Positions 1 to 54,052 of a stretch of DNA of 54,052 nucleotides are shown in pieces. This DNA comes from Muribaculaceae bacterium (GTDB lineage Bacteria > Bacteroidota > Bacteroidia > Bacteroidales > Muribaculaceae): contig JAGCRW010000034.1 of the NCBI GenBank assembly GCA_017964485.1, positions 1 to 54,052 on the forward strand, read 5' to 3'. The notes beneath the pieces are model-generated. The model was given only the letters and a program-made list of their open reading frames with translations, did no database searches and was not told the DNA's origin. Each line of letters opens with the position of its first letter. Positions within the stretch are counted from its first letter, which is position 1. The translations under genes were made by a program, and so were the position numbers.

Positions 1-1218
1 ATAGTAGTAGTTGTAGTATTTTGCGTTGTGTGCGCCAAAGAGGAAGTTGGTGCATTTGAGTCCGTAGTAGCTATAGGTGAACATAGTTGAGAAGGCGAAG
101 AAGAACACGATTACCATAAGCAGGTAGTGACCGATATTGGGTATCAGTTGCTGCCAAGCGCCTAAGGCTATCGCCAGTCCTTTAGGATCGTTGCCCACGC
201 CAATGTAGTTGCCGGCGATGATGATGGGGATGGCGGTGAGTGTGCAAATCAGTCCTGAGTCGATGGCGGGGCCGAGCATGGCGATAAGTCCCTCGCGCAC
301 TGGCTCAGTGTTCTTGCTGGCACCGTGCATCATCGAGGCGGTACCGATACCTGCCTCGTTGACGTAGGCCGCGCGCCGCGCGCCGATTAGCGCCACGTAG
401 GCAAAGCCTCCCAATCCTGCCTCAAATGTGAATGCACCCTTGAAGATGGACCCGAACACACCCGGTATCTTGTCGTAATTCATTACCATAATCACCAGCA
501 CCATGATGAGGTAGAGCGCTACCATGAGTGGCACCATCTTGGAGGCTATGTTGGCGATGCTTTTGATTCCTCTCAGGATCACTGCCGCCACGATGGCTAC
601 CATTATGATGCCCATAATGAAGCGCAGCCAAGGGGTGTTCTCAATGCCCATAGGGGTAGTGAATACTGTGGTCACCGACTCCACGAGCTGGTTGGCCTGC
701 CACACACACAGGGTGCCTACCAATCCAAAGATGGCAAATGCAATGGCGAGTGGTTTCCATTTCTCGCCCAATCCCTTAGTGATGATATACATGGGGCCGC
801 CCTGCACCTCGCCGGCGCTGTCTTTGCCCTTGTACATGATGGCGAGTGTGCCCTCAAAGAACTTGGTGCACATTCCCACCAGTGCGCTTACCCACATCCA
901 GAAAATCACGCCTGGATTGCCGTTTCCCACGGTGAGCGCCACCGCCACTCCGGCGATGTTGCCCATACCAACCGTTGCCGCAATGGCGCTGAGCAGCGCC
1001 TGGACCGAACTGATTTGTCCCGTCTGCTTGCCACTGTCGGCAGCCTGCTTCTGCCGCAGCACACCAATGGCTTGAGGCAGCCGCCTGATTGACACGGCAC
1101 CTGAATAGATAAAGAGAAACAGTCCGCCACCAATTAGCAGCAGGAATTCTGGATACTCACACAGCATATCGGCCGTAGCGATAATAGCATCTCCTATTTT
1201 ATCAAAGAAATTGGACAT
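1..1218 (-). CDS. Sodium/alanine symporter (AGCS family), 3' end beyond window
   Basis: Inner-membrane carrier that imports alanine or glycine with sodium. 406 codons are open from the ATG at 1218 to the window edge without a stop, so the C-terminus is missing. The translation shows the AGCS N-terminal half: a first helix (about residues 18-35), then a conserved stretch with SAIAATVGMGNIAGVAVAL and GNPGVIFWMWV, KFFEGTLA, GGPMYII, and later GASKNTEPVREGL. Several hydrophobic helices follow. It lies 61 nt after the last TPM gene in the same direction, with a short AAGTAAAAAG-type micro-repeat between them, so it may be read from the LemA operon or on its own. I see no clear TAnnTTTG box in the short gap. 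Family assignment is firm; the exact substrate is not visible. Confidence 0.93.
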   Translation of the reverse strand, partial: MSNFFDKIGDAIIATADMLCEYPEFLLLIGGGLFLFIYSGAVSIRRLPQAIGVLRQKQAADSGKQTGQISSVQALLSAIAATVGMGNIAGVAVALTVGNGNPGVIFWMWVSALVGMCTKFFEGTLAIMYKGKDSAGEVQGGPMYIITKGLGEKWKPLAIAFAIFGLVGTLCVWQANQLVESVTTVFTTPMGIENTPWLRFIMGIIMVAIVAAVILRGIKSIANIASKMVPLMVALYLIMVLVIMVMNYDKIPGVFGSIFKGAFTFEAGLGGFAYVALIGARRAAYVNEAGIGTASMMHGASKNTEPVREGLIAMLGPAIDSGLICTLTAIPIIIAGNYIGVGNDPKGLAIALGAWQQLIPNIGHYLLMVIVFFFAFSTMFTYSYYGLKCTNFLFGAHNAKYYNYYY

Positions 1219-1279
1219 AAAATGTAAAGTAAAAAGTAAAAAGGACTAAGTACAAAGTGTTAAGCCTCTAAACTATCAT

Positions 1280-2155
1280 CTAAAACTTGGAGCCAGCGCC
1301 GCCACCGTCAAAGTCGCCACCGCCATACTTGTATTTGTAGGCCTCGGGCTCTTCGGGTTTTTCCTCGTTTTCTGATTCCTCGTTTTCTGGTTCAGGCTCG
1401 TCGTTCTCCTCTTGTTGAGATGCATCAGCTAGTGCTGAAGCCGCGCCTGTAGCCGCTACAGCAGCTGTTTCGGTGTTGGCCTCCGCTGTGGTTTGCTCGC
1501 CATTGGTGGGTTGCTGCGGTTGGTTCTTTTTGTTGCGTTTTCTCAATAAGGCGAGTCCACCAATGCCGGCAGCTATTCCACCCAAAATCCACCATCCGTT
1601 GCCGCCACTGCTTTTGGAGTCATTGTTTTGGCTTGCAGCAGCCTGAATCTGCTCATATTCTTCTATTACAATAGGTTCGATGTAGTCAATAGCGGCAACT
1701 ATGCCACTAGCGTAGTCACCCTCCTTGAAATGTGGAACCATGATAGAGTCGGTGATATATCTGCACTTCACATCGGGCAGAACACCTTGAATGCCTCTGC
1801 CAGGAGCTAGATACACTTCACCTGGCCCCTTGTCGTTTCTAGGCTTAACAAGAATTATCAGGCCATTGTTTAACTTCTTGTCGCCAATGCCCCATTTCTT
1901 GCCAAGCTGAGTGGCAAACTGGTTGGCCTCGAGCTTACCCAAGTCATTGACTGTAACCACTACAATCTGGTTGGTAGTGCGTCGTGACAGCGAGTCGAGC
2001 CTTGTGTTGAGGGCATTAACGAGCGAGTCGTTCTTGAAAATTCCAGCCTCGTCGTAGATTGGCATCATGCTATCGGGCTTCTCAGGCACCTGCGCCATGC
2101 ACACCTCACCAACGAAACAGGCTAATGCAATTAATACTATCTTAAGTAACTTCAT
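1280..2155 (-). CDS. Secreted TPM-domain protein with C-terminal membrane anchor
   Basis: A 291-residue protein of the TPM (YgcG/Psb32/MOLO-1) family. An N-terminal signal peptide ends near CMAQ (about residue 22). The TPM domain spans roughly residues 30-170, with SRRTTNQIVVVTVNDLGKLE, ATQLGKKWGIGDKKLNNGLI and PHFKEGDYASGIVAAI. One transmembrane helix (about 187-204, WWILGGIAAGIGGLALL) is followed by an acidic, low-complexity Glu/Pro tail ending in GGGDFDGGGAGSKF. The glycine-rich end is typical of the family. It is the third TPM gene in a row behind lemA, 46 nt after its neighbour. TPM/LemA pairs are common, but their biochemical role is not settled. I infer a periplasmic, membrane-tethered role. 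The tail has no similarity I recognise. Confidence 0.85.
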   Translation of the reverse strand: MKLLKIVLIALACFVGEVCMAQVPEKPDSMMPIYDEAGIFKNDSLVNALNTRLDSLSRRTTNQIVVVTVNDLGKLEANQFATQLGKKWGIGDKKLNNGLIILVKPRNDKGPGEVYLAPGRGIQGVLPDVKCRYITDSIMVPHFKEGDYASGIVAAIDYIEPIVIEEYEQIQAAASQNNDSKSSGGNGWWILGGIAAGIGGLALLRKRNKKNQPQQPTNGEQTTAEANTETAAVAATGAASALADASQQEENDEPEPENEESENEEKPEEPEAYKYKYGGGDFDGGGAGSKF

Positions 2156-2201
2156 TTTTCTAAAATATAGTAATCAAAAACTCTTAACTATGAGTAATAA
2201 A

Positions 2202-3065
2202 CTACCAGCTTCCGCCAGCGCCTCCTCCGCCGAAGCTGCCTCCGCCGAAGCCGCCCCAGCCTCCGCTGGAACTGCCGCCACCCCAACTGCCGCCGCGTGA
2301 ACTACCACTGTAGCCGCCAGGGAAGATGATTGGTCCGCCGGTGTAGGTGCGGGTGTTGGTGCCTGTGCCGTTGCCCATGCCACCTTTCTTCATTGACACA
2401 ACTATGAGGCAAATTATGGCGATGAACACTATGAGACCGAGGATGGCATCACCATCATCACCCATGTATTCCTCTTTGTCGAACTCGCCCTTCATGGCAG
2501 GCATGATTACCGCAAGTGCATCCTTGATGCCGCCAGCATAGTCGTTTTCTTTGAAATGAGGTATCATTTCTTTCTCGATTATGCGCTTGCACAGCACATC
2601 GGGCAGCACGGCTTCCACGCCGTAGCCAGTGGCGATAAAGGCGTTACCGTTCTCATTTTCGGTCTTTACCTTGATGAGAATCACCACGCCATTGTTGTCG
2701 CCTTCGTGCCCCACACCCCAGTCGCGTCCTAGCTGGGTGGCATATTCCGATATGTCGGCTCCACCTATTGAGGTCACCGTCATCACCAGGATTTGGTTGC
2801 TGGTAGTGCGCGAGAAATACTCTAACGAATCCTCAATTTCCTGTGCAGTGGCAGGGTCAATGACGCCAGCCAGGTCCCACAGCAGTTTCTTCTCAGTTGG
2901 CTTATCGGGGACCGCAGTCACTTTGCCGTCGTCGCCAATCACAGCAGCTGGCATTTTCTTCTCCACCTCTTGGCGTGGTGCTGACGACGTGGGTTCACCG
3001 CAGGCGGGTAAAGCCACCAAGAGCAGCATTGCCAAAGCGATGAATTTTATGATTTTATTCTTCAT
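2202..3065 (-). CDS. TPM-domain lipoprotein
   Basis: I chose the ATG at 3065 because it gives a clean lipoprotein signal (MKNKIIKFIALAML then LVALPAC, lipidated Cys22). A longer reading from 3107 only adds 14 residues inside the preceding gene. The 287-residue product has a TPM domain at about residues 55-205 (SRTTSNQILVMTVTSIGG, ATQLGRDWGVGHEGDNNGVVILI, PHFKENDYAGGIKDAL), one transmembrane helix near 210-235 (ILGLIVFIAIICLIVV), then a Gly/Ser-rich tail ending GGSFGGGGAGGSW. Its start overlaps the end of the upstream TPM gene by 11 nt, which implies translational coupling. The domain is clearly paralogous to both neighbours. The probable location is the periplasmic face of a membrane; its molecular activity is unknown. 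Confidence 0.85.
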   Translation of the reverse strand: MKNKIIKFIALAMLLLVALPACGEPTSSAPRQEVEKKMPAAVIGDDGKVTAVPDKPTEKKLLWDLAGVIDPATAQEIEDSLEYFSRTTSNQILVMTVTSIGGADISEYATQLGRDWGVGHEGDNNGVVILIKVKTENENGNAFIATGYGVEAVLPDVLCKRIIEKEMIPHFKENDYAGGIKDALAVIMPAMKGEFDKEEYMGDDGDAILGLIVFIAIICLIVVSMKKGGMGNGTGTNTRTYTGGPIIFPGGYSGSSRGGSWGGGSSSGGWGGFGGGSFGGGGAGGSW

Positions 3066-3492
3066 AGGAAATCTCATTGCTAAGTTCATTAACGTCGTCA
3101 TCTTCACTTGGGAAATAGGCCTTCAGCTTTGCGCCCACACGGGCAATGACAGCGCACAGGCCTGTAGCGGGGTCGCCCTGCTTGAAGTACTCGAGAAGTA
3201 TCCCTTTTTCTTCATCCCAATAGTTAGGAGAGACCACCTCATCGATGCCGCTGTCGCCGAGGATGGCAAACTTGCGGCTATCAAACGCCACGTAGATAAG
3301 CACGCCGTTGCGGTGGCGAGTCTTATACATACCCAGGCGGTTAAAGGTCTTGATGGCGTCGCGCATCACGTCGTCGCCACACTCGGGTGTGAGGTGCACG
3401 CGAATCTCGCCCGAGGTCATCTTCTCGGCCTCACCAATGGCGTTTACCACCCGCCCCTGGTCAGGTTTGCTGATAAAGTTGTCGAGTTGCAT
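3055..3492 (-). CDS. Short TPM-domain protein without signal peptide
   Basis: 145 residues, almost entirely a TPM domain: KMTSGEIRVHLTPECG, RLGMYKTRHRNGVLIYVAFDSRKFAILGDSGID and YFKQGDPATGLCAVIARVGAKL. There is no signal peptide and no membrane helix, so it looks cytosolic or peripheral, unlike the two TPM proteins encoded downstream. It follows lemA after 128 nt of gap that contains AAGTGTTAAG-type micro-repeats, and its 3' end overlaps the start of the lipoprotein paralogue. Cytosolic short TPM proteins are a known subgroup (TPM_phosphatase, PF04536), but the phosphatase label comes from plant work and should not be transferred here. The short acidic C-terminus is variable. Confidence 0.82.
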   Translation of the reverse strand: MQLDNFISKPDQGRVVNAIGEAEKMTSGEIRVHLTPECGDDVMRDAIKTFNRLGMYKTRHRNGVLIYVAFDSRKFAILGDSGIDEVVSPNYWDEEKGILLEYFKQGDPATGLCAVIARVGAKLKAYFPSEDDDVNELSNEISYEE

Positions 3493-3620
3493 AGTTCGTT
3501 TTTAGTTAAGAGGGGAGAGGAGGAGAGCGATGATAAGTGTTAAGTGTAAAGTTTTAAGTGTTAAGTATTAAGCACTAAAGTGACTTTATACTTTGCACTT
3601 GCTACTTTATCCTTATTTAA

Positions 3621-4394
3621 TTAGTCCTCAAGCATGCTTTCCACATTAGGCACTTTGTCGGTGCCCTCTTCGGCCTTGAATTGTGGTTTTGCTTTAAAGC
3701 CGAATAAGCCAGCAACTATATTGCCTGGGAACAGGTCGATATTAGTGTTGTATTCTTTGACTTTTTCAATATAGTCTTTTCTGGAAGTGTTGATGCGGTT
3801 CTCGGTGCCCTCCATTTGTGCCTGGAAATCTTTGTGCAGGTCTTCGGCCTTCAGGTCGGGATAAGCCTCGTGAACTACATTGATAGCCAGATTGAGCTGG
3901 TCTTTCAGTTTCTTTTGAGAGTTAAGGTAGTTGTTGATAGCCTGCTCATCGTTGGGGTCAACCTTAACATTCTTGAGAGCTTGAGCCGAGTCAGAGAGTG
4001 CCTGCATCTGCTGGAGAGCTTGATCTTGTTGCTCAGTATTCCTTACGCCAGCGCGCGCGTTGGTCACGCCTTGATAGGTCTCTCTCTCGTGTTTGTCATA
4101 CTTCTTCAAGTTGGCAGCAATAGTGGTATAAAGGTCGCTGCGGCGTTGATAGTCGGCTTCAACCTTTGACCAAGCAGCATCTACTTCTTTCTCTTGAGTC
4201 ACGAAAGCGTTGCGCTTGGTGCATCCATAACCACCAAGAATGAGCGCAAGAATGATTAAAATAGTGGCAGTTTTGCCAAGTCCGAAGCAGCCCTTAGCTG
4301 CGCCACCTAATGAAAGGTTGTTTACTGGATTTTGATTGTTTGCTCCCATGTTTTGAGGTTGTTGCACGGGAATGTTGTTAGTGTTCTGATCCAT
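3621..4394 (-). CDS. LemA family protein
   Basis: 257 residues. An Asn/Gln/Pro-rich cytoplasmic N-terminus (about 1-40) is followed by one transmembrane helix (about 43-60, ATILIILALILGGYGC), then the LemA body with NAFVTQEKEVDAAWSKVEADYQRRSDL, long helical stretches, AYPDLKAEDLHKDFQAQMEGTENRI and IDLFPGNIVAGLFGFKAKPQFKAEEG. That last block is the LemA C-terminal signature. It heads a run of three TPM-domain genes, the classical LemA/TPM association. The extended N-terminus before the helix is longer than in many LemA proteins. Function is unknown. No strong Bacteroidetes -7 box was recognised in the AT-rich region upstream of 4394. Confidence 0.93.
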   Translation of the reverse strand: MDQNTNNIPVQQPQNMGANNQNPVNNLSLGGAAKGCFGLGKTATILIILALILGGYGCTKRNAFVTQEKEVDAAWSKVEADYQRRSDLYTTIAANLKKYDKHERETYQGVTNARAGVRNTEQQDQALQQMQALSDSAQALKNVKVDPNDEQAINNYLNSQKKLKDQLNLAINVVHEAYPDLKAEDLHKDFQAQMEGTENRINTSRKDYIEKVKEYNTNIDLFPGNIVAGLFGFKAKPQFKAEEGTDKVPNVESMLED

Positions 4395-4623
4395 GATTTT
4401 TATTAATTAAAATGTTAGAATAAATTTTTTTGTAAAAGTAGTGCTTTTTGTTGAAATACGCACAACTTTTGGGGTAAAAAATCATATTTCAATAAAAATA
4501 TGATGCATTTATCTCGTTTTTGGCACTTGCTGTTTTTTTGTTAAAAAGGGTAATATTGTTGCATTGGGGGTTAAAAAAGACACTTTTCTTCCCATTTGGA
4601 ATATGCTCTTAAATTTTATTGCC

Positions 4624-4631
4624 TACATTTG
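4624..4631 (+). promoter_or_regulatory. Promoter -7 box TACATTTG for the FadL-like gene
   Basis: TACATTTG matches the Bacteroidetes -7 consensus TAnnTTTG and sits about 42 nt upstream of the ATG at 4674. A TTTG lies at 4595-4598, but the 25-nt spacer is longer than the usual 19-21. The rest of the AT-rich gap 4395-4673 shows nothing else I can name. Confidence 0.5.
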
Positions 4632-4673
4632 CAAAGATTTCAAAAAAATGGTAATAAAAAACAAATGGGTAAT

Positions 4674-6113
4674 ATGAAGAAATTTTTATTTGCACTGTCG
4701 TTAATGGCAGTAGCGGTAAGCGCCCAGGCTGGCGGCTTGCTGCATAATACCAATCAACACATCGCTTTCCAGCGCATGATGGCGCGTGGAGCAAGTAACG
4801 AAATTGATGCAGTGTTCACCAATCCTGCTGGTATCGCCTTTATGGACCATGTGGGCTGGGCATTGTCGCTCAACATTCAGAGTGCCTATCAAACCCGCGA
4901 CATTGACGCTACAGTGATGACACCTGCTGGGATGGGACTCTTCCCTGGTGACACTTACCAAAGGAAATATGAGGGTAAAACCTCAGCTCCCATTATTCCT
5001 TCGATTTATGCCGTTTACAAGACTCCAAAGTGGGCAATTTCAGGATTCTTTGGTATCGTTGGCGGTGGTGGCAAAGCCACATTCGACGATGGTCTGCCCC
5101 TCTTTGACGTAGCAGTGATGGCAGGGCTTTATCAAGGCACATCATCGCTGGCACCGCTCTTGGGTGGCCCCATAACCCCTAACCAATACAACATTGACGG
5201 CTACATGCGTGGCAAGCAGTACATCTTTGGCGGTCAGTTGGGATTTTCCTATAAGTTTAACGAGCACTTCTCGGGTTTTGCAGGATTCCGCGCCAACTAC
5301 TTTACTGGCAACTATACTGGTCATGTCAACGCAACCGCCAATGAGGCTTTGGTTGCAAAATTGGAGCAGATTTCACTCGCTGCACCTCAATATGCCGGTG
5401 TTTTGACTCCAATGATGGCCGAGAACGGCTTGGCCCATATCGCCATCGACTGCACCCAGACAGGCTGGGGCATCACCCCAATCTTGGGCGTGGACTTCAA
5501 GTGGAAAGGCTTGACCGTTGCAGCTAAGTATGAGTTTAAGACCAATCTTAACATCGAGAACGACACCAAGACCCTTGAAGCTCCTGCAGGATTTGAGGAG
5601 AAACTCGAGCCTTACGCTCACGGCGTGAACACTCCAAGCGACCTGCCAAGCGTGCTTTATGCTGCTGTTGGTTATGAGTTTATCCCCAACAAGTTGCGTG
5701 GCACTGTAGAATATCACTACTATGATGACAAGCATGCCGACATGGCCGGCAACAAGAACAAGGAGCTGAAGCACGGCACCCACGAGTTTCTCGCTGGTGT
5801 GGAGTGGGACATCAACAAGACCTTTACTGTTAGTGCTGGTTTCCAGCGCACCGACTATGGTTTGAGCGACAAGTATCAGAGTAACACCTCGTTCTCTTGC
5901 GACAGTTACTCCATTGGTCTTGGTGGCGCCATCAACGTATCGCCTAAGGTGAAGATTAACTTGGGCTACTTCTGGACCAACTATAGCGACTACAAGAAAG
6001 AGATGCCCGCCGAGGCAGGTGGCTACAATGGCGTATCGCCAGCCCTTCCAGGCACCGACATCTACAGCCGCACCAACAAAGTGTTTGGCGCAGGAGTTGA
6101 TTTCAAGTTCTAA
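4674..6113 (+). CDS. FadL/OmpP1-type outer-membrane transporter
   Basis: Outer-membrane beta-barrel of the OmpP1/FadL/TodX family, which lets hydrophobic compounds such as fatty acids cross the outer membrane. I take the ATG at 4674 because it gives a compact signal peptide (MKKFLFALSLMAVAVSAQAGG). The reading frame can be extended upstream to a TTG, but that part runs through the promoter. The mature N-terminus has the family hallmark: NTNQHIAFQRMMARGAS followed by AVFTNPAGIAFM. Many amphipathic strands with alternating aromatics follow, ending in KVFGAGVDFKF with the terminal Phe expected for BAM targeting. At 479 residues it is within the usual size. Single-gene unit, followed at once by a strong terminator. 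The substrate cannot be read from the sequence. Confidence 0.88.
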   Translation: MKKFLFALSLMAVAVSAQAGGLLHNTNQHIAFQRMMARGASNEIDAVFTNPAGIAFMDHVGWALSLNIQSAYQTRDIDATVMTPAGMGLFPGDTYQRKYEGKTSAPIIPSIYAVYKTPKWAISGFFGIVGGGGKATFDDGLPLFDVAVMAGLYQGTSSLAPLLGGPITPNQYNIDGYMRGKQYIFGGQLGFSYKFNEHFSGFAGFRANYFTGNYTGHVNATANEALVAKLEQISLAAPQYAGVLTPMMAENGLAHIAIDCTQTGWGITPILGVDFKWKGLTVAAKYEFKTNLNIENDTKTLEAPAGFEEKLEPYAHGVNTPSDLPSVLYAAVGYEFIPNKLRGTVEYHYYDDKHADMAGNKNKELKHGTHEFLAGVEWDINKTFTVSAGFQRTDYGLSDKYQSNTSFSCDSYSIGLGGAINVSPKVKINLGYFWTNYSDYKKEMPAEAGGYNGVSPALPGTDIYSRTNKVFGAGVDFKF

Positions 6114-6139
6114 GCTATAAAACAACTATTTAAAAATTA

Positions 6140-6169
6140 GACTCGGGGGAAATCCCTCGAGTCTTTTTT
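6140..6169 (+). terminator. Rho-independent terminator after the FadL-like gene
   Basis: An 11-bp stem (arms 6140-6150 and 6153-6163, one G-T wobble), with a two-base centre and a T run right after it. It lies 26 nt past the stop codon. An A-rich flank on the other side could also serve the convergent minus-strand operon. Confidence 0.88.
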
Positions 6170-6203
6170 CTTAAAAAATAATCGTCTCCTTTTTTGTTCT
6201 TCT

Positions 6204-6815
6204 TTACATCTGCGTAATCACATAGATGATTGTTGCGATTAGGACTAGGAGGATTAGGCATCCTGGCAGGGAGAGTGTGCAGGAGCGGGTTTTGATTTGC
6301 TGTTGTGGGTTTGGGTTGCCGTTTTCGTCGAATGCTGCTTCTTTGGGGTCATATTTTTCTACGCCTGGAGTTTTGCTAGGTAGCCCCTGGTAGTGGTCGA
6401 TGAGAATCTTGCGTGGGTGCATGCCGTCGTAGGGCGCCACCACTCCGTTGTTCTCAAGCTGCTGCATGATTTGCTCTGCCCGCTCGGGTGGAATGTCGAA
6501 GTAGCGTTGCAGCATGGGCAGTGAAATGGCGTTGCAGGTGCGAATGTAGGCCACTGCGGCGTTGTAGAGCGGGTCAAGGCCCTCGGTCTGATGGCCGTGA
6601 GTCTCGTAGTAGAGGTCGCCTTTGAATTGTGGCGGCTCAGGATCGGGATGACGCAACTCCTCGGCAGGGGCTATCTCGTTAGGAATATAGGCTATGCCGT
6701 CAACAATTTTTAGCATCGACATGCATTTAGGGCATGTGATGATGTGGTCGAGTTTAGCAAGTTCCTCCTCGCTCTGAATGGTAATATGTCCGCACTTAGG
6801 GCATTCGATTTTCAT
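6204..6815 (-). CDS. Membrane-anchored zinc ribbon with FtsK-gamma-like winged helix
   Basis: 203 residues. An N-terminal zinc ribbon has Cys5, Cys8, Cys28 and Cys31. Residues about 80-140 closely match the FtsK gamma domain, the winged helix that reads polarity sequences in FtsK: DPLYNAAVAYI, LQRYFDIPPERAEQIMQQLE, NNGVVAPYDG and RKILI correspond to the conserved positions. A linker and one C-terminal helix (about 183-201, PGCLILLVLIATIIYVI) follow, so the protein is tail-anchored with the winged helix in the cytoplasm. No FtsK motor is present. It is the last of seven co-directional genes and shares Cys spacing and tail anchor with the gene before it (50 nt away). DNA binding is inference; the winged helix could also bind protein. 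Confidence 0.75.
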   Translation of the reverse strand: MKIECPKCGHITIQSEEELAKLDHIITCPKCMSMLKIVDGIAYIPNEIAPAEELRHPDPEPPQFKGDLYYETHGHQTEGLDPLYNAAVAYIRTCNAISLPMLQRYFDIPPERAEQIMQQLENNGVVAPYDGMHPRKILIDHYQGLPSKTPGVEKYDPKEAAFDENGNPNPQQQIKTRSCTLSLPGCLILLVLIATIIYVITQM

Positions 6816-6865
6816 AGTTTACAGTTCGTAGTTAATAGTTCACAGTTTTTCATATACTGCTATCA

Positions 6866-7579
6866 TCATTCGAAATACACACCTATTATAATATATATAA
6901 TAAAGAACAAAGCTACTGCTACTATTGTAGCGGTTAGACATCCACCGAGGCTCATGATGCTGAACTTTGATGGCTTGGAGCCGTTGCTGCTTGATGAGCT
7001 GCGGCTATTTCTTGCTGAGTTGTTGTAGCGTTGCTGTCTCACGGTAGTTGCCTGATAAGTGGGGTTTTGTGGTGGTTTGTAGGTAGATTGTTTGTTTTGT
7101 GGAACACGGCGTGCGGGTGGTGTGTTGGCTTTAAGTCTTGCCGCCTCTTGCTGCGCCGGCGTTAGTGGCGGCGTGTTGTTAGGTGGCGGTGACACTCTCA
7201 CATATTTTCCGCACTTGGGGCAGAAATTCACCCCTTCCCTTAAGAATGCGCCGCAGTGCTTGCAGTAGCGCATCACGTCGTCGATATGCGGTGGTTGGGC
7301 AGGCTGCGGACTGACGGACGGTTGCTGGGCTTGTCGCGTCGCAATTGGTGGTGGTACCGAGGTGAGTGCGGGAGGTGTGGGGAGGCTTGGCGGTTGCTGA
7401 CTTGTTGTGGCAGGGGCATCATCGCTTTCGGGCAAAGCAGCTGCTTTGCCGTTTATCAGACTCACGTCTACGTCAATTTCAGCAAGGCACTGAGGGCACA
7501 CGAGATGTCCTTCCTGGTTCTCGAGTTCCTCAATCGACACGTCAATATGTTTCCCGCATTCGGTACAGAAAATGTGCAT
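6866..7579 (-). CDS. Tail-anchored double zinc-ribbon protein
   Basis: 237 residues. The first zinc ribbon (Cys5, Cys8, Cys28, Cys31) has exactly the same spacing as in the neighbouring FtsK-gamma-like protein. A Pro/Gln-rich linker leads to a second ribbon around residues 109-131 (YCKHCGAF then NFCPKCGKYV). A further Pro/Asn/Ser-rich linker leads to a C-terminal hydrophobic helix (about 208-233, GGCLTATIVAVALFFIIYIII). There is no signal peptide, so the ribbons should face the cytoplasm. It sits 89 nt behind the coiled-coil protein gene, and that gap holds AGTTGAGAG-type micro-repeats. I infer an adaptor at the membrane for the actin-like and tubulin-like proteins of the same operon; no enzymatic motif is seen. 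Confidence 0.72.
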   Translation of the reverse strand: MHIFCTECGKHIDVSIEELENQEGHLVCPQCLAEIDVDVSLINGKAAALPESDDAPATTSQQPPSLPTPPALTSVPPPIATRQAQQPSVSPQPAQPPHIDDVMRYCKHCGAFLREGVNFCPKCGKYVRVSPPPNNTPPLTPAQQEAARLKANTPPARRVPQNKQSTYKPPQNPTYQATTVRQQRYNNSARNSRSSSSSNGSKPSKFSIMSLGGCLTATIVAVALFFIIYIIIGVYFE

Positions 7580-7668
7580 TTTAGTTGAGAGTGTAGAGGG
7601 GAGAGTTGAGAGGTTAATAGTAGAGTGATGACAATTTCACCACTCTACTATAATATTACATATTTACT

Positions 7669-8922
7669 TTATACGTAGTGAACAATGGCTTTAACCACGA
7701 TGTGCCACTTGCCGTTCTCGAGCTGAGCACGTCCGGCACGGTCGGTGACGATGCGAGTCTTGCCGGCTGTTGACTGGATGTTGTTTCCTGAGCATGCTCT
7801 AGCGAGTGCGTCGCCTGGCATGAGGAGTGCCAACTTCTGTGCCTCGTTCTTGCTGATAACAGTAAACGAACCGCTCTTGCCATCCATAGTGGTAAGCTCG
7901 AAGATGGAGTTTCCTGGCTCGTAGGCCGATGATGAGCGCGAGAAGTTGTCGTTCTCATCGGGTTTAGCCATAAACAGGATGCGTGGCTCGCCAAAGGCAG
8001 GAGCTGGAGCAGCAGCTTTAGGCTCCTCTTTCTTAGGTTCTTCTTTCTTTACCTCTTCCTTAGGCTCCTCTTTTTTCTCGGCAGGCTTATTCTCGTTCTT
8101 CTCAACAGGTTTGTTGAAGTCTATCTTCTGAGCTTGTGCGAGGTTGTCGTTGGTGTTCTTGGCCTCGGCCTTGTTCTCGCGCTTGGTAGCAGGCTTGTTG
8201 GTGTCGTCCTGTCCTTTCTGGTTAGAGCGCACTTTGTCGATTTGCTGCTGTAGGTTCTTGATGTCGTCATTGGCATCACGCATGAGAAGTTGGTTCTCCT
8301 TGCGAGCCTGCATAGCTAGGAATGTGCCAAGAGCGCCCAGGGCGAGACCCAGGAGCGAGATGAAATAGAGGAATCCGTGTCCACCGTGGCTCTCTTTCTC
8401 GCCATTGTCTTTAGTGTCGGCAGCCTTGGTGGTATCGTTAGCGGCAACTACATTGGTGCCACCTGTAGTGGCAGTAGCAGCAGTAGCAGCTGGCTCAGCG
8501 TTAGCTTCGGTGGTGCTTTGCACAGCATTGCCGTCGTGATTCTTGTTGTACTTCTCGATGTCTTTCTTTACTTGTCCCTTGATAGAAGGTTTGTACTCAG
8601 TGGTAATGGTTGATACCAGCTTGTCGATATTGCCGGTCTCACCTTCGTGGGCTTTGAGCTTGTCGTAGTATTCTACCCACTTTGATTTGCTGCCATACAT
8701 TACTCTGAGGTCATCGAGTGAGTAGTTCTCACTGGTCCTCTTGATAACATCGGCCTCGGCTTTGCCAAACCCTAAGTCGTAGGCAATCCATTGTGCGCCC
8801 ACTGCGAGACCATGCTTCCATTGTCCTTCAGTGAGGTTTCCGTCTTGAGCTTTGATGCTCATTGTGCTCATTGTGCTCATTGTTGCAATGAAGCACACTA
8901 AAACTACTAAAATTTTCTTCAT
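7669..8922 (-). CDS. Membrane protein with charged linker, unknown family
   Basis: 417 residues, not assigned to a family I recognise. The signal sequence is oddly extended by a 9-bp tandem repeat (MSTMSTMS) before AQDG. A helical region (about 25-135) is followed by an Ala/Thr-rich stretch. One transmembrane helix (about 180-198, FLYFISLLGLALGALGTFLAM) leads to a likely coiled coil (about 200-225, NDDIKNLQQQIDKVRS). A Lys/Glu/Pro/Asn-rich linker (about 230-310) precedes a compact C-terminal domain of about 105 residues beginning GEPRILFMAKPDEND. The N-terminal part would be periplasmic and the C-terminal domain cytoplasmic. It lies 36 nt after the actin-like gene, which ties it to the operon. 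A bridging or signalling role is inference. Confidence 0.62.
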   Translation of the reverse strand: MKKILVVLVCFIATMSTMSTMSIKAQDGNLTEGQWKHGLAVGAQWIAYDLGFGKAEADVIKRTSENYSLDDLRVMYGSKSKWVEYYDKLKAHEGETGNIDKLVSTITTEYKPSIKGQVKKDIEKYNKNHDGNAVQSTTEANAEPAATAATATTGGTNVVAANDTTKAADTKDNGEKESHGGHGFLYFISLLGLALGALGTFLAMQARKENQLLMRDANDDIKNLQQQIDKVRSNQKGQDDTNKPATKRENKAEAKNTNDNLAQAQKIDFNKPVEKNENKPAEKKEEPKEEVKKEEPKKEEPKAAAPAPAFGEPRILFMAKPDENDNFSRSSSAYEPGNSIFELTTMDGKSGSFTVISKNEAQKLALLMPGDALARACSGNNIQSTAGKTRIVTDRAGRAQLENGKWHIVVKAIVHYV

Positions 8923-8958
8923 TTCATTAAATGATTTTGATGGTTATTATTATGTTAT

Positions 8959-11900
8959 TTATATTGTCCTAGAAATCACCTCGTTGCAGAGGTTTTTGAG
9001 CAAGTTGTGGCGGATAATGCCGATGATGGGGTAGAAGAACGGCACGTCCTCGATGGGCTCATCGCCCTGATATCGTCCCTTGAGGTAGCTGTTGATACCT
9101 GCAGTGAGGTAGTTGTCGATGTCATCGCCAAGCACACTGCAGAAAATCTTGAACACCTTGTTGTCGATGCCAAACTCGTCTTTGGTGACGTTGTCGCACA
9201 GGCCAATGAAGAACTGGTTGAAGCGTGCCACCTGGTCGATGAGCTCTTTGCGGGTCTCAATGTCATAGACCGACTTGATGTTGAGCGGCTGCTTCTCAAT
9301 CATCGAGAAGCAGTACTTCATGGCGTTGACATTGCGCGGCGTGAGTTGCTGCACGTCAACATTGCCGTCCATGCGCAAAGTCTCGAGTTTGATACCGCCT
9401 CGGCAGGTAATCTGCTTGGGGCTCTTTTGCTCAATCTTGATGAGGAAGCGCTCGGTGTATTTCTTCTCAAACACGCGCTCCAGGATGAGTTGTGTGAACT
9501 CAGTAACCTGGTCTATGCTTCCTAAGATATTGAGAATCTTGGAGCCAGTGCCGCTGAAGTATATCTGCTTGGGCATCTCGTAGTTGCGTGCCTTCATCGA
9601 CTGCGCGATGTAGTAGATGATGGCGGCATAGAAGTACATGAATATCAACTTGCGCTGCTGGTCGTTGCGCAGCAAGATGTTGTAGCTGTAGATGTTGCGG
9701 TCCACCTCGCGCAGGTTGCGCAACTGCTCCACATTCTCGATGGAGAATAGGAAGGCGTTGACGTCTTGCGAGCGCTTGCGCTTGAGCACGTCTTGCAGGA
9801 TACTGTTGAGGTAGCCTATGTCGCTGTTCTTGGAGATGAGACGCTTGAAGTACTCGCCATAGTGGCGGATGAGCGGATTGTTGTCGGCATCGCGCTCGGT
9901 AAATGCATCACCAAAGATGGCGTCACCGGCAAAGCGGAACGACGAGATAGCCACCGGAATGGTGTCGAGACGGTTCTCGGTGGGCTGATAAATCACGGTG
10001 TCGGTTGTGCCGCCGCCAATGTCGATAGAGACAAAGCTGCCTCCGCTCACGTCGTCGCCCTTATAGAAATAGGCTGGCGCGATGCTCTCGGGATAGGCGT
10101 GGAGGTTGCTGATGTCGCTGCCAAAGTAGGTGCGATAGAGCTCTTCCCACGTATCGTCGAGTTTGCGTCTGTCGCTGCCGCCCATGCTCACGGGGAAGAA
10201 GTAGACGATGCTGGTGCGGTTGAGGTCACCGTTCTCGAGTAGCACCTTAGCCTTGATGAGCAGCACCAATTCGCGAAGGAATTCGCGTGAGAGTGTGATG
10301 TCGCCCATCCACTTGAGGTTAGTGGTGATGTCGTAGCCGTCAAAATACTGACGCTCATAGAGGAACGGTATGTTGATGTCGCCAAAGAGCTTGTGTCCGC
10401 CAGTGCTGATGGCGTTGCGCGCCAGGGCACTACGCAGAGGGAAGCCGTACACATTGTCGATGTCGCTAGGCAGGAACTCCACGCGCTGCAGCTGGTCGGC
10501 AAAGAGCAGCGTGCCGCGCTTGAGCAGCGATGCGATGAGCACTTGATGCTCGCTGTGGGCAAACTCCAGCGTCTTGGCGTCCTCGCCACGAACCGACCAC
10601 TCAACGTGGCTGTTGGTAGTACCGAAATCAACGGCAAAAATCAGTTCCTTGCTGCTTGCCATATAGGGCTTCCACAGAGGCACGATATATCCAGTAAATT
10701 GCCCCGATGGGGTAGTGATGTCGGCTCTTACCATATCGAAGGCGCCCTCGATGTCGTAGTAAGAGGTAGTATATGAGCTCTGCGAGCGCAGACGGCTGCT
10801 GCACTTGAGGTTATCGCTCGTCATGCCGTTGTTGAAGAACGAGAGTTGCGCGCTACCACCGTCAATCATTGAGAACAGCTGTACGGTGTAATCGTCTTTA
10901 TAGTCGGTGCGCACAAATGGGAAGATGGCGGTTGACATCACCACATTGGTGATGATGCGGCCGGTGCCACGCTTCTCGTCGAAGTGCCATGATGGATCGT
11001 CGATTGGATAGTAGTTGCGGGTAAGCTCAATGAAGCGCTTCTTGAGTGGCACTCTGATGGTGACGTTCACCGAGCCGTCGCTCAGCTCTTCCATCTCGAG
11101 CATGTTGCGGCCGTGCACCTGCTTGGTCACATCGCTGGCGTTAAAATATTTGAAGAACTCCTCGGTCAAAGGCAAGAGATAGCCGTTATTGCTTATCATC
11201 ATCTTGTTGATGACGTTGCCGTTGAAGTAGTGGTCGCTGTCGATGGGACCGCTAAGGCGGATGAGAGTGTCTTGCAAGAAGTCGCCAGTGGTGACAAAGG
11301 GATACTCAATGCTGGTGTCGGGGAGCTTGCGCTTGGACACGGGTATGCCGTGGGTGAACACCTGCGTGGAGCTGTCCCACTCTTTGTCGATATAGATGTA
11401 GTGGTCAACGCTGCCGTTGAAGTTGTTGCGAAGCACTAGTGGCAGAGTGCCGCCCACTTGACGTGTGGGAGCGATGACGAAGTCGCTGTTGGCAGCTGCT
11501 GTGCGTATGTCGCGAGCACGCTTGTGGTAAAGTCTTGCTCCGAGCACTGTCACCTCGTTGTCGCCCACGAAGGGGTCGAATTCCAGGTCGAGTCTCTCTA
11601 CCAGGCGTGGAGCCAACTCATAGCTCAGCGCCTCAAGGTTGGGAATCACCTGCGTGAGGCGGTTGTAGAGCATGGGTTTCTGCTCCATGATGATGTTCTT
11701 GTTCTTGAGCATGTAGTCATAGACACACTTCACTGCGGTGCGCAGCGTGGGGAATGCGTTGAAGAGCATGAACATGTAGTAGATGAAGTCGTCGTCGCGT
11801 TGCCACAGGTCGCGTGTGTCGCTGTCGAAGAGCGAGATGCCTTGCTCTACCTTGATGGCATTGATTGGTTTCTCACTCTCGCGCGGTACGGCGATAGTCA

Positions 11901-12390
11901 TCGACGACGGCGAGGTGGCACCAATCACCTGGCTGTTCCACAGCATGATGTACCAGTCGGTGAGCATATTGAAGTTATACTTGGTGTCGCTGGCGAGGAA
12001 GAGTTCAAGAGTCTCGCCGTAGAGGCGGTGCTCGGGCTCACTCTTGAGTCGCTCAATCTGCTCGTCACGATTCCAACGCACGATGTGGAGGTAGTCTTTG
12101 TGATTCTCGAAGTCGAAGAAGAGCTGGGCCACGTCAAGGGCATTAGACACCAGTCGCTTGTCCATCATAGACCCGCTCAGCCGCGCGTTGCTGGCGAGGT
12201 GCTCAAAGGCGTTCTTCACCAAGTCGAGCTGAGCAAAAGGACTTGGGATAGCGGTGCGAGGATTCTCGCTCATGCCGCCGTTAGGGTCCTTGATTTGCTT
12301 GATGTCGTCGTCAACGTAGGGCGTTACCGGAATCCAGTCTTGCGCGCTAGTCTTCGTCGTCTTGTTGTTATATGATAGTACTTGACTCAT
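8959..12390 (-). CDS. Giant protein with actin/Hsp70-type ATPase in C-terminal half
   Basis: 1143 residues. The C-terminal half carries the three nucleotide-binding signatures of the actin/Hsp70/hexokinase fold: phosphate-1 LIFAVDFGTTNSHVEW (about 580-597), phosphate-2 FVSIDIGGGTTDTVIY (about 780-796) and adenosine motif IYFSGTGSKI (about 938-947). The first 580 residues match nothing I know; they are not a substrate-binding Hsp70 tail, which would be C-terminal. There is no signal peptide or membrane helix. The size and the late ATPase recall SrfB-type proteins, but I cannot confirm that. It begins 23 nt after the tubulin-like gene, so an ATPase and a putative GTPase of cytoskeletal folds are co-expressed. 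Probably cytosolic; polymerisation is possible but unproven. Confidence 0.82.
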   Translation of the reverse strand: MSQVLSYNNKTTKTSAQDWIPVTPYVDDDIKQIKDPNGGMSENPRTAIPSPFAQLDLVKNAFEHLASNARLSGSMMDKRLVSNALDVAQLFFDFENHKDYLHIVRWNRDEQIERLKSEPEHRLYGETLELFLASDTKYNFNMLTDWYIMLWNSQVIGATSPSSMTIAVPRESEKPINAIKVEQGISLFDSDTRDLWQRDDDFIYYMFMLFNAFPTLRTAVKCVYDYMLKNKNIIMEQKPMLYNRLTQVIPNLEALSYELAPRLVERLDLEFDPFVGDNEVTVLGARLYHKRARDIRTAAANSDFVIAPTRQVGGTLPLVLRNNFNGSVDHYIYIDKEWDSSTQVFTHGIPVSKRKLPDTSIEYPFVTTGDFLQDTLIRLSGPIDSDHYFNGNVINKMMISNNGYLLPLTEEFFKYFNASDVTKQVHGRNMLEMEELSDGSVNVTIRVPLKKRFIELTRNYYPIDDPSWHFDEKRGTGRIITNVVMSTAIFPFVRTDYKDDYTVQLFSMIDGGSAQLSFFNNGMTSDNLKCSSRLRSQSSYTTSYYDIEGAFDMVRADITTPSGQFTGYIVPLWKPYMASSKELIFAVDFGTTNSHVEWSVRGEDAKTLEFAHSEHQVLIASLLKRGTLLFADQLQRVEFLPSDIDNVYGFPLRSALARNAISTGGHKLFGDINIPFLYERQYFDGYDITTNLKWMGDITLSREFLRELVLLIKAKVLLENGDLNRTSIVYFFPVSMGGSDRRKLDDTWEELYRTYFGSDISNLHAYPESIAPAYFYKGDDVSGGSFVSIDIGGGTTDTVIYQPTENRLDTIPVAISSFRFAGDAIFGDAFTERDADNNPLIRHYGEYFKRLISKNSDIGYLNSILQDVLKRKRSQDVNAFLFSIENVEQLRNLREVDRNIYSYNILLRNDQQRKLIFMYFYAAIIYYIAQSMKARNYEMPKQIYFSGTGSKILNILGSIDQVTEFTQLILERVFEKKYTERFLIKIEQKSPKQITCRGGIKLETLRMDGNVDVQQLTPRNVNAMKYCFSMIEKQPLNIKSVYDIETRKELIDQVARFNQFFIGLCDNVTKDEFGIDNKVFKIFCSVLGDDIDNYLTAGINSYLKGRYQGDEPIEDVPFFYPIIGIIRHNLLKNLCNEVISRTI

Positions 12391-12413
12391 AAAAAGTTAT
12401 CAGTTGTCAGTTG

Positions 12414-13943
12414 TCAGTTGAGGTTGTTGTATCTCTCGTTGATGATTTTCTCGGCGGCGGTGTAGAAGAGGTCCATGAGTTTGAGCTCAGGATTGGTGCC
12501 GTAGCGGTTGTTGTCACGGCTGAGGCGGTTCATCTCGGCCTTAAACACGTCGTTGTCAACTTTCTTGTTGCCGAACAAGCCTTTCTTGGTCACCACTTTG
12601 TGGATGGCTTTGTTCATGTCCATTTCTCCCTCGTTGAAGAGGGTGACGTGGCGACGGTTGTGCAGCAATTCGGTGAGCCACTCAATGTAGCTGTCGAAGA
12701 ACTGCTGGGTGAGCACGCGGTAGAACTGTGTGCCGGTGAATTCGCGGGTAATCTTGGGAGCATCCTCGGTAAAGCCCTGCCCAATGATGCCGTTCAGACC
12801 CGTACGCAGGAAGATGTAAAGCAGATGCAGCTTCACGAGCGGGCGATAGATCATTGAGCGTGTCTCTTGACCGAAGGCCGAGAAATCAACGAAGTCGGTG
12901 TCTTGGTCGAGGCCGTACTCAAATGCCTTGGTGGGCAAAGGCTCGCCGGTAGCGAGGTCGGTGAGTTCGCTGTCGCTCAGGCTCATGAACTTGAATGGCG
13001 CCATAGCTCCCACCATCTCGATGAGGTGGGCGGGGTCGTGCTGGTCGCGCTTGTCGCCCGGGTCATAGGCGTAAGGTGCGTTATGTCCGTGGTCACCGAG
13101 GTAGAAGATGGCGTTCACAGCGTTTTTTCCGTTGCCGGTGAGGGTGTTGTTATAGTATTCAAGCGCGCTCTGTGTTTTTACCACAAAGTCGGCATTGTCG
13201 ATGCGCTTGTCATTCTTGTCTTCGCTTTCCATGAGCGAGAAATAGGGGAGGACAGTAAGTCCGCCTATTGGCGCCTTCTGGAGGAAAGCCTTGTTCTTGG
13301 CGTCGATGTTCTTGGCTTGGCGGATGTTCTTCACGATGATGGGGAATCCCGCTGCGCCAGTGCCGCCAAAGATACTGCTGATGAAGAAGATGCGGTCTCC
13401 GTCGGCAAAGACATTGGCAAAGGCTTTGAACTCGTTGCTGTCCTTGACGCCGTTAAGCGCCACGCTGCCAATGTTGGGCGAGCCCACAAAGCCGATGCTC
13501 ATCTTGTTCTCGAGCTGATAGTCGGCAAAGAGCAGCGAGGTGAGCGCCTGGTTGGGCTCGTTCATCGTGTTGTAGCTGATGAAGTCGCGGAACTTGTAGT
13601 TCTCGACTGCAGCGAGGTTGAAGATGAACGAGTCATCGAGGGGCACTTGGCTGCTCGATACTACATCCTTCAGGCTAGATATTTTGGTGGCGAAGAAGCC
13701 TTCGGCATTGGCGTTCTTGCCGTAGAGTTTCTCGCGGATGGTGCTGTAGGCGCTGAGCAGTCGCTCGGTGCGCTTGAGGTCGGCATTCGACTTGTGGGGA
13801 TCGATGATGATGGGCACTATCTCCACATCTTGCAGCGGGCGTCCGTTGGCGTCAACAGGTCTCACGCCAGCGGCACACAGCATGATCATCGACTTGAGCA
13901 CGCGTGAACCAGTACCTCCTATAGCAAATACAAATAGTTTCAT
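12414..13943 (-). CDS. Tubulin/FtsZ-like putative GTPase
   Basis: 509 residues. The N-terminus MKLFVFAIGGTGSRVLKSM corresponds to the first nucleotide-binding loop of FtsZ/tubulin. About residues 183-198, SSIFGGTGAAGFPIIV, correspond to the GGTG tubulin signature followed by the Ala-Ala helix start. Later parts include FYLGDHGHNAPYAYDPGD and a C-terminal helical region. The body is closer to the Tubulin_2-like bacterial group than to true FtsZ; it lacks the FtsZ C-terminal peptide, so it is not the cell-division FtsZ. It lies between a four-helix membrane protein gene (82 nt upstream) and the actin-like gene (23 nt downstream). Whether it binds GTP and forms filaments is inference from the motifs. 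Confidence 0.82.
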   Translation of the reverse strand: MKLFVFAIGGTGSRVLKSMIMLCAAGVRPVDANGRPLQDVEIVPIIIDPHKSNADLKRTERLLSAYSTIREKLYGKNANAEGFFATKISSLKDVVSSSQVPLDDSFIFNLAAVENYKFRDFISYNTMNEPNQALTSLLFADYQLENKMSIGFVGSPNIGSVALNGVKDSNEFKAFANVFADGDRIFFISSIFGGTGAAGFPIIVKNIRQAKNIDAKNKAFLQKAPIGGLTVLPYFSLMESEDKNDKRIDNADFVVKTQSALEYYNNTLTGNGKNAVNAIFYLGDHGHNAPYAYDPGDKRDQHDPAHLIEMVGAMAPFKFMSLSDSELTDLATGEPLPTKAFEYGLDQDTDFVDFSAFGQETRSMIYRPLVKLHLLYIFLRTGLNGIIGQGFTEDAPKITREFTGTQFYRVLTQQFFDSYIEWLTELLHNRRHVTLFNEGEMDMNKAIHKVVTKKGLFGNKKVDNDVFKAEMNRLSRDNNRYGTNPELKLMDLFYTAAEKIINERYNNLN

Positions 13944-14025
13944 ATTATTTTAGTGGATCGTGATTGTGGATCGTGATCGGGTTGGTGTATTTATAAATTG
14001 AAATTTATTGTGCATTATGCATTGA

Positions 14026-14466
14026 TTACTGCGGTATAGGTGTGTGGCGGCAGTTGCTACTCCACCAGCGTATCGAGAACGAGGCGATGACGAAGGTGAG
14101 CGCCGTGAACAGGATGTTGTAAACCTCGAAGGTAAACTCAGCGGTTGAGTAGTCAAAGCCCTCGAGCAGGTGCGACACCACAATGTAGCACACTACTGGT
14201 GTGAGCACGCTTGTAATGCCAAGCATCGCCAGCCAGTGATACCAGCGGTCGAACTTCACCGAGTTAATCACATAGTAGTAGATTGCCGCCATGCCCCATG
14301 CCATTGCGATGGTGATGACAGCCACCGTGCCATAGGCGCCGGTGTTATACATCTGGTCGCTGAAACCGTTCACTGTGTAAAGAGCCTCATAAAGTTCCAC
14401 CCTGAAAATCCAGAACAGTACCGACACAACTGCTCCCAATACTAAAAAAACAACTTTGTTTTGCAT
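14026..14466 (-). CDS. Four-helix membrane protein, unknown function
   Basis: 146 residues with four predicted transmembrane helices: about 5-21 (VFLVLGAVVSVLFWIF), 45-68 (YGTVAVITIAMAWGMAAIYYYV), 76-100 (WLAMLGITSVLTPVVCYIVVSHLL) and 112-132 (VYNILFTALTFVIASFSI). Short loops lie between them; the C-terminus is Arg/Trp/Cys-rich. I recognise no family. Its place between the VWA-like lipoprotein gene (33 nt upstream) and the tubulin-like gene suggests a membrane component that could link the extracytoplasmic lipoprotein to the cytosolic nucleotide-binding proteins. That is context inference only. Confidence 0.72.
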   Translation of the reverse strand: MQNKVVFLVLGAVVSVLFWIFRVELYEALYTVNGFSDQMYNTGAYGTVAVITIAMAWGMAAIYYYVINSVKFDRWYHWLAMLGITSVLTPVVCYIVVSHLLEGFDYSTAEFTFEVYNILFTALTFVIASFSIRWWSSNCRHTPIPQ

Positions 14467-14499
14467 ATAATAGTTTGTTATTTAATTGTCTGTCAATTA

Positions 14500-15963
14500 T
14501 TACTTTTCCAATTTAACCGTTATTTTGCCATAGGTAGCGTTTCCTGGCGCGAAGGCGTCGTAGATGCCTTGCAAGAAGCGGTCGAGGCCGAAGGTGGTGG
14601 TTGCGAAGCCTGGCGCCGAGGGGTTGATGTCGCTGCTTGTCGATGACTCTCGAATCCATGCAGGGAACTGATTGTTGATTGTAATGGCGAGTTCGTCGTG
14701 CGACGCGTTGAGCTTCCCGCGTGCTGTAATCAGGTGGGTCATGCCCTCGAGATAAGAGCGGTTGTTATTGTTGATGTCGGCAGGCGTGATTGGGCGGATA
14801 GTGATTTGGAAGCCCGATTGCGACTGCACGGTATAGTTGGCGATGTTGGTCAGGAACGCATCGTCCTTGCTCAAGGGTTTGAAGTTGGCGGCGATGGTAA
14901 AGCACATCACTCCCGTTTCACGGTCACCCTCGCACTTGGTGAGCAGAGTCTGGTCGTCGCGCGAGATGCGGAATCGGCCCGTGTTGTCCTTCCAGTCGGG
15001 CACAATCTTGAAGTTGATGTCGCCAGGCGCCTGGTTGAAGCGATAGGTGTTCTTCACGCCGTCAGGGCGAAGGAATTTGGCATATTTCTCGTCGTTGGCC
15101 ATGCGGTCGATGGTCGCGGCGTCGCCCACGATGATGACATAGAAGGGACGCTGACCGTTGTAGGCCACAGGCGCGTTGTTGTAGGGGTAGTACATGCCGT
15201 TGTAGTCGCCCATTAGCTGGTTGACGATAATCGACTTGCCCTTATAGGTCTTGAAGATTGCCGTTGCCACGCTGTTCTCCTCATTGAGAATTTTCTCAAC
15301 GCTCACGTCGGCGGTGTTCTGTGGCGAGTAGATGAGGTCGGTGACCAGCACACTCACGTTGCCAGGCTTCTGCGCTTGGAAAATCTTCTCGAAGATAAGC
15401 TTGAAGTCGGTGTAGCTGGAGTTGCCGGTGCCGCTGGTGCTCTCGTAGATATTGCGGTCTTGCAGGAACGAGTCAACAGTGCCGCTGTAGGGGTAGATGT
15501 TGTCGTTCACGATGTTGATTTTCACATTTTCGCGGTCGGGGAAGAAATTGATGAGGTCGTTGACCGCCTTCTTGAGCTGACCACGGCCGCTGGTGTGGTC
15601 GTAGGGAGTCATTGAGCCGCTGCGCTCAAAGTAGATGGTGAGCGATAGGTCCTTGAGGCCATAAACGCCGATGTTCCACGACATGGGCGGACGCAGCTTG
15701 CTGCCCACCTCGTTGATGTATTTCCCTAAGGCTTCGACATTTATCTCGCCGTTCTTGTCAAGATACTCGCTATATTTCTCGGGATTGCCTTTGATGATGG
15801 AGCAAATCGAGTCGTAGGTGACCTGTGTGGTGTCACCATTGATTAACGCCTTCTTGATGGTCTTCTCCAGGCCACCGCCGCTGCACGAGGTCATTGCCAT
15901 GCTTGCGGCAAGCGCCACAATCATCGCCACTACCCAAATGCGCATTCTGCTTATTCTGTTCAT
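14500..15963 (-). CDS. VWA-like lipoprotein
   Basis: 487 residues from the ATG at 15963. The reading frame can start seven codons earlier, but this start gives a normal lipoprotein signal with lipobox AMTSC (Cys27). A domain starting near residue 105 resembles a von Willebrand A fold: LTIYFERSGSM has the first MIDAS loop with Glu in place of the usual Asp (E-x-S-x-S), SYTDFKLIF could give the Thr, and SVLVTDLIYSP the later Asp. The C-terminal third is unassigned. It is the first gene of the seven-gene operon and sits behind a TAACTTTG box. Probably located in the periplasm or on the outer membrane, where it may bind a protein or metal-dependent partner. The VWA call is by motif, not by search. 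Confidence 0.7.
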   Translation of the reverse strand: MNRISRMRIWVVAMIVALAASMAMTSCSGGGLEKTIKKALINGDTTQVTYDSICSIIKGNPEKYSEYLDKNGEINVEALGKYINEVGSKLRPPMSWNIGVYGLKDLSLTIYFERSGSMTPYDHTSGRGQLKKAVNDLINFFPDRENVKINIVNDNIYPYSGTVDSFLQDRNIYESTSGTGNSSYTDFKLIFEKIFQAQKPGNVSVLVTDLIYSPQNTADVSVEKILNEENSVATAIFKTYKGKSIIVNQLMGDYNGMYYPYNNAPVAYNGQRPFYVIIVGDAATIDRMANDEKYAKFLRPDGVKNTYRFNQAPGDINFKIVPDWKDNTGRFRISRDDQTLLTKCEGDRETGVMCFTIAANFKPLSKDDAFLTNIANYTVQSQSGFQITIRPITPADINNNNRSYLEGMTHLITARGKLNASHDELAITINNQFPAWIRESSTSSDINPSAPGFATTTFGLDRFLQGIYDAFAPGNATYGKITVKLEK

Positions 15964-16048
15964 TGTCAATACTTTTAAAAACAAAGTTTTTAATATAAAG
16001 CCTAGCCATGCGGTGCTACTTCACAGTGCTACTTCACCTTATAACCTG

Positions 16049-16056
16049 CAAAGTTA
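16049..16056 (-). promoter_or_regulatory. Promoter -7 box TAACTTTG of the seven-gene operon
   Basis: TAACTTTG on the minus strand, about 86 nt upstream of the VWA-like lipoprotein start. At a 20-nt spacer there is ATG rather than TTG, a weak -33 element. No other TAnnTTTG match was noticed between this gene and the divergent CotH gene. Confidence 0.55.
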
Positions 16057-16244
16057 CAAAATAATATTCATCTACACATTATTTAAGTGAGATTTTAGAA
16101 AATTTTATAACAAGAAGTATTATAAATATTACGGATTAATCTGTTTTTTCTGATTCTTTGAGCGATGAAAAACAACGCGCAGAGTGGTTTTTGTGCAATA
16201 GATAACAAAGATAAACGTTTTTATGTTAGGATAAATAGACTCTA

Positions 16245-17984
16245 ATGGATAATTATCGTCGTCATATAGCACGTATTGCGGCATGGTTGCGTGGCATGGC
16301 ACTTGTGGTTGCCATGTTGTGTGGGTGTGTCTTTAGTGCTGGTGCACAGGTGATTATCAATGGAGTGAGGGCTTTTACTGATGAAGGTAGCAATATGCTG
16401 CTTTATAGCCTGCCACAGTCTGCATTTGGCGATGATTTCACTGCGCAGGTGCAGGTGGATACCGCCTCGCATTGGCACAACATTACAGTTGCCGGACAGC
16501 CGCTTACGAGCAATCCCGTCACGTTCAGCGACGTGAGTGGTGACAAGGTGTATATCGTTAGGGCTATAGAAGATGGCAAGCAGGTGGTTAAACGCTTAAT
16601 GTTCACCTTCCTGCCCATCATGAGCATTGATGGCGAGATGGGCTATGAAGTTGCTGACACCCATGTGACGCTAATGGATCCCGATGGCGCTACCGATGAG
16701 GGAATGCGCGCTCTGGTGAAGTGGCGTGGGGGATACACTAATACTGAGGGGCGCCACAAGCGCAACTACAGCATAAAATTTATTGACGAAAATGGCGATA
16801 AGCAGAACCGCAAACTGCTGGGTTTGCGCCGCGACAACCATTGGAAGCTAGATGCTGGGCAGGTTGACCTGTCGCGCGTGCGCAACCGTTTTGCTACTGA
16901 CTTGTGGCTCGACATGGCGCGTGAGCCTTACTACTATGACCAGGCGCCCGATGCGCTGCTGGGCGCTCGTGGCAAGATGGTTGAGGTGTTTGCCGGCGGC
17001 AGATATATGGGCATATATTCGCTGATGGAGAGTATTGACCGCAAACAGCTGCAACTCAGGAAGTATGATGAAGACACGCATCTAATTCACGGCATGTTGT
17101 GGAATGCTGCCGAATGGAGCAAAGTGGCAGAGTTCAAGCAATATGTGCCCTACAACAACAATAGCCCCAATTACGACACCTTTGTGGTGGAGTACCCTGA
17201 GTTTGAGGAAGTTCATCCCACCCATCATGAGGACTTGTATAATGCGGTGAAATTTGTCGCCACAAGCGAAGTAGATAGTTATAATGCCCATGCCCACGAG
17301 TACTTCGACATGCCGGTGCTTATTGACTACGCCATCTTCATCCAATTCCTTATTTCGGTGGATAATGGCGTGAACAATATCTACTGGGCAATCTATGACC
17401 GTGAAGTGGACAAGCGACTCACGCTGGCTGCTTGGGACCTTGACTGGTCGCTGGGTACCAACCGCGACTCCCTCGACTTCCGCGGAGGCAGGGCAGAACC
17501 CGACCATGACTTCAAATTCTCGAGTAGGGAGTTTAATATGTTTAAAGACCCAGAGTGCATCTACCACGATGTCATGATAAAACGCTACTGGCAACTGCGC
17601 AAGTCGTGGCTCAGCGAGCAAAACCTTGCCGACAGACTGAATGCCCTAGTTAATCCGCTGGTAGAGAGTGGGGCAGTGGCTCGCGAAGAGGCACGCTGGA
17701 CTGGCGACAGCGACATCAATGGCCTGCCGCTCGACATCGTGGGCGAGAAGGACTATATCATCGACTGGATACATAAGCGCTTGACGCACCTCGACTGCAC
17801 CCTTATGCGCCACCCCTGCGACGTTGATGGCGATGGTGCTGTCACCGCCTATGATATATTATTGGTTCAAGACTACTTGCTCAATGGCGGCACTTTCAAC
17901 AACCGCTATGACGTCGACGGCGATGGCTGCGTCACGTCGGCCGACCTAACTACGCTTTATGAACAAATTTTAGGATTACAATAA
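16245..17984 (+). CDS. CotH-kinase family protein with C-terminal dockerin
   Basis: 579 residues. A signal peptide ends near FSAGAQ (about 35). After a beta-rich N-terminal part comes a CotH-type core: RNYSIKFIDENGDKQNRKLL, RRDNHWKLDAGQ, RYMGIYSLMESIDRKQLQL (about 251-269) and AAWDLDWSLG (about 396-404), where the two Asp match the WDxDxxxG catalytic motif. CotH proteins of Bacillus spores are protein kinases; the substrate here is unknown. Residues about 524-579 form a dockerin pair (CDVDGDGAVTAYD and YDVDGDGCVTSAD), both calcium-loop-like. It is followed after 3 nt by a paralogue in the same direction. No clear TAnnTTTG promoter was found in the 281-nt divergent gap. Confidence 0.87.
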   Translation: MDNYRRHIARIAAWLRGMALVVAMLCGCVFSAGAQVIINGVRAFTDEGSNMLLYSLPQSAFGDDFTAQVQVDTASHWHNITVAGQPLTSNPVTFSDVSGDKVYIVRAIEDGKQVVKRLMFTFLPIMSIDGEMGYEVADTHVTLMDPDGATDEGMRALVKWRGGYTNTEGRHKRNYSIKFIDENGDKQNRKLLGLRRDNHWKLDAGQVDLSRVRNRFATDLWLDMAREPYYYDQAPDALLGARGKMVEVFAGGRYMGIYSLMESIDRKQLQLRKYDEDTHLIHGMLWNAAEWSKVAEFKQYVPYNNNSPNYDTFVVEYPEFEEVHPTHHEDLYNAVKFVATSEVDSYNAHAHEYFDMPVLIDYAIFIQFLISVDNGVNNIYWAIYDREVDKRLTLAAWDLDWSLGTNRDSLDFRGGRAEPDHDFKFSSREFNMFKDPECIYHDVMIKRYWQLRKSWLSEQNLADRLNALVNPLVESGAVAREEARWTGDSDINGLPLDIVGEKDYIIDWIHKRLTHLDCTLMRHPCDVDGDGAVTAYDILLVQDYLLNGGTFNNRYDVDGDGCVTSADLTTLYEQILGLQ

Positions 17985-17987
17985 GAT

Positions 17988-19700
17988 ATGACACATAAAA
18001 TGAGATATAAACTCTTAGTATTGACTGTTTTATACTTTGTGACCAATATCACAGCGAATGCATTGGTAAAGATCACTGTAAACGGCAGTCCGGCATTCTG
18101 CGACAGTGTGGCAAGCACCTTGCTGGTGTCGGTGCCGCAGCAATGGTTTGGCGGCAGTCAGACGGTTGTTGTTCATGGAGTTGATGGTTGCCAAGTGGTG
18201 AGCATCGATGACGTGCCACTTGCCAGTGACAGCACATTTACATTCAATGACATTGCTGGCAATAAGTCATGGTCGGTACAGTGTGTTGACGGCAAGGAAT
18301 ATACTTTGCAGTTCACCTACTTGCCAATAGTGGAACTGGAGGGCGATTTCGGCTACGATTATGCCGCTGGCACTGTGGTGCTTGCCGAGCCAGGTGAGAG
18401 CGCCAGCGAGGCGATGACCGCTAAAGTGAAATGGCGAGGAAACACCACCAATACCCCCGAGAAGCACAAGCGCAACTACAGCATTAAGTTTGTGGATGCT
18501 AATGGCGAGAAGCAGAACCGCAAACTGATGAATATGAGGCGCGACAACCACTGGATTCTCGATGCCGGGCAGCCCGATATGGCACGTGTGCGCAACCGCG
18601 TCGCCACCGAGCTCTGGCTTGACATGTCAAGATCTCCCTACTATTATGAGCAGGCACCCGATGTGCTCACTGGCGTGCGGGGCGAGGTTGTAGAGGTGTT
18701 TTTGGGAAGCGAATATCGCGGCATCTTCTCTCTCACCGAGGCTATGGACCGCAAGCAGCTGCAGCTGGTTAAGCACGACACCATCAACAACGTGTTTCAC
18801 GGTGGACTGTGGAAGACCGATGAATTCAATTCCCAGACAGGATTCCGCTACACCCTGCCGTTTAATGACTCTCTCCCCGACTATTGCAGTTTTGCTGTGA
18901 AATATCCCGAATTAGATGAGGTGTTCCCCACCAGTTATCAGGTGCTCTTTGATGCCATCTACTCAATGGAAATCAGCGAGACAATTGAGACCTATAACGA
19001 TGTGGTGGACAGTCATTTCGACATGCCGGTGGTGATCGACTACACCATATTTTACTTAACTCTTAATGCCAACGACAACTCGGCACGAAACATCTATTGG
19101 TATTGCTATGACCGTGCTGTGGACCAACGATTATCGGTTGCCGTGTGGGACCTTGACGCCTCGGTGGGCCAGACTTGGTCGCCCGTTGATTGGAGGCCGC
19201 CACTCACTGCCTACGATTACTTCAAAATACCCTATAACTGGCTCTTCAAGATGCTGTTTCACAACAAGTGCAAGTATCGCCAGGACTTCCTTGACCGCTA
19301 TGATGAGCTGCGTGCCACCTGGCTCAGCACTGAGAGTCTGGTGAACCGCTATGCCACTGCTATTGACAGGCTTATCGACTGTGGTGCCGCCACCCGCGAG
19401 GAGCAGCGCTGGAATGGCGACAGTGACCTCTTTGGACATCCGCTGAACTTCGTAGAGGAGAAGGAGTACATCACCGAGTGGTTAACCCAGCGCATGCCGC
19501 TGCTCGACGTGTGGATGCACCACCACATCTGCGACGTTAACAACGACGGCACTGTCACCGCTGCCGATATCACAAGGCTTTATGATTTCCTGCTTAATGG
19601 TCATAATGCTGAATATGACGAGCACCTTGACACCAACTTCGACGGCGTTATCACTGCCTACGACATAACCAACGTCTATGATGTGCTGCTAGGGTATTAA
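17988..19700 (+). CDS. CotH-kinase family protein with C-terminal dockerin, second copy
   Basis: 570 residues, a tandem paralogue of the preceding gene starting 3 nt after its stop, so the pair is co-translated. The signal peptide ends near NITANA. The CotH core repeats the same landmarks: RNYSIKFVDANGEKQNRKLM, RRDNHWILDAGQ, YRGIFSLTEAMDRKQLQL (about 241-258) and AVWDLDASVGQ (about 384-394, both catalytic Asp kept). The dockerin pair (CDVNNDGTVTAAD, TNFDGVITAYD) occupies about 514-570. The two genes have diverged throughout, so this is an old duplication. No terminator is obvious right after the stop; a micro-repeat tract follows. Confidence 0.87.
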   Translation: MTHKMRYKLLVLTVLYFVTNITANALVKITVNGSPAFCDSVASTLLVSVPQQWFGGSQTVVVHGVDGCQVVSIDDVPLASDSTFTFNDIAGNKSWSVQCVDGKEYTLQFTYLPIVELEGDFGYDYAAGTVVLAEPGESASEAMTAKVKWRGNTTNTPEKHKRNYSIKFVDANGEKQNRKLMNMRRDNHWILDAGQPDMARVRNRVATELWLDMSRSPYYYEQAPDVLTGVRGEVVEVFLGSEYRGIFSLTEAMDRKQLQLVKHDTINNVFHGGLWKTDEFNSQTGFRYTLPFNDSLPDYCSFAVKYPELDEVFPTSYQVLFDAIYSMEISETIETYNDVVDSHFDMPVVIDYTIFYLTLNANDNSARNIYWYCYDRAVDQRLSVAVWDLDASVGQTWSPVDWRPPLTAYDYFKIPYNWLFKMLFHNKCKYRQDFLDRYDELRATWLSTESLVNRYATAIDRLIDCGAATREEQRWNGDSDLFGHPLNFVEEKEYITEWLTQRMPLLDVWMHHHICDVNNDGTVTAADITRLYDFLLNGHNAEYDEHLDTNFDGVITAYDITNVYDVLLGY

Positions 19701-19702
19701 TT

Positions 19703-19790
19703 AATGCACAATGCTTAATGCACAATTCTTAATGCACAATGCACAATTCTTAATGCACAATTCATAATTCTTAATGCACAATCTTGTTAG
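19703..19790. repeat. AATGCACAAT micro-repeat tract
   Basis: Degenerate head-to-tail units of the type AATGCACAAT, AATTCTT and AATTCAT, starting 2 nt after a stop codon. The same words appear in the rimP leader (28837-28976), near 51625-51655 and near 14005-14030. There is no spacer structure, so it is not a CRISPR array. Confidence 0.75.
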
Positions 19791-19800
19791 ATACTGGTTT

Positions 19801-19849
19801 TCTCACACAAAGCCGCACCTGTCGGTGCCGAAAAGCTGGCTTGCGCCAG
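19801..19849 (-). repeat. Dispersed hairpin element with CACCGACAGGTG core
   Basis: Read on the minus strand: a hairpin (CTGGC, GCAA, GCCAG), then CTTTTCG, then a self-complementary core (CACC GACA GGTG), then CTTTGTG. The two other copies (43211-43260, 45303-45349) keep the core and the hairpin position, but the hairpin sequence is different (CCGCGC/GCGCGG), which argues that the stem itself is selected. Confidence 0.7.
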
Positions 19850-19863
19850 ATTGTTATATAATT

Positions 19864-19921
19864 CTACGGAGGCTTGGAGTATTGGAGGTTGTTTAACTCC
19901 CAAACTCCTAAAACTCCGTAG
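19864..19921 (-). repeat. CTACGGAG inverted-repeat element
   Basis: 58 bp bounded by CTACGGAG and CTCCGTAG. One arm contains three GGAG words and the other three CTCC words, so a long imperfect hairpin can form. A second copy lies at 44915-44973, also just downstream of a surface-protein gene and in the same relative order with the CACCGACAGGTG element. Confidence 0.7.
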
Positions 19922-19980
19922 CTCAAATTTTCAAACAAAACCAACAAATAAAAACAAGAGCAACAATTTCCTATGCGCAT

Positions 19981-20021
19981 AAGAAGAGAAAATGCCGTGA
20001 CTGGGGTTACCAATCACGGCA
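19981..20021 (-). terminator. Terminator of the 816-residue BspA-like gene
   Basis: On the minus strand, 22 nt past the stop: GCCGTGA and TCACGGC arms (19994-20020) with extra inner pairing, followed by a T-rich run. The rest of 19701-20042 holds only the repeat elements listed. Confidence 0.85.
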
Positions 20022-20042
20022 ATTAGTGTTATTGACTCTTTA

Positions 20043-22493
20043 TTAATTTCCGAGTAGGATGCTGTAGATAGCGGTTATGTCGGCAGCTGTTACTTCGCCG
20101 TCGCCATCAATGTCGCTGGTGGCGATATAAGTCCCGTCATTGTTGAGCAGATAATCGTAGAGCGCTGTCACGTCGGCGGCTGTGACCTCTCCGTCACCAT
20201 TTGCGTCGCCTGGCACCAACTCAACGATATTGAGGAATTGCTGCCACTGGTCGGCATTCATATAAAGTTCACCTATTCCTGCTGGCACGTGGAGCACACA
20301 GTTCTCATAGTCCATGTTCTTGAACACGTTGGTGCCCATCGTCACTGTGGTTGGGTCGGCTATAAAGCTAGTTAGTGATGTCATTGCCGCACAACCATAG
20401 AAGCATCCCTGTCCTAAAGACGTCACCCCGCTGCCGATTATTGCCTCTTCCAGAGCATAGCATTGAGAGAACACGTATTGCTCAAGCGTCACAACCGAGT
20501 TGGGTACAAAGATTTTCTTCAGTCCTAAGATGTGGTTGAATGCCGAGCGCTCAATTACAGTCACCGAACTAGGGATTTTGATGGTCTCTATGCCATGATG
20601 CTCATAGAACGCAAAAGTGCCAATTGTAGTAACGGTTTCAGGAATCACCGTTTCTTTGCAGCCAGCGACAAGTCGATTGGTAGCTTTCTCGATGATTGCG
20701 TTGCAGCCATTGCGTGAGTCATATATTGCATTGCCACTCTTTACAGTCATTGAAGTAAGCGCCTCGCAGCCTGCGAAGGCATAGGTGCCAATAGATGTCA
20801 ATGTGATTGGAATTGTCACCGATTCCAAAGTCTTGCAGTTTCGGAAGGCGTGCTCGGCAATTGCAATGACAGTATAAGTCACATCGTCGTGGGTCACCGT
20901 CATTGGAATATTGGCTGTGACAAGACCAGGATAGTTGTTGGCATAACTGTCTCTATTGTCAGTATAAGTGATTGTGAGTGTCTCATTGTCGCTGTTGATT
21001 TTATAGGCGATACCATCTTCTATGAAATCATAGTCAATAACAATTGGTTTGGAGACAGTCAACTGGCAAGTCGCGGATAGGTTGGAACCATCGGCGGTGG
21101 TAGCAGTGATGGTAGCAGAACCTGCGGCAACGGCTGTCACCTTGCCTTGCTGGTTAACAGTGGCGACAGATGGGTTGCTTGAATTCCAGGTCACGCTGTC
21201 GTTGGTAACATAGCCTGGGTTGACGATGGCAACAAGTGTCTCAGTGTCACCCACCACAAGGCTCAGTTCGCTCTTGTTGAGTGTGATGCTTGTGGCGAGA
21301 GCTTCGGTAGAGTCCACTTCTATAATATTAGCAAACTTGCTCCAAGGCTTGGTGGCTCTGTAGATGTCAGATTTGCCTATGGGAACATACAGCGGGCATT
21401 GTGACATCACGTTTGGAGCAAAAATACTGTCACTTCCATAAACAAGCGCTTGTGGATCCATTATTTTAGAATAAACAGCGTTTAAGTCGGTGCAATAAAA
21501 GAATGCGCTTTTGCTTATTGATGTCACTGAGTTTGGAATCACAAGATTAGTAACCTTTTTTCCACCAGTGCATAAATCGGCAGCGTTAGATAATGGATTA
21601 GCGGTAAAATCACCGTCACGAATAGGGTTATAATAGTCGGTTCCCCAATAATTAATTGGATTACCCTCTTCGTCATAGTCATACGCCTCATAACTAAGAT
21701 AATGCCCAAGATAAGTGGTTTCAAAACTCATTTCACACCAAGTCTTAATATCATCAACATTAACCTGAGTCAAGTTGCTGCAATTGGCGAAAGCTCGCAG
21801 ACCTATATTTTTCAACGAGCTTGTTATGGTTACACTATTTATACCGCACCCATAGAAAGCCCCACCTTTAATTGATGAGACAGAGCTTGGTATGACAAGG
21901 TCGGTAATCTTATTGCCATCTAAGTATAAATCATGAGCAAAATATAAAGGATTAGCAGTGTAATCATATTTATAATCATAACCAAATTTACCAAATGGAC
22001 CCAACATTGATTCCACATAATATAACACCTGAAAATCAATGTCACACCATGCGCTCAAATCATTGATTTTCACCTCGGTCAAGCTTGTACAGCCATAAAA
22101 GGCAAACAGACCAATCTTCTTTATCGTGCTCGGAATTGACACCGATGTCAAATTACTGCAGTTAGAAAAGGCTTCCCAGTCAATTTCAGTGACAGTGTAA
22201 GTTTTTCCATTACGAGTAACAGTTTCGGGTATGATCAGCTCTCCGCTTAGGTATGTATACCCAACATAGCTAGTTATAGGGTAATCATAATAATCCCAAA
22301 AATTCTCTTGAATTGAAACTAAATCTTCATGATGAAGATCCCTGGGCATCACCGATACTGTATTTTCAGATGTCTTTTTGTAACACAGCCCATCGACAAC
22401 AAAGTCGTAGCCGTAGGTGTAGGCGCTAGCCAATTGCGGGAGTGCAAAAAGCGACACCAGCAAACTAATTAGTAATAAACAAATCTTTTTCAT
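20043..22493 (-). CDS. BspA-like LRR surface protein with BIG2 and dockerin domains
   Basis: 816 residues. A signal peptide ends near LASAYT. BspA-type leucine-rich repeats (LRR_5) run from about 90 to 385, with the repeated pattern VIPSSVSSIKGGAFYGC / AFANCSNLTQV. A bacterial Ig-like BIG2 domain occupies about 398-478 (SITLNKSELSLVVGDTE, WNSSNPSVATV, GKVTAVAAGSATITAT). A second LRR_5 block follows to about 740. The dockerin pair (GDANGDGEVTAADVTALY, SDIDGDGEVTAADITAIY) ends the protein. BspA-type repeats mediate binding to host proteins or other bacteria. The start lies about 32 nt behind copy 1 of the shared promoter module. A hairpin terminator follows. Confidence 0.9.
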   Translation of the reverse strand: MKKICLLLISLLVSLFALPQLASAYTYGYDFVVDGLCYKKTSENTVSVMPRDLHHEDLVSIQENFWDYYDYPITSYVGYTYLSGELIIPETVTRNGKTYTVTEIDWEAFSNCSNLTSVSIPSTIKKIGLFAFYGCTSLTEVKINDLSAWCDIDFQVLYYVESMLGPFGKFGYDYKYDYTANPLYFAHDLYLDGNKITDLVIPSSVSSIKGGAFYGCGINSVTITSSLKNIGLRAFANCSNLTQVNVDDIKTWCEMSFETTYLGHYLSYEAYDYDEEGNPINYWGTDYYNPIRDGDFTANPLSNAADLCTGGKKVTNLVIPNSVTSISKSAFFYCTDLNAVYSKIMDPQALVYGSDSIFAPNVMSQCPLYVPIGKSDIYRATKPWSKFANIIEVDSTEALATSITLNKSELSLVVGDTETLVAIVNPGYVTNDSVTWNSSNPSVATVNQQGKVTAVAAGSATITATTADGSNLSATCQLTVSKPIVIDYDFIEDGIAYKINSDNETLTITYTDNRDSYANNYPGLVTANIPMTVTHDDVTYTVIAIAEHAFRNCKTLESVTIPITLTSIGTYAFAGCEALTSMTVKSGNAIYDSRNGCNAIIEKATNRLVAGCKETVIPETVTTIGTFAFYEHHGIETIKIPSSVTVIERSAFNHILGLKKIFVPNSVVTLEQYVFSQCYALEEAIIGSGVTSLGQGCFYGCAAMTSLTSFIADPTTVTMGTNVFKNMDYENCVLHVPAGIGELYMNADQWQQFLNIVELVPGDANGDGEVTAADVTALYDYLLNNDGTYIATSDIDGDGEVTAADITAIYSILLGN

Positions 22494-22524
22494 AGCTATA
22501 GTGTTTTTAGTTATTTCTAGGTTG

Positions 22525-22607
22525 CAAAGTTAAGGAGAGAAAATGATTTTTGCAAGAAAATCGCCTGTATCCTTACTTTTTGCAATTCGCTGATAATCTT
22601 AAAGATA
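22525..22607 (-). promoter_or_regulatory. Shared promoter/operator module, copy 1
   Basis: Minus strand order: TATCTTTA (22600-22607), 24 nt, TAAGGATA (22568-22575, one mismatch to TAAAGATA), 12 nt, TTG (22553-22555), 20 nt, TAACTTTG (22525-22532). It drives the 816-residue BspA-like gene with a leader of about 25 nt. Homology to copy 2 extends upstream through a conserved AAAAGGTACATTTTGA stretch into the 3' end of the preceding dockerin gene. Confidence 0.82.
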
Positions 22608-22703
22608 AAGCCTCTCAAAATGTACCTTTTAGGTTTTTGGCTGTTTTTGCCCTCAAAATTGTGCTAAAAAGCCAGTTTAAGCAGAGTTTTTTATTGGAGC
22701 GGG

Positions 22704-24659
22704 CTATTCTCCAAGCAGAATGTTGTAAACTGCAGTAATATCAGCACTGGTTACTTCGCCGTCTCCATCCACATCGCTGGTTTCATAATATTGGTAGTCG
22801 CTGTCGAGCAGATAGTTATAAAGAGCTGTGATGTCGGCACTTGTGACAACTCCATCGTCGTTCACATCGCCCTCGACAGGATTTTTCAGCCTTTGAGCCT
22901 TGTCATAGGCGCGACCTTTATATACGAGTTCGCCGTTTTCATAAACAGCTGCGAGGCTCGCCATGGGGTTGTTAAATCCTGTGTAGTAATCCCTATAAGG
23001 AATGAGCAAGTCGCCGAAATCACAGTCGACACCAATGCCTTCTATGGTTTTAAATGACCGTTCATCATTTCCATGGTCAATAAAATATCCTTTCCTGACA
23101 CTTTCTCCAACCTCAACATCTATTGATGAGTATGTTGTGTAATTTGTATCGTAATCATAAGGACCTTCATCACCAAATGAAATGTATGCCTCATTAGGCA
23201 GGAACATTGGTTTGCTGAAGTCGTACAATGTTTTTGGCATCATAAACCAATAAGTATAATAGAAATACTCGTCCTCTTCGTATGTATCAATATATACAGT
23301 GACAACCTTGTTCTCTTCTCTTACAAAGGCAACAAAATATGGATTTTGTGCGTTGCCCTGCTTGTCATAATCGGTGCGATAGATTTTATGGTAAACCTTT
23401 CCATCAATCGTTGTAGTGCCATTGAATTCAAGAGTGTAAAGCGAATGTTTAGGAAGAGGATCATCGCTTTCGCCCACATATTCCCAAATAACGCCCTCAC
23501 GCACGAGTGGAACGTAGCTATTCTCAACAATATTTATGAAATCTTTCCATGGGCTTCTGGCTTGATAAAGTGAAACAGTACCTTCGGGAACAAAGAGCAT
23601 ACACAATGACTTATCTACCCCCTCAAACACACGGTTGCCACACGTGACGTTTTGAGGTATTTGAATGTAGGAATGTATTGAGTTCAAACTTAAACAATTC
23701 ATAAAGGCTCTTGCCCCGATGCGCTGTATGTTTGCACCCAAATTGACCGATTCCAGTTTAGAGCAATATAAAAACGCACAACTGTCAATCACGTTAACCG
23801 ATTCTGGAATATTGATTGATTTAAGAGAAGTACAGTACTCAAAGCAGCTCAAGCTGATTGTTTCAATTCCTTCGCTCAATTGCACATCATGCAAAGAACT
23901 GCAAAACTCAAATGCTCTGGCGCCGAAATAAGAAAGTGGGCCATCGATAGTCACAGATGCCAAACTGTCGCAACCAGAAAAAGCTTGGTATCCAATACTA
24001 GTTACTGATGTTGGGATTGTTATGGTTTTGAGCCTGTCACAGTTATAGAATGCTTTATCGGCTATCGACTCAACAGAGGCAGGAATGAAGGAAGTGTTAC
24101 ATCCCATGAGCAACTCATTGGTAGAAGTCTTGATAAGAGCATTACAATTGTCGCGCGAGTCAAAAACCGTGTTCTCTGGGTCTACCCATATCTCCTCCAA
24201 CTGAGGGCACTCTTTAAGATTGTTGGTGCCTATTGTTTTTACTGAACTGGAAATGTTCACTGAGAGCAAATTCGCACAGACAGTAATTGCCGAATTGCCT
24301 ATTGATGTCACTGAGTTTGGGATGGTGATCGATGTCAGACTACTGCAACTATAGAAAGCAGAGGCACCTATCATCTTTACAGTATTAGGAATCTCGATTG
24401 ACTTCAAATTTTCAGCATATCTGAAAGCTTGGTCTGAAATGCGAACAACCTGATAGTTGTGGCCATTATAGCCCACAACGCTGGGAATTACCGCATTTAT
24501 CAAGTTCGCATAGTTGTCGTAGCCACTTGATTCTTTGACAACATTAACTCCTCCACTCGCTGTCTGGTAACAGATGCCATCAACAGTGAAAGTCACTGCA
24601 TTGGCGCTCAGCGCTAACACCATAGCGAACGCAAGAAGTAATAATAATTTTGTTTTCAT
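22704..24659 (-). CDS. BspA-like LRR protein with beta-rich domain and dockerin
   Basis: 651 residues. The signal peptide ends near LSANA (about 21). LRR_5 repeats span about 60-365 (IEIPNTVKMIGASAFYSC, ITIPTSVTSIGYQAFSGC). From about 378 to 580 lies a domain starting VPLVREGVIWEYVG that recurs in the short neighbour gene and in the broken gene at 43346. Dockerin repeats (GDVNDDGVVTSADITALY, SDVDGDGEVTSADITAVY) finish the chain. Its 3' end plus the following intergenic block is nearly the same as the corresponding end of the 611-residue CotH gene, which suggests exchange of gene ends. A TAACTTTG box lies 41 nt upstream of the start. Confidence 0.88.
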   Translation of the reverse strand: MKTKLLLLLAFAMVLALSANAVTFTVDGICYQTASGGVNVVKESSGYDNYANLINAVIPSVVGYNGHNYQVVRISDQAFRYAENLKSIEIPNTVKMIGASAFYSCSSLTSITIPNSVTSIGNSAITVCANLLSVNISSSVKTIGTNNLKECPQLEEIWVDPENTVFDSRDNCNALIKTSTNELLMGCNTSFIPASVESIADKAFYNCDRLKTITIPTSVTSIGYQAFSGCDSLASVTIDGPLSYFGARAFEFCSSLHDVQLSEGIETISLSCFEYCTSLKSINIPESVNVIDSCAFLYCSKLESVNLGANIQRIGARAFMNCLSLNSIHSYIQIPQNVTCGNRVFEGVDKSLCMLFVPEGTVSLYQARSPWKDFINIVENSYVPLVREGVIWEYVGESDDPLPKHSLYTLEFNGTTTIDGKVYHKIYRTDYDKQGNAQNPYFVAFVREENKVVTVYIDTYEEDEYFYYTYWFMMPKTLYDFSKPMFLPNEAYISFGDEGPYDYDTNYTTYSSIDVEVGESVRKGYFIDHGNDERSFKTIEGIGVDCDFGDLLIPYRDYYTGFNNPMASLAAVYENGELVYKGRAYDKAQRLKNPVEGDVNDDGVVTSADITALYNYLLDSDYQYYETSDVDGDGEVTSADITAVYNILLGE

Positions 24660-24699
24660 ATCTTTATTGTTTTTTATGTAGCAAATAATTTGAACGCCA

Positions 24700-24707
24700 C
24701 AAAGTTA
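24700..24707 (-). promoter_or_regulatory. Promoter -7 box TAACTTTG for the 651-residue gene
   Basis: TAACTTTG followed by TGGCGTTCAA, inside the 55-nt gap. The same string occurs upstream of the genes at 43346 (as TAACTTCG) and 45487 (as TAACTTAG), so those look like decayed copies. The -33 element is weak here. Confidence 0.55.
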
Positions 24708-24714
24708 GCAATAA

Positions 24715-25602
24715 CTATTTCAGAACTTTCTCGCTTGAGCGAGTGCCGTCGTTGTATGTGGTGACCTTGATGTTAACACCTTGTTGCAGCTCGGTATTCT
24801 CAACGCCTGCGAGGTTATAGTAGCGAACTCCAGCAACTTGCTTGTCCATATTAACAGTGCTGACGGCATCAGGAGTTTTCAATTGCTGAGCTTCATCGTA
24901 TTTACAACCTTGATACACAAGTTCACCATTTTCATAGACAGCCGATAGCCCTGACATTGGATTTACACTAGTCAGATAAGTTCTATAAGGAACGAGCAAA
25001 TCGCCAAATCCACAGTCAACACCAATGCCTTCAATTGTCTTAAAACTGTGCTCTGGATTTTCAGGAGCTTCACTATCTATTATCTGATACCCCTTCCTAA
25101 GGTTTTGTCCTATTTCCACCTCAAATTCTTGGTATGTGTCTGCCATACTATACTCTGAAATAGGATAGTTGATCTCTGCAAATTGGATGTAATTAGACTC
25201 GTTGGGTAAGAACATTGGGTTGTTGAAGTCGTATAGGACATCGGGTATATTCCACCAAAAGATTTCATTGATATCATAACTCTGATTATCATTAGGAATT
25301 GCAGTAACAACCTTACCTTGTTCTCTCACATAAGCAGCAAGATAAGGTTCTTTGGCATTGCCTTCTTTGTCATAGTAGGTTCGATACATTTTATAATACA
25401 ATTCTCCGTTAACAATAGTCCAACCATTAAACTCAAGAGTGTAAAGTTGCACCTTCTCATAGCCAGGCTCTGGCCAAGCATGGTAGTAGCCTACATATTC
25501 CCAAACAACCCCTTCACGAACGAGGGGCACGTACTCATTCTCAACTGCGCTGGCGCTGGTTATCATCAGCAGCCCCAGCAATAATAATATAATCTTTTTC
25601 AT
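24715..25602 (-). CDS. Secreted paralogue of the VPLVREGV domain, with C-terminal tail motif
   Basis: 295 residues. Signal peptide MKKIILLLLGLLMITSASA, then a single domain (about 25-235) that is clearly paralogous to the middle part of the 651-residue neighbour and the N-terminal part of the broken gene at 43346: EYVPLVREGVVWEYVGY, LYTLEFNGWTIVNGELYYKMYRT, KTIEGIGVDCGFGDLLVPYRTY, SAVYENGELVYQGCKYDEAQQLK. I do not recognise the fold; it is beta-rich. Instead of a dockerin it ends in a tail with RYYNLAGVENTELQQGVNI and NDGTRSSEKVLK, a C-terminal motif common on Prevotella-type secreted proteins. Expressed behind the 290-nt leader RNA, and possibly also from promoter module copy 2 further upstream. 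Confidence 0.83.
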   Translation of the reverse strand: MKKIILLLLGLLMITSASAVENEYVPLVREGVVWEYVGYYHAWPEPGYEKVQLYTLEFNGWTIVNGELYYKMYRTYYDKEGNAKEPYLAAYVREQGKVVTAIPNDNQSYDINEIFWWNIPDVLYDFNNPMFLPNESNYIQFAEINYPISEYSMADTYQEFEVEIGQNLRKGYQIIDSEAPENPEHSFKTIEGIGVDCGFGDLLVPYRTYLTSVNPMSGLSAVYENGELVYQGCKYDEAQQLKTPDAVSTVNMDKQVAGVRYYNLAGVENTELQQGVNIKVTTYNDGTRSSEKVLK

Positions 25603-25892
25603 ATCTTTATTGTTTTGAAGTTAATAATTTACTTGATATGTAAAAGAAAACGTGAGGTCGTTACCTGCTTTCAACTTAGAGGCATCGCCAAACGCCCAAC
25701 ATAGTAAAAACAGTCTACCTCACGCTTTGCCATTATATCATTCACCTGATTGGTGGATATGGCAAACGAAGGCGTTTTTGACTGTTTCATCCGACTATGT
25801 TTAAAAAAATGGCGAATTTCTAAGTTTGGTGAAACACAAACGCATTCTTTATGTCAAAAAAGCACTGTGTATAGCCTCTGCTATGTGCTTCA
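25603..25892 (-). ncRNA. Structured 5' leader RNA, copy A
   Basis: Minus-strand leader from the predicted start near 25892 to the ATG at 25602. No ORF of note is inside. Helices seen by eye (plus coordinates): P1 outer 25860-25865/25885-25890 and inner 25871-25875/25880-25884 with loop AGAG in the RNA; b 25819-25826/25673-25680; c 25794-25801/25698-25705; d 25780-25786/25709-25715; f 25756-25763/25729-25739. Two further pairings cross these: AACGCC with GGGCGTT, and CGTGAGGT with ACCTCACG. Copy B has the same helices with different bases. Type and ligand unknown. Confidence 0.8.
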
Positions 25893-25898
25893 ATGTTG

Positions 25899-25929
25899 CA
25901 AATTTAGATTGTTTTTTATTTAAAAGCAA
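25899..25929 (-). promoter_or_regulatory. Promoter of leader RNA copy A
   Basis: TTG at 25927-25929, a 20-nt spacer and TAAATTTG at 25899-25906 on the minus strand. Transcription would start just before the first hairpin. The same TAAATTTGCAAC string precedes copy B. Confidence 0.82.
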
Positions 25930-26016
25930 GAAAAACATAAAAATATTATTTTTAATTTAGCTCAATAGAATTGTATCAATTCTGTTAGAAATAATCTGAA
26001 TTGAACTTTCTGGTTG

Positions 26017-26099
26017 CAAAGTTACAATCAACAAAACTAATTTGCAAGAAAATTGCCCGTATCTTTACTTTTTGTAACTAACTGGTAATCATAAAGATA
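26017..26099 (-). promoter_or_regulatory. Shared promoter/operator module, copy 2
   Basis: TATCTTTA (26092-26099), 24 nt, TAAAGATA (26060-26067), 12 nt, TTG (26045-26047), 20 nt, TAACTTTG (26017-26024), all on the minus strand. It lies about 110 nt upstream of the leader RNA promoter, so the 295-residue gene may have two start sites. Gap 25603-26196 otherwise contains only the leader RNA and homology to copy 1 upstream of this module. Confidence 0.82.
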
Positions 26100-26196
26100 T
26101 AGCAGTTCAAAATGTACCTTTTAGGTTTTTGGTTGTTTTTGTCTTCAAAAGTTGTGCTAAATAGCCAGTTTAAGCATAGTTTCTCTTTGGAGCGGG

Positions 26197-28032
26197 TTAT
26201 TCTCCGAGCAGTATGTTGTAGACGATGGTTATGTCGGCTGCGGTGATAATGCCGTCGCCGTCTTGGTCTTCATTGACGATATCATTAGAGTCGCCATTGA
26301 GCAGGTAGTTGTAGAGGCAAGTCACGTCGGAACTGGTCACTACTCCGTCACCGTCCACATCGCCTTCCTTTATAATATTTGCAATTGTTGGCGTGCTGTC
26401 GTCACTTGTGACGGGTATATAGCAACAATGAGGTTCAATGGGAGTGTCGGTGGGTGCTAGAACAAACTTATTGTCGAAAAGAACATAACCGTCATTTACC
26501 ACTTGAGGCTCAACGTTTCCCACCAGGATACTGCTTACAGTCGTTGTTTCACCTTCGTAGGGAGTGGCGGCAATTTCGTCAAAATTGTTAGTTCCCTGCA
26601 GTAGCACTCCCACATTGGCTGGAATGTATTGCACAGGAGAGACCACTACACCATTATCATTGAATTTAATTGCAACATAAGCATTGACTCCTTGAGGTAA
26701 AGCGAGATCGGTGTCGCTGTAGTATGTCACCCAATTGATGGTGTCGGCAGGAATATCCCATTGTGATGCCAAGAAATCTCGTTTGTTGGTTAACATTCTC
26801 ATGTATTTGTTTCGGTAATACCAAAGCTGTGTAGCCGATTTGTCGCCCCATCGCAGATAATCGGCCGCCAGAGCCGCCTCAGTCAATTCACCATAAGCAT
26901 CTACTTCGGCCTGCATGGTTGGGTACACCTCGTCGCGATATTTCTTCCACCATTTCTTTATGGCAATCTGGAAGCGGGGGAACTTGGCAATTTCTTCAAT
27001 CCAATGATTGTAAGCAAAATCAGGCTCATCTTTATAGATGAAATTAGTTGTATTAACATCTTGGTTCCTGTTTCCCAGGGTAGAACCAGCGTCCCATATT
27101 GGCCCCCAAATCAACTTGGTGTTCTCTCCTCGGTCTTTATAGAACCATGAACTTCCACTAAAAGCCTCCAGATGGTCAAGCGCTTCTTCTAACATATAAA
27201 ATCTTGCCAATGCGTCAATGTCGATATATTCTTCCCATTCTCTACTAGCCTTGTCGTCGGTATTGACCGAAACATTGACATTGTTGATAAATTCAGTCAA
27301 ATAACTTAACTGAGCCTCTGAGAGCTCTTCAGGGCTGTGATAAGTCACTTTCATGTACTTATCGGGCTTTTTTGGGTCAATAAACCTTATTTGGTTCTCT
27401 TCAATGTAATTGTCAATCTCAAGAAGCCAGCCACCAGTGATTAGAGTGGAGTCGGTTTCTCCATCTTCTTGCTCTGAGATATTAACACGTTTTTTGTCAA
27501 TTCTTATTTGCTCGGTGAGGAAGTACATGCCAATGTAGTCGCCATTGAGAACCACCTCACATGGCACACACCGTGTGGTATAGGGCATCTCCATTTTCTC
27601 GCTAATCTTAAAAGCAAGATAATTCCTGCCATGTGCCAGCCAATCACTATAGGCGGCCAATAAGATCCAATGCTTGCTTTTGGGCATTCCAAGCAGGCTG
27701 GCTTTAGAGTCGAGTTTTAATCTATAAGGTTTTTTTGGATATCTCCATGTGGCATTACCACGCCCCTTTATCAACAGTGGAAGGGGCTCTTCGACTGTTC
27801 CAACCGACTCATAATCACCACATCCATTGGCATCAAGATAGTAACTGCCCTCAATGTAGTTTTCTTTATCCACAATAGGCGCTTCATCTACTGTGTTGAT
27901 ATACAACACTGGTAGCGTATTGGAAAGGTACTCAGCAGGATCATGCTTGGCTGTATCGACTTCTTCGTCAGCATACATCAGATTCCAAGAACATAATAAC
28001 AAACAAGGGAAAAGGATTCTAAGAAAATTCAT
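26197..28032 (-). CDS. CotH-kinase family protein with dockerin, distinct subfamily
   Basis: 611 residues. The signal peptide ends near LMYADE. The CotH core is more canonical in its N-terminal landmarks than in the pair at 16245: LLIKGRGNATWRYPKKPYRLKLD, LLGMPKSKHWILLAAYSDW, NGDYIGMYFLTEQIRIDKKRVNI (about 160-182) and IWGPIWDAGSTLGN (about 309-322). In that last motif only the first Asp of WDxD is kept, so kinase activity is doubtful. A beta-rich region (about 420-550) precedes the dockerin pair (GDVDGDGVVTSSDVTCLY, EDQDGDGIITAADITIVY). The dockerin DNA is close to that of the broken gene at 43346. Expressed behind leader RNA copy B. Confidence 0.88.
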   Translation of the reverse strand: MNFLRILFPCLLLCSWNLMYADEEVDTAKHDPAEYLSNTLPVLYINTVDEAPIVDKENYIEGSYYLDANGCGDYESVGTVEEPLPLLIKGRGNATWRYPKKPYRLKLDSKASLLGMPKSKHWILLAAYSDWLAHGRNYLAFKISEKMEMPYTTRCVPCEVVLNGDYIGMYFLTEQIRIDKKRVNISEQEDGETDSTLITGGWLLEIDNYIEENQIRFIDPKKPDKYMKVTYHSPEELSEAQLSYLTEFINNVNVSVNTDDKASREWEEYIDIDALARFYMLEEALDHLEAFSGSSWFYKDRGENTKLIWGPIWDAGSTLGNRNQDVNTTNFIYKDEPDFAYNHWIEEIAKFPRFQIAIKKWWKKYRDEVYPTMQAEVDAYGELTEAALAADYLRWGDKSATQLWYYRNKYMRMLTNKRDFLASQWDIPADTINWVTYYSDTDLALPQGVNAYVAIKFNDNGVVVSPVQYIPANVGVLLQGTNNFDEIAATPYEGETTTVSSILVGNVEPQVVNDGYVLFDNKFVLAPTDTPIEPHCCYIPVTSDDSTPTIANIIKEGDVDGDGVVTSSDVTCLYNYLLNGDSNDIVNEDQDGDGIITAADITIVYNILLGE

Positions 28033-28335
28033 GATTATACTATTTAAGTGAAGATTAATGTTTTTCAGTAAATGGTATACAAAGAAAGCGTGGAAACTGG
28101 TCTTGTTTACTTATAGGAGGCATCGCCAAACGCCCAACTCGAAATAAACAGTCCACCCCACGCTGAGCCTATATATCTAACCTCATTCACGAGGTGGATA
28201 TAGGCAAGCGAAGGCGTTCTTCGACTGCTTTTCCTTCGAGTTTAAAATTTTGGCGAATTTCCTATAAAGGATAAGCAAGAAAACGCATTCTTATGTCATC
28301 AAACACTTAATCGCAACCTCTGTTGCGTGTTTGAA
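28033..28335 (-). ncRNA. Structured 5' leader RNA, copy B
   Basis: Minus-strand leader of the 611-residue CotH gene. Helices matching copy A (plus coordinates): P1 outer 28299-28306/28327-28334, inner 28313-28317/28322-28326 with loop AGAG; b 28260-28267/28111-28118; c 28235-28242/28136-28143; d 28223-28230/28147-28153; f 28197-28205/28167-28177. Bases differ from copy A in helices P1, b, c and f yet pairing is kept. Unpaired blocks such as AAATTCGCCA and GGGCGTTTGGCGATGCC are nearly unchanged. Confidence 0.8.
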
Positions 28336-28341
28336 TTGTTG

Positions 28342-28374
28342 CAAATTTACAACAATTTTTTTATATCAAGCAAA
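28342..28374 (-). promoter_or_regulatory. Promoter of leader RNA copy B
   Basis: TTTG at 28371-28374, a 21-nt spacer and TAAATTTG at 28342-28349 on the minus strand, immediately before the first hairpin of the leader. In the 1005-nt gap 28033-29037, the stretch 28375-28738 is AT-rich and I see nothing in it beyond scattered ATGGGTAA-type words. Confidence 0.8.
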
Positions 28375-28738
28375 GAATTAGTATCTATTTTAAGTGTTTC
28401 AAAAAAAATGTGCTAATTCAAACGATATAACAAAATGAAACTCATGGCTTTATGGAGATGCTAAGTTTTCTCATTCTAATGACTTGTTTTTATCCTTTTA
28501 CCACAGCTATTGGGAGGGCAACAATTTATTTTGTTTTGTTTGTCAGGGTTTGTTGATTTGGTTTGATTTTTTTCAAAGTGCTTTGCACTGCTGAATGTGT
28601 GATGGGTAATGAGTAATGCTGGATGGGTAAAGTGTAATTAAAAATGTGTTGCGGTGTTATAGTTTATAAATTTATCTTAAATTAATTTAAAGTTTTGGCT
28701 TATTGAGGTTGTTTGTGCTGTGTTAGAGGGTGGTAGTG

Positions 28739-28769
28739 TTGCTAATATTACTGATATTTACTACCTTTG
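28739..28769 (+). promoter_or_regulatory. Promoter of the rimP-nusA-infB operon
   Basis: TTG at 28739-28741, a 20-nt spacer and TACCTTTG at 28762-28769. The predicted start near 28776 gives a leader of about 260 nt, containing a small hairpin (CCGCA/TGCGG) and then a micro-repeat tract before rimP. Confidence 0.82.
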
Positions 28770-28836
28770 CACCGCAATTCCGTGCGGAGGGGGCTCTGAA
28801 GCTTCCTCTATTTTGTTATAAAATGGGAAATTTTTT

Positions 28837-28976
28837 AATGCTCAATGCATAATGCTCAATGCACAATTCATAATGCACAATGCACAATTCATAATGCTTA
28901 ATGCTCAATGCTCAATGAATAATGCTCAATGCTCAATGCACCATGCATAATTGGGATTCATAATGCATAATGAACA
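28837..28976. repeat. AATGCTC/AATGCAC micro-repeat tract in the rimP leader
   Basis: About 140 bp built from short words AATGCTC, AATGCAC, AATTCAT and AATGCAT in irregular order. It lies between the operon promoter and rimP, so it should be transcribed. It has the same word family as 19703-19790. Confidence 0.78.
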
Positions 28977-29037
28977 AATGGGATTGCGCTTTTTTCAGTG
29001 ATTCATCGCATAATTAGGTAATAAAGGTAATAAAAGA

Positions 29038-29502
29038 ATGATAGACAAGAAAGAACTCACATCGGTTATTAATAAGGCTCTTGAGGAGACTAAGATGTTT
29101 CTCGTGGACCTTAAGGTGAGCAGCGACAATGTGATTGACGTGCAGCTCGACAGCATGGAGAGCATCACCATCGACGACTGCATCGCCGTGAACGATGCCG
29201 TGCACGCGGCTTTTGACCAAGACGTGGAAGACTATGAACTCACCGTGGGCTCCTACAGCCTCACCGAGCCCTTCAAGGTGCTGAAGCAGTACCAGAAGAA
29301 CCTGGGCGGCGAGGTGGAAGTGCTCACTGCCGACGGCAAGAAGCTCAAGGGCACCTTGAGCGAGGTAACCGATGAGAGTTTCACTGTCACCGTTGCCACC
29401 AAGACAAAAATCGAGGGCAAGAAGCGTCCCGAGATGGTTGAGGTGCCTCACACCTTTAAGTATGACGAAATAAAATACACTAAAAATATATTACAGTTTT
29501 AA
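29038..29502 (+). CDS. rimP: Ribosome maturation factor RimP
   Basis: 154 residues, needed for 30S subunit maturation. The N-terminal domain includes FLVDLKVSSDNVIDVQLDSMESITIDDCIAVNDAV, a close match to the RimP pattern of a strand followed by IDDC. The segment VGSYSLTEPFKVLKQYQKNLG corresponds to the conserved region SPGLDRPL in proteobacterial members, as usual in Bacteroidetes. The C-terminal SH3-like domain carries GKKLKGTLSEVTDESFTV. It is first in the rimP-nusA-infB operon, and its stop lies 6 nt before nusA. Confidence 0.95.
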   Translation: MIDKKELTSVINKALEETKMFLVDLKVSSDNVIDVQLDSMESITIDDCIAVNDAVHAAFDQDVEDYELTVGSYSLTEPFKVLKQYQKNLGGEVEVLTADGKKLKGTLSEVTDESFTVTVATKTKIEGKKRPEMVEVPHTFKYDEIKYTKNILQF

Positions 29503-29508
29503 AGAATT

Positions 29509-30771
29509 ATGGCTAAGAAAGTAGAAACGGTCGATATGGCCGACCAGTTTTCGGAGTTTAAAGAGTTGAAAAACATCGACAAGACCACTATGATAAGTGT
29601 CTTGGAGGAGTCGTTCCGCAGCGTGATTGCCAAGATGTTTGGCAGTGACGAGAATTTCGACGTTATCATGAACCCCGACAAGGGCGACTGCGAGATTTAC
29701 CAGAACCTCGAGGTTGTTCCCGATGGAGAAGTGGAGAATCCCAACCAGCAGATTGGCCTGACCGATGCCCGCAACGATGAGGAGAGTCCCGACCCCGATT
29801 GCGAGATTGGCGAGGAGCACACCCGCAAGATTGATTTCGCAAAGTTTGGACGCCGCGCCATCCTGAACCTGCGTCAGACACTTGCCAGCAAAATCCTTGA
29901 CTTGCAGAAAGACGCTATCTACAACAAGTTCAAAGACTTGGAAGGCGACTTGGTGAGCGGTGAGGTTTATCAGACCTGGAAGCGTGAGGTGCTCTTGCTC
30001 GACGACGACAAGAACGAGCTCATCCTGCCTAAGGACCAGCAGATTCCTACCGACATCTACCACAAGGGCGACACTGTGCGTGCCGTCATCCACAAGGTTG
30101 ACAACCAGAACAATAATCCCAAGATTATCGTTTCACGCACTAGTGACCTCTTCTTGCGCCGCCTCTTTGAGCTTGAGGTTCCCGAGATTCACGACGGTCT
30201 TATCGTGATTCGCGCCGTGGCCCGCAAGCCAGGTGAGCGTGCCAAGATTGCCGTTGAGAGCTATGATGACCGCATCGACCCAGTGGGCGCATGCGTAGGC
30301 GTTAAGGGTTCTCGCATTCATGGTATCGTGCGTGAGTTGCGCAACGAGAACATCGACGTTATCAACTACACTCCCGATCCCGTGATTTTCATCCAGCGCG
30401 CTCTTAGCCCCGCCAAGATTACTACCATCCGCATTGACGAGGAGACCAAGCATGCCGAGGTGTTCCTGCGTCCCGAGGAGGTGTCGCTCGCCATTGGCCG
30501 CGGCGGCTTGAACATTAAGCTTGCCTCGATGCTCTCGGGCTACACCATCGACGTTTACCGTGACCTCGACAATGAAGAGGATGACGTATATCTCGATGGC
30601 TTCAACGATGAGATCGACCAGTGGGTTATCGACGCCTTGAAGGCGATAGGCTGCGCCACCGCCAAGGCCGTTCTCAACACTCCACGTCAGGAACTTATCG
30701 ACAGGGCCGACCTTGAGGAAGACACCGTTGATGAGGTGCTTGAGATTCTGAGGGCTGAGTTTGAGGATTAA
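29509..30771 (+). CDS. nusA: Transcription termination/antitermination factor NusA
   Basis: 420 residues, binds RNA polymerase and nascent RNA and controls pausing, termination and antitermination. Domain order: N-terminal polymerase-binding domain (about 1-135, with DFAKFGRRAILNLRQTLASKI), S1 domain (about 145-215, LVSGEVYQTWKREVLLLDDD), KH1 with GACVGVKGSRIHGIVREL (about 262-280), and KH2 with LAIGRGGLNIKLASMLSGY (about 328-346). An acidic C-terminus with a single helix-hairpin-like segment (IGCATAKAVLNTPRQEL) follows. Long AR repeats of enterobacterial NusA are absent, as expected outside Gammaproteobacteria. Confidence 0.97.
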   Translation: MAKKVETVDMADQFSEFKELKNIDKTTMISVLEESFRSVIAKMFGSDENFDVIMNPDKGDCEIYQNLEVVPDGEVENPNQQIGLTDARNDEESPDPDCEIGEEHTRKIDFAKFGRRAILNLRQTLASKILDLQKDAIYNKFKDLEGDLVSGEVYQTWKREVLLLDDDKNELILPKDQQIPTDIYHKGDTVRAVIHKVDNQNNNPKIIVSRTSDLFLRRLFELEVPEIHDGLIVIRAVARKPGERAKIAVESYDDRIDPVGACVGVKGSRIHGIVRELRNENIDVINYTPDPVIFIQRALSPAKITTIRIDEETKHAEVFLRPEEVSLAIGRGGLNIKLASMLSGYTIDVYRDLDNEEDDVYLDGFNDEIDQWVIDALKAIGCATAKAVLNTPRQELIDRADLEEDTVDEVLEILRAEFED

Positions 30772-30880
30772 GTTCACGGTCGTAAAGTGACCATCCTCTA
30801 AACACAAAACTCTAAACACAAAACTGCGCGTAGCGCTATAAAAAATTACACAAACTCTTATAACTCGTTATCCAATATCT

Positions 30881-33634
30881 ATGCGTGTAAAATTAAGTAA
30901 GATTATCAAAGATTTGAACGTTGGGTTGCAGACCGTGCAAGACTTCTTCGAAAAGAAGAAGATTGATATTGAGGTCACCCCCAACACCAAGATTGATGAA
31001 GACGTGCTCGACATCCTCATCAAGGAATTCAAGCCCGACATGGAGCAGAAGCTCAAGTCGGAGTACCTGACTAATGCCCGCTTGAAAGAGAAGGCAAAAC
31101 CCGCCGAGGAGACCGAGGCGCCCAAGCAGTCCGAGGAAATCAAGACCGAAACACAGGTCCTCAAGCCTAAAGTGATTGGGAAAATCAATCTTGACGAGGC
31201 AGGTAAGCCAGCAGCTAAAAAAGAGGCTAAGAAGGAGAAGGCCAAGAAAGAAGAGACTGCCAAACCTAAGGAAGAGGCAAAAGCTAAGGCTCCAAAGGCT
31301 GAGAAGCCCGTTGCTGAGGAGAAGCCCGCAGTAGAAGAAACAACTGTTGTTGAAGCCCCTGCCGCCGAAACCGCTCCTGAGGCTCCACAACAAGAAGAGC
31401 TCAAAGAGGAGATCTTCACCACTCACGTTCCCGAGTTGAAGACCAACATCAATGTGGTGGGCAAGATTGACCTTTCGGCCATCAACCAATCGACTCGCCC
31501 CAAGAAGAAGACCAAGGAGGAGCGCAAGCAAGAGCGCATCGCCAAGGAGAAGGCTCGTATGGGCGAGGACGGCGTGAAGAAAAAACGCCGCCGCATAGGC
31601 AAAGAGAAAGTAGATATCGAGAAAGCGGCACAGCAAATCAACAACGCTAGCAAGACGGCTAAGAGTAAGGATAACGAGAGCCAGTCGAGCAAGAAGAAAG
31701 ATAAGAAGGCAAAACGCCCATTGCGTCCGCAAATCAACGAGGAAGATGTTCAGCGTCAGGTGAAAGAGACGTTGGCACGCCTCACCACCAAGAAGCAGAA
31801 CATGGGTGCCAAGTGGCGCCGTGAGAAACGCGAGGCAGTGCGCGAGGAGGAGAGCAAGGAGGCAGCATTGCAAGCCGCCGAGAAGAAGATTCTCAAGCTC
31901 ACCGAGTTTGTGACTGCCAACGACCTTGCCATGATGATGAACGTGCCTATCAACAAGGTGATTGGCACCTGCATGAGTCTGGGTGTGATGGTATCTATCA
32001 ACCAGCGTCTCGACGCCGAGACCATCAACATTGTGGCCGAGGAGTTTGGTTTCAAGACTGAATATGAGAGCGCCGACGTGGTAGAGGCTATCCACGAGGA
32101 GGAAGACAATCCCGAAGATCTCCAGCAGCGTCCACCAGTGGTTACCGTGATGGGTCACGTGGACCATGGTAAGACCTCGTTGCTCGACTACATCCGCAAG
32201 AGTAACGTGATAGCCGGCGAGGCGGGTGGTATCACTCAGCACATTGGTGCCTACAACGTGAAGCTGCCCAACGGCCGCCGCATTACCTTCCTCGATACCC
32301 CTGGTCATGAGGCGTTTACCGCCATGCGTGCCCGTGGTGCCAAGGTCACCGATATCGTTATCGTGATTGTTGCTGCCGACGACAATGTGATGCCTCAAAC
32401 CAAGGAGGCCCTCAACCATGCCTCGGCAGCTGGTGTGCCCATCGTTTTCGCTATCAATAAGATAGATAAGGATGGTGCCAACCCCGAGAAGATTAAGGAA
32501 GAGCTTGCCAACCTCAACTACCTCGTGGAGGAATGGGGCGGCAAGTACCAAAGCCAGGATATCTCGGCCAAGAAGGGTATTGGCGTGGAGGAACTCATGG
32601 AGAAAGTGCTCCTCGAGGCCGATATGCTTGAGCTCAAAGCTAACCCCAACCGCAAGGCAACAGGCTCTATCATTGAGTCTTCGCTTGACAAGGGTCGTGG
32701 ATACATCGCCACCGTGCTCGTTGATAACGGCACATTGCGTGTGGGCGACATCATGCTTGCAGGAACTCACTATGGTAAGGTGAAGGCTATGTTCAACGAG
32801 CGTAACCAGCGCATACAAGAGGCTAAACCTTCATCACCAGCCCTGATTTTGGGTTTGAACGGTGCTCCTACCGCTGGCGACAAGTTCAACATCATGGACA
32901 CCGACCAGGAGGCCCGCCAGATTGCCAACCGCCGCGAGCAGTTGCAGCGTGAGCAGATGCAGCGCACTCAGCACCGCCGCACCCTCGAGGACATTGGCCG
33001 CTTGCGCGCTTTGGGTGAGTTCCACGAGTTAAACATCATCGTCAAGGGTGATGTGGACGGCTCAATCGAGGCGTTGAGCGACTCGCTCATCAAGCTATCG
33101 ACTCCTGAGGTTCAGGTCAACGTCATCCACAAGGCTGTGGGTGCCATCAGCGAGAGCGACGTTACCCTAGCAGCAGCCAGCGATGCCTATATCATTGGCT
33201 TCCAGGTGCGTCCTTCGGTTGACGCTAAGCGTCTGGCAGCGCAAGAGGGTGTGGACATCCGCATCTACTCTATCATCTACGATGCCATTGAGGAGATTAA
33301 GAGCGCCATGGAAGGTATGCTCTCTCCCGACATCAAGGAGGAGGTTATTGGCAACGCCGAGATCAAGGAGGTTTACCACATCAGCAAGGTGGGAACTATC
33401 GCCGGCGCTATGGTCAAGGACGGCAAACTCAAGCGTGGCTGCAAGGTGCGCGTGATTCGCGACGGTATTGTGCGCCACACCGGCACTCTGGCTTCGCTCA
33501 AGCGCTTCAAGGACGACGCCAAGGAGGTTACCAGTGGCTATGAGTGCGGTTTCAGCATCCAGAGCTACAACGACCTCGTGGTGGGCGACATCGTAGAGGC
33601 ATTCGAGGAAATCGAGGTACAGAAGACGCTGTAA
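30881..33634 (+). CDS. infB: Translation initiation factor IF-2
   Basis: 917 residues; GTPase that brings initiator tRNA to the 30S subunit. A short IF2N-like start ([25 protein letters not shown]) leads into a Lys/Glu/Ala-rich linker (about 70-300), then a second IF2N ([20 protein letters not shown]). The G domain begins near 420: [12 protein letters not shown] (G1), [10 protein letters not shown] (G2), DTPGHEAF (G3), [10 protein letters not shown] (G4). C-terminal domains follow, with the initiator-tRNA-binding C2 barrel at the end. 109 nt separate it from nusA, a gap with two CTCTAAACACAAAA repeats. No YlxR-like gene or rbfA accompanies it. Confidence 0.97.
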
Positions 33635-33669
33635 AAACGCTTTTTGCTTCTTTGACTAAAAATCAAAAT

Positions 33670-33716
33670 GGGTCTAGAAATTCTAGAGATTCTAGAGGTT
33701 CTAGGCCCTTTCTTTT
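33670..33716 (+). terminator. Terminator after infB
   Basis: A hairpin built from repeated TCTAGA words, with GGG at 33670-33672 pairing with CCC at 33706-33708, followed by TTTCTTTT. It lies 36 nt past the infB stop and just before folK, so folK may depend on readthrough or its own start. Confidence 0.75.
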
Positions 33717-33724
33717 AAAAAACA

Positions 33725-34210
33725 ATGATGATGATTTACTATCTCAACATAGGCTCTAATCTCGATGACCGGGAGGGCAACCTTTGGGCTGCCGATTTGA
33801 GGTTGTCGCTTGACTTGGGACTGGTGACGGCGCGCTCGACTATTGTTGAGAGCGAGCCCTGGGGCTTTGAGAGCGACAATGGCTTCCTCAATATGGGTAT
33901 CGCTGTTGAGAGCCGTTTCTCGCCCATTGAGGCGCTCAACATCATTCACGATATCGAGTACGAACTCAACCAGGGCCACAGCCACCGCGATGCCGATGGC
34001 AACTATGTGGACCGCCTCGTAGATATTGACATTATGGCGATTGACGACCTTGTCATTGACCTGCCTAGTCTGCAAGTGCCTCACCGTCACATGCCAAATC
34101 GAGATTTCTTCCTAAAACCCATGGCCGAACTCGCACCCGACTGGCAACATCCCATCCTCCACCTCACAGCGCAGCAAATGCTGGACCAACTGAACGTGAA
34201 CTGTGATTGA
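33725..34210 (+). CDS. folK: 2-amino-4-hydroxy-6-hydroxymethyldihydropteridine pyrophosphokinase (HPPK)
   Basis: Folate pathway enzyme that transfers pyrophosphate from ATP to the pterin alcohol. Family marks: YLNIGSNLDDREGNL at the N-terminus, ESEPWGF, GFLNMGIAVES, the signature DRLVDIDIMAIDD with the two catalytic magnesium-binding Asp (about 99-111), and PHRHMPNRDFFLKPMAELAP. Three ATGs in a row (33725, 33728, 33731) are possible starts; the last gives a product of 159 residues. Size is normal for a monofunctional HPPK. It is bounded by the infB hairpin upstream and a strong terminator downstream. Confidence 0.93.
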   Translation: MMMIYYLNIGSNLDDREGNLWAADLRLSLDLGLVTARSTIVESEPWGFESDNGFLNMGIAVESRFSPIEALNIIHDIEYELNQGHSHRDADGNYVDRLVDIDIMAIDDLVIDLPSLQVPHRHMPNRDFFLKPMAELAPDWQHPILHLTAQQMLDQLNVNCD

Positions 34211-34234
34211 GGAAACCAAAAGCAAGAAAACAAA

Positions 34235-34269
34235 AGAGACTCGGAACAACGAACTCCGAGTCTCTTTTT
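34235..34269. terminator. Bidirectional terminator between folK and peptide transporter
   Basis: A perfect 11-bp stem AGAGACTCGGA (34235-34245) and TCCGAGTCTCT (34255-34265), with T5 after it on the plus strand and an AAAACAAAA flank that gives a T-rich run on the minus strand. The two flanking genes converge here. Confidence 0.9.
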
Positions 34270-34285
34270 ATTTATTATAAAGTTA

Positions 34286-35812
34286 TTATTTCGCCACTTT
34301 CTCTAGGCGTTTCATCATTATAAACATGAAGAGTGCCGAAACGACGCACACGCCAATGAAGACGCTCCACACTACCCACAGCGGTAGTCCGCCCCACAGG
34401 TAACCACCTACACTAACGAGGAAGTTGCCAATGGCGGTGCTGGCAAACCAGCCACCCATCATCAGGCCCTTGAGTTTTGGAGGAGCCACCTTGGTGACAA
34501 ACGAGATTCCCATTGGGCTGAGCAGTAACTCACCAAATGTGAGCACCAGATAGGTAGATATGAGCCAGTTGGGCGAAACGAGGGTTGCTACACTGCCCAG
34601 CTTGGCTTGCTCATCGGGCGAAGGCAGTCCCAGAGAACCGATGATCATAATAAGGAATGCCGACGCTGCCACAAGCATACCCAAGGCAATCTTGCGTGGC
34701 GCGCTAGGCTCTTTGCCTTTCTTGGCGAGCCATCCAAAGAGAGCCAGCGACACTGGCGTCAAAGCCACCACAAAGCAGGGGTTAAACTGCTGGAAGATTG
34801 GAGCCTCAATATTTATTGAGCCATCTAAGTTGCAGTAACGATAAATGAGAATTCCCAAGCATGCCGCTATTACACCACCAGCGATGCCGCGGGTGCGGTT
34901 GCTCTTGGTGTCGTAGATAGTGAAACCAGCATAAACAATCAAGATGCAGAGCACCAAGTTCCACACGTCAAATGCCATGCTCTGCAAGCCGCTAGAACTC
35001 TTTGCAGTAAACTCATTGGCAAAGAAAGTGAGTGTCAATCCGTTCTGGTGGAATGCCATCCAGAAGAAGATTACCACGATGAATACCAGGATAAGCGCCA
35101 CCACTCGTTTCACGGTCTCGCCTGGAGCAAGTTCGGCAGCAGCGGCAGCTTCTTTGTTCTCTTTCTTGCTAGAGATGGCACTTTTTTCCACGTGCTTGAA
35201 TGTGCTACGGAAAGCATAATAGATGATAATGGAAAGGATGAGCGACGCACATGCCACGCCAAAGGCGAAGTGGTAACTGTCGGCCTTGCTCACTCCCAGA
35301 CTATTCTGGGCATACTCCATTATCTTTACTGCTGCTGTAGGAGCAAACATGGCACCAATATTGATTGCCATGTAGAAGATGCTGAAGGCGGCGTCGCGTC
35401 GGTCGCTGTACTTGGGATCGTCATATAGGTTGCCCACCATTACTTGCAGGTTTCCCTTAAAAAGACCGGTTCCCAAGCTCACCAGCAAGAGCGCTCCCAT
35501 CATTGCCCATAGCGCCACAGTGTCGCCTCCAAGAGGCACTGAAAGCGCCACATATCCAAAGAACATGATTAGGATGCCTGATGTCACCATCTTGCCGTAG
35601 CCAAAGATATCGGCAAGGATACCGCCAATCACAGGCAGGAAATAAACCAGCATCAAGAAACTGCTGTAGATGAGACCCGCCTTGCCTGGGTCTAAGCCGA
35701 AGTTCTCACGCAAGAACAGCGCAAAAACGGCTATCATAGTGTAATAGCCAAAGCGTTCACCAGTGTTGGCAAGCGCTAAGGCATATAAACCTTTAGGTTG
35801 ATTCTTAAACAT
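34286..35812 (-). CDS. Proton-dependent oligopeptide transporter (POT/PTR2 family)
   Basis: 508 residues with about 14 membrane helices; imports di- and tripeptides. POT marks: NTGERFGYYTMIAVFALFL in helix 1, GGILADIFGYGKMV, GLFKGNLQVMVGNLY, FSIFYMAINIGAMFAPTAA in helix 5 and FFWMAFHQNGLTLTFFA. The first acidic residue of the usual ExxER motif is Asn here (N-T-G-E-R), as in the neighbour. A charged cytoplasmic loop (about 212-232) precedes the second half. The C-terminus has GELLLSPMGISFVTKVAPPKLKGLMMGGWF. It is a paralogue of the gene upstream, separated from it by a terminator hairpin. Confidence 0.93.
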   Translation of the reverse strand: MFKNQPKGLYALALANTGERFGYYTMIAVFALFLRENFGLDPGKAGLIYSSFLMLVYFLPVIGGILADIFGYGKMVTSGILIMFFGYVALSVPLGGDTVALWAMMGALLLVSLGTGLFKGNLQVMVGNLYDDPKYSDRRDAAFSIFYMAINIGAMFAPTAAVKIMEYAQNSLGVSKADSYHFAFGVACASLILSIIIYYAFRSTFKHVEKSAISSKKENKEAAAAAELAPGETVKRVVALILVFIVVIFFWMAFHQNGLTLTFFANEFTAKSSSGLQSMAFDVWNLVLCILIVYAGFTIYDTKSNRTRGIAGGVIAACLGILIYRYCNLDGSINIEAPIFQQFNPCFVVALTPVSLALFGWLAKKGKEPSAPRKIALGMLVAASAFLIMIIGSLGLPSPDEQAKLGSVATLVSPNWLISTYLVLTFGELLLSPMGISFVTKVAPPKLKGLMMGGWFASTAIGNFLVSVGGYLWGGLPLWVVWSVFIGVCVVSALFMFIMMKRLEKVAK

Positions 35813-35843
35813 AGTTCAGTTTTTATTCCAAGTTATTAGTAAC

Positions 35844-35881
35844 AAAGCCGAGAGGTTGATGTTGCTCAGCCCCTCGGCTTT
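35844..35881 (-). terminator. Terminator between the two POT genes
   Basis: Arms AAAGCCGAGAGG (35844-35855) and CCCCTCGGCTTT (35870-35881), 12 bp with one mismatch. On the minus strand it follows the 537-residue gene by 26 nt, so the two transporters are probably separate units or attenuated. Confidence 0.78.
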
Positions 35882-35907
35882 ATTGAGTTTATTATAGAAA
35901 TAATGTG

Positions 35908-37521
35908 TTACTCGGCTGCTTTTTCGGCTTTTTCGGCTTTTTCGGCTTCTACTGGCTTGTCGCTGGTAACGCGCTCTAGCCACTTCACCATTCCGAGCAT
36001 TACGCCCATAGAGATGAGGCAAACTACCAGGAATACTGTCCAGCAGAGCCACAATGGCCACTTGTTATACATCAATGGGCCAATCCAGATAAGGAGGTTA
36101 CCAACGGCTGTTGCACCAAGCCACAATCCTTGGCATAATCCCTGCAAGTTCTTGGGAGCCACTTTAGATACAAACGACAGACCCAGAGGAGAAATGAACA
36201 GCTCGGCCACAGTAAGGAAGAAGTAGGTGACAATGAGCACCCAAGCGCCAGCCTTCATGCCTTCCTTAACGCCAACATCCATAGCCTTGAACTCCTCGCC
36301 TGAGGGATAGCCACTCACGTTAGAGTATATTGCCAGGAACAGATAGGCAAGACCTGCGATAAACATACCATAGGCAATCTTTCGTGGGGTGGAAATCTCC
36401 TTGCCTTTCTTGCTTAGGTAGCCGAAGATGAACATGATGATAGGAGTGAGCACAATCACAAAGAATGGGTTCACTGCCTGCCAAATTTCAGGAGCGATAG
36501 AGTCGGTCTTCACGAAGTCGCGGGCAAATACCGAGAGCGACTGACCGTTTTGGTGGAACGAGAACCAGAAGAACACTGCCACGCCAAGCACTGCAAACAG
36601 AGCGTACATGCGCTGCTTGATTTCCTTGGCCATAGCCTTTCTCTCTTCGGGTGTATAGTCAACAGCTGCTTGAGCCTCTTTTTTGGCGGGAGTTGGGAAT
36701 ATCTTCTGATAATAGATGAAGATTGCCAACGAGATGAGCATAGCGCAAACCGAAGCGATGAACGAGTAGTGAACACCAGTGTTGAATACCTCAAGATACT
36801 TGGTGCAGAAAGCACTCATGTCTGTAGGCAGAGCGCCGCTCACTTGCTGAGCAAGGGTATTGAGGTTGCTCATTGCTTCGCCTGTCATAGCGCTAGCGCC
36901 ATTAATGAACTGGTGGCACAGTGCTGGCAACTCGGCATTATAGGTGAGGTCGTTAACGCCTAACCACCACTGGCGCAGATAGGGAGCCACAAATGGTGCG
37001 ATAAGACCACCAATGTTGATGAATACATAGAAAATTTGGAAACCGCTGTCGCGCTTGCCTTGAACAGCCTTCAGAGCCTCGGGGCCTTTCTTGGCGGCCT
37101 CGGCCTCTACGTTGTCGTACATCTGACCAACGATAGCCTGCAGGTTGCCCTTGAACAAGCCATTACCAAAGGCGATGAGCAGCAGTGCTATGCAAGTGAA
37201 AGGCAGCAGCCAGCTGATGTTGCCTGAAGTCGCCAAAATGGGAATTGAGAGCAAAGCATAGCCCAGAGCCATAATGATAAGACCCCAGCGAATTGTGCCT
37301 TTGTAGTTTTGGGTGCGGTCGGCGATGATACCTCCCACAAGGCTCAACACATAGATTAAGCAGTAGAACACAGAGTAGATGACACCACTGGTCTCATCTG
37401 AAAGGCCGAATTTTGAGCACAAGAAGAGCAGCAGCACTGCATTCATGATGTAGTAGCCAAAGCGCTCACCCATATTGCTCAATGCGGCGGGGATTAACCC
37501 CTTGGGATGTCCTTTAAACAT
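35908..37521 (-). CDS. Proton-dependent oligopeptide transporter (POT/PTR2 family), second copy
   Basis: 537 residues. NMGERFGYYIMNAVLLLFL, GGIIADRTQNYKG, GLFKGNLQAIVGQMYD, IFYVFINIGGLIAPFVAPYLR and FFWFSFHQNGQSLSVFARDF mark the POT family. It has a longer insertion than its neighbour between helices 6 and 7 (about 165-235). The C-terminus carries a tandem 9-bp repeat coding for EKAEKAEKA. As in the paralogue, the first Glu of ExxER is Asn. The pair may differ in peptide preference or coupling, but this cannot be read from the sequence. No clear promoter was recognised upstream. Confidence 0.92.
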   Translation of the reverse strand: MFKGHPKGLIPAALSNMGERFGYYIMNAVLLLFLCSKFGLSDETSGVIYSVFYCLIYVLSLVGGIIADRTQNYKGTIRWGLIIMALGYALLSIPILATSGNISWLLPFTCIALLLIAFGNGLFKGNLQAIVGQMYDNVEAEAAKKGPEALKAVQGKRDSGFQIFYVFINIGGLIAPFVAPYLRQWWLGVNDLTYNAELPALCHQFINGASAMTGEAMSNLNTLAQQVSGALPTDMSAFCTKYLEVFNTGVHYSFIASVCAMLISLAIFIYYQKIFPTPAKKEAQAAVDYTPEERKAMAKEIKQRMYALFAVLGVAVFFWFSFHQNGQSLSVFARDFVKTDSIAPEIWQAVNPFFVIVLTPIIMFIFGYLSKKGKEISTPRKIAYGMFIAGLAYLFLAIYSNVSGYPSGEEFKAMDVGVKEGMKAGAWVLIVTYFFLTVAELFISPLGLSFVSKVAPKNLQGLCQGLWLGATAVGNLLIWIGPLMYNKWPLWLCWTVFLVVCLISMGVMLGMVKWLERVTSDKPVEAEKAEKAEKAAE

Positions 37522-37614
37522 AATTAGTTAATAGTTTTTGAAGTTAATATTATTATTTCGTTTATAGTTTGCAGTTTAATGCGCTTCGCGCAGTTTAGAG
37601 TTTAGAGTGGCCTC

Positions 37615-38070
37615 TCAACTCTCAAACTCTAAATCGGCGCAGTCGACATTATGCATTGCCGCGAATGCCATTGCGTAGGCTCGCATTTGCTTTAGCATGG
37701 AGAGGAGGCCGTTGCTGCGGGTGGGGGAGAGGTGGTCGCGCAGGCCTATGCGGTCGATGAAATAGAGGTCGGCATCGACGATGTCTTGCGGTTTCTGTCC
37801 AGAGAGGACTCGGATTAGCATCGCCACTATGCCTTTGACGATGATGGCGTCGCTGTCGGCTCGGTAAGTGACTACTCCGTCGCTGTACTGCGCGTCGAGC
37901 CACAGGCGGCTTTGACATCCATCAATGAGGTTATCGGGAGTCTTGAGGCTCTCGTCGAGGGCGTCGAGACCGTTGCCCATCTCAATGATGTAGGCATAGC
38001 GGTCCATCCAGTCGTCAAGGTCGGCGAACTCCTCAATTATTTCGTCTTGAATTTGGTTGATTTCAATCAT
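37615..38070 (-). CDS. sufE: SufE-family sulfur acceptor protein
   Basis: SufE takes persulfide sulfur from the SufS cysteine desulfurase for iron-sulfur cluster assembly. I start it at 38070 rather than 38100: the usual SufE N-terminus is IQDEIIEEFADLDDWMDRYAYII, and the earlier ATG would overlap the -7 promoter box. The active-site Cys is in NLIDGCQSRLWL (about residue 52). AIIVKGIVAMLIRVLSG and LSPTRSNGLLSMLKQMRAYA are further family marks. 151 residues, normal size. No other suf gene is in the window. Single gene with its own promoter. Confidence 0.92.
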   Translation of the reverse strand: MIEINQIQDEIIEEFADLDDWMDRYAYIIEMGNGLDALDESLKTPDNLIDGCQSRLWLDAQYSDGVVTYRADSDAIIVKGIVAMLIRVLSGQKPQDIVDADLYFIDRIGLRDHLSPTRSNGLLSMLKQMRAYAMAFAAMHNVDCADLEFES

Positions 38071-38097
38071 TTTTTTGATAATGGTGTATAAATCGGT

Positions 38098-38128
38098 CAA
38101 AGTTACTCATAATTTTGGTTTCTCACAA
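38098..38128 (-). promoter_or_regulatory. Promoter of sufE
   Basis: TTG at 38126-38128, a 20-nt spacer and TAACTTTG at 38098-38105. The predicted start near 38091 leaves a leader of about 20 nt and decides the start codon at 38070. Confidence 0.82.
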
Positions 38129-38225
38129 GATTTTGCTGAAAAAATGTTTTTAGGCTGCTGGTTATTAGTTGTTGACTATTGAGGGAAATCAGTTGCCATT
38201 GGTGATGTTATCTTCTTATACTATA

Positions 38226-38265
38226 AAAAGAATAAGGTGCTGAGCCTTGGAGGACTCAGCACCTT
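38226..38265 (-). terminator. Terminator of the peptidyl-prolyl isomerase gene
   Basis: A perfect 11-bp stem AAGGTGCTGAG (38234-38244) and CTCAGCACCTT (38255-38265), then TTATTCTTTTT on the minus strand, 20 nt past the stop. Confidence 0.9.
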
Positions 38266-38285
38266 AAAAACTATAAATAAGTTGT

Positions 38286-40415
38286 TTAGTTCACAAACTT
38301 GAGAGTGCTGTTAGAGATCTTGCGGCTGTTCCAGAGGATGCCATAACCGTCAACACCCATTTTGTTGAAGAAGTTTCTTGCGATCTCTTCCTTAGGCAGT
38401 GGACGTGGGTCGTTCTGCTTGTTGACTTTAACAACATAGAGCGCGTTTTCGCCGGCAATAACCTGAACCTTGCCTACAGCGTTCTTGCCCATACCGATGA
38501 TGCGTCCAGCCACTTTGCGGTCGTTGATTACGTTCTGCGAACCGGGTACATAGGCGATAGAATCAACGGTGGTGTTGAGCTTTTGAGCATATTCTGCTAT
38601 GTCATTAGCCTTGCCACATTGCTTAACAAGAGCCTCACCAATCTTCTTGTTTTGGATGTAGGTGGTGAGCTGCTGCTTAACAGTTGGGTCGGTGTAGGGG
38701 GTGTAGCCCTCATAGGCTTCTTCCACAGCTACAACAAGCATATATCCATGCTCATCGTCCTCTTTGATCTCCGACACTGTGCCAGGCTTGTTCTCGAAGG
38801 CCCATTTCACCATGTCGCGAGAGCCTGCGAGTCCGCCCATCATTTGTCCAGTGAAAGGATTGGGTTGCATATCGAGCTTAGTAGTGTAAGCGTCAACCAC
38901 ACACTCTTTCACGTCATATTTTGCAGCCTTGGCATTCTTCTTGAAGTCGGCAGCATTCTTGTTCTTGTCGATATAAGCCTGAAGGTTCTTTTTGAGAATG
39001 TTGACAGTAGTCTCGCTTGGGTCGTTCTCATATTTAGCACGTGCTATCGAGTAGATCTTGACAGGAGCTTTGTGCTGAACTACCTGAGTAAATACTGCTA
39101 CACTCTGGTCGCCTTGAGTCTGCGAGTCGAGGAGGAAGAATGAGCCATCGAGGTGTGCCATGATCTTGGCGCGAATAGAATCTTGATAGATAAGTGCATC
39201 AACCGAAGGAGTCTTCGATGGGTCAAATTTCTGGAATGCTATGTTCTGGTTCTTGTTGGTTTTTTGGAGCGAGTCGATTGAAACGCCGTTGCTGAGCAAT
39301 GCAAATACAGAGTCTTGCATGTGCTTGTTGCCATAAACCTGAACATAGTTCATACCAATTGAGTCGGGGCACTCAACAACCTTGGTCACCTTGTAGATGA
39401 AGGTGTTGCGATCGCGTGGGTTGCTTGGATCGCGCTGCTTCATGCTGTTGACGCCACCTTCGAGCAACTCGGTGTAGATGGGGTCTTTGGGCTCGGTAGT
39501 TCCTGTTGCATTAGCAGTGAGAGTGTTGCTCTTGCTGTTGGTAACAAGTGAGTCGATAAAGAGGTGAGTGTCTTTGTTGTTCTTAATGCCTTTGATGCCC
39601 TCTTGGGTAGCGAAGTCGTTGTAGATTTGTGCAATCTTGCTGTTGGCGACTTTTATATCATTGGCCGATGGGTCAAGGTCAACCTTGATGTAGCTGATGC
39701 GACGTTGATCTTGGTCAATCTTGAAGAACTCCTTAAACTGCTCGTAAGCCTCTTTGATCTCATTGTCGGTCACCTTGTATTTAGGATCGTTGGCATATTG
39801 AGCGTAGTCAACCTTAGCATACTCGATGTCGTATTGAGTGTTGTCCTCACCGATCATAGCGGCGTCGAGGTTGTTAGGTTTAAGACAGCCCATAACGGCG
39901 AGTCCCAATTTCGCGTTCTTGAGATTAGTGTTATAATCTTTGATTTTCTGGTTGAAGAAATCAACGGCACCGCCATCGGCATTAGGGTTCTTCTTAAGAG
40001 ACTCTATTACCTGATCGGGTGTCATGCCGTTCTGCGCGCAAAGCATCACAACCTCACGGTCGTTTTTCACTGCGTTATAAATCTCGTCGTCGGTGACATC
40101 AAGACTAGCGTCTTTGCACTCTTGAGCGATGATTCTCTCGCCAATGAGCTGTTGCACAACTTGCTGCTGAACGTCGGCCGCGTCGGTTTTTTGATTTGGG
40201 TTCTGCTCTTGCAGTTTCTTTTGCTGCAGATTTACAGCCTCTTGATATTCGTTGTATTCAATTCTCTCATCTCCGATTTGAAGAGTCAACAAGTCGTTGA
40301 ATCTAAACAGAGCTCCAGGATCGTTGATGGCTGTTAAGATAAAAAGCAACAAAGCGCCTCCAATTAAACCCATCAACAATTTAGGTCTTTTTCTAAGTTT
40401 CTCTAGTACTGCCAT
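38286..40415 (-). CDS. Membrane-anchored periplasmic peptidyl-prolyl isomerase (PpiD/SurA type)
   Basis: 709 residues. One N-terminal signal-anchor helix (about 13-29, LLMGLIGGALLLFILTA) is followed by a SurA-N-type chaperone domain with IGDERIEYNEYQEAVN and QQQVVQQLIGERIIAQECKDASLDVTDDEI. The central part is long and helical (about 150-480). The rotamase-like part lies about 495-600: VDAYTTKLDMQPNPF, GSRDMVKWAFENKPGTVSEIKEDDEHGYMLVVAVEEA. The C-terminus (about 600-709) closes the chaperone. This layout is that of PpiD-like folding factors for outer-membrane proteins. It has its own promoter and a strong terminator. Catalytic activity of the isomerase part is not certain. Confidence 0.9.
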   Translation of the reverse strand: MAVLEKLRKRPKLLMGLIGGALLLFILTAINDPGALFRFNDLLTLQIGDERIEYNEYQEAVNLQQKKLQEQNPNQKTDAADVQQQVVQQLIGERIIAQECKDASLDVTDDEIYNAVKNDREVVMLCAQNGMTPDQVIESLKKNPNADGGAVDFFNQKIKDYNTNLKNAKLGLAVMGCLKPNNLDAAMIGEDNTQYDIEYAKVDYAQYANDPKYKVTDNEIKEAYEQFKEFFKIDQDQRRISYIKVDLDPSANDIKVANSKIAQIYNDFATQEGIKGIKNNKDTHLFIDSLVTNSKSNTLTANATGTTEPKDPIYTELLEGGVNSMKQRDPSNPRDRNTFIYKVTKVVECPDSIGMNYVQVYGNKHMQDSVFALLSNGVSIDSLQKTNKNQNIAFQKFDPSKTPSVDALIYQDSIRAKIMAHLDGSFFLLDSQTQGDQSVAVFTQVVQHKAPVKIYSIARAKYENDPSETTVNILKKNLQAYIDKNKNAADFKKNAKAAKYDVKECVVDAYTTKLDMQPNPFTGQMMGGLAGSRDMVKWAFENKPGTVSEIKEDDEHGYMLVVAVEEAYEGYTPYTDPTVKQQLTTYIQNKKIGEALVKQCGKANDIAEYAQKLNTTVDSIAYVPGSQNVINDRKVAGRIIGMGKNAVGKVQVIAGENALYVVKVNKQNDPRPLPKEEIARNFFNKMGVDGYGILWNSRKISNSTLKFVN

Positions 40416-40473
40416 TATAAATGATTTTTTATGATTTTATTACTCAAAATTAGTCGTTTTCGAAAATAGCACG

Positions 40474-40504
40474 CAAAGATAGACATTTTTTGATTAATGG
40501 CAAA
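40474..40504 (-). promoter_or_regulatory. Promoter of the peptidyl-prolyl isomerase gene
   Basis: TTTG at 40501-40504, a 19-nt spacer and TATCTTTG at 40474-40481. The leader would be about 50 nt. Confidence 0.82.
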
Positions 40505-40648
40505 ATAAAGAGACAATTTTGTAATAAAAATGTGTGCAACTTGCCGTTTTGCATAGGTTTTAGGGCCAATGGAACGGTAGTTTTGGAGAGTAGGAATGGA
40601 AAATGCCGCTGTGATTTTTTAATATGGTTAGCCGTACCAATGCCGCAA

Positions 40649-40656
40649 TAATTTTG
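40649..40656 (+). promoter_or_regulatory. Promoter -7 box TAATTTTG for the small acidic gene
   Basis: TAATTTTG about 44 nt before the ATG at 40700. I see no TTG at the expected -33 distance. Confidence 0.5.
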
Positions 40657-40699
40657 CAACGTGATTTTCAAGCAATCTATTAACCTTAAATTTAAAAAA

Positions 40700-41116
40700 A
40701 TGAACACCGACAACATTATCAATGAGAATCTTTCGGTCGAGGCTCAGCCCGAGGTTACTGAGCAGGAGGCTGCTGTCGCCGAGCAACAAGTGGAAACCGC
40801 TCCCGCCGGTGAGACAACCCCTGAGCCCGACGAGGTGCAGCGTCTCCTCCAGGAGCTTGGCGTGAGTGAGAGTCTTGCCGCCTCGGCGCGCGTGATTGTG
40901 CAGTCGCTGCGTGAGGGCAACGCCTCGAGCGAGAACATCGTGAAGCTTGTGGTGCAGGCGCTGCGCCACGATGAGGACCTGAAGAACGCCGAGACGCAAG
41001 GCTACCTGCGCGGTCGCAACGAGGTGATAGCCGCTGCCACCACCACCCCCGACGACAAGTCGCCCCGTCCCCTAAACTTCCCCATCTACACCAAGCGAAG
41101 CTTTTGGGATAAATGA
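40700..41116 (+). CDS. Small acidic protein paired with capsid-like gene
   Basis: 138 residues from the ATG at 40700; an upstream ATG at 40661 would begin inside the likely promoter region. An N-terminal half rich in Glu, Ala, Thr and Pro (about 1-50) leads into a helical segment VQRLLQELGVSESLAASARVIVQSL and LVVQALRHDEDLKNAETQGYLRGRNEVI. The Pro-rich, basic tail ends in FPIYTKRSFWDK. No signal peptide or membrane helix. I do not recognise the family. Its pairing with a capsid-fold protein gene (266 nt downstream) suggests a scaffold, cargo or accessory role for the same particle, but this is inference. Confidence 0.65.
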   Translation: MNTDNIINENLSVEAQPEVTEQEAAVAEQQVETAPAGETTPEPDEVQRLLQELGVSESLAASARVIVQSLREGNASSENIVKLVVQALRHDEDLKNAETQGYLRGRNEVIAAATTTPDDKSPRPLNFPIYTKRSFWDK

Positions 41117-41382
41117 GAAAGGAGGAGGTAAGAGGTAAGAAGTAAGAAGTAAGAAGTAAGAAGGAGGAAGTAGGAAGTACTAAGGATAAAGGACAAAGTA
41201 CAAAGTACAAAGGGCTCTACCCACTCCCTCTTCCCTCTAACCACTTCCCTCTCTCCTCTTCCCTCTCTCCTCTTCCCTACCTAACACTTAAAACTATCGG
41301 ACGAGGCGGGCCTCGTCCCTACTTGACACTTAACACTTAACTCTTAACACTTAAAACTTAACCCCTTAACACTTAAAAATCT
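41117..41382. repeat. Dense micro-repeat spacer
   Basis: Runs of AAGTAAGAAG, TACAAAG, CTCTTCCCTC and CTTAACACTTAA words fill the whole gap between the small acidic gene and the capsid-like gene, with one GC hairpin (GGACGAGGC/GCCTCGTCC near 41300-41320). The AACACTTAA words are the reverse complement of those at 3540-3570 and 53170-53200. No gene is seen. Confidence 0.72.
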
Positions 41383-42792
41383 ATGTTTATCAAGAATCTT
41401 TTCAAGCGTGCCGTTGCAGTACGCAACTGGCTCAAGAAGAACCGCAAGCTCCTTATGTTGCTGCTTGTGATTGTGATAATGCTTATTCTGGGTGGATGCT
41501 TCGCCTCGCCCCATGCCGCGCTAGCCGTGGTGGTTGCTGGTGTGGCTGGAGGTAAGCACATCGACGATGAGCCCCTCACTACCGACCTCACACGAGGCGC
41601 GTCGCCCGACCTGCTCCTCAACGAGATTGACCAGCAGATAGTGAAAATACGCCCTATGGCGACACCTATCGACCAGCTCTCGCGCTGCGCTGGCTCGAAG
41701 CATGCGGGCAGCATGATTGTAGATTATTATAATGTGGACACCAAACCCACCACTGCCGAGGTGGCAAGCGACTATGTGGAGCCCACTGCCGGTAGTGCCA
41801 CTACCGACGACACCCGCATCACGCTTAGCACTACCAACGACGACATGTTTGATGTGTCGGACACTATTCTCGTGCAAGGAGTCAACGGCTATGATGAGTC
41901 GGGGACCGTGCAGAGCAATCAGGAACTAGTGCTCTATGTCACGTCGCGCGACGACAACAACGGCCTCAAGGTTCAGGCTGTCAACGGCAAGAAGATTGGC
42001 ACCATCGAAGGCTGTGTGCCGTCGATAGAGGAAGGCACGATTCTCATTCGCATGGGACGCGCGGCTACCGAACTCGATGTGATGTCGCCACAGTTTGAGG
42101 CCCTGCCACACAAGGCTCAGCAGCATTGCCAGATATTTAAGATGCAGGTGGAGCAGAGCACTCTGCAGAAGCTATCTAACAAAGAAGTGCCCTGGACAAT
42201 GAACGACCAGGAGGAGGCTGCCATCTACGACATGCGCCTGGGCATGGAGAAGTCGTTCCTCTTTGGCGTGAAGGGCAAGATTTGGGACCCTGTCAAGAAG
42301 GAGCATGTGATGCTCACCGGCGGCATTTGGAAGCAGGCCGGAAAGGAGTTCCCCTACAACGCGCAGAGCATCACCCAGGAGTCGATTATCGACATGATGC
42401 GCAGGGCGTTCACTGGCAATGCCGGCAGCAAGCGCAAGATTCTCATTGGCGGCTCCGAACTCATTGGCACCATCAACAAGCTCGACTATAACCGTGTGAT
42501 CACCGCCAGCGACACCGTAACCAAGTGGGGCATCGACTTCACCGAGCTAAGGTCGAAGTTTGGCACTCTCTATGTGCTGCTCAGCGAGGTGTTTGACGAG
42601 TGCGGAATGGCTGCCAACGGCATGATTATCGATCCCGAGTACTTGCAGAAGTATGTGCACCAGCCCTTCAGTGCCGAGACTCTTAACCTCAAGGCCAGCG
42701 GTGTGAGAAATGTGGATGCCACCGTGCTCACCGAGACCAGCTGTCTTGTGCTGCGCTACCCCAAGGCCCACATGCGCATCGTGAAAGTGTAA
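41383..42792 (+). CDS. Phage major-capsid-like protein with added membrane anchor
   Basis: 469 residues. From about residue 60 on, the protein reads like a tailed-phage major capsid protein: TDLTRGASPDLLLNEIDQQI, KIRPMATPIDQLSRCAGSKH, GSMIVDYYNVDTKPTT, QIFKMQVEQSTLQKLSNKEV, DMRLGMEKSFLFGVKGKIWD, ILIGGSELIGTI, FGTLYVLLSEVFDECGMA and LVLRYPKAHMRIVKV. Ahead of it are about 55 residues with a basic start and a strong hydrophobic helix (LLMLLLVIVIMLILGGC), not expected in a virion protein. No portal, terminase, protease or tail gene is present. I infer a retained or domesticated capsid gene; a phage remnant is the alternative. A terminator follows. Confidence 0.78.
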   Translation: MFIKNLFKRAVAVRNWLKKNRKLLMLLLVIVIMLILGGCFASPHAALAVVVAGVAGGKHIDDEPLTTDLTRGASPDLLLNEIDQQIVKIRPMATPIDQLSRCAGSKHAGSMIVDYYNVDTKPTTAEVASDYVEPTAGSATTDDTRITLSTTNDDMFDVSDTILVQGVNGYDESGTVQSNQELVLYVTSRDDNNGLKVQAVNGKKIGTIEGCVPSIEEGTILIRMGRAATELDVMSPQFEALPHKAQQHCQIFKMQVEQSTLQKLSNKEVPWTMNDQEEAAIYDMRLGMEKSFLFGVKGKIWDPVKKEHVMLTGGIWKQAGKEFPYNAQSITQESIIDMMRRAFTGNAGSKRKILIGGSELIGTINKLDYNRVITASDTVTKWGIDFTELRSKFGTLYVLLSEVFDECGMAANGMIIDPEYLQKYVHQPFSAETLNLKASGVRNVDATVLTETSCLVLRYPKAHMRIVKV

Positions 42793-42862
42793 CCAATGAC
42801 AAATCTAACAATAGTTGTTCATAGTTTTTAAACCTGTTTTTAGTAAAATCTAATCCTTCGAA

Positions 42863-42896
42863 GGGACATCTCTGTTTTGAAGAGGTGTCCCTTTTT
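42863..42896 (+). terminator. Terminator after the capsid-like gene
   Basis: Arms GGGACATCTC (42863-42872) and GAGGTGTCCC (42882-42891) with one wobble, then T5. A decayed copy occurs at 44986-45017, at the same place relative to the next promoter module. Gap 42793-43345 holds this terminator, promoter module copy 3, small hairpins (CGCAA/TTGCG, GAAC/GTTC near 43076-43096) and the CACCGACAGGTG element. Confidence 0.87.
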
Positions 42897-42964
42897 GATG
42901 CCGAGAAGTGCCATTTTTGTGAGAAAAAAGACGAAAAAACTAAAAGGTACATTTTGAACTGCCA

Positions 42965-43047
42965 TATCTTTATGATTGCCAGTTAGTTACAAAAAGTAAA
43001 GATACACCCATTTTTCTTGCAAAACAGTTTTGTTGATTGTAACTTTG
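42965..43047 (+). promoter_or_regulatory. Shared promoter/operator module, copy 3
   Basis: TATCTTTA (42965-42972), 24 nt, TAAAGATA (42997-43004), 12 nt, TTG (43017-43019), 20 nt, TAACTTTG (43040-43047). It faces the broken dockerin gene at 43346 and leaves a leader of about 290 nt. A second, imperfect promoter (TTTG, 20 nt, TAACTTCG) lies closer, ending near 43305. Confidence 0.84.
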
Positions 43048-43210
43048 CAACCGAGAAATAGCAGCGTTTTTTCACTCGCAAAGTTGCGAACGGAGTTCGT
43101 CGTAAAGTCTTTCAGCATCAATGGGCTGCGTCTCAGCATAAATCAAGCAAGCTTGATATTCTTCATTCGACTTGCACCATTGGTCTGCTCACGCAGGAAA
43201 AAAAATAAAT

Positions 43211-43260
43211 CCGCGCTTGCGCGGCTTTTCGACACCGACAGGTGCCACTTTGTGAGAGAA
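43211..43260 (+). repeat. Dispersed hairpin element with CACCGACAGGTG core
   Basis: Hairpin CCGCGC/GCGCGG, then CTTTTCG, the self-complementary core and CTTTGTGAGAG. It lies within the predicted leader of the broken dockerin gene. Confidence 0.72.
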
Positions 43261-43345
43261 AAGCAGTAACAATTTGCACAATTGAACAGTAATTACTAAC
43301 TTCGTGGCGTTCAAGTTGATTTGCCACAACAAAAATGATAAAGAT

Positions 43346-44824
43346 ATGAAAAAAATCACATTTTTATTTCTGGGACTGCTGATGATGACCAGCGCCAGCG
43401 CAGATGAGAATGAATACTTTCCCCTCGTTTGTGAGGGAGTCGTTTGGGAATATGTGGAGTATAACTCCGAGTTAGGAATTCATCCAGATGTGGCAAGCAT
43501 TTATACTCTAGAATTCAATGGTGTGTGTGAAGAAGGCTATAAGCTTTATCGCACAGACTATAACGCAAATGGCACAGCAAATGAGCCATATCTGATAGCT
43601 TATGCGAACGAGGCAAACAAGGTGGTAACTTTAAATATAGATGATAATCTGCCTTACTATTTAAATGACTATACAATTGCATTTGACAAAATCTATGACT
43701 ATAATAATGATGAACTTTATTTCTTGCCAGATGAAGCCATTTATATGTCTTATCAGTTGGCTAATGTTGACGGTTCTGTAGCCTTTACTGTTGAAGTTGG
43801 TAACACCACACGTAAAGGTTATCATGTCAATTATGATGCAGAACATGATATAGACACAAGAGAGTTCAAGATTATTGAAGGCATTGGCGTTGATTGTATG
43901 TATGGTGATTTGTTTGAGCCATTCAGAACCTTCCCTACATGTATAGACGGATACCGGATGTCTGGACTCTCTGCAGTTTACGAGAATGGTGAACTTGTTT
44001 ATCAAGGCTGCATGTTTGACATTGCTCAGCAGTTAAAGAATCCAGCCTCTAATGGCGATGTGAACGGCGACGGAGTAGTGACCAGTGCTGACGTGACTTG
44101 CCTCTACAACTATCTGCTAAACGGCGACTCTAATGGTATCGTCAATGGAGACCAAGACGGCGATGGCATTATCACCGCGGCCGATATTACTGCCGTCTAC
44201 AACATCCTGCTAGGTAGCGTGCCTGAAAGTCATGAGTGGGTTGACTTGGGTTTGCCCAGCGGCACGCTATGGGCAACGATGAATATTGGTGCCAGCAGTC
44301 CAGAAGAATATGGAGACTATTTCGCTTAGGGTGAGACCACGCCAAAGGAGTACTATGAATGGAATACTTATAAGTGGTGTATGGGAAGTAACAACACATT
44401 GACAAAGTACTGCACAAATAGCTACTATGGCTACAACAGCTTTGTAGATAACGACGTGGAACTTGATCCCGAGGATGATGCCGCGACAGTCAACTGGGGT
44501 GCAGGGTGGCAAATGCCAACACTAGAGCAGATAGATGAATTGAAAGACTGTAGCAGCAGCGAGTGGATGACATTGAACGATGTTTATGGCAGGTTGTTCA
44601 CAGGCAGCAATGGTGCGTCGCTGTTCTTGCCTGCGGCTGGTTATCGCTGGAAAGGGACGATTTACAAAGCTGGTTCTTACGGACGCTATTGGTCAAGCAC
44701 GCCCCGCCCTGATTATCCGTGCTATGCTTACTATCTGAACTTTCTGGAGGAATACGTGGAATGGATTTACTTCGACCGAGACATTGGTTTCTCGGTACGT
44801 GCAGTGCGTGCGCCCCAGAAATAA
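43346..44824 (+). pseudogene. Dockerin/FISUMP chimeric surface gene broken by an amber codon
   Basis: One reading frame of 492 codons, interrupted only by TAG at 44327-44329 (codon 328). The signal peptide MKKITFLFLGLLMMTSASA leads into a domain paralogous to the 295-residue protein (YFPLVCEGVVWEYVEY, IEGIGVDCMYGDLFEPF, SAVYENGELVYQG). A dockerin pair follows (GDVNGDGVVTSADVTCLY, GDQDGDGIITAADITAVY). Then comes a Fibrobacter-succinogenes-type major paralogous domain: EWVDLGLPSGTLWATMN, GDYFA, stop, GETTPKEYYEW, WGAGWQMPT, GYRWKGT, GRYWSST, SVRAVRAPQK. In that family the residue after GDYFA is normally Trp, so TGG to TAG is the simplest reading. The short product would still carry signal peptide, first domain and dockerin. 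Confidence 0.85.
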
Positions 44825-44850
44825 CACCCAAGAGTGAGAAGCATGCCGTT

Positions 44851-44898
44851 AACAACATAAGCGACGGCACCCGCACGAGCGAGAAAGTACTCAAGTAA
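44851..44898 (+). pseudogene. Orphan C-terminal tail remnant
   Basis: Just after the FISUMP frame, in another frame, 16 codons read VNNISDGTRTSEKVLK and a stop. This matches the tail NDGTRSSEKVLK of the 295-residue protein encoded at 24715. It looks like the left-over 3' end of a paralogous gene whose middle was replaced or lost. Confidence 0.7.
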
Positions 44899-44914
44899 TC
44901 AATATGTTTTTTGT

Positions 44915-44973
44915 CTACGGAGTTTTTGGAGTTTGGGAGTTAAACAATGCTCCATTACTCCAAGCCTCCGTAG
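44915..44973 (+). repeat. CTACGGAG inverted-repeat element
   Basis: 59 bp bounded by CTACGGAG and CTCCGTAG; a close copy of the element at 19864-19921, again 3' of a surface gene. Confidence 0.72.
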
Positions 44974-44985
44974 AATTATCTTCAA

Positions 44986-45017
44986 GGGGACAGCTCTATT
45001 ATGGGTGTCCTTTTTTT
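44986..45017 (+). terminator. Decayed terminator hairpin
   Basis: GGACA (44988-44992) and TGTCC (45006-45010), then T7. Related in sequence and position to the terminator at 42863. The rest of gap 44899-45486 holds the repeat elements, promoter module copy 4 and the proximal promoter listed. Confidence 0.6.
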
Positions 45018-45085
45018 GCACCGAGAAGTGCCATTTTTAGATAGAAAAATAGCCCAAAAACTAAAAGTTACATTTTAAACTGCCG

Positions 45086-45168
45086 TATCTTTATGATTAC
45101 CAATATGTTACAAAAAGTAAAGATACGGGCGATTTTCTTGCAGAATAGTTTTGTTGATTGTAACTTTG
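45086..45168 (+). promoter_or_regulatory. Shared promoter/operator module, copy 4
   Basis: TATCTTTA (45086-45093), 24 nt, TAAAGATA (45118-45125), 12 nt, TTG (45138-45140), 20 nt, TAACTTTG (45161-45168). Here the arms are longest: CCGTATCTTTA and TAAAGATACGG pair over 11 bp. It faces the SusE/SusF-like gene. Confidence 0.85.
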
Positions 45169-45302
45169 CAACCGATAAATAGCAGCGTTTTTCTCTCGCA
45201 AAGTTGCGAACGGAGTTCGTCACAAAGCCAGAATATTTAAACCGTGAGGACTCGATGGGTCGCCTTCGGCGAGAAATTGAAATAAAATTAGTTATATAAT
45301 AT

Positions 45303-45349
45303 CCGCGCTTGCGCGGCTTTTCGACACCGACAGGTGCTGCTTTGTGAGA
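45303..45349 (+). repeat. Dispersed hairpin element with CACCGACAGGTG core
   Basis: Same layout as the copy at 43211: CCGCGC/GCGCGG hairpin, CTTTTCG, core, CTTTGTGAGA. It lies between promoter module copy 4 and the proximal promoter. Confidence 0.72.
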
Positions 45350-45383
45350 TTATACAAGTGGCAATTAGTTTAAATTTTTTCAC

Positions 45384-45391
45384 TACCTTTG
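45384..45391 (+). promoter_or_regulatory. Proximal -7 box TACCTTTG for the SusE/SusF-like gene
   Basis: TACCTTTG matches TAnnTTTG about 95 nt before the ATG at 45487. The -33 element is poor. A palindrome CCACTAACTTAGTGG follows at about 45434-45448 in the would-be leader. Confidence 0.5.
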
Positions 45392-45486
45392 CGTGCAAGA
45401 AATATTATTTAGGTCATTTATATAATAAAATAACCACTAACTTAGTGGCGTTGAAAAGATAATAATCACACATAACCATATTTGCT

Positions 45487-48015
45487 ATGAAACAATTTTA
45501 TAAGTCATTATCACTGCTGTTGTTGGGCTTTTTTATGTCTCCGGAGGTAAGTGGCTCGGTTACGATAATCGATTATATCTATCATCAGTGTGATGTTAAC
45601 CGGGATGGCGCGGTGACCGCTAGCGACGTCACAGCAATTTATGATTACCTGTTGGGAAATACTTCCGGCAGCAACATATATTTTGATACCAATCATGATG
45701 GCACAGTTACATCGGCCGACGTGACAATGGTTTATGATGTCCTGCTCAATGGCACTGCTTACAATTCCATCAGCGATGCGTTTGAGTTGAATCTCGAATG
45801 TCTTGATATAGACAGAGCCGAATACCATGATGGGTATCTTTTCTATTGGGATGATGTGGCGACCGAGAACGGAATGTCGTCTCCCGACTACATGCTGTTG
45901 TTGTCGACTAATCCAGCTTTTATTGACTACTATTGCGTTCATGCCAGCACAAATGAGTATTATTTCGACAATAAGACTATCACCGAGGGGCTTCGAAGCA
46001 AGCTGCATTGGTACTCTCCTGAGGATGTTGCCGACCATGTTCCACTATATGCAAGGGTGGAACTTGTGCTTGACAACTATGTTGACGTGCTTATAAGCAA
46101 CGAGCTGGAGTTTGATTTCGTGCCACGTGTTGAGTTCTCGTCTTGCAGCCCCATCCATCTGTGGTGGCTCATTGGCAGCTTTGTGGGAACAAATCATTGG
46201 GATAACAATTATCCAGTTTATGGTGGCTTTGGCAGAGTGCCCTTGTATCCTGTGCAAGGTGCGACCTACAACAGCGATGGCGATGGACTGCTTGAGTATT
46301 ACGGCTATTTCCCTGCCGGCGGTGAGTTCAAGATTCTCGAGGAAGCCGGCTATTGGGATAATGTGATAGGTGGTGGCGATGAGAATGGTGGACAGGTATA
46401 TTCGGGCAACACAGGTAATTATCCCGACAACATCCATATCAATCAGGGTGGATATTACAAAATCAGTCTCAACACCGTGTCAAAGACGATGACCATGACT
46501 CACCTTGCCGATAATCAAGCGTCTTACAGCAGTATAACAATGCCAGGAGAATATCAGGGTTGGGATGTGACAGGCAACGCCATGACAGCTCTTGCCCAAA
46601 CCGACAACCATGATTGGTTTGCATACCTCAATCTGGATTCTGCCAGTGAATTGAAGTTTGCCGCAGGCATTTGGGACCACAACTGGGGAATAGCTGAGTT
46701 CCCATATGGTAAGGGTGTTATTGACGGCCCAAATATTCCTGCGCAGGCTGGCTCCTATTGTGTGTATTTCAACGACCTTTCGGGCGATTACATGTTCATC
46801 GATGAGGAAAATGGCTTGCCAAGTGCTTATTCATTGATAATCAATGAGAACTTCACTGGCGATTATCTTGATCTCACATTAGATTACGAGAATGACACGA
46901 GATTCAAATTGTGTGATATAATGACCGAACTTGATGGGCCGATGCAACTGCTGTTCAACTCTACCAGTGTGCCAATTGAGCTAGATGGAACTGTCGACCT
47001 TAACGAATTCAAGTATGCTGTGCTGAGCACCTACAGGCGGCCACTCGTTGGTGGCGCCATGTTAAACTGCGCTGTTGAGGCTAATGCCGGAAATGTGTCA
47101 ATAAAGTCAAACACCATCTCAATACCAGTCCAAGTCGAGAACTATAATATTGTGATAAAGGATAGCGGAGAGAGTATCCCGATGGAGAGAATTGGTATCA
47201 GTTGTTTCGATGCATCGATTCCTGCCACCGATGGCGATATTATGTTCAACATCTATCCAGAGTCGGAAGTTGGCTCGACCAGCGCCATCACCCCTATGCC
47301 AGACGGTGACAACACGGCGACCGATGGCACATTTGTATATACCAATCCTTCGGGCTATTTCACTATTCCCTATCAGGCAGAATATATGGCTTATAAAATC
47401 ATACTCGACTTTGGTTACAAGACCTACAGTATTGAAGGAATCGAAACCTCATCCATGCTATGGCAGGTTGGCAATGCCAATGACTGGGGCAGCGGCAGCC
47501 CAGCTAGCGGTTTGTCGAGGAATTATGACGGCAATTATACGGGCTATATGTACCTTAATGGTGACTTTAGGTTCAGAGAGAACAAAACTAACTGGGACGG
47601 CAAGAATTGGGGACAGGGTGCCAGTGCTGGCACACTCATGGAGAATGGCAACAATCTTTATGCCCCAGCTGGATTCTACAAGGTTGATGTGGATATTCCT
47701 AACCTGTATTACAATCTCACCACAATCTCTAGCGTGAGCATAATTGGCAGCGCAGTGCCCACGGGTTATGAGTGGAGCACCGACCTAGACCTGACCTATA
47801 ATCAGAACACTGGCGCGTGGGAAGGAATTTATGTGCTTAACGAGGGCGAATATAAAATCCGTGCCAACCACGACTGGTTTCTCAACTGGGGTGGAACTGA
47901 CGATAATCTAGTTCCAAACGGTGCCAACCTGACCATTGCCCAGCCAGGACCTTATCTAGTGCAGGTGTACCTCACTTATAATGGCGACAGCCATGTGACA
48001 TTGACTAGGCAGTGA
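45487..48015 (+). CDS. SusE/SusF-like glycan-binding protein with N-terminal dockerin
   Basis: 842 residues. A signal peptide (ends near EVSGS) is followed at once by dockerin repeats, about 36-95 (CDVNRDGAVTASDVTAIY, TNHDGTVTSADVTMVY). Next comes a SusE-like Ig domain (LDIDRAEYHDGYLFYWDD), then several SusE/SusF-type starch-binding modules: LIGSFVGTNHWDNN with ITINQGG-like HINQGGYYKISL; TMPGEYQGWDVTG with ELKFAAGIWDHNWG; WQVGNANDWGSGSP with FRFRENKTNWDGKNWG; IIGSAVPTGYEWSTD with YKIRANHDWFLNWGG. No lipobox, unlike true SusE/SusF, so the dockerin may replace the lipid as the anchor. No susC/susD genes are nearby. First of four closely spaced genes. Confidence 0.82.
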   Translation: MKQFYKSLSLLLLGFFMSPEVSGSVTIIDYIYHQCDVNRDGAVTASDVTAIYDYLLGNTSGSNIYFDTNHDGTVTSADVTMVYDVLLNGTAYNSISDAFELNLECLDIDRAEYHDGYLFYWDDVATENGMSSPDYMLLLSTNPAFIDYYCVHASTNEYYFDNKTITEGLRSKLHWYSPEDVADHVPLYARVELVLDNYVDVLISNELEFDFVPRVEFSSCSPIHLWWLIGSFVGTNHWDNNYPVYGGFGRVPLYPVQGATYNSDGDGLLEYYGYFPAGGEFKILEEAGYWDNVIGGGDENGGQVYSGNTGNYPDNIHINQGGYYKISLNTVSKTMTMTHLADNQASYSSITMPGEYQGWDVTGNAMTALAQTDNHDWFAYLNLDSASELKFAAGIWDHNWGIAEFPYGKGVIDGPNIPAQAGSYCVYFNDLSGDYMFIDEENGLPSAYSLIINENFTGDYLDLTLDYENDTRFKLCDIMTELDGPMQLLFNSTSVPIELDGTVDLNEFKYAVLSTYRRPLVGGAMLNCAVEANAGNVSIKSNTISIPVQVENYNIVIKDSGESIPMERIGISCFDASIPATDGDIMFNIYPESEVGSTSAITPMPDGDNTATDGTFVYTNPSGYFTIPYQAEYMAYKIILDFGYKTYSIEGIETSSMLWQVGNANDWGSGSPASGLSRNYDGNYTGYMYLNGDFRFRENKTNWDGKNWGQGASAGTLMENGNNLYAPAGFYKVDVDIPNLYYNLTTISSVSIIGSAVPTGYEWSTDLDLTYNQNTGAWEGIYVLNEGEYKIRANHDWFLNWGGTDDNLVPNGANLTIAQPGPYLVQVYLTYNGDSHVTLTRQ

Positions 48016-48041
48016 TTTGATAAAACTAAAAACAAAATGAT

Positions 48042-48344
48042 ATGAAAAAGAAAAAAATAATATTTATTGTCATAATTGCACTCGTGTCACTATTAGTGTA
48101 TAACAATTCTTCTTATTACATAAAAAAGAGCAGATGGAAAACAATTAGTGATGTGAGTATTGGAGACTTTATAGAATTTGAAAATGACAAGAATGACACT
48201 TATTATCTTGATTGGCCGAAAGTCTATAAGGAAGGTGAACATGTGGGCTATATAGCATTTTGTTTATGTGACAGATTGTGGTTATATAAAACGAAAGACA
48301 TAAATGACAGAGGTTTAGGTTTTTGTGAATACATTAGCAAGTAA
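48042..48344 (+). CDS. Small membrane-anchored protein, unknown
   Basis: 100 residues. A Lys-rich start and one hydrophobic signal-anchor helix (about 6-21, IIFIVIIALVSLLVYN), then a short domain with IGDFIEFENDKNDTYYLDWPKVY and GEHVGYIAFCLCDRLWLY. I do not recognise the family. Codon use is AT-richer than in neighbours, which may mean recent acquisition. It starts 26 nt after the SusE/SusF-like gene and ends 18 nt before the next, so it is probably co-transcribed. Confidence 0.6.
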   Translation: MKKKKIIFIVIIALVSLLVYNNSSYYIKKSRWKTISDVSIGDFIEFENDKNDTYYLDWPKVYKEGEHVGYIAFCLCDRLWLYKTKDINDRGLGFCEYISK

Positions 48345-48362
48345 TACATAAAATTTTATAAT

Positions 48363-48956
48363 ATGAAGAATTCCTTTTCGCGTATATTGATATTGCTGTG
48401 CGTTGTGGCGTGGTCGCTGGGGGCGCTGGCGCAGATGTCTCCTTCGCAAGTTGAGGATAGTAGATGTGAATATAAATATAATGAGTATTTCAAAGATTCT
48501 AATCTTGAGATTGTAGATTCATTAGTCACTTGGCAAATTACAAAAGTGAGTGAAACGAAAAAAAGTTATATAATCACTTATGAGTACAAGAATCTAACAA
48601 ATGATACTCTTGGTGTATATTTGCCAAAACAAGATGATTGTTGTTTGCGATTCTTCAGGGTATATATCAAATCAGATATTTGGGATATTGATTATCTTCC
48701 ATGTAATTGGGTTGCTGATGTAGAGTCTGCTGAATTTGCAGGCAAAACAATTTATAAGCTGGCCCCAAATGAATCGGTCAAGAAACAATTCGCTTTATAC
48801 AAGAAACATCTCCCCAAAAAGTTGTCGAAAAATGGGAAAGTCTCATTTCAACTTGAGTTGTTGCTCAAATATTGCGGAACAAAATACAGCACGTATCAAA
48901 GAGTTTTTGCTCCTGATGAGATAAAAACAAACGTTTATAAATGGCATAAAAAATGA
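48363..48956 (+). CDS. Small secreted protein, unknown, with borrowed signal peptide
   Basis: 197 residues. The signal peptide (SRILILLCVVAWSLGALAQMS) is nearly identical, in DNA as well as protein, to that of the next gene, yet the mature parts are unrelated. The mature part is beta-rich with TWQITKVSETKKSYIITYEYKN, QDDCCLRFFRVYIKSD and LLLKYCGTKYSTYQRVF; several Cys suggest disulfides. No family recognised. The mature coding part is AT-rich compared with the signal-peptide part. Its stop overlaps the next start as ATGA. Confidence 0.65.
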   Translation: MKNSFSRILILLCVVAWSLGALAQMSPSQVEDSRCEYKYNEYFKDSNLEIVDSLVTWQITKVSETKKSYIITYEYKNLTNDTLGVYLPKQDDCCLRFFRVYIKSDIWDIDYLPCNWVADVESAEFAGKTIYKLAPNESVKKQFALYKKHLPKKLSKNGKVSFQLELLLKYCGTKYSTYQRVFAPDEIKTNVYKWHKK

Positions 48957-50518
48957 AAAAAATCTTATCGCGTATATTGATTTTGCTGTGCGTCGTGGCT
49001 TGGTCGCTTGGGGCGCAGGCGCAGATGTCTATTGACCTGATCAACGATAACGACCGTGTGCAGCTTGAGGAGGCAGTTGACCTTATGGACAACGGCAAGC
49101 CCGAAGATGCCATCAAGATTCTTGACAAACTGTGCAAGAAGTATAAGAACAACTATGCTCTTGAGTATGAACGGCTTTATGCCTATTATCAGGCAGGCGA
49201 CTTTAAGCGCATCGTCAAGGAGGGCCCCAAGCTGTTTAATCATCCCGAAATTGAGTCGCAGTGCTATCAGCTGGTGGGCAATGCCCAGGATGTGCTGGGC
49301 GATCCAGAGGGGGCAATAAAGACCTATGATGAGGGACTCAAGCGTTTTCCAAATTCGGGCTACCTGTATCTGGAAAAGGGCAACATCCACATGATGCATC
49401 AGCGCTATAACGAGGCCGTTAGGTGCTACCTTAGTGGCGTGGAGGTGCAGCCCGACTTTGCCAGCAACTACTACCGCCTGGCGAAACTCTATGCCGACTC
49501 CACCGAGCCGCTGTGGGCGATAGTCTATGCCGAGGTGGTGTGCAACCTGCTGCCCGGCACCGAGCGTGGCGAGGAGATGGGCAAGCTCATCTACGACCTC
49601 TTCCAAGAGAATGTGAAGATAGAGGAGGAGAACAATGCACATGTGTCTTTGACCAAAGAGAACACAATCTACATAAACAGCGACACCTCGAGTTATCAGA
49701 TACCATTCCCCATGATGTATGAGATGGGAACGATGAAGTCGCCAGCCCTTGTGGAGTTCCTTCAGACCAAGAAACTCACCGTGGCAATGATTGCCGACAT
49801 GCGCAAGGAGGCGCTTGCATATATCGATACTGTGGCGCCAGGATATTACAACCTGTCGCTGCTCGACTACCACCGCAAGCTCATCAAGGATGGTCACTGG
49901 ACAGCCTATAACATGTGGCTGATGTCGCCTGGTGCCGAAGACGAGACAAACCAATGGGCCGACACCAAAGAAGGAGAGGAGCAGCTTGAGAAGTTTGCCA
50001 ACTGGTTCATTGAGAACCGCCTTATTCCCACCGAAGCCGCGCCAACGGTGATGACTAAGGTCTACAAGATTGAGGAGCTTGTTATTCCGAGTATAGATGA
50101 GATTTCTACCGCCGAGGGCTGTCGCCAGCACCGCGACGACGCTTTGCGACTAGCAAAATGGTATCTGGAACAGCCAGTGAATCCTAATGACGTGACACAA
50201 AAGCAGGTGATGCAATTCTTGGTGATTTGGATGACTAACACTGATGAGTTTTCATTTACGGTAAGCACAAATGCTGTGTCGGGGCATGTTGAGCTGTTTG
50301 CGGCTTATATGGCAGCTATGACCGAACACGCCATCGAGTTTAACGTGAGCAAGACCGACGAGGCAATGTACTGCGAGGTCATGGTGCAAATAATCGACTA
50401 CTACAAGCGCAATAAAGACGTGCTCGGAACAGTCGATTCGATGGAGAATTACCTCAATATGGACGGCCCCACCCTGCGCAACACCCTCGCCGAAGAGTAT
50501 AAGAAAGCGCAGGAGTGA
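48953..50518 (+). CDS. Secreted tetratricopeptide-repeat protein
   Basis: 521 residues. Signal peptide ending LGAQAQMS, then TPR-type helix pairs across about 30-200: AVDLMDNGKPEDAIKILDKLCKKYKNN, ESQCYQLVGNAQDVLGDPEGAIKTYDEGLKRFPN, GYLYLEKGNIHMMHQRYNEAVRCYLSGVEVQPD. The C-terminal 300 residues form an unassigned domain with YIDTVAPGYYNLSLLDYHRKLI, LVIWMTNTDEFSFTVS and YCEVMVQIIDYYKRNKDVLGT. It probably acts in the periplasm as a protein-interaction scaffold; no catalytic motif is seen. Start codon overlaps the previous stop by 4 nt, so translation is coupled. Confidence 0.8.
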   Translation: MKKILSRILILLCVVAWSLGAQAQMSIDLINDNDRVQLEEAVDLMDNGKPEDAIKILDKLCKKYKNNYALEYERLYAYYQAGDFKRIVKEGPKLFNHPEIESQCYQLVGNAQDVLGDPEGAIKTYDEGLKRFPNSGYLYLEKGNIHMMHQRYNEAVRCYLSGVEVQPDFASNYYRLAKLYADSTEPLWAIVYAEVVCNLLPGTERGEEMGKLIYDLFQENVKIEEENNAHVSLTKENTIYINSDTSSYQIPFPMMYEMGTMKSPALVEFLQTKKLTVAMIADMRKEALAYIDTVAPGYYNLSLLDYHRKLIKDGHWTAYNMWLMSPGAEDETNQWADTKEGEEQLEKFANWFIENRLIPTEAAPTVMTKVYKIEELVIPSIDEISTAEGCRQHRDDALRLAKWYLEQPVNPNDVTQKQVMQFLVIWMTNTDEFSFTVSTNAVSGHVELFAAYMAAMTEHAIEFNVSKTDEAMYCEVMVQIIDYYKRNKDVLGTVDSMENYLNMDGPTLRNTLAEEYKKAQE

Positions 50519-50584
50519 GAAGAATAAACTGGTATGTGCAAAAAATGCATAATAGTTCAAATTTGTGGTATAAAAGAATAAGAA

Positions 50585-50886
50585 ATGGAAGATAATAAAA
50601 TCATAATATATCAGACCGATGACGGACAAACCCGAATTGATGTCCGCATGGAGAATGAGACTGTTTGGCTGTCCTCAAGCCAAATGTCATTGTTGTTTGA
50701 CAGAGAAGAATCAAATATTAGAAGGCACATTCTCAATGTATTTAAAGAAAGAGAACTGAATCGAGAGAATAACGTGCATTTTTTACACGTTAATGGTGTG
50801 AAGAAACCAGTACCATTCTACAACCTTGACGTCATTATTTCGGTAGGATATCGTGTAAAAAGCAAACGAGGCACTTCGTTCCGCAT
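50585..50886 (+). pseudogene. Truncated RhuM-family gene
   Basis: About 100 codons match the N-terminal part of the RhuM virulence-associated family: IIYQTDDGQTRIDVRMENETVWLSSSQMSLLF, FKERELNRENNVHFLHVNG and PFYNLDVIISVGYRVKSKRGTSFRI. Full members are around 300 residues and continue past this motif; here the frame runs straight into foreign sequence antisense to the GH3 gene and stops at 50998. It is often found with mobile elements and type I restriction loci. No partner gene is present. Confidence 0.8.
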
Positions 50887-51040
50887 CCAGCGCAGCGCCT
50901 CAGCAGGGATAGGGATGTATTTGTGGTTGCCGTCGCTCATGCCCGAAGATTGTCGAAATTGTAGCATCGCCCTAACCACAGCACATCTTTGCGCATAATC
51001 TGCGGCTGCAAGTCCTCATGGCGATACAGAAGCATGCGGG
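50887..51040 (-). pseudogene. Decayed partial duplicate of the GH3-family gene
   Basis: Corresponds to 52804-52973 inside the intact GH3 gene, same orientation, with substitutions, a 1-nt deletion and a deletion of about 15 nt near 50985. The left end joins rhuM at a shared CCAG; the right end merges into the capsid-derived piece through a shared GCATGCGGG/GCACGCGGG word. Confidence 0.85.
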
Positions 51041-51067
51041 CAGCATGATTGTAGATTATTATAATGT
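51029..51067 (+). repeat. 39-bp exact copy from the capsid-like gene
   Basis: Identical over 39 bp to 41697-41735, which codes for the GSMIVDYY region of the capsid-like protein. The match stops abruptly at both ends. The ORF that runs through it (51018-51284) is not credible as a gene. Confidence 0.85.
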
Positions 51068-51095
51068 TGAAGCGTTTATTACCAATAATATACAA

Positions 51096-51317
51096 TCATT
51101 GCAAGTCAGGGTTAGATATGTACTTCTCTGCTTGCTCTATGATTGCATTAAGTTCCTCCTCTGTCCACTTGATACCACTTGTTTTGCAGATGTCTATCCC
51201 TATATAGCGCATTGCAGCCTTATCATGGGGAATAGTATCATTGCAAACGTACATACCTACCATAATGCCAATCGTTTCAATTAAAGTGCTATTTAACTTT
51301 TTAGGTTTCATAATCAT
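51096..51317 (-). CDS. Small unknown protein, second of a pair
   Basis: 73 residues, or 71 from the ATG at 51311. Contains LIETIGIMVGMYVCNDTIPHDKAAMRYIGIDICK and an acidic helical C-terminus with TEEELNAIIEQAEKYI. No membrane helix and no family recognised. The start overlaps the previous stop by 4 nt, so it is coupled to the 83-residue gene. AT-rich and next to the recombination scar, it may belong to a mobile remnant. Confidence 0.55.
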   Translation of the reverse strand: MIMKPKKLNSTLIETIGIMVGMYVCNDTIPHDKAAMRYIGIDICKTSGIKWTEEELNAIIEQAEKYISNPDLQ

Positions 51318-51565
51318 TTCCAGTCAAACCACTTGTCAAGTTCATCATTAACCTTATCAAGAATACGGTGGTAGTCCAAACTATATAGTTCACCCCACTT
51401 CCTATATCTCAATTTGTTTTTAACTTGCTTCACAATAATATCTCTAACAACACTGTTGAAGTATCGCACACTGCACCCATCTGGCACCCAAAAACCCTGT
51501 TCATTGAACAAACGCACCATTTTTCTTGTCTCTTTCTTTACTCTTGCTTCTTGTTCTTCAGTCAT
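51314..51565 (-). CDS. Small unknown protein, first of a pair
   Basis: 83 residues, charged and probably helical: EQEARVKKETRKMVRLFNEQGFWV, NSVVRDIIVKQVKNKLRYRKWGELY and ILDKVNDELDKWFDWK. No family recognised. It is preceded by a TATCTTTG box about 30 nt upstream and overlaps the following small gene. Size and charge resemble small phage or plasmid proteins, but nothing specific supports a function. Confidence 0.55.
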   Translation of the reverse strand: MTEEQEARVKKETRKMVRLFNEQGFWVPDGCSVRYFNSVVRDIIVKQVKNKLRYRKWGELYSLDYHRILDKVNDELDKWFDWK

Positions 51566-51593
51566 AGTTGTAATGTTTAAAAGTTTCTAGCGA

Positions 51594-51601
51594 CAAAGAT
51601 A
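51594..51601 (-). promoter_or_regulatory. Promoter -7 box TATCTTTG for the small-gene pair
   Basis: A TAnnTTTG match 29 nt upstream of the 83-residue gene. No good -33 TTG was seen at 19-21 nt. Confidence 0.5.
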
Positions 51602-51639
51602 TAAAAAATACCCCCCTACACTTGATTGTGCATTGTGAA

Positions 51640-53160
51640 TTATGTATTGTGCATTAGATTGAGCATTTGGTCGATGACGTTACGGTTATTGCTCAGGCGT
51701 GGGATTTTGCGCTGGCCACCGAGTTTGCCCGTTGAGGCGAGCCATTGGTCGAAGAGTCCGCGGCGTGCCACCACCACTTGCGGAGCGTCGAGGAAGATGC
51801 TTTGGTAACGCTTCGCCTGGTAGTCACCGTTGTCTTCCTGCAGATGCTTGTCGAGCAGTGCTGCAAACTCGTCGAGGCTTGCAGGCTCCTTCTCAAACTC
51901 TATGAGCCACTGATGGCGGCCCTTGCTCTTGTCGCCGGCATAGACTGGAGCGGCGGTGTAGTTGAGCACCTGCGCCTCGGTCTCTTGCGACGCCTTAGTT
52001 ATCGCCTTCTCGGCATTGTGCACCATCAATTCTTCGCCAAAGGCGTTGATGAAACTCTTGGTGCGCCCCGCGATGTTGATTTTCACTGGGTTGAGTTGCT
52101 CAATGTGCACCGTGTCGCCAATGCGGTAGCGCCACAGTCCGTTGCAGGCGGTGATGATGAGTTCGTAGGTCTTCCCCGCCTCAATCTCCCAGATGGGCAG
52201 CACATCGGGATGGTCGCTATCCACCTCGCTAAGCGGTATGAACTCGTAGAACACTCCCACATCGAGCAGCAGCAGCATCGCCGTGGTGCTCCAGTCGCTC
52301 TGTGTGGCGAAGAAGCCCTCGCTGGCGTTGTAGGTGTTGAGGAAGTGCATCTTGCTCATGTCGCACAGGCGCTCATACTGCTCGCGGTAAGGCTCAAAGG
52401 CGATGCCACCGTGGAAGAACACCTCCAGATTGGGCCACACATCGTGGATGCAGTCTTTGCCAGTGGCCTTCAGCACCTCTTTGATGACGGTGAGGAACCA
52501 CGAAGGCACGCCGCTCAGGTTGGTGATGTTCTCACCTTTGCTTGCCTCGACAAGTGCCGGCAGTTTCTCGGCCCAGTCCTCGAGCAGCGCAATGCGCTTG
52601 CTGGGCACTCGGAAAAAGTTGGCGAGAGGGTTGATATTGTTGATGAGCGTAGCCGAGAGGTCGCCCACATGGGTGCCTGGCTTGAGGTTGAGTTCGTTGG
52701 CAAACGAGCCGCCCAGAATTAGCGCTTTGCCCGCAAAGAGTCGGCTGTCGGGATTGAGGTTAAGGTAGTGCGACACCACGTCGCTAGCGCCCTTGTAATG
52801 GTTCCAGCGTAGCGATTCAGCAGGGATAGGGATATATTTGTGGTTGCCGTCGCTCGTGCCCGAAGATTGTGCGAAATTGTAGCATCGCCCTGGCCATAGC
52901 ACGTCTTTCTCGCCATTGACCATGCGCATAATCTGCGGCTGAAGGTCCTCATACCAATACAGAGGCACGCGGGTGGCAAACTCCTGATAGGTGCGGCAAG
53001 TGGAGAAGTCGTATTTGCGACCAAACCAGGTCAAGGCGGCCTTCTCAATGAGTTTGACCAACTGCTCCTGCTGCACGCTGTCGGCATGGCCGATGTAGCG
53101 CGCATGATCTTTCAAGCGCGAGAGCAGTCGTGGACGGGCTATGGGAGTGAAATTAAGCAA
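51640..53160 (-). CDS. GH3-family acyl-acid amido synthetase-like protein
   Basis: 506 residues. GH3 enzymes adenylate a carboxylic acid and join it to an amino acid; in plants they conjugate auxin or jasmonate, while the bacterial substrate is unknown. Motifs: SSGTSDG (ATP/AMP loop, about 97-103), LSGVPSWFLTVIKEVL, EVFFHGGIAFEPYREQY, YNASEGFFATQ (about 283-293), NGLWRYRIGDTV (about 346-357) and IAGRTKSFINAFGEELM. A C-terminal domain with NNGDYQAKR-like NGDYQAKRYQSIFLDAPQVVVARRGLFDQWL follows. Normal length. It has its own promoter, and part of it is duplicated in the scar downstream of its 3' end. Confidence 0.92.
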   Translation of the reverse strand: MLNFTPIARPRLLSRLKDHARYIGHADSVQQEQLVKLIEKAALTWFGRKYDFSTCRTYQEFATRVPLYWYEDLQPQIMRMVNGEKDVLWPGRCYNFAQSSGTSDGNHKYIPIPAESLRWNHYKGASDVVSHYLNLNPDSRLFAGKALILGGSFANELNLKPGTHVGDLSATLINNINPLANFFRVPSKRIALLEDWAEKLPALVEASKGENITNLSGVPSWFLTVIKEVLKATGKDCIHDVWPNLEVFFHGGIAFEPYREQYERLCDMSKMHFLNTYNASEGFFATQSDWSTTAMLLLLDVGVFYEFIPLSEVDSDHPDVLPIWEIEAGKTYELIITACNGLWRYRIGDTVHIEQLNPVKINIAGRTKSFINAFGEELMVHNAEKAITKASQETEAQVLNYTAAPVYAGDKSKGRHQWLIEFEKEPASLDEFAALLDKHLQEDNGDYQAKRYQSIFLDAPQVVVARRGLFDQWLASTGKLGGQRKIPRLSNNRNVIDQMLNLMHNT

Positions 53161-53252
53161 AACAAAAACTAAGTGTTAAGTTTTAAGTGTTAAGTGTAAA
53201 GTTGAGTGATGCAAATTGCCGAGAATAAGTGTATTCACAACATATCGCACCA

Positions 53253-53284
53253 CAAAATTAATCTTTATACCGTTTTTGAGCAAA
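53253..53284 (-). promoter_or_regulatory. Promoter of the GH3-family gene
   Basis: TTTG at 53281-53284, a 20-nt spacer and TAATTTTG at 53253-53260, giving a leader of about 85 nt that includes AAGTGTTAAG-type micro-repeats. Confidence 0.8.
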
Positions 53285-53369
53285 TTTTAGGAAGAAAAAG
53301 TGTGTTGTAATCTATCGGCAGCTAGACAAAGGGGTTCTTTAAATCTCTCGCAAATTGCGCTAAGTGTTG

Positions 53370-53482
53370 CCGCGCAAGCGCGGAAATTAAAAAGCCTGCG
53401 GCTCTAAAATTAATTATAAAATTTTAGTGCGAAGCACCCTTATAATTTTAGCACGCAGTGCTCTAATTTCACGCGAAGCGTG
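53370..53482. repeat. Array of ultrashort palindromes
   Basis: Five small hairpin words in 113 bp: CCGCGCAAGCGCGG (53370), GCCTGCGGC (53394), GTGCGAAGCAC (53427), GCACGCAGTGC (53451) and CACGCGAAGCGTG (53470), separated by AT-rich words such as TAAAATTA. Related palindromes occur near 37580, 43211 and 45303. Between this array and the GH3 promoter I see nothing; 53483-53530 is also empty. Confidence 0.72.
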
Positions 53483-53530
53483 CTCCTTTCATCCTTATTG
53501 TCGTTTGAAGAAAACTGCGTCAATTGTCTT

Positions 53531-53575
53531 ATAAAAACAAAGGAGAGGATCCATTGCTGGACTCTCTCCTTGTTT
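53531..53575 (-). terminator. Terminator of the enolase gene
   Basis: On the minus strand, ACAAGGAGAG pairs with CTCTCCTTTGT with one bulge (arms about 53537-53547 and 53564-53574), followed by TTTTTAT. It starts about 22 nt past the enolase stop. Confidence 0.82.
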
Positions 53576-53596
53576 CTGTGTTCTCGCGACTGTGGA

Positions 53597-54052
<456 letters not shown>

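Follow-up and report, generated by a model that had tools for sequence, protein, structure and literature searches.

The window analysed here is a 54,052-nt contig (JAGCRW010000034.1) of a Muribaculaceae bacterium. On its minus strand, at 20043-28032, four exported-type genes are clustered, encoding an LRR_5, Big_2 and dockerin protein, an LRR_5 and dockerin protein, a 295-aa protein and a CotH and dockerin protein; type I dockerins occur in three of them. Two related leaders, A and B, lie on the same strand. Leader A is found 5' of the ORF at 24715-25602, which encodes the 295-aa protein (no Pfam match; N-terminus judged signal-like by eye), and leader B 5' of the ORF at 26197-28032, whose 611-aa product combines CotH with a type I dockerin and again has a signal-like N-terminus by eye. 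A covariance model of the leader core (R1, built from 26 sequences) finds leaders in this cluster before the 295-aa and CotH genes only. Between leader B and a rimP-like gene, at 28832-28975, degenerate short repeats of the type ATAATGC(T/A)CAATGC are visible by eye.

Each leader opens with promoter-like elements placed by their coordinates, and in A also by family-wide enrichment of TAnnTTTG: the -33/-7 elements of A (TTGC ... TAAATTTG) span 25899-25929 and those of B 28342-28373. A first-pass annotation had put both leaders behind TAAATTTG with a TTG upstream, and the motif was located at 25899-25906 in A and 28342-28349 in B, TTG lying further upstream in each. The following 5' hairpin, P1 (25860-25890 in A, with an AGAG loop; 28301-28332 in B), was delineated by folding and, for A, by the A/B comparison. 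Its stem reads ATAGC/GCTAT in A and GCAAC/GTTGC in B with pairing kept, a covariation seen between A and B only. Next come S1, the first switch strand, which pairs with X5 (25828-25837 in A, 28269-28279 in B, from own-versus-swapped pairing in the family); the 5' strand of helix Pa (25819-25826 and 28260-28267); the 5' strand of P2, UCGCCA in A, which pairs with the loop of hairpin Ph (25810-25815 and 28251-28256); and the 5' strand of helix Pb (25794-25801 and 28235-28242). The second switch strand, X5, pairs with M or S1 (25780-25793 and 28223-28234) and is separated from M by an extra hairpin, Pd (25724-25767 and 28161-28210, from folding), the mark of the long type to which both A and B belong. 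The third strand, M, pairs with X5 or X3 (25706-25725 and 28144-28163). It is followed by the Pb 3' strand (25698-25705 and 28136-28143), hairpin Ph, GGGC-GUU-UGGCGA-U-GCC in A (25681-25697 and 28119-28135, from family comparison), the Pa 3' strand (25673-25680 and 28111-28118), the fourth strand X3, which pairs with M (25651-25672 and 28088-28110), and a terminator-like U-run after M:X3 (25642-25650 and 28081-28087, from family-wide enrichment). Pa, P2 and Pb were assigned by family covariation, complemented in A by RNAalifold, by duplex comparison for Pa and by a chimera test for Pb, and X5, M and X3 by duplex comparison across the family. Pairing is kept between A and B in Pa (AACTTAGA/TCTAAGTT versus TTATAGGA/TCCTATAA) and in Pb (AACATAGT/ACTATGTT versus AACTCGAA/TTCGAGTT), and all stem pairs that the first-pass annotation had listed as compensated are present in the sequence. 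The fold z-scores are -5.0 for A and -5.7 for B, none of 100 shuffles of either being equally stable. This confirms that A and B are genuine 5' leaders, with strong structure and compensatory base changes.

Relatives of the two leaders were gathered by a conserved 17-mer, by BLAST and by the family-seeded model. The exact 17-mer GGGCGTTTGGCGATGCC occurs at 118 or more loci of the genome collection, and an nhmmer profile seeded with A and B matches 90 of the 118 listed at E < 1e-5; the other 28 comprise 26 loci from other phyla and two on Prolixibacteraceae and Lentisphaerae contigs, with weak nhmmer matches (E 0.0004-0.008) in four of the 28. A DNA search with copy B gave matches in 32 of 101 genomes (its own included), at up to six places each. 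The covariance-model search of Bacteroidales that had been proposed as a check finds R1 in 73 of 295 genomes and 52 of 184 genera of the order, in seven of 296 genomes of a phylum-wide sample (the own genome included in each case) and in none of 17 genomes of other phyla. All 11 Kiritimatiellae and Lentisphaerae genomes and all three Bacteroidota genomes chosen as carriers of the 17-mer match as well; since these 14 were preselected, they illustrate copy number and not frequency. Parabacteroides sp. An277 has 17 R1 matches, most of which show the same strand arrangement on visual inspection, and Xylanibacter rodentium has three. In the own genome, A and B are joined by a third copy, of the compact type, on a different contig and by a partial one at a contig edge. 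Among 20 contigs of a viral collection that carry the 17-mer, R1 matches 13 at E < 1e-8 and four at E 0.39-0.84, with no match up to E 1 in three; DNA searches of named phage records (two query copies) and plasmid records (one), by a method of low sensitivity, returned no match. The 220 model matches reduce to 212 distinct cores and, after removal of two with short flanks and of near-duplicates, to 185, among which copy A is represented through near-identical relatives. Compact copies have cores below 135 nt (94 of the 185, median 118) and long copies cores above 135 nt with the extra hairpin Pd (91, median 161). Judged by sequence similarity, A and B are members of a large family of putative leader RNAs that carries no name and extends to prophage contigs.

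The core of these RNAs consists of helix Pa, a loop pseudoknot and helix Pb, the pseudoknot arising because the 3' strand of P2 sits in the loop of Ph. In an alignment of 90 related copies (A7; 89 outside the seed and one identical to a seed sequence), 94.5% of cells pair in the model structure versus 63.1% after shuffling, a count that is biased toward the structure because a model containing it served both to find the copies and to align them. Double changes affect 35 of the 38 modelled pairs, which together with the z-scores places the structure beyond chance, and the covariation score is 0.598, compared with 0.143 for shuffled and 0.057-0.074 for slid alignments. RNAalifold, to which no structure was supplied, recovered Pa, P2 and Pb from the same alignment, double changes affecting all of the 24 pairs, and within the model structure the covariation extends to the X5:M strands. 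Pa shows all Watson-Crick types at most positions. P2 is found in 182 of the 185 copies in 37 distinct strings, length variants included, mostly UCGCCA/UGGCGA, but also ACCGCCA/UGGCGGU, ACGACCA/UGGUCGU and UCGGCA/UGCCGA; the Ph stem is mostly GGC/GCC or GGU/ACC. As Pb had been picked by stem maximisation, the same search was repeated on 5'/3' chimeras, and a score of at least 7 was reached by 88% of own pairs and 9% of chimeras. Of 154 parser-readable copies, 133 have AAA or AAT as the linker between Pa and P2, and an AA(A/T)TTT-like sequence lies 3' of P2. When 115 extended sequences were aligned with plain MAFFT, covariation was clean for Pa only and the remainder was mostly noise; the strands were therefore compared by duplex energy.

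For this comparison, the energy of each copy's own duplex was set against duplexes with partners swapped in from distant copies, in 179 dereplicated copies (those of the 185 with at least six Pb pairs and a long enough inner region; six were removed). Own duplexes are more stable by 7.80 kcal/mol for Pa, 7.73 for Pb (the maximised stem) and 1.82 for P2, whose own pairing wins in only 67% of comparisons because P2 is mostly invariant. The corresponding differences are -7.14 kcal/mol for M:X3, -5.68 for X5:M and -2.93 for S1:X5, and those of six non-partner controls are close to zero (S1:X3 -0.15, S1:M -0.10, X5:X3 +0.18, Pa5:X3 +0.05, S1:Pa3 +0.12, Pb5:X3 -0.03). Pa, P2, Pb, X5:M, M:X3 and S1:X5 are thus partner-specific, while the six controls are without an overall difference. 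Specificity is weaker in the long subgroup, where own pairs win in 71% of comparisons for X5:M, 75% for M:X3 and 72% for S1:X5, and the control S1:X3 differs slightly, by -0.51 kcal/mol. Two further pairings were rejected: a fully nested rod with S1:X3 pairing finds no overall duplex support beyond that slight -0.5 kcal/mol of the long copies, and the AACGCC/GGGCGTT pseudoknot that had been proposed from A and B is complementary, but its own pairs do no better than swapped ones. The other proposed pseudoknot, CGTGAGG with CCTCACG, is a real pairing; by the duplex test on the 179 copies it forms part of M:X3 and hence of the switch.

In 99% of copies, X5:M and M:X3 overlap on more than half of the M bases, the mean overlap being 86%, and the two helices therefore compete. 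All four bases occur among the M bases paired in both helices. At M position -7, counted from the M end, the X5-M-X3 triplets are GCG in 43 copies, AUA in 43, CGC in 14 and UAU in 11 (n=135), a count which presupposes that both partners fit and illustrates the linked change, the test itself being the duplex comparison. At least five T in the 8 nt after M:X3 were found in 80% of copies (91% of compact and 68% of long) versus 8% of controls, and 122 of the 179 copies jointly pass six self-chosen feature thresholds. The mean computed energies are -63.6 kcal/mol for the nested state and -60.4 kcal/mol for the terminator-like state, the nested state being the lower in 69% of copies and the terminator-like state in 31%. 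All four switch strands lie directly next to Pa and Pb, so that a four-way junction would result if S1:X5 and M:X3 formed alongside these two helices. In computation, then, the leader offers mutually exclusive terminator and antiterminator pairings. A riboswitch-like nature had been suggested from the two copies, and the modelled architecture agrees with it: two exclusive folds with own-partner specificity, one of them followed by a U-run. Downstream of the U-run, some long-type copies have a hairpin whose loop may be a partner of X3, its own pairing being better in 65% of comparisons, a weak preference. In L066 and L011, for example, this hairpin lies just before the start codon and shows a GGGAC or GGAGAC loop facing GUCC or GUCUCC in X3.

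By the ORF rule of this analysis, 161 of the 185 copies are followed by an ORF on the same strand, 14 by one on the opposite strand and ten by none or by too little sequence; the ORF starts at a median of 88 nt past the core, i.e. after Pa (5-95% range 38-316 nt), and in some copies, such as L034, M:X3 lies near the start codon. TAnnTTTG occurs within 110 nt upstream in 130 of 182 copies (52 of 93 compact, 78 of 89 long), compared with 6% and 7% in controls. The leaders thus occupy, as far as sequence can tell, the 5' position between promoter and coding sequence that is typical of riboswitches and attenuators. Helix cells contain 194 G.U pairs versus 38 A.C mismatches, so that the constraint lies on the sense RNA strand. 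Orientation, promoter element and G.U bias alike favour the cis-acting RNA that the first-pass annotation had envisaged. Not noticed in that annotation were two of the helices (S1:X5 and X5:M), the pseudoknot of P2 with Ph, the U-run and the occurrence of the family beyond the window.

Of 85 downstream proteins listed, 76 were scanned together and contain 70 Pfam families in total, including BspA-type LRRs (17 proteins), dockerins (5), InlB-type repeats (3) and T9SS sorting tails (3). Signal-like N-termini, called by a crude, self-made rule, were found in 108 of 161 targets versus 37% of 1124 background ORFs, spurious ones included. PHROGs, Pfam and PADLOC were applied to selected proteins, among which the targets without a signal-like N-terminus include AbiH, Mrr-type and HSDR_N nucleases, PLD and helicase-nuclease proteins, a PD-T4-6-like kinase, a DUF2971 protein, a type II methyltransferase and small HTH-like proteins. 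Behind the RNA of six copies (L063, L226, L227, L237, L048 and L064), similar small I-H-(I/V)-G proteins start at close distance, of 68-90 aa in the five with a called length and weakly matching HTH_3 in one. By sequence, the targets appear to be mostly exported proteins, with anti-phage genes and prophage cargo besides. The control of surface-protein genes that had been assumed fits the window and most targets, and is too narrow for the family. The surroundings of ten viral contigs were inspected, and eight of nine neighbour proteins scanned from five of them match phage families: a tape measure protein (L257), a major head and a head morphogenesis protein (L256), a portal (L253) and, in L250 and L258, families mostly of unknown function.

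Several loci suggest that the leader travels with its promoter. L250 and L264 are 94% identical until 27 nt past the core and then continue into different cargo. A search with the unit of copy A (E ≤ 1e-40) found it in nine of 101 genomes of the genus at ten places, one partial and excluded; the nine that remain, each from a different genome, share 82-98% identity over approximately 300-375 bp, a stretch that begins at the promoter and ends shortly ahead of the start codon. The genes behind them comprise six different called ones, of which one is common to L273, L274 and L276, and a seventh in L271, which has a different start and is cut by the contig end. The outer flanks are mostly unrelated, the upstream side being a mosaic. 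In L144 (2032-3317), four promoter-leader units of 82-90% identity stand in tandem with no long gene between them; each has a promoter-like element and a U-run, and in some of them the match between the Pa strands is poor, which gives the impression of recombination. Promoter and leader together look like a portable unit placed ahead of different cargo genes.

For Bacteroidota, a phylum dominant in the gut, few leader RNAs with a sensory role have to our knowledge been described. Flavo-1, one candidate from Bacteroidetes, is included in Rfam. The leaders had not been recognised as a named class, with which both Rfam 15 and the literature searched agree. The Rfam 15 scan, also suggested as a check, gave no match over the window, and at E ≤ 5 nothing within 3 kb of the leaders overlapped them, the sole weak match being mir-1175 at 27438-27473, inside a gene; related loci returned tRNA only (11 loci at gathering level and five short loci at E ≤ 2). 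In transcription-attenuating riboswitches and four-strand attenuators, a 5' leader pairs its strands exclusively as 2:3 or 3:4, and the terminator helix is followed by a U-run. The leader described here resembles them in its conserved core, the exclusive pairing of M and the terminator-like helix with a U-run before the gene. It differs from them in that its 1:2 and 3:4 strands both cross core helices, possibly giving a four-way junction, in matching no known aptamer, in having as a rule no leader peptide and in showing no metabolic regulon. In a leader-peptide attenuator a short ORF overlaps strand 1; an ORF of at least eight codons with an ATG start that extends into the core was seen in no more than 35 of the 179, and this type was rejected. 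T-box leaders have a conserved UGGN bulge that pairs with the NCCA of tRNA. Here the UGGN lies in a cis-paired loop and is broken by the variants UGCCGA, UGUCCAGA and UACCAGU; since it is not universal, and with no Rfam match, a T-box was rejected. Membership of the type III toxin-antitoxin or abiF RNAs does not agree with 70 Pfam families in 76 proteins, such RNAs being tied to one protein family, nor does membership of the integron attC sites, whose structure is under constraint at the DNA level, agree with the G.U count of 194 against 38 A.C.

Available passages of PMC12373285 describe the abiF motif RNA (RF03085, RCd22) of C. difficile, in which premature termination keeps the gene low. 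The present leaders resemble abiF and type III toxin-antitoxin RNAs, as far as those passages describe them, in the order of promoter, structured RNA, terminator and gene and in their partial occurrence in prophages, but are without an Rfam match and not tied to one protein family. A table in the available part of PMC2864571 lists Bacteroid-trp, Bacteroidales-1, Bacteroides-1 and Bacteroides-2 as structured-RNA candidates from Bacteroidetes. Rfam numbers are given there for the first three, which do not match the leaders, while Bacteroides-2 appears in that passage without a number and hence falls outside the Rfam comparison. Flavo-1 is mentioned as a Bacteroidetes candidate in a passage of PMC9723704. 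The human-microbiome screen of Fremin and Bhatt (PMC8040213) includes, in the portion available, Bacteroidetes candidates, one of them near phage domains. In the literature searched the family is not described, but overlap with an unnamed candidate in the supplementary tables of that screen is possible. PMC11109978 and PMC8632094 contain no word starting with Bacteroid, and the available portions of PMC9723704, PMC2864571, PMC7366714 and PMC12373285 do not describe the family.

Helices, shared M, partner specificity, U-run, promoter spacing and gene orientation have been established by computation, and with a probability of roughly 0.7 we take A and B to represent a class, as yet without a name, of leader RNAs of attenuator type that act in cis under the control of a signal. 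Transcription would start at the TTG/TAnnTTTG promoter just upstream, and the nascent RNA would form the core of Pa, P2 (its 5' strand paired to the Ph loop) and Pb. With X5:M formed, everything would be nested except the P2/Ph contact, X3 would stay free and the polymerase could read into the gene; with M:X3 formed together with S1:X5, the long helix and U-run would act as an intrinsic terminator ahead of the gene. The core is presumably folded in this second state, too. A signal that binds the core, or acts on its folding, would pick the state; the targets share no common pathway and hence suggest no ligand. Several features speak against an attenuator: the U-run frequency (68%) and the switch specificity are lower in the long type, the window's own; the nested state is computed to be lower in 69% of copies; and the possible pairing of X3 with the downstream hairpin in some long copies would be superfluous for a simple terminator.

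It is unlikely that the RNA instead acts separately, as a small RNA in trans or on the encoded protein, with termination ahead of the gene and expression by leak-through, as type III toxin-antitoxin loci and the abiF RNA of C. difficile would suggest as models. The order of promoter, structured RNA, terminator-like element and gene, the anti-phage genes among the targets and the four tandem units of L144 would suit such an RNA, but no one protein partner fits targets that are unrelated and mostly exported, and an RNA that works purely in trans has no need of X5 as a competitor for M, the terminator strand. The competing pairing of M speaks equally against a static leader, in which structure at the start codon sets translation or mRNA stability and neither termination nor sensing takes place, as do the U-run directly after M:X3 in 80% of copies and the variable distance from core end to start codon (38-316 nt); M:X3 close to the start codon, as in L034, and the possible extra hairpin-X3 pairing of long types agree with a static leader, which we nevertheless hold to be decidedly unlikely. 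A function as DNA, with the element folding into a site of recombination or insertion that disseminates cargo genes in the manner of integron attC, would account for near-identical leaders with different cargo, for cargo types (exported, defence) like those of mobile cassettes and for tandem units. We consider this highly improbable, given that G.U is kept and A.C avoided, that most copies have a promoter element and a U-run, that the core is pseudoknotted and that the upstream flanks of A-type copies are mosaic, unlike a clean insertion.

The attenuator-type reading can be extended, tentatively and with more doubt than belief, to a new sensor class: a portable promoter-attenuator in gut Bacteroidota, PVC bacteria and prophages that would gate exported, surface and anti-phage cargo. 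On the same uncertain footing, it might operate by a four-strand exchange of S1:X5 plus M:X3 against X5:M around the pseudoknotted core and respond to a global signal; conceivably this would be a second messenger or a phage or envelope cue, and not a metabolite of one pathway. The leader RNA is common in Bacteroidales, at about a quarter of the genomes sampled and with up to 17 matches per genome, and the family sits on surface-protein, phage-defence and prophage cargo genes. Sequenced strains such as Parabacteroides sp. An277 and Xylanibacter rodentium carry it, which makes direct testing feasible, and in Bacteroidota genetics it can serve as a portable regulatory part. If the leaders are signal-responsive, one switch would serve a whole class of accessory genes.
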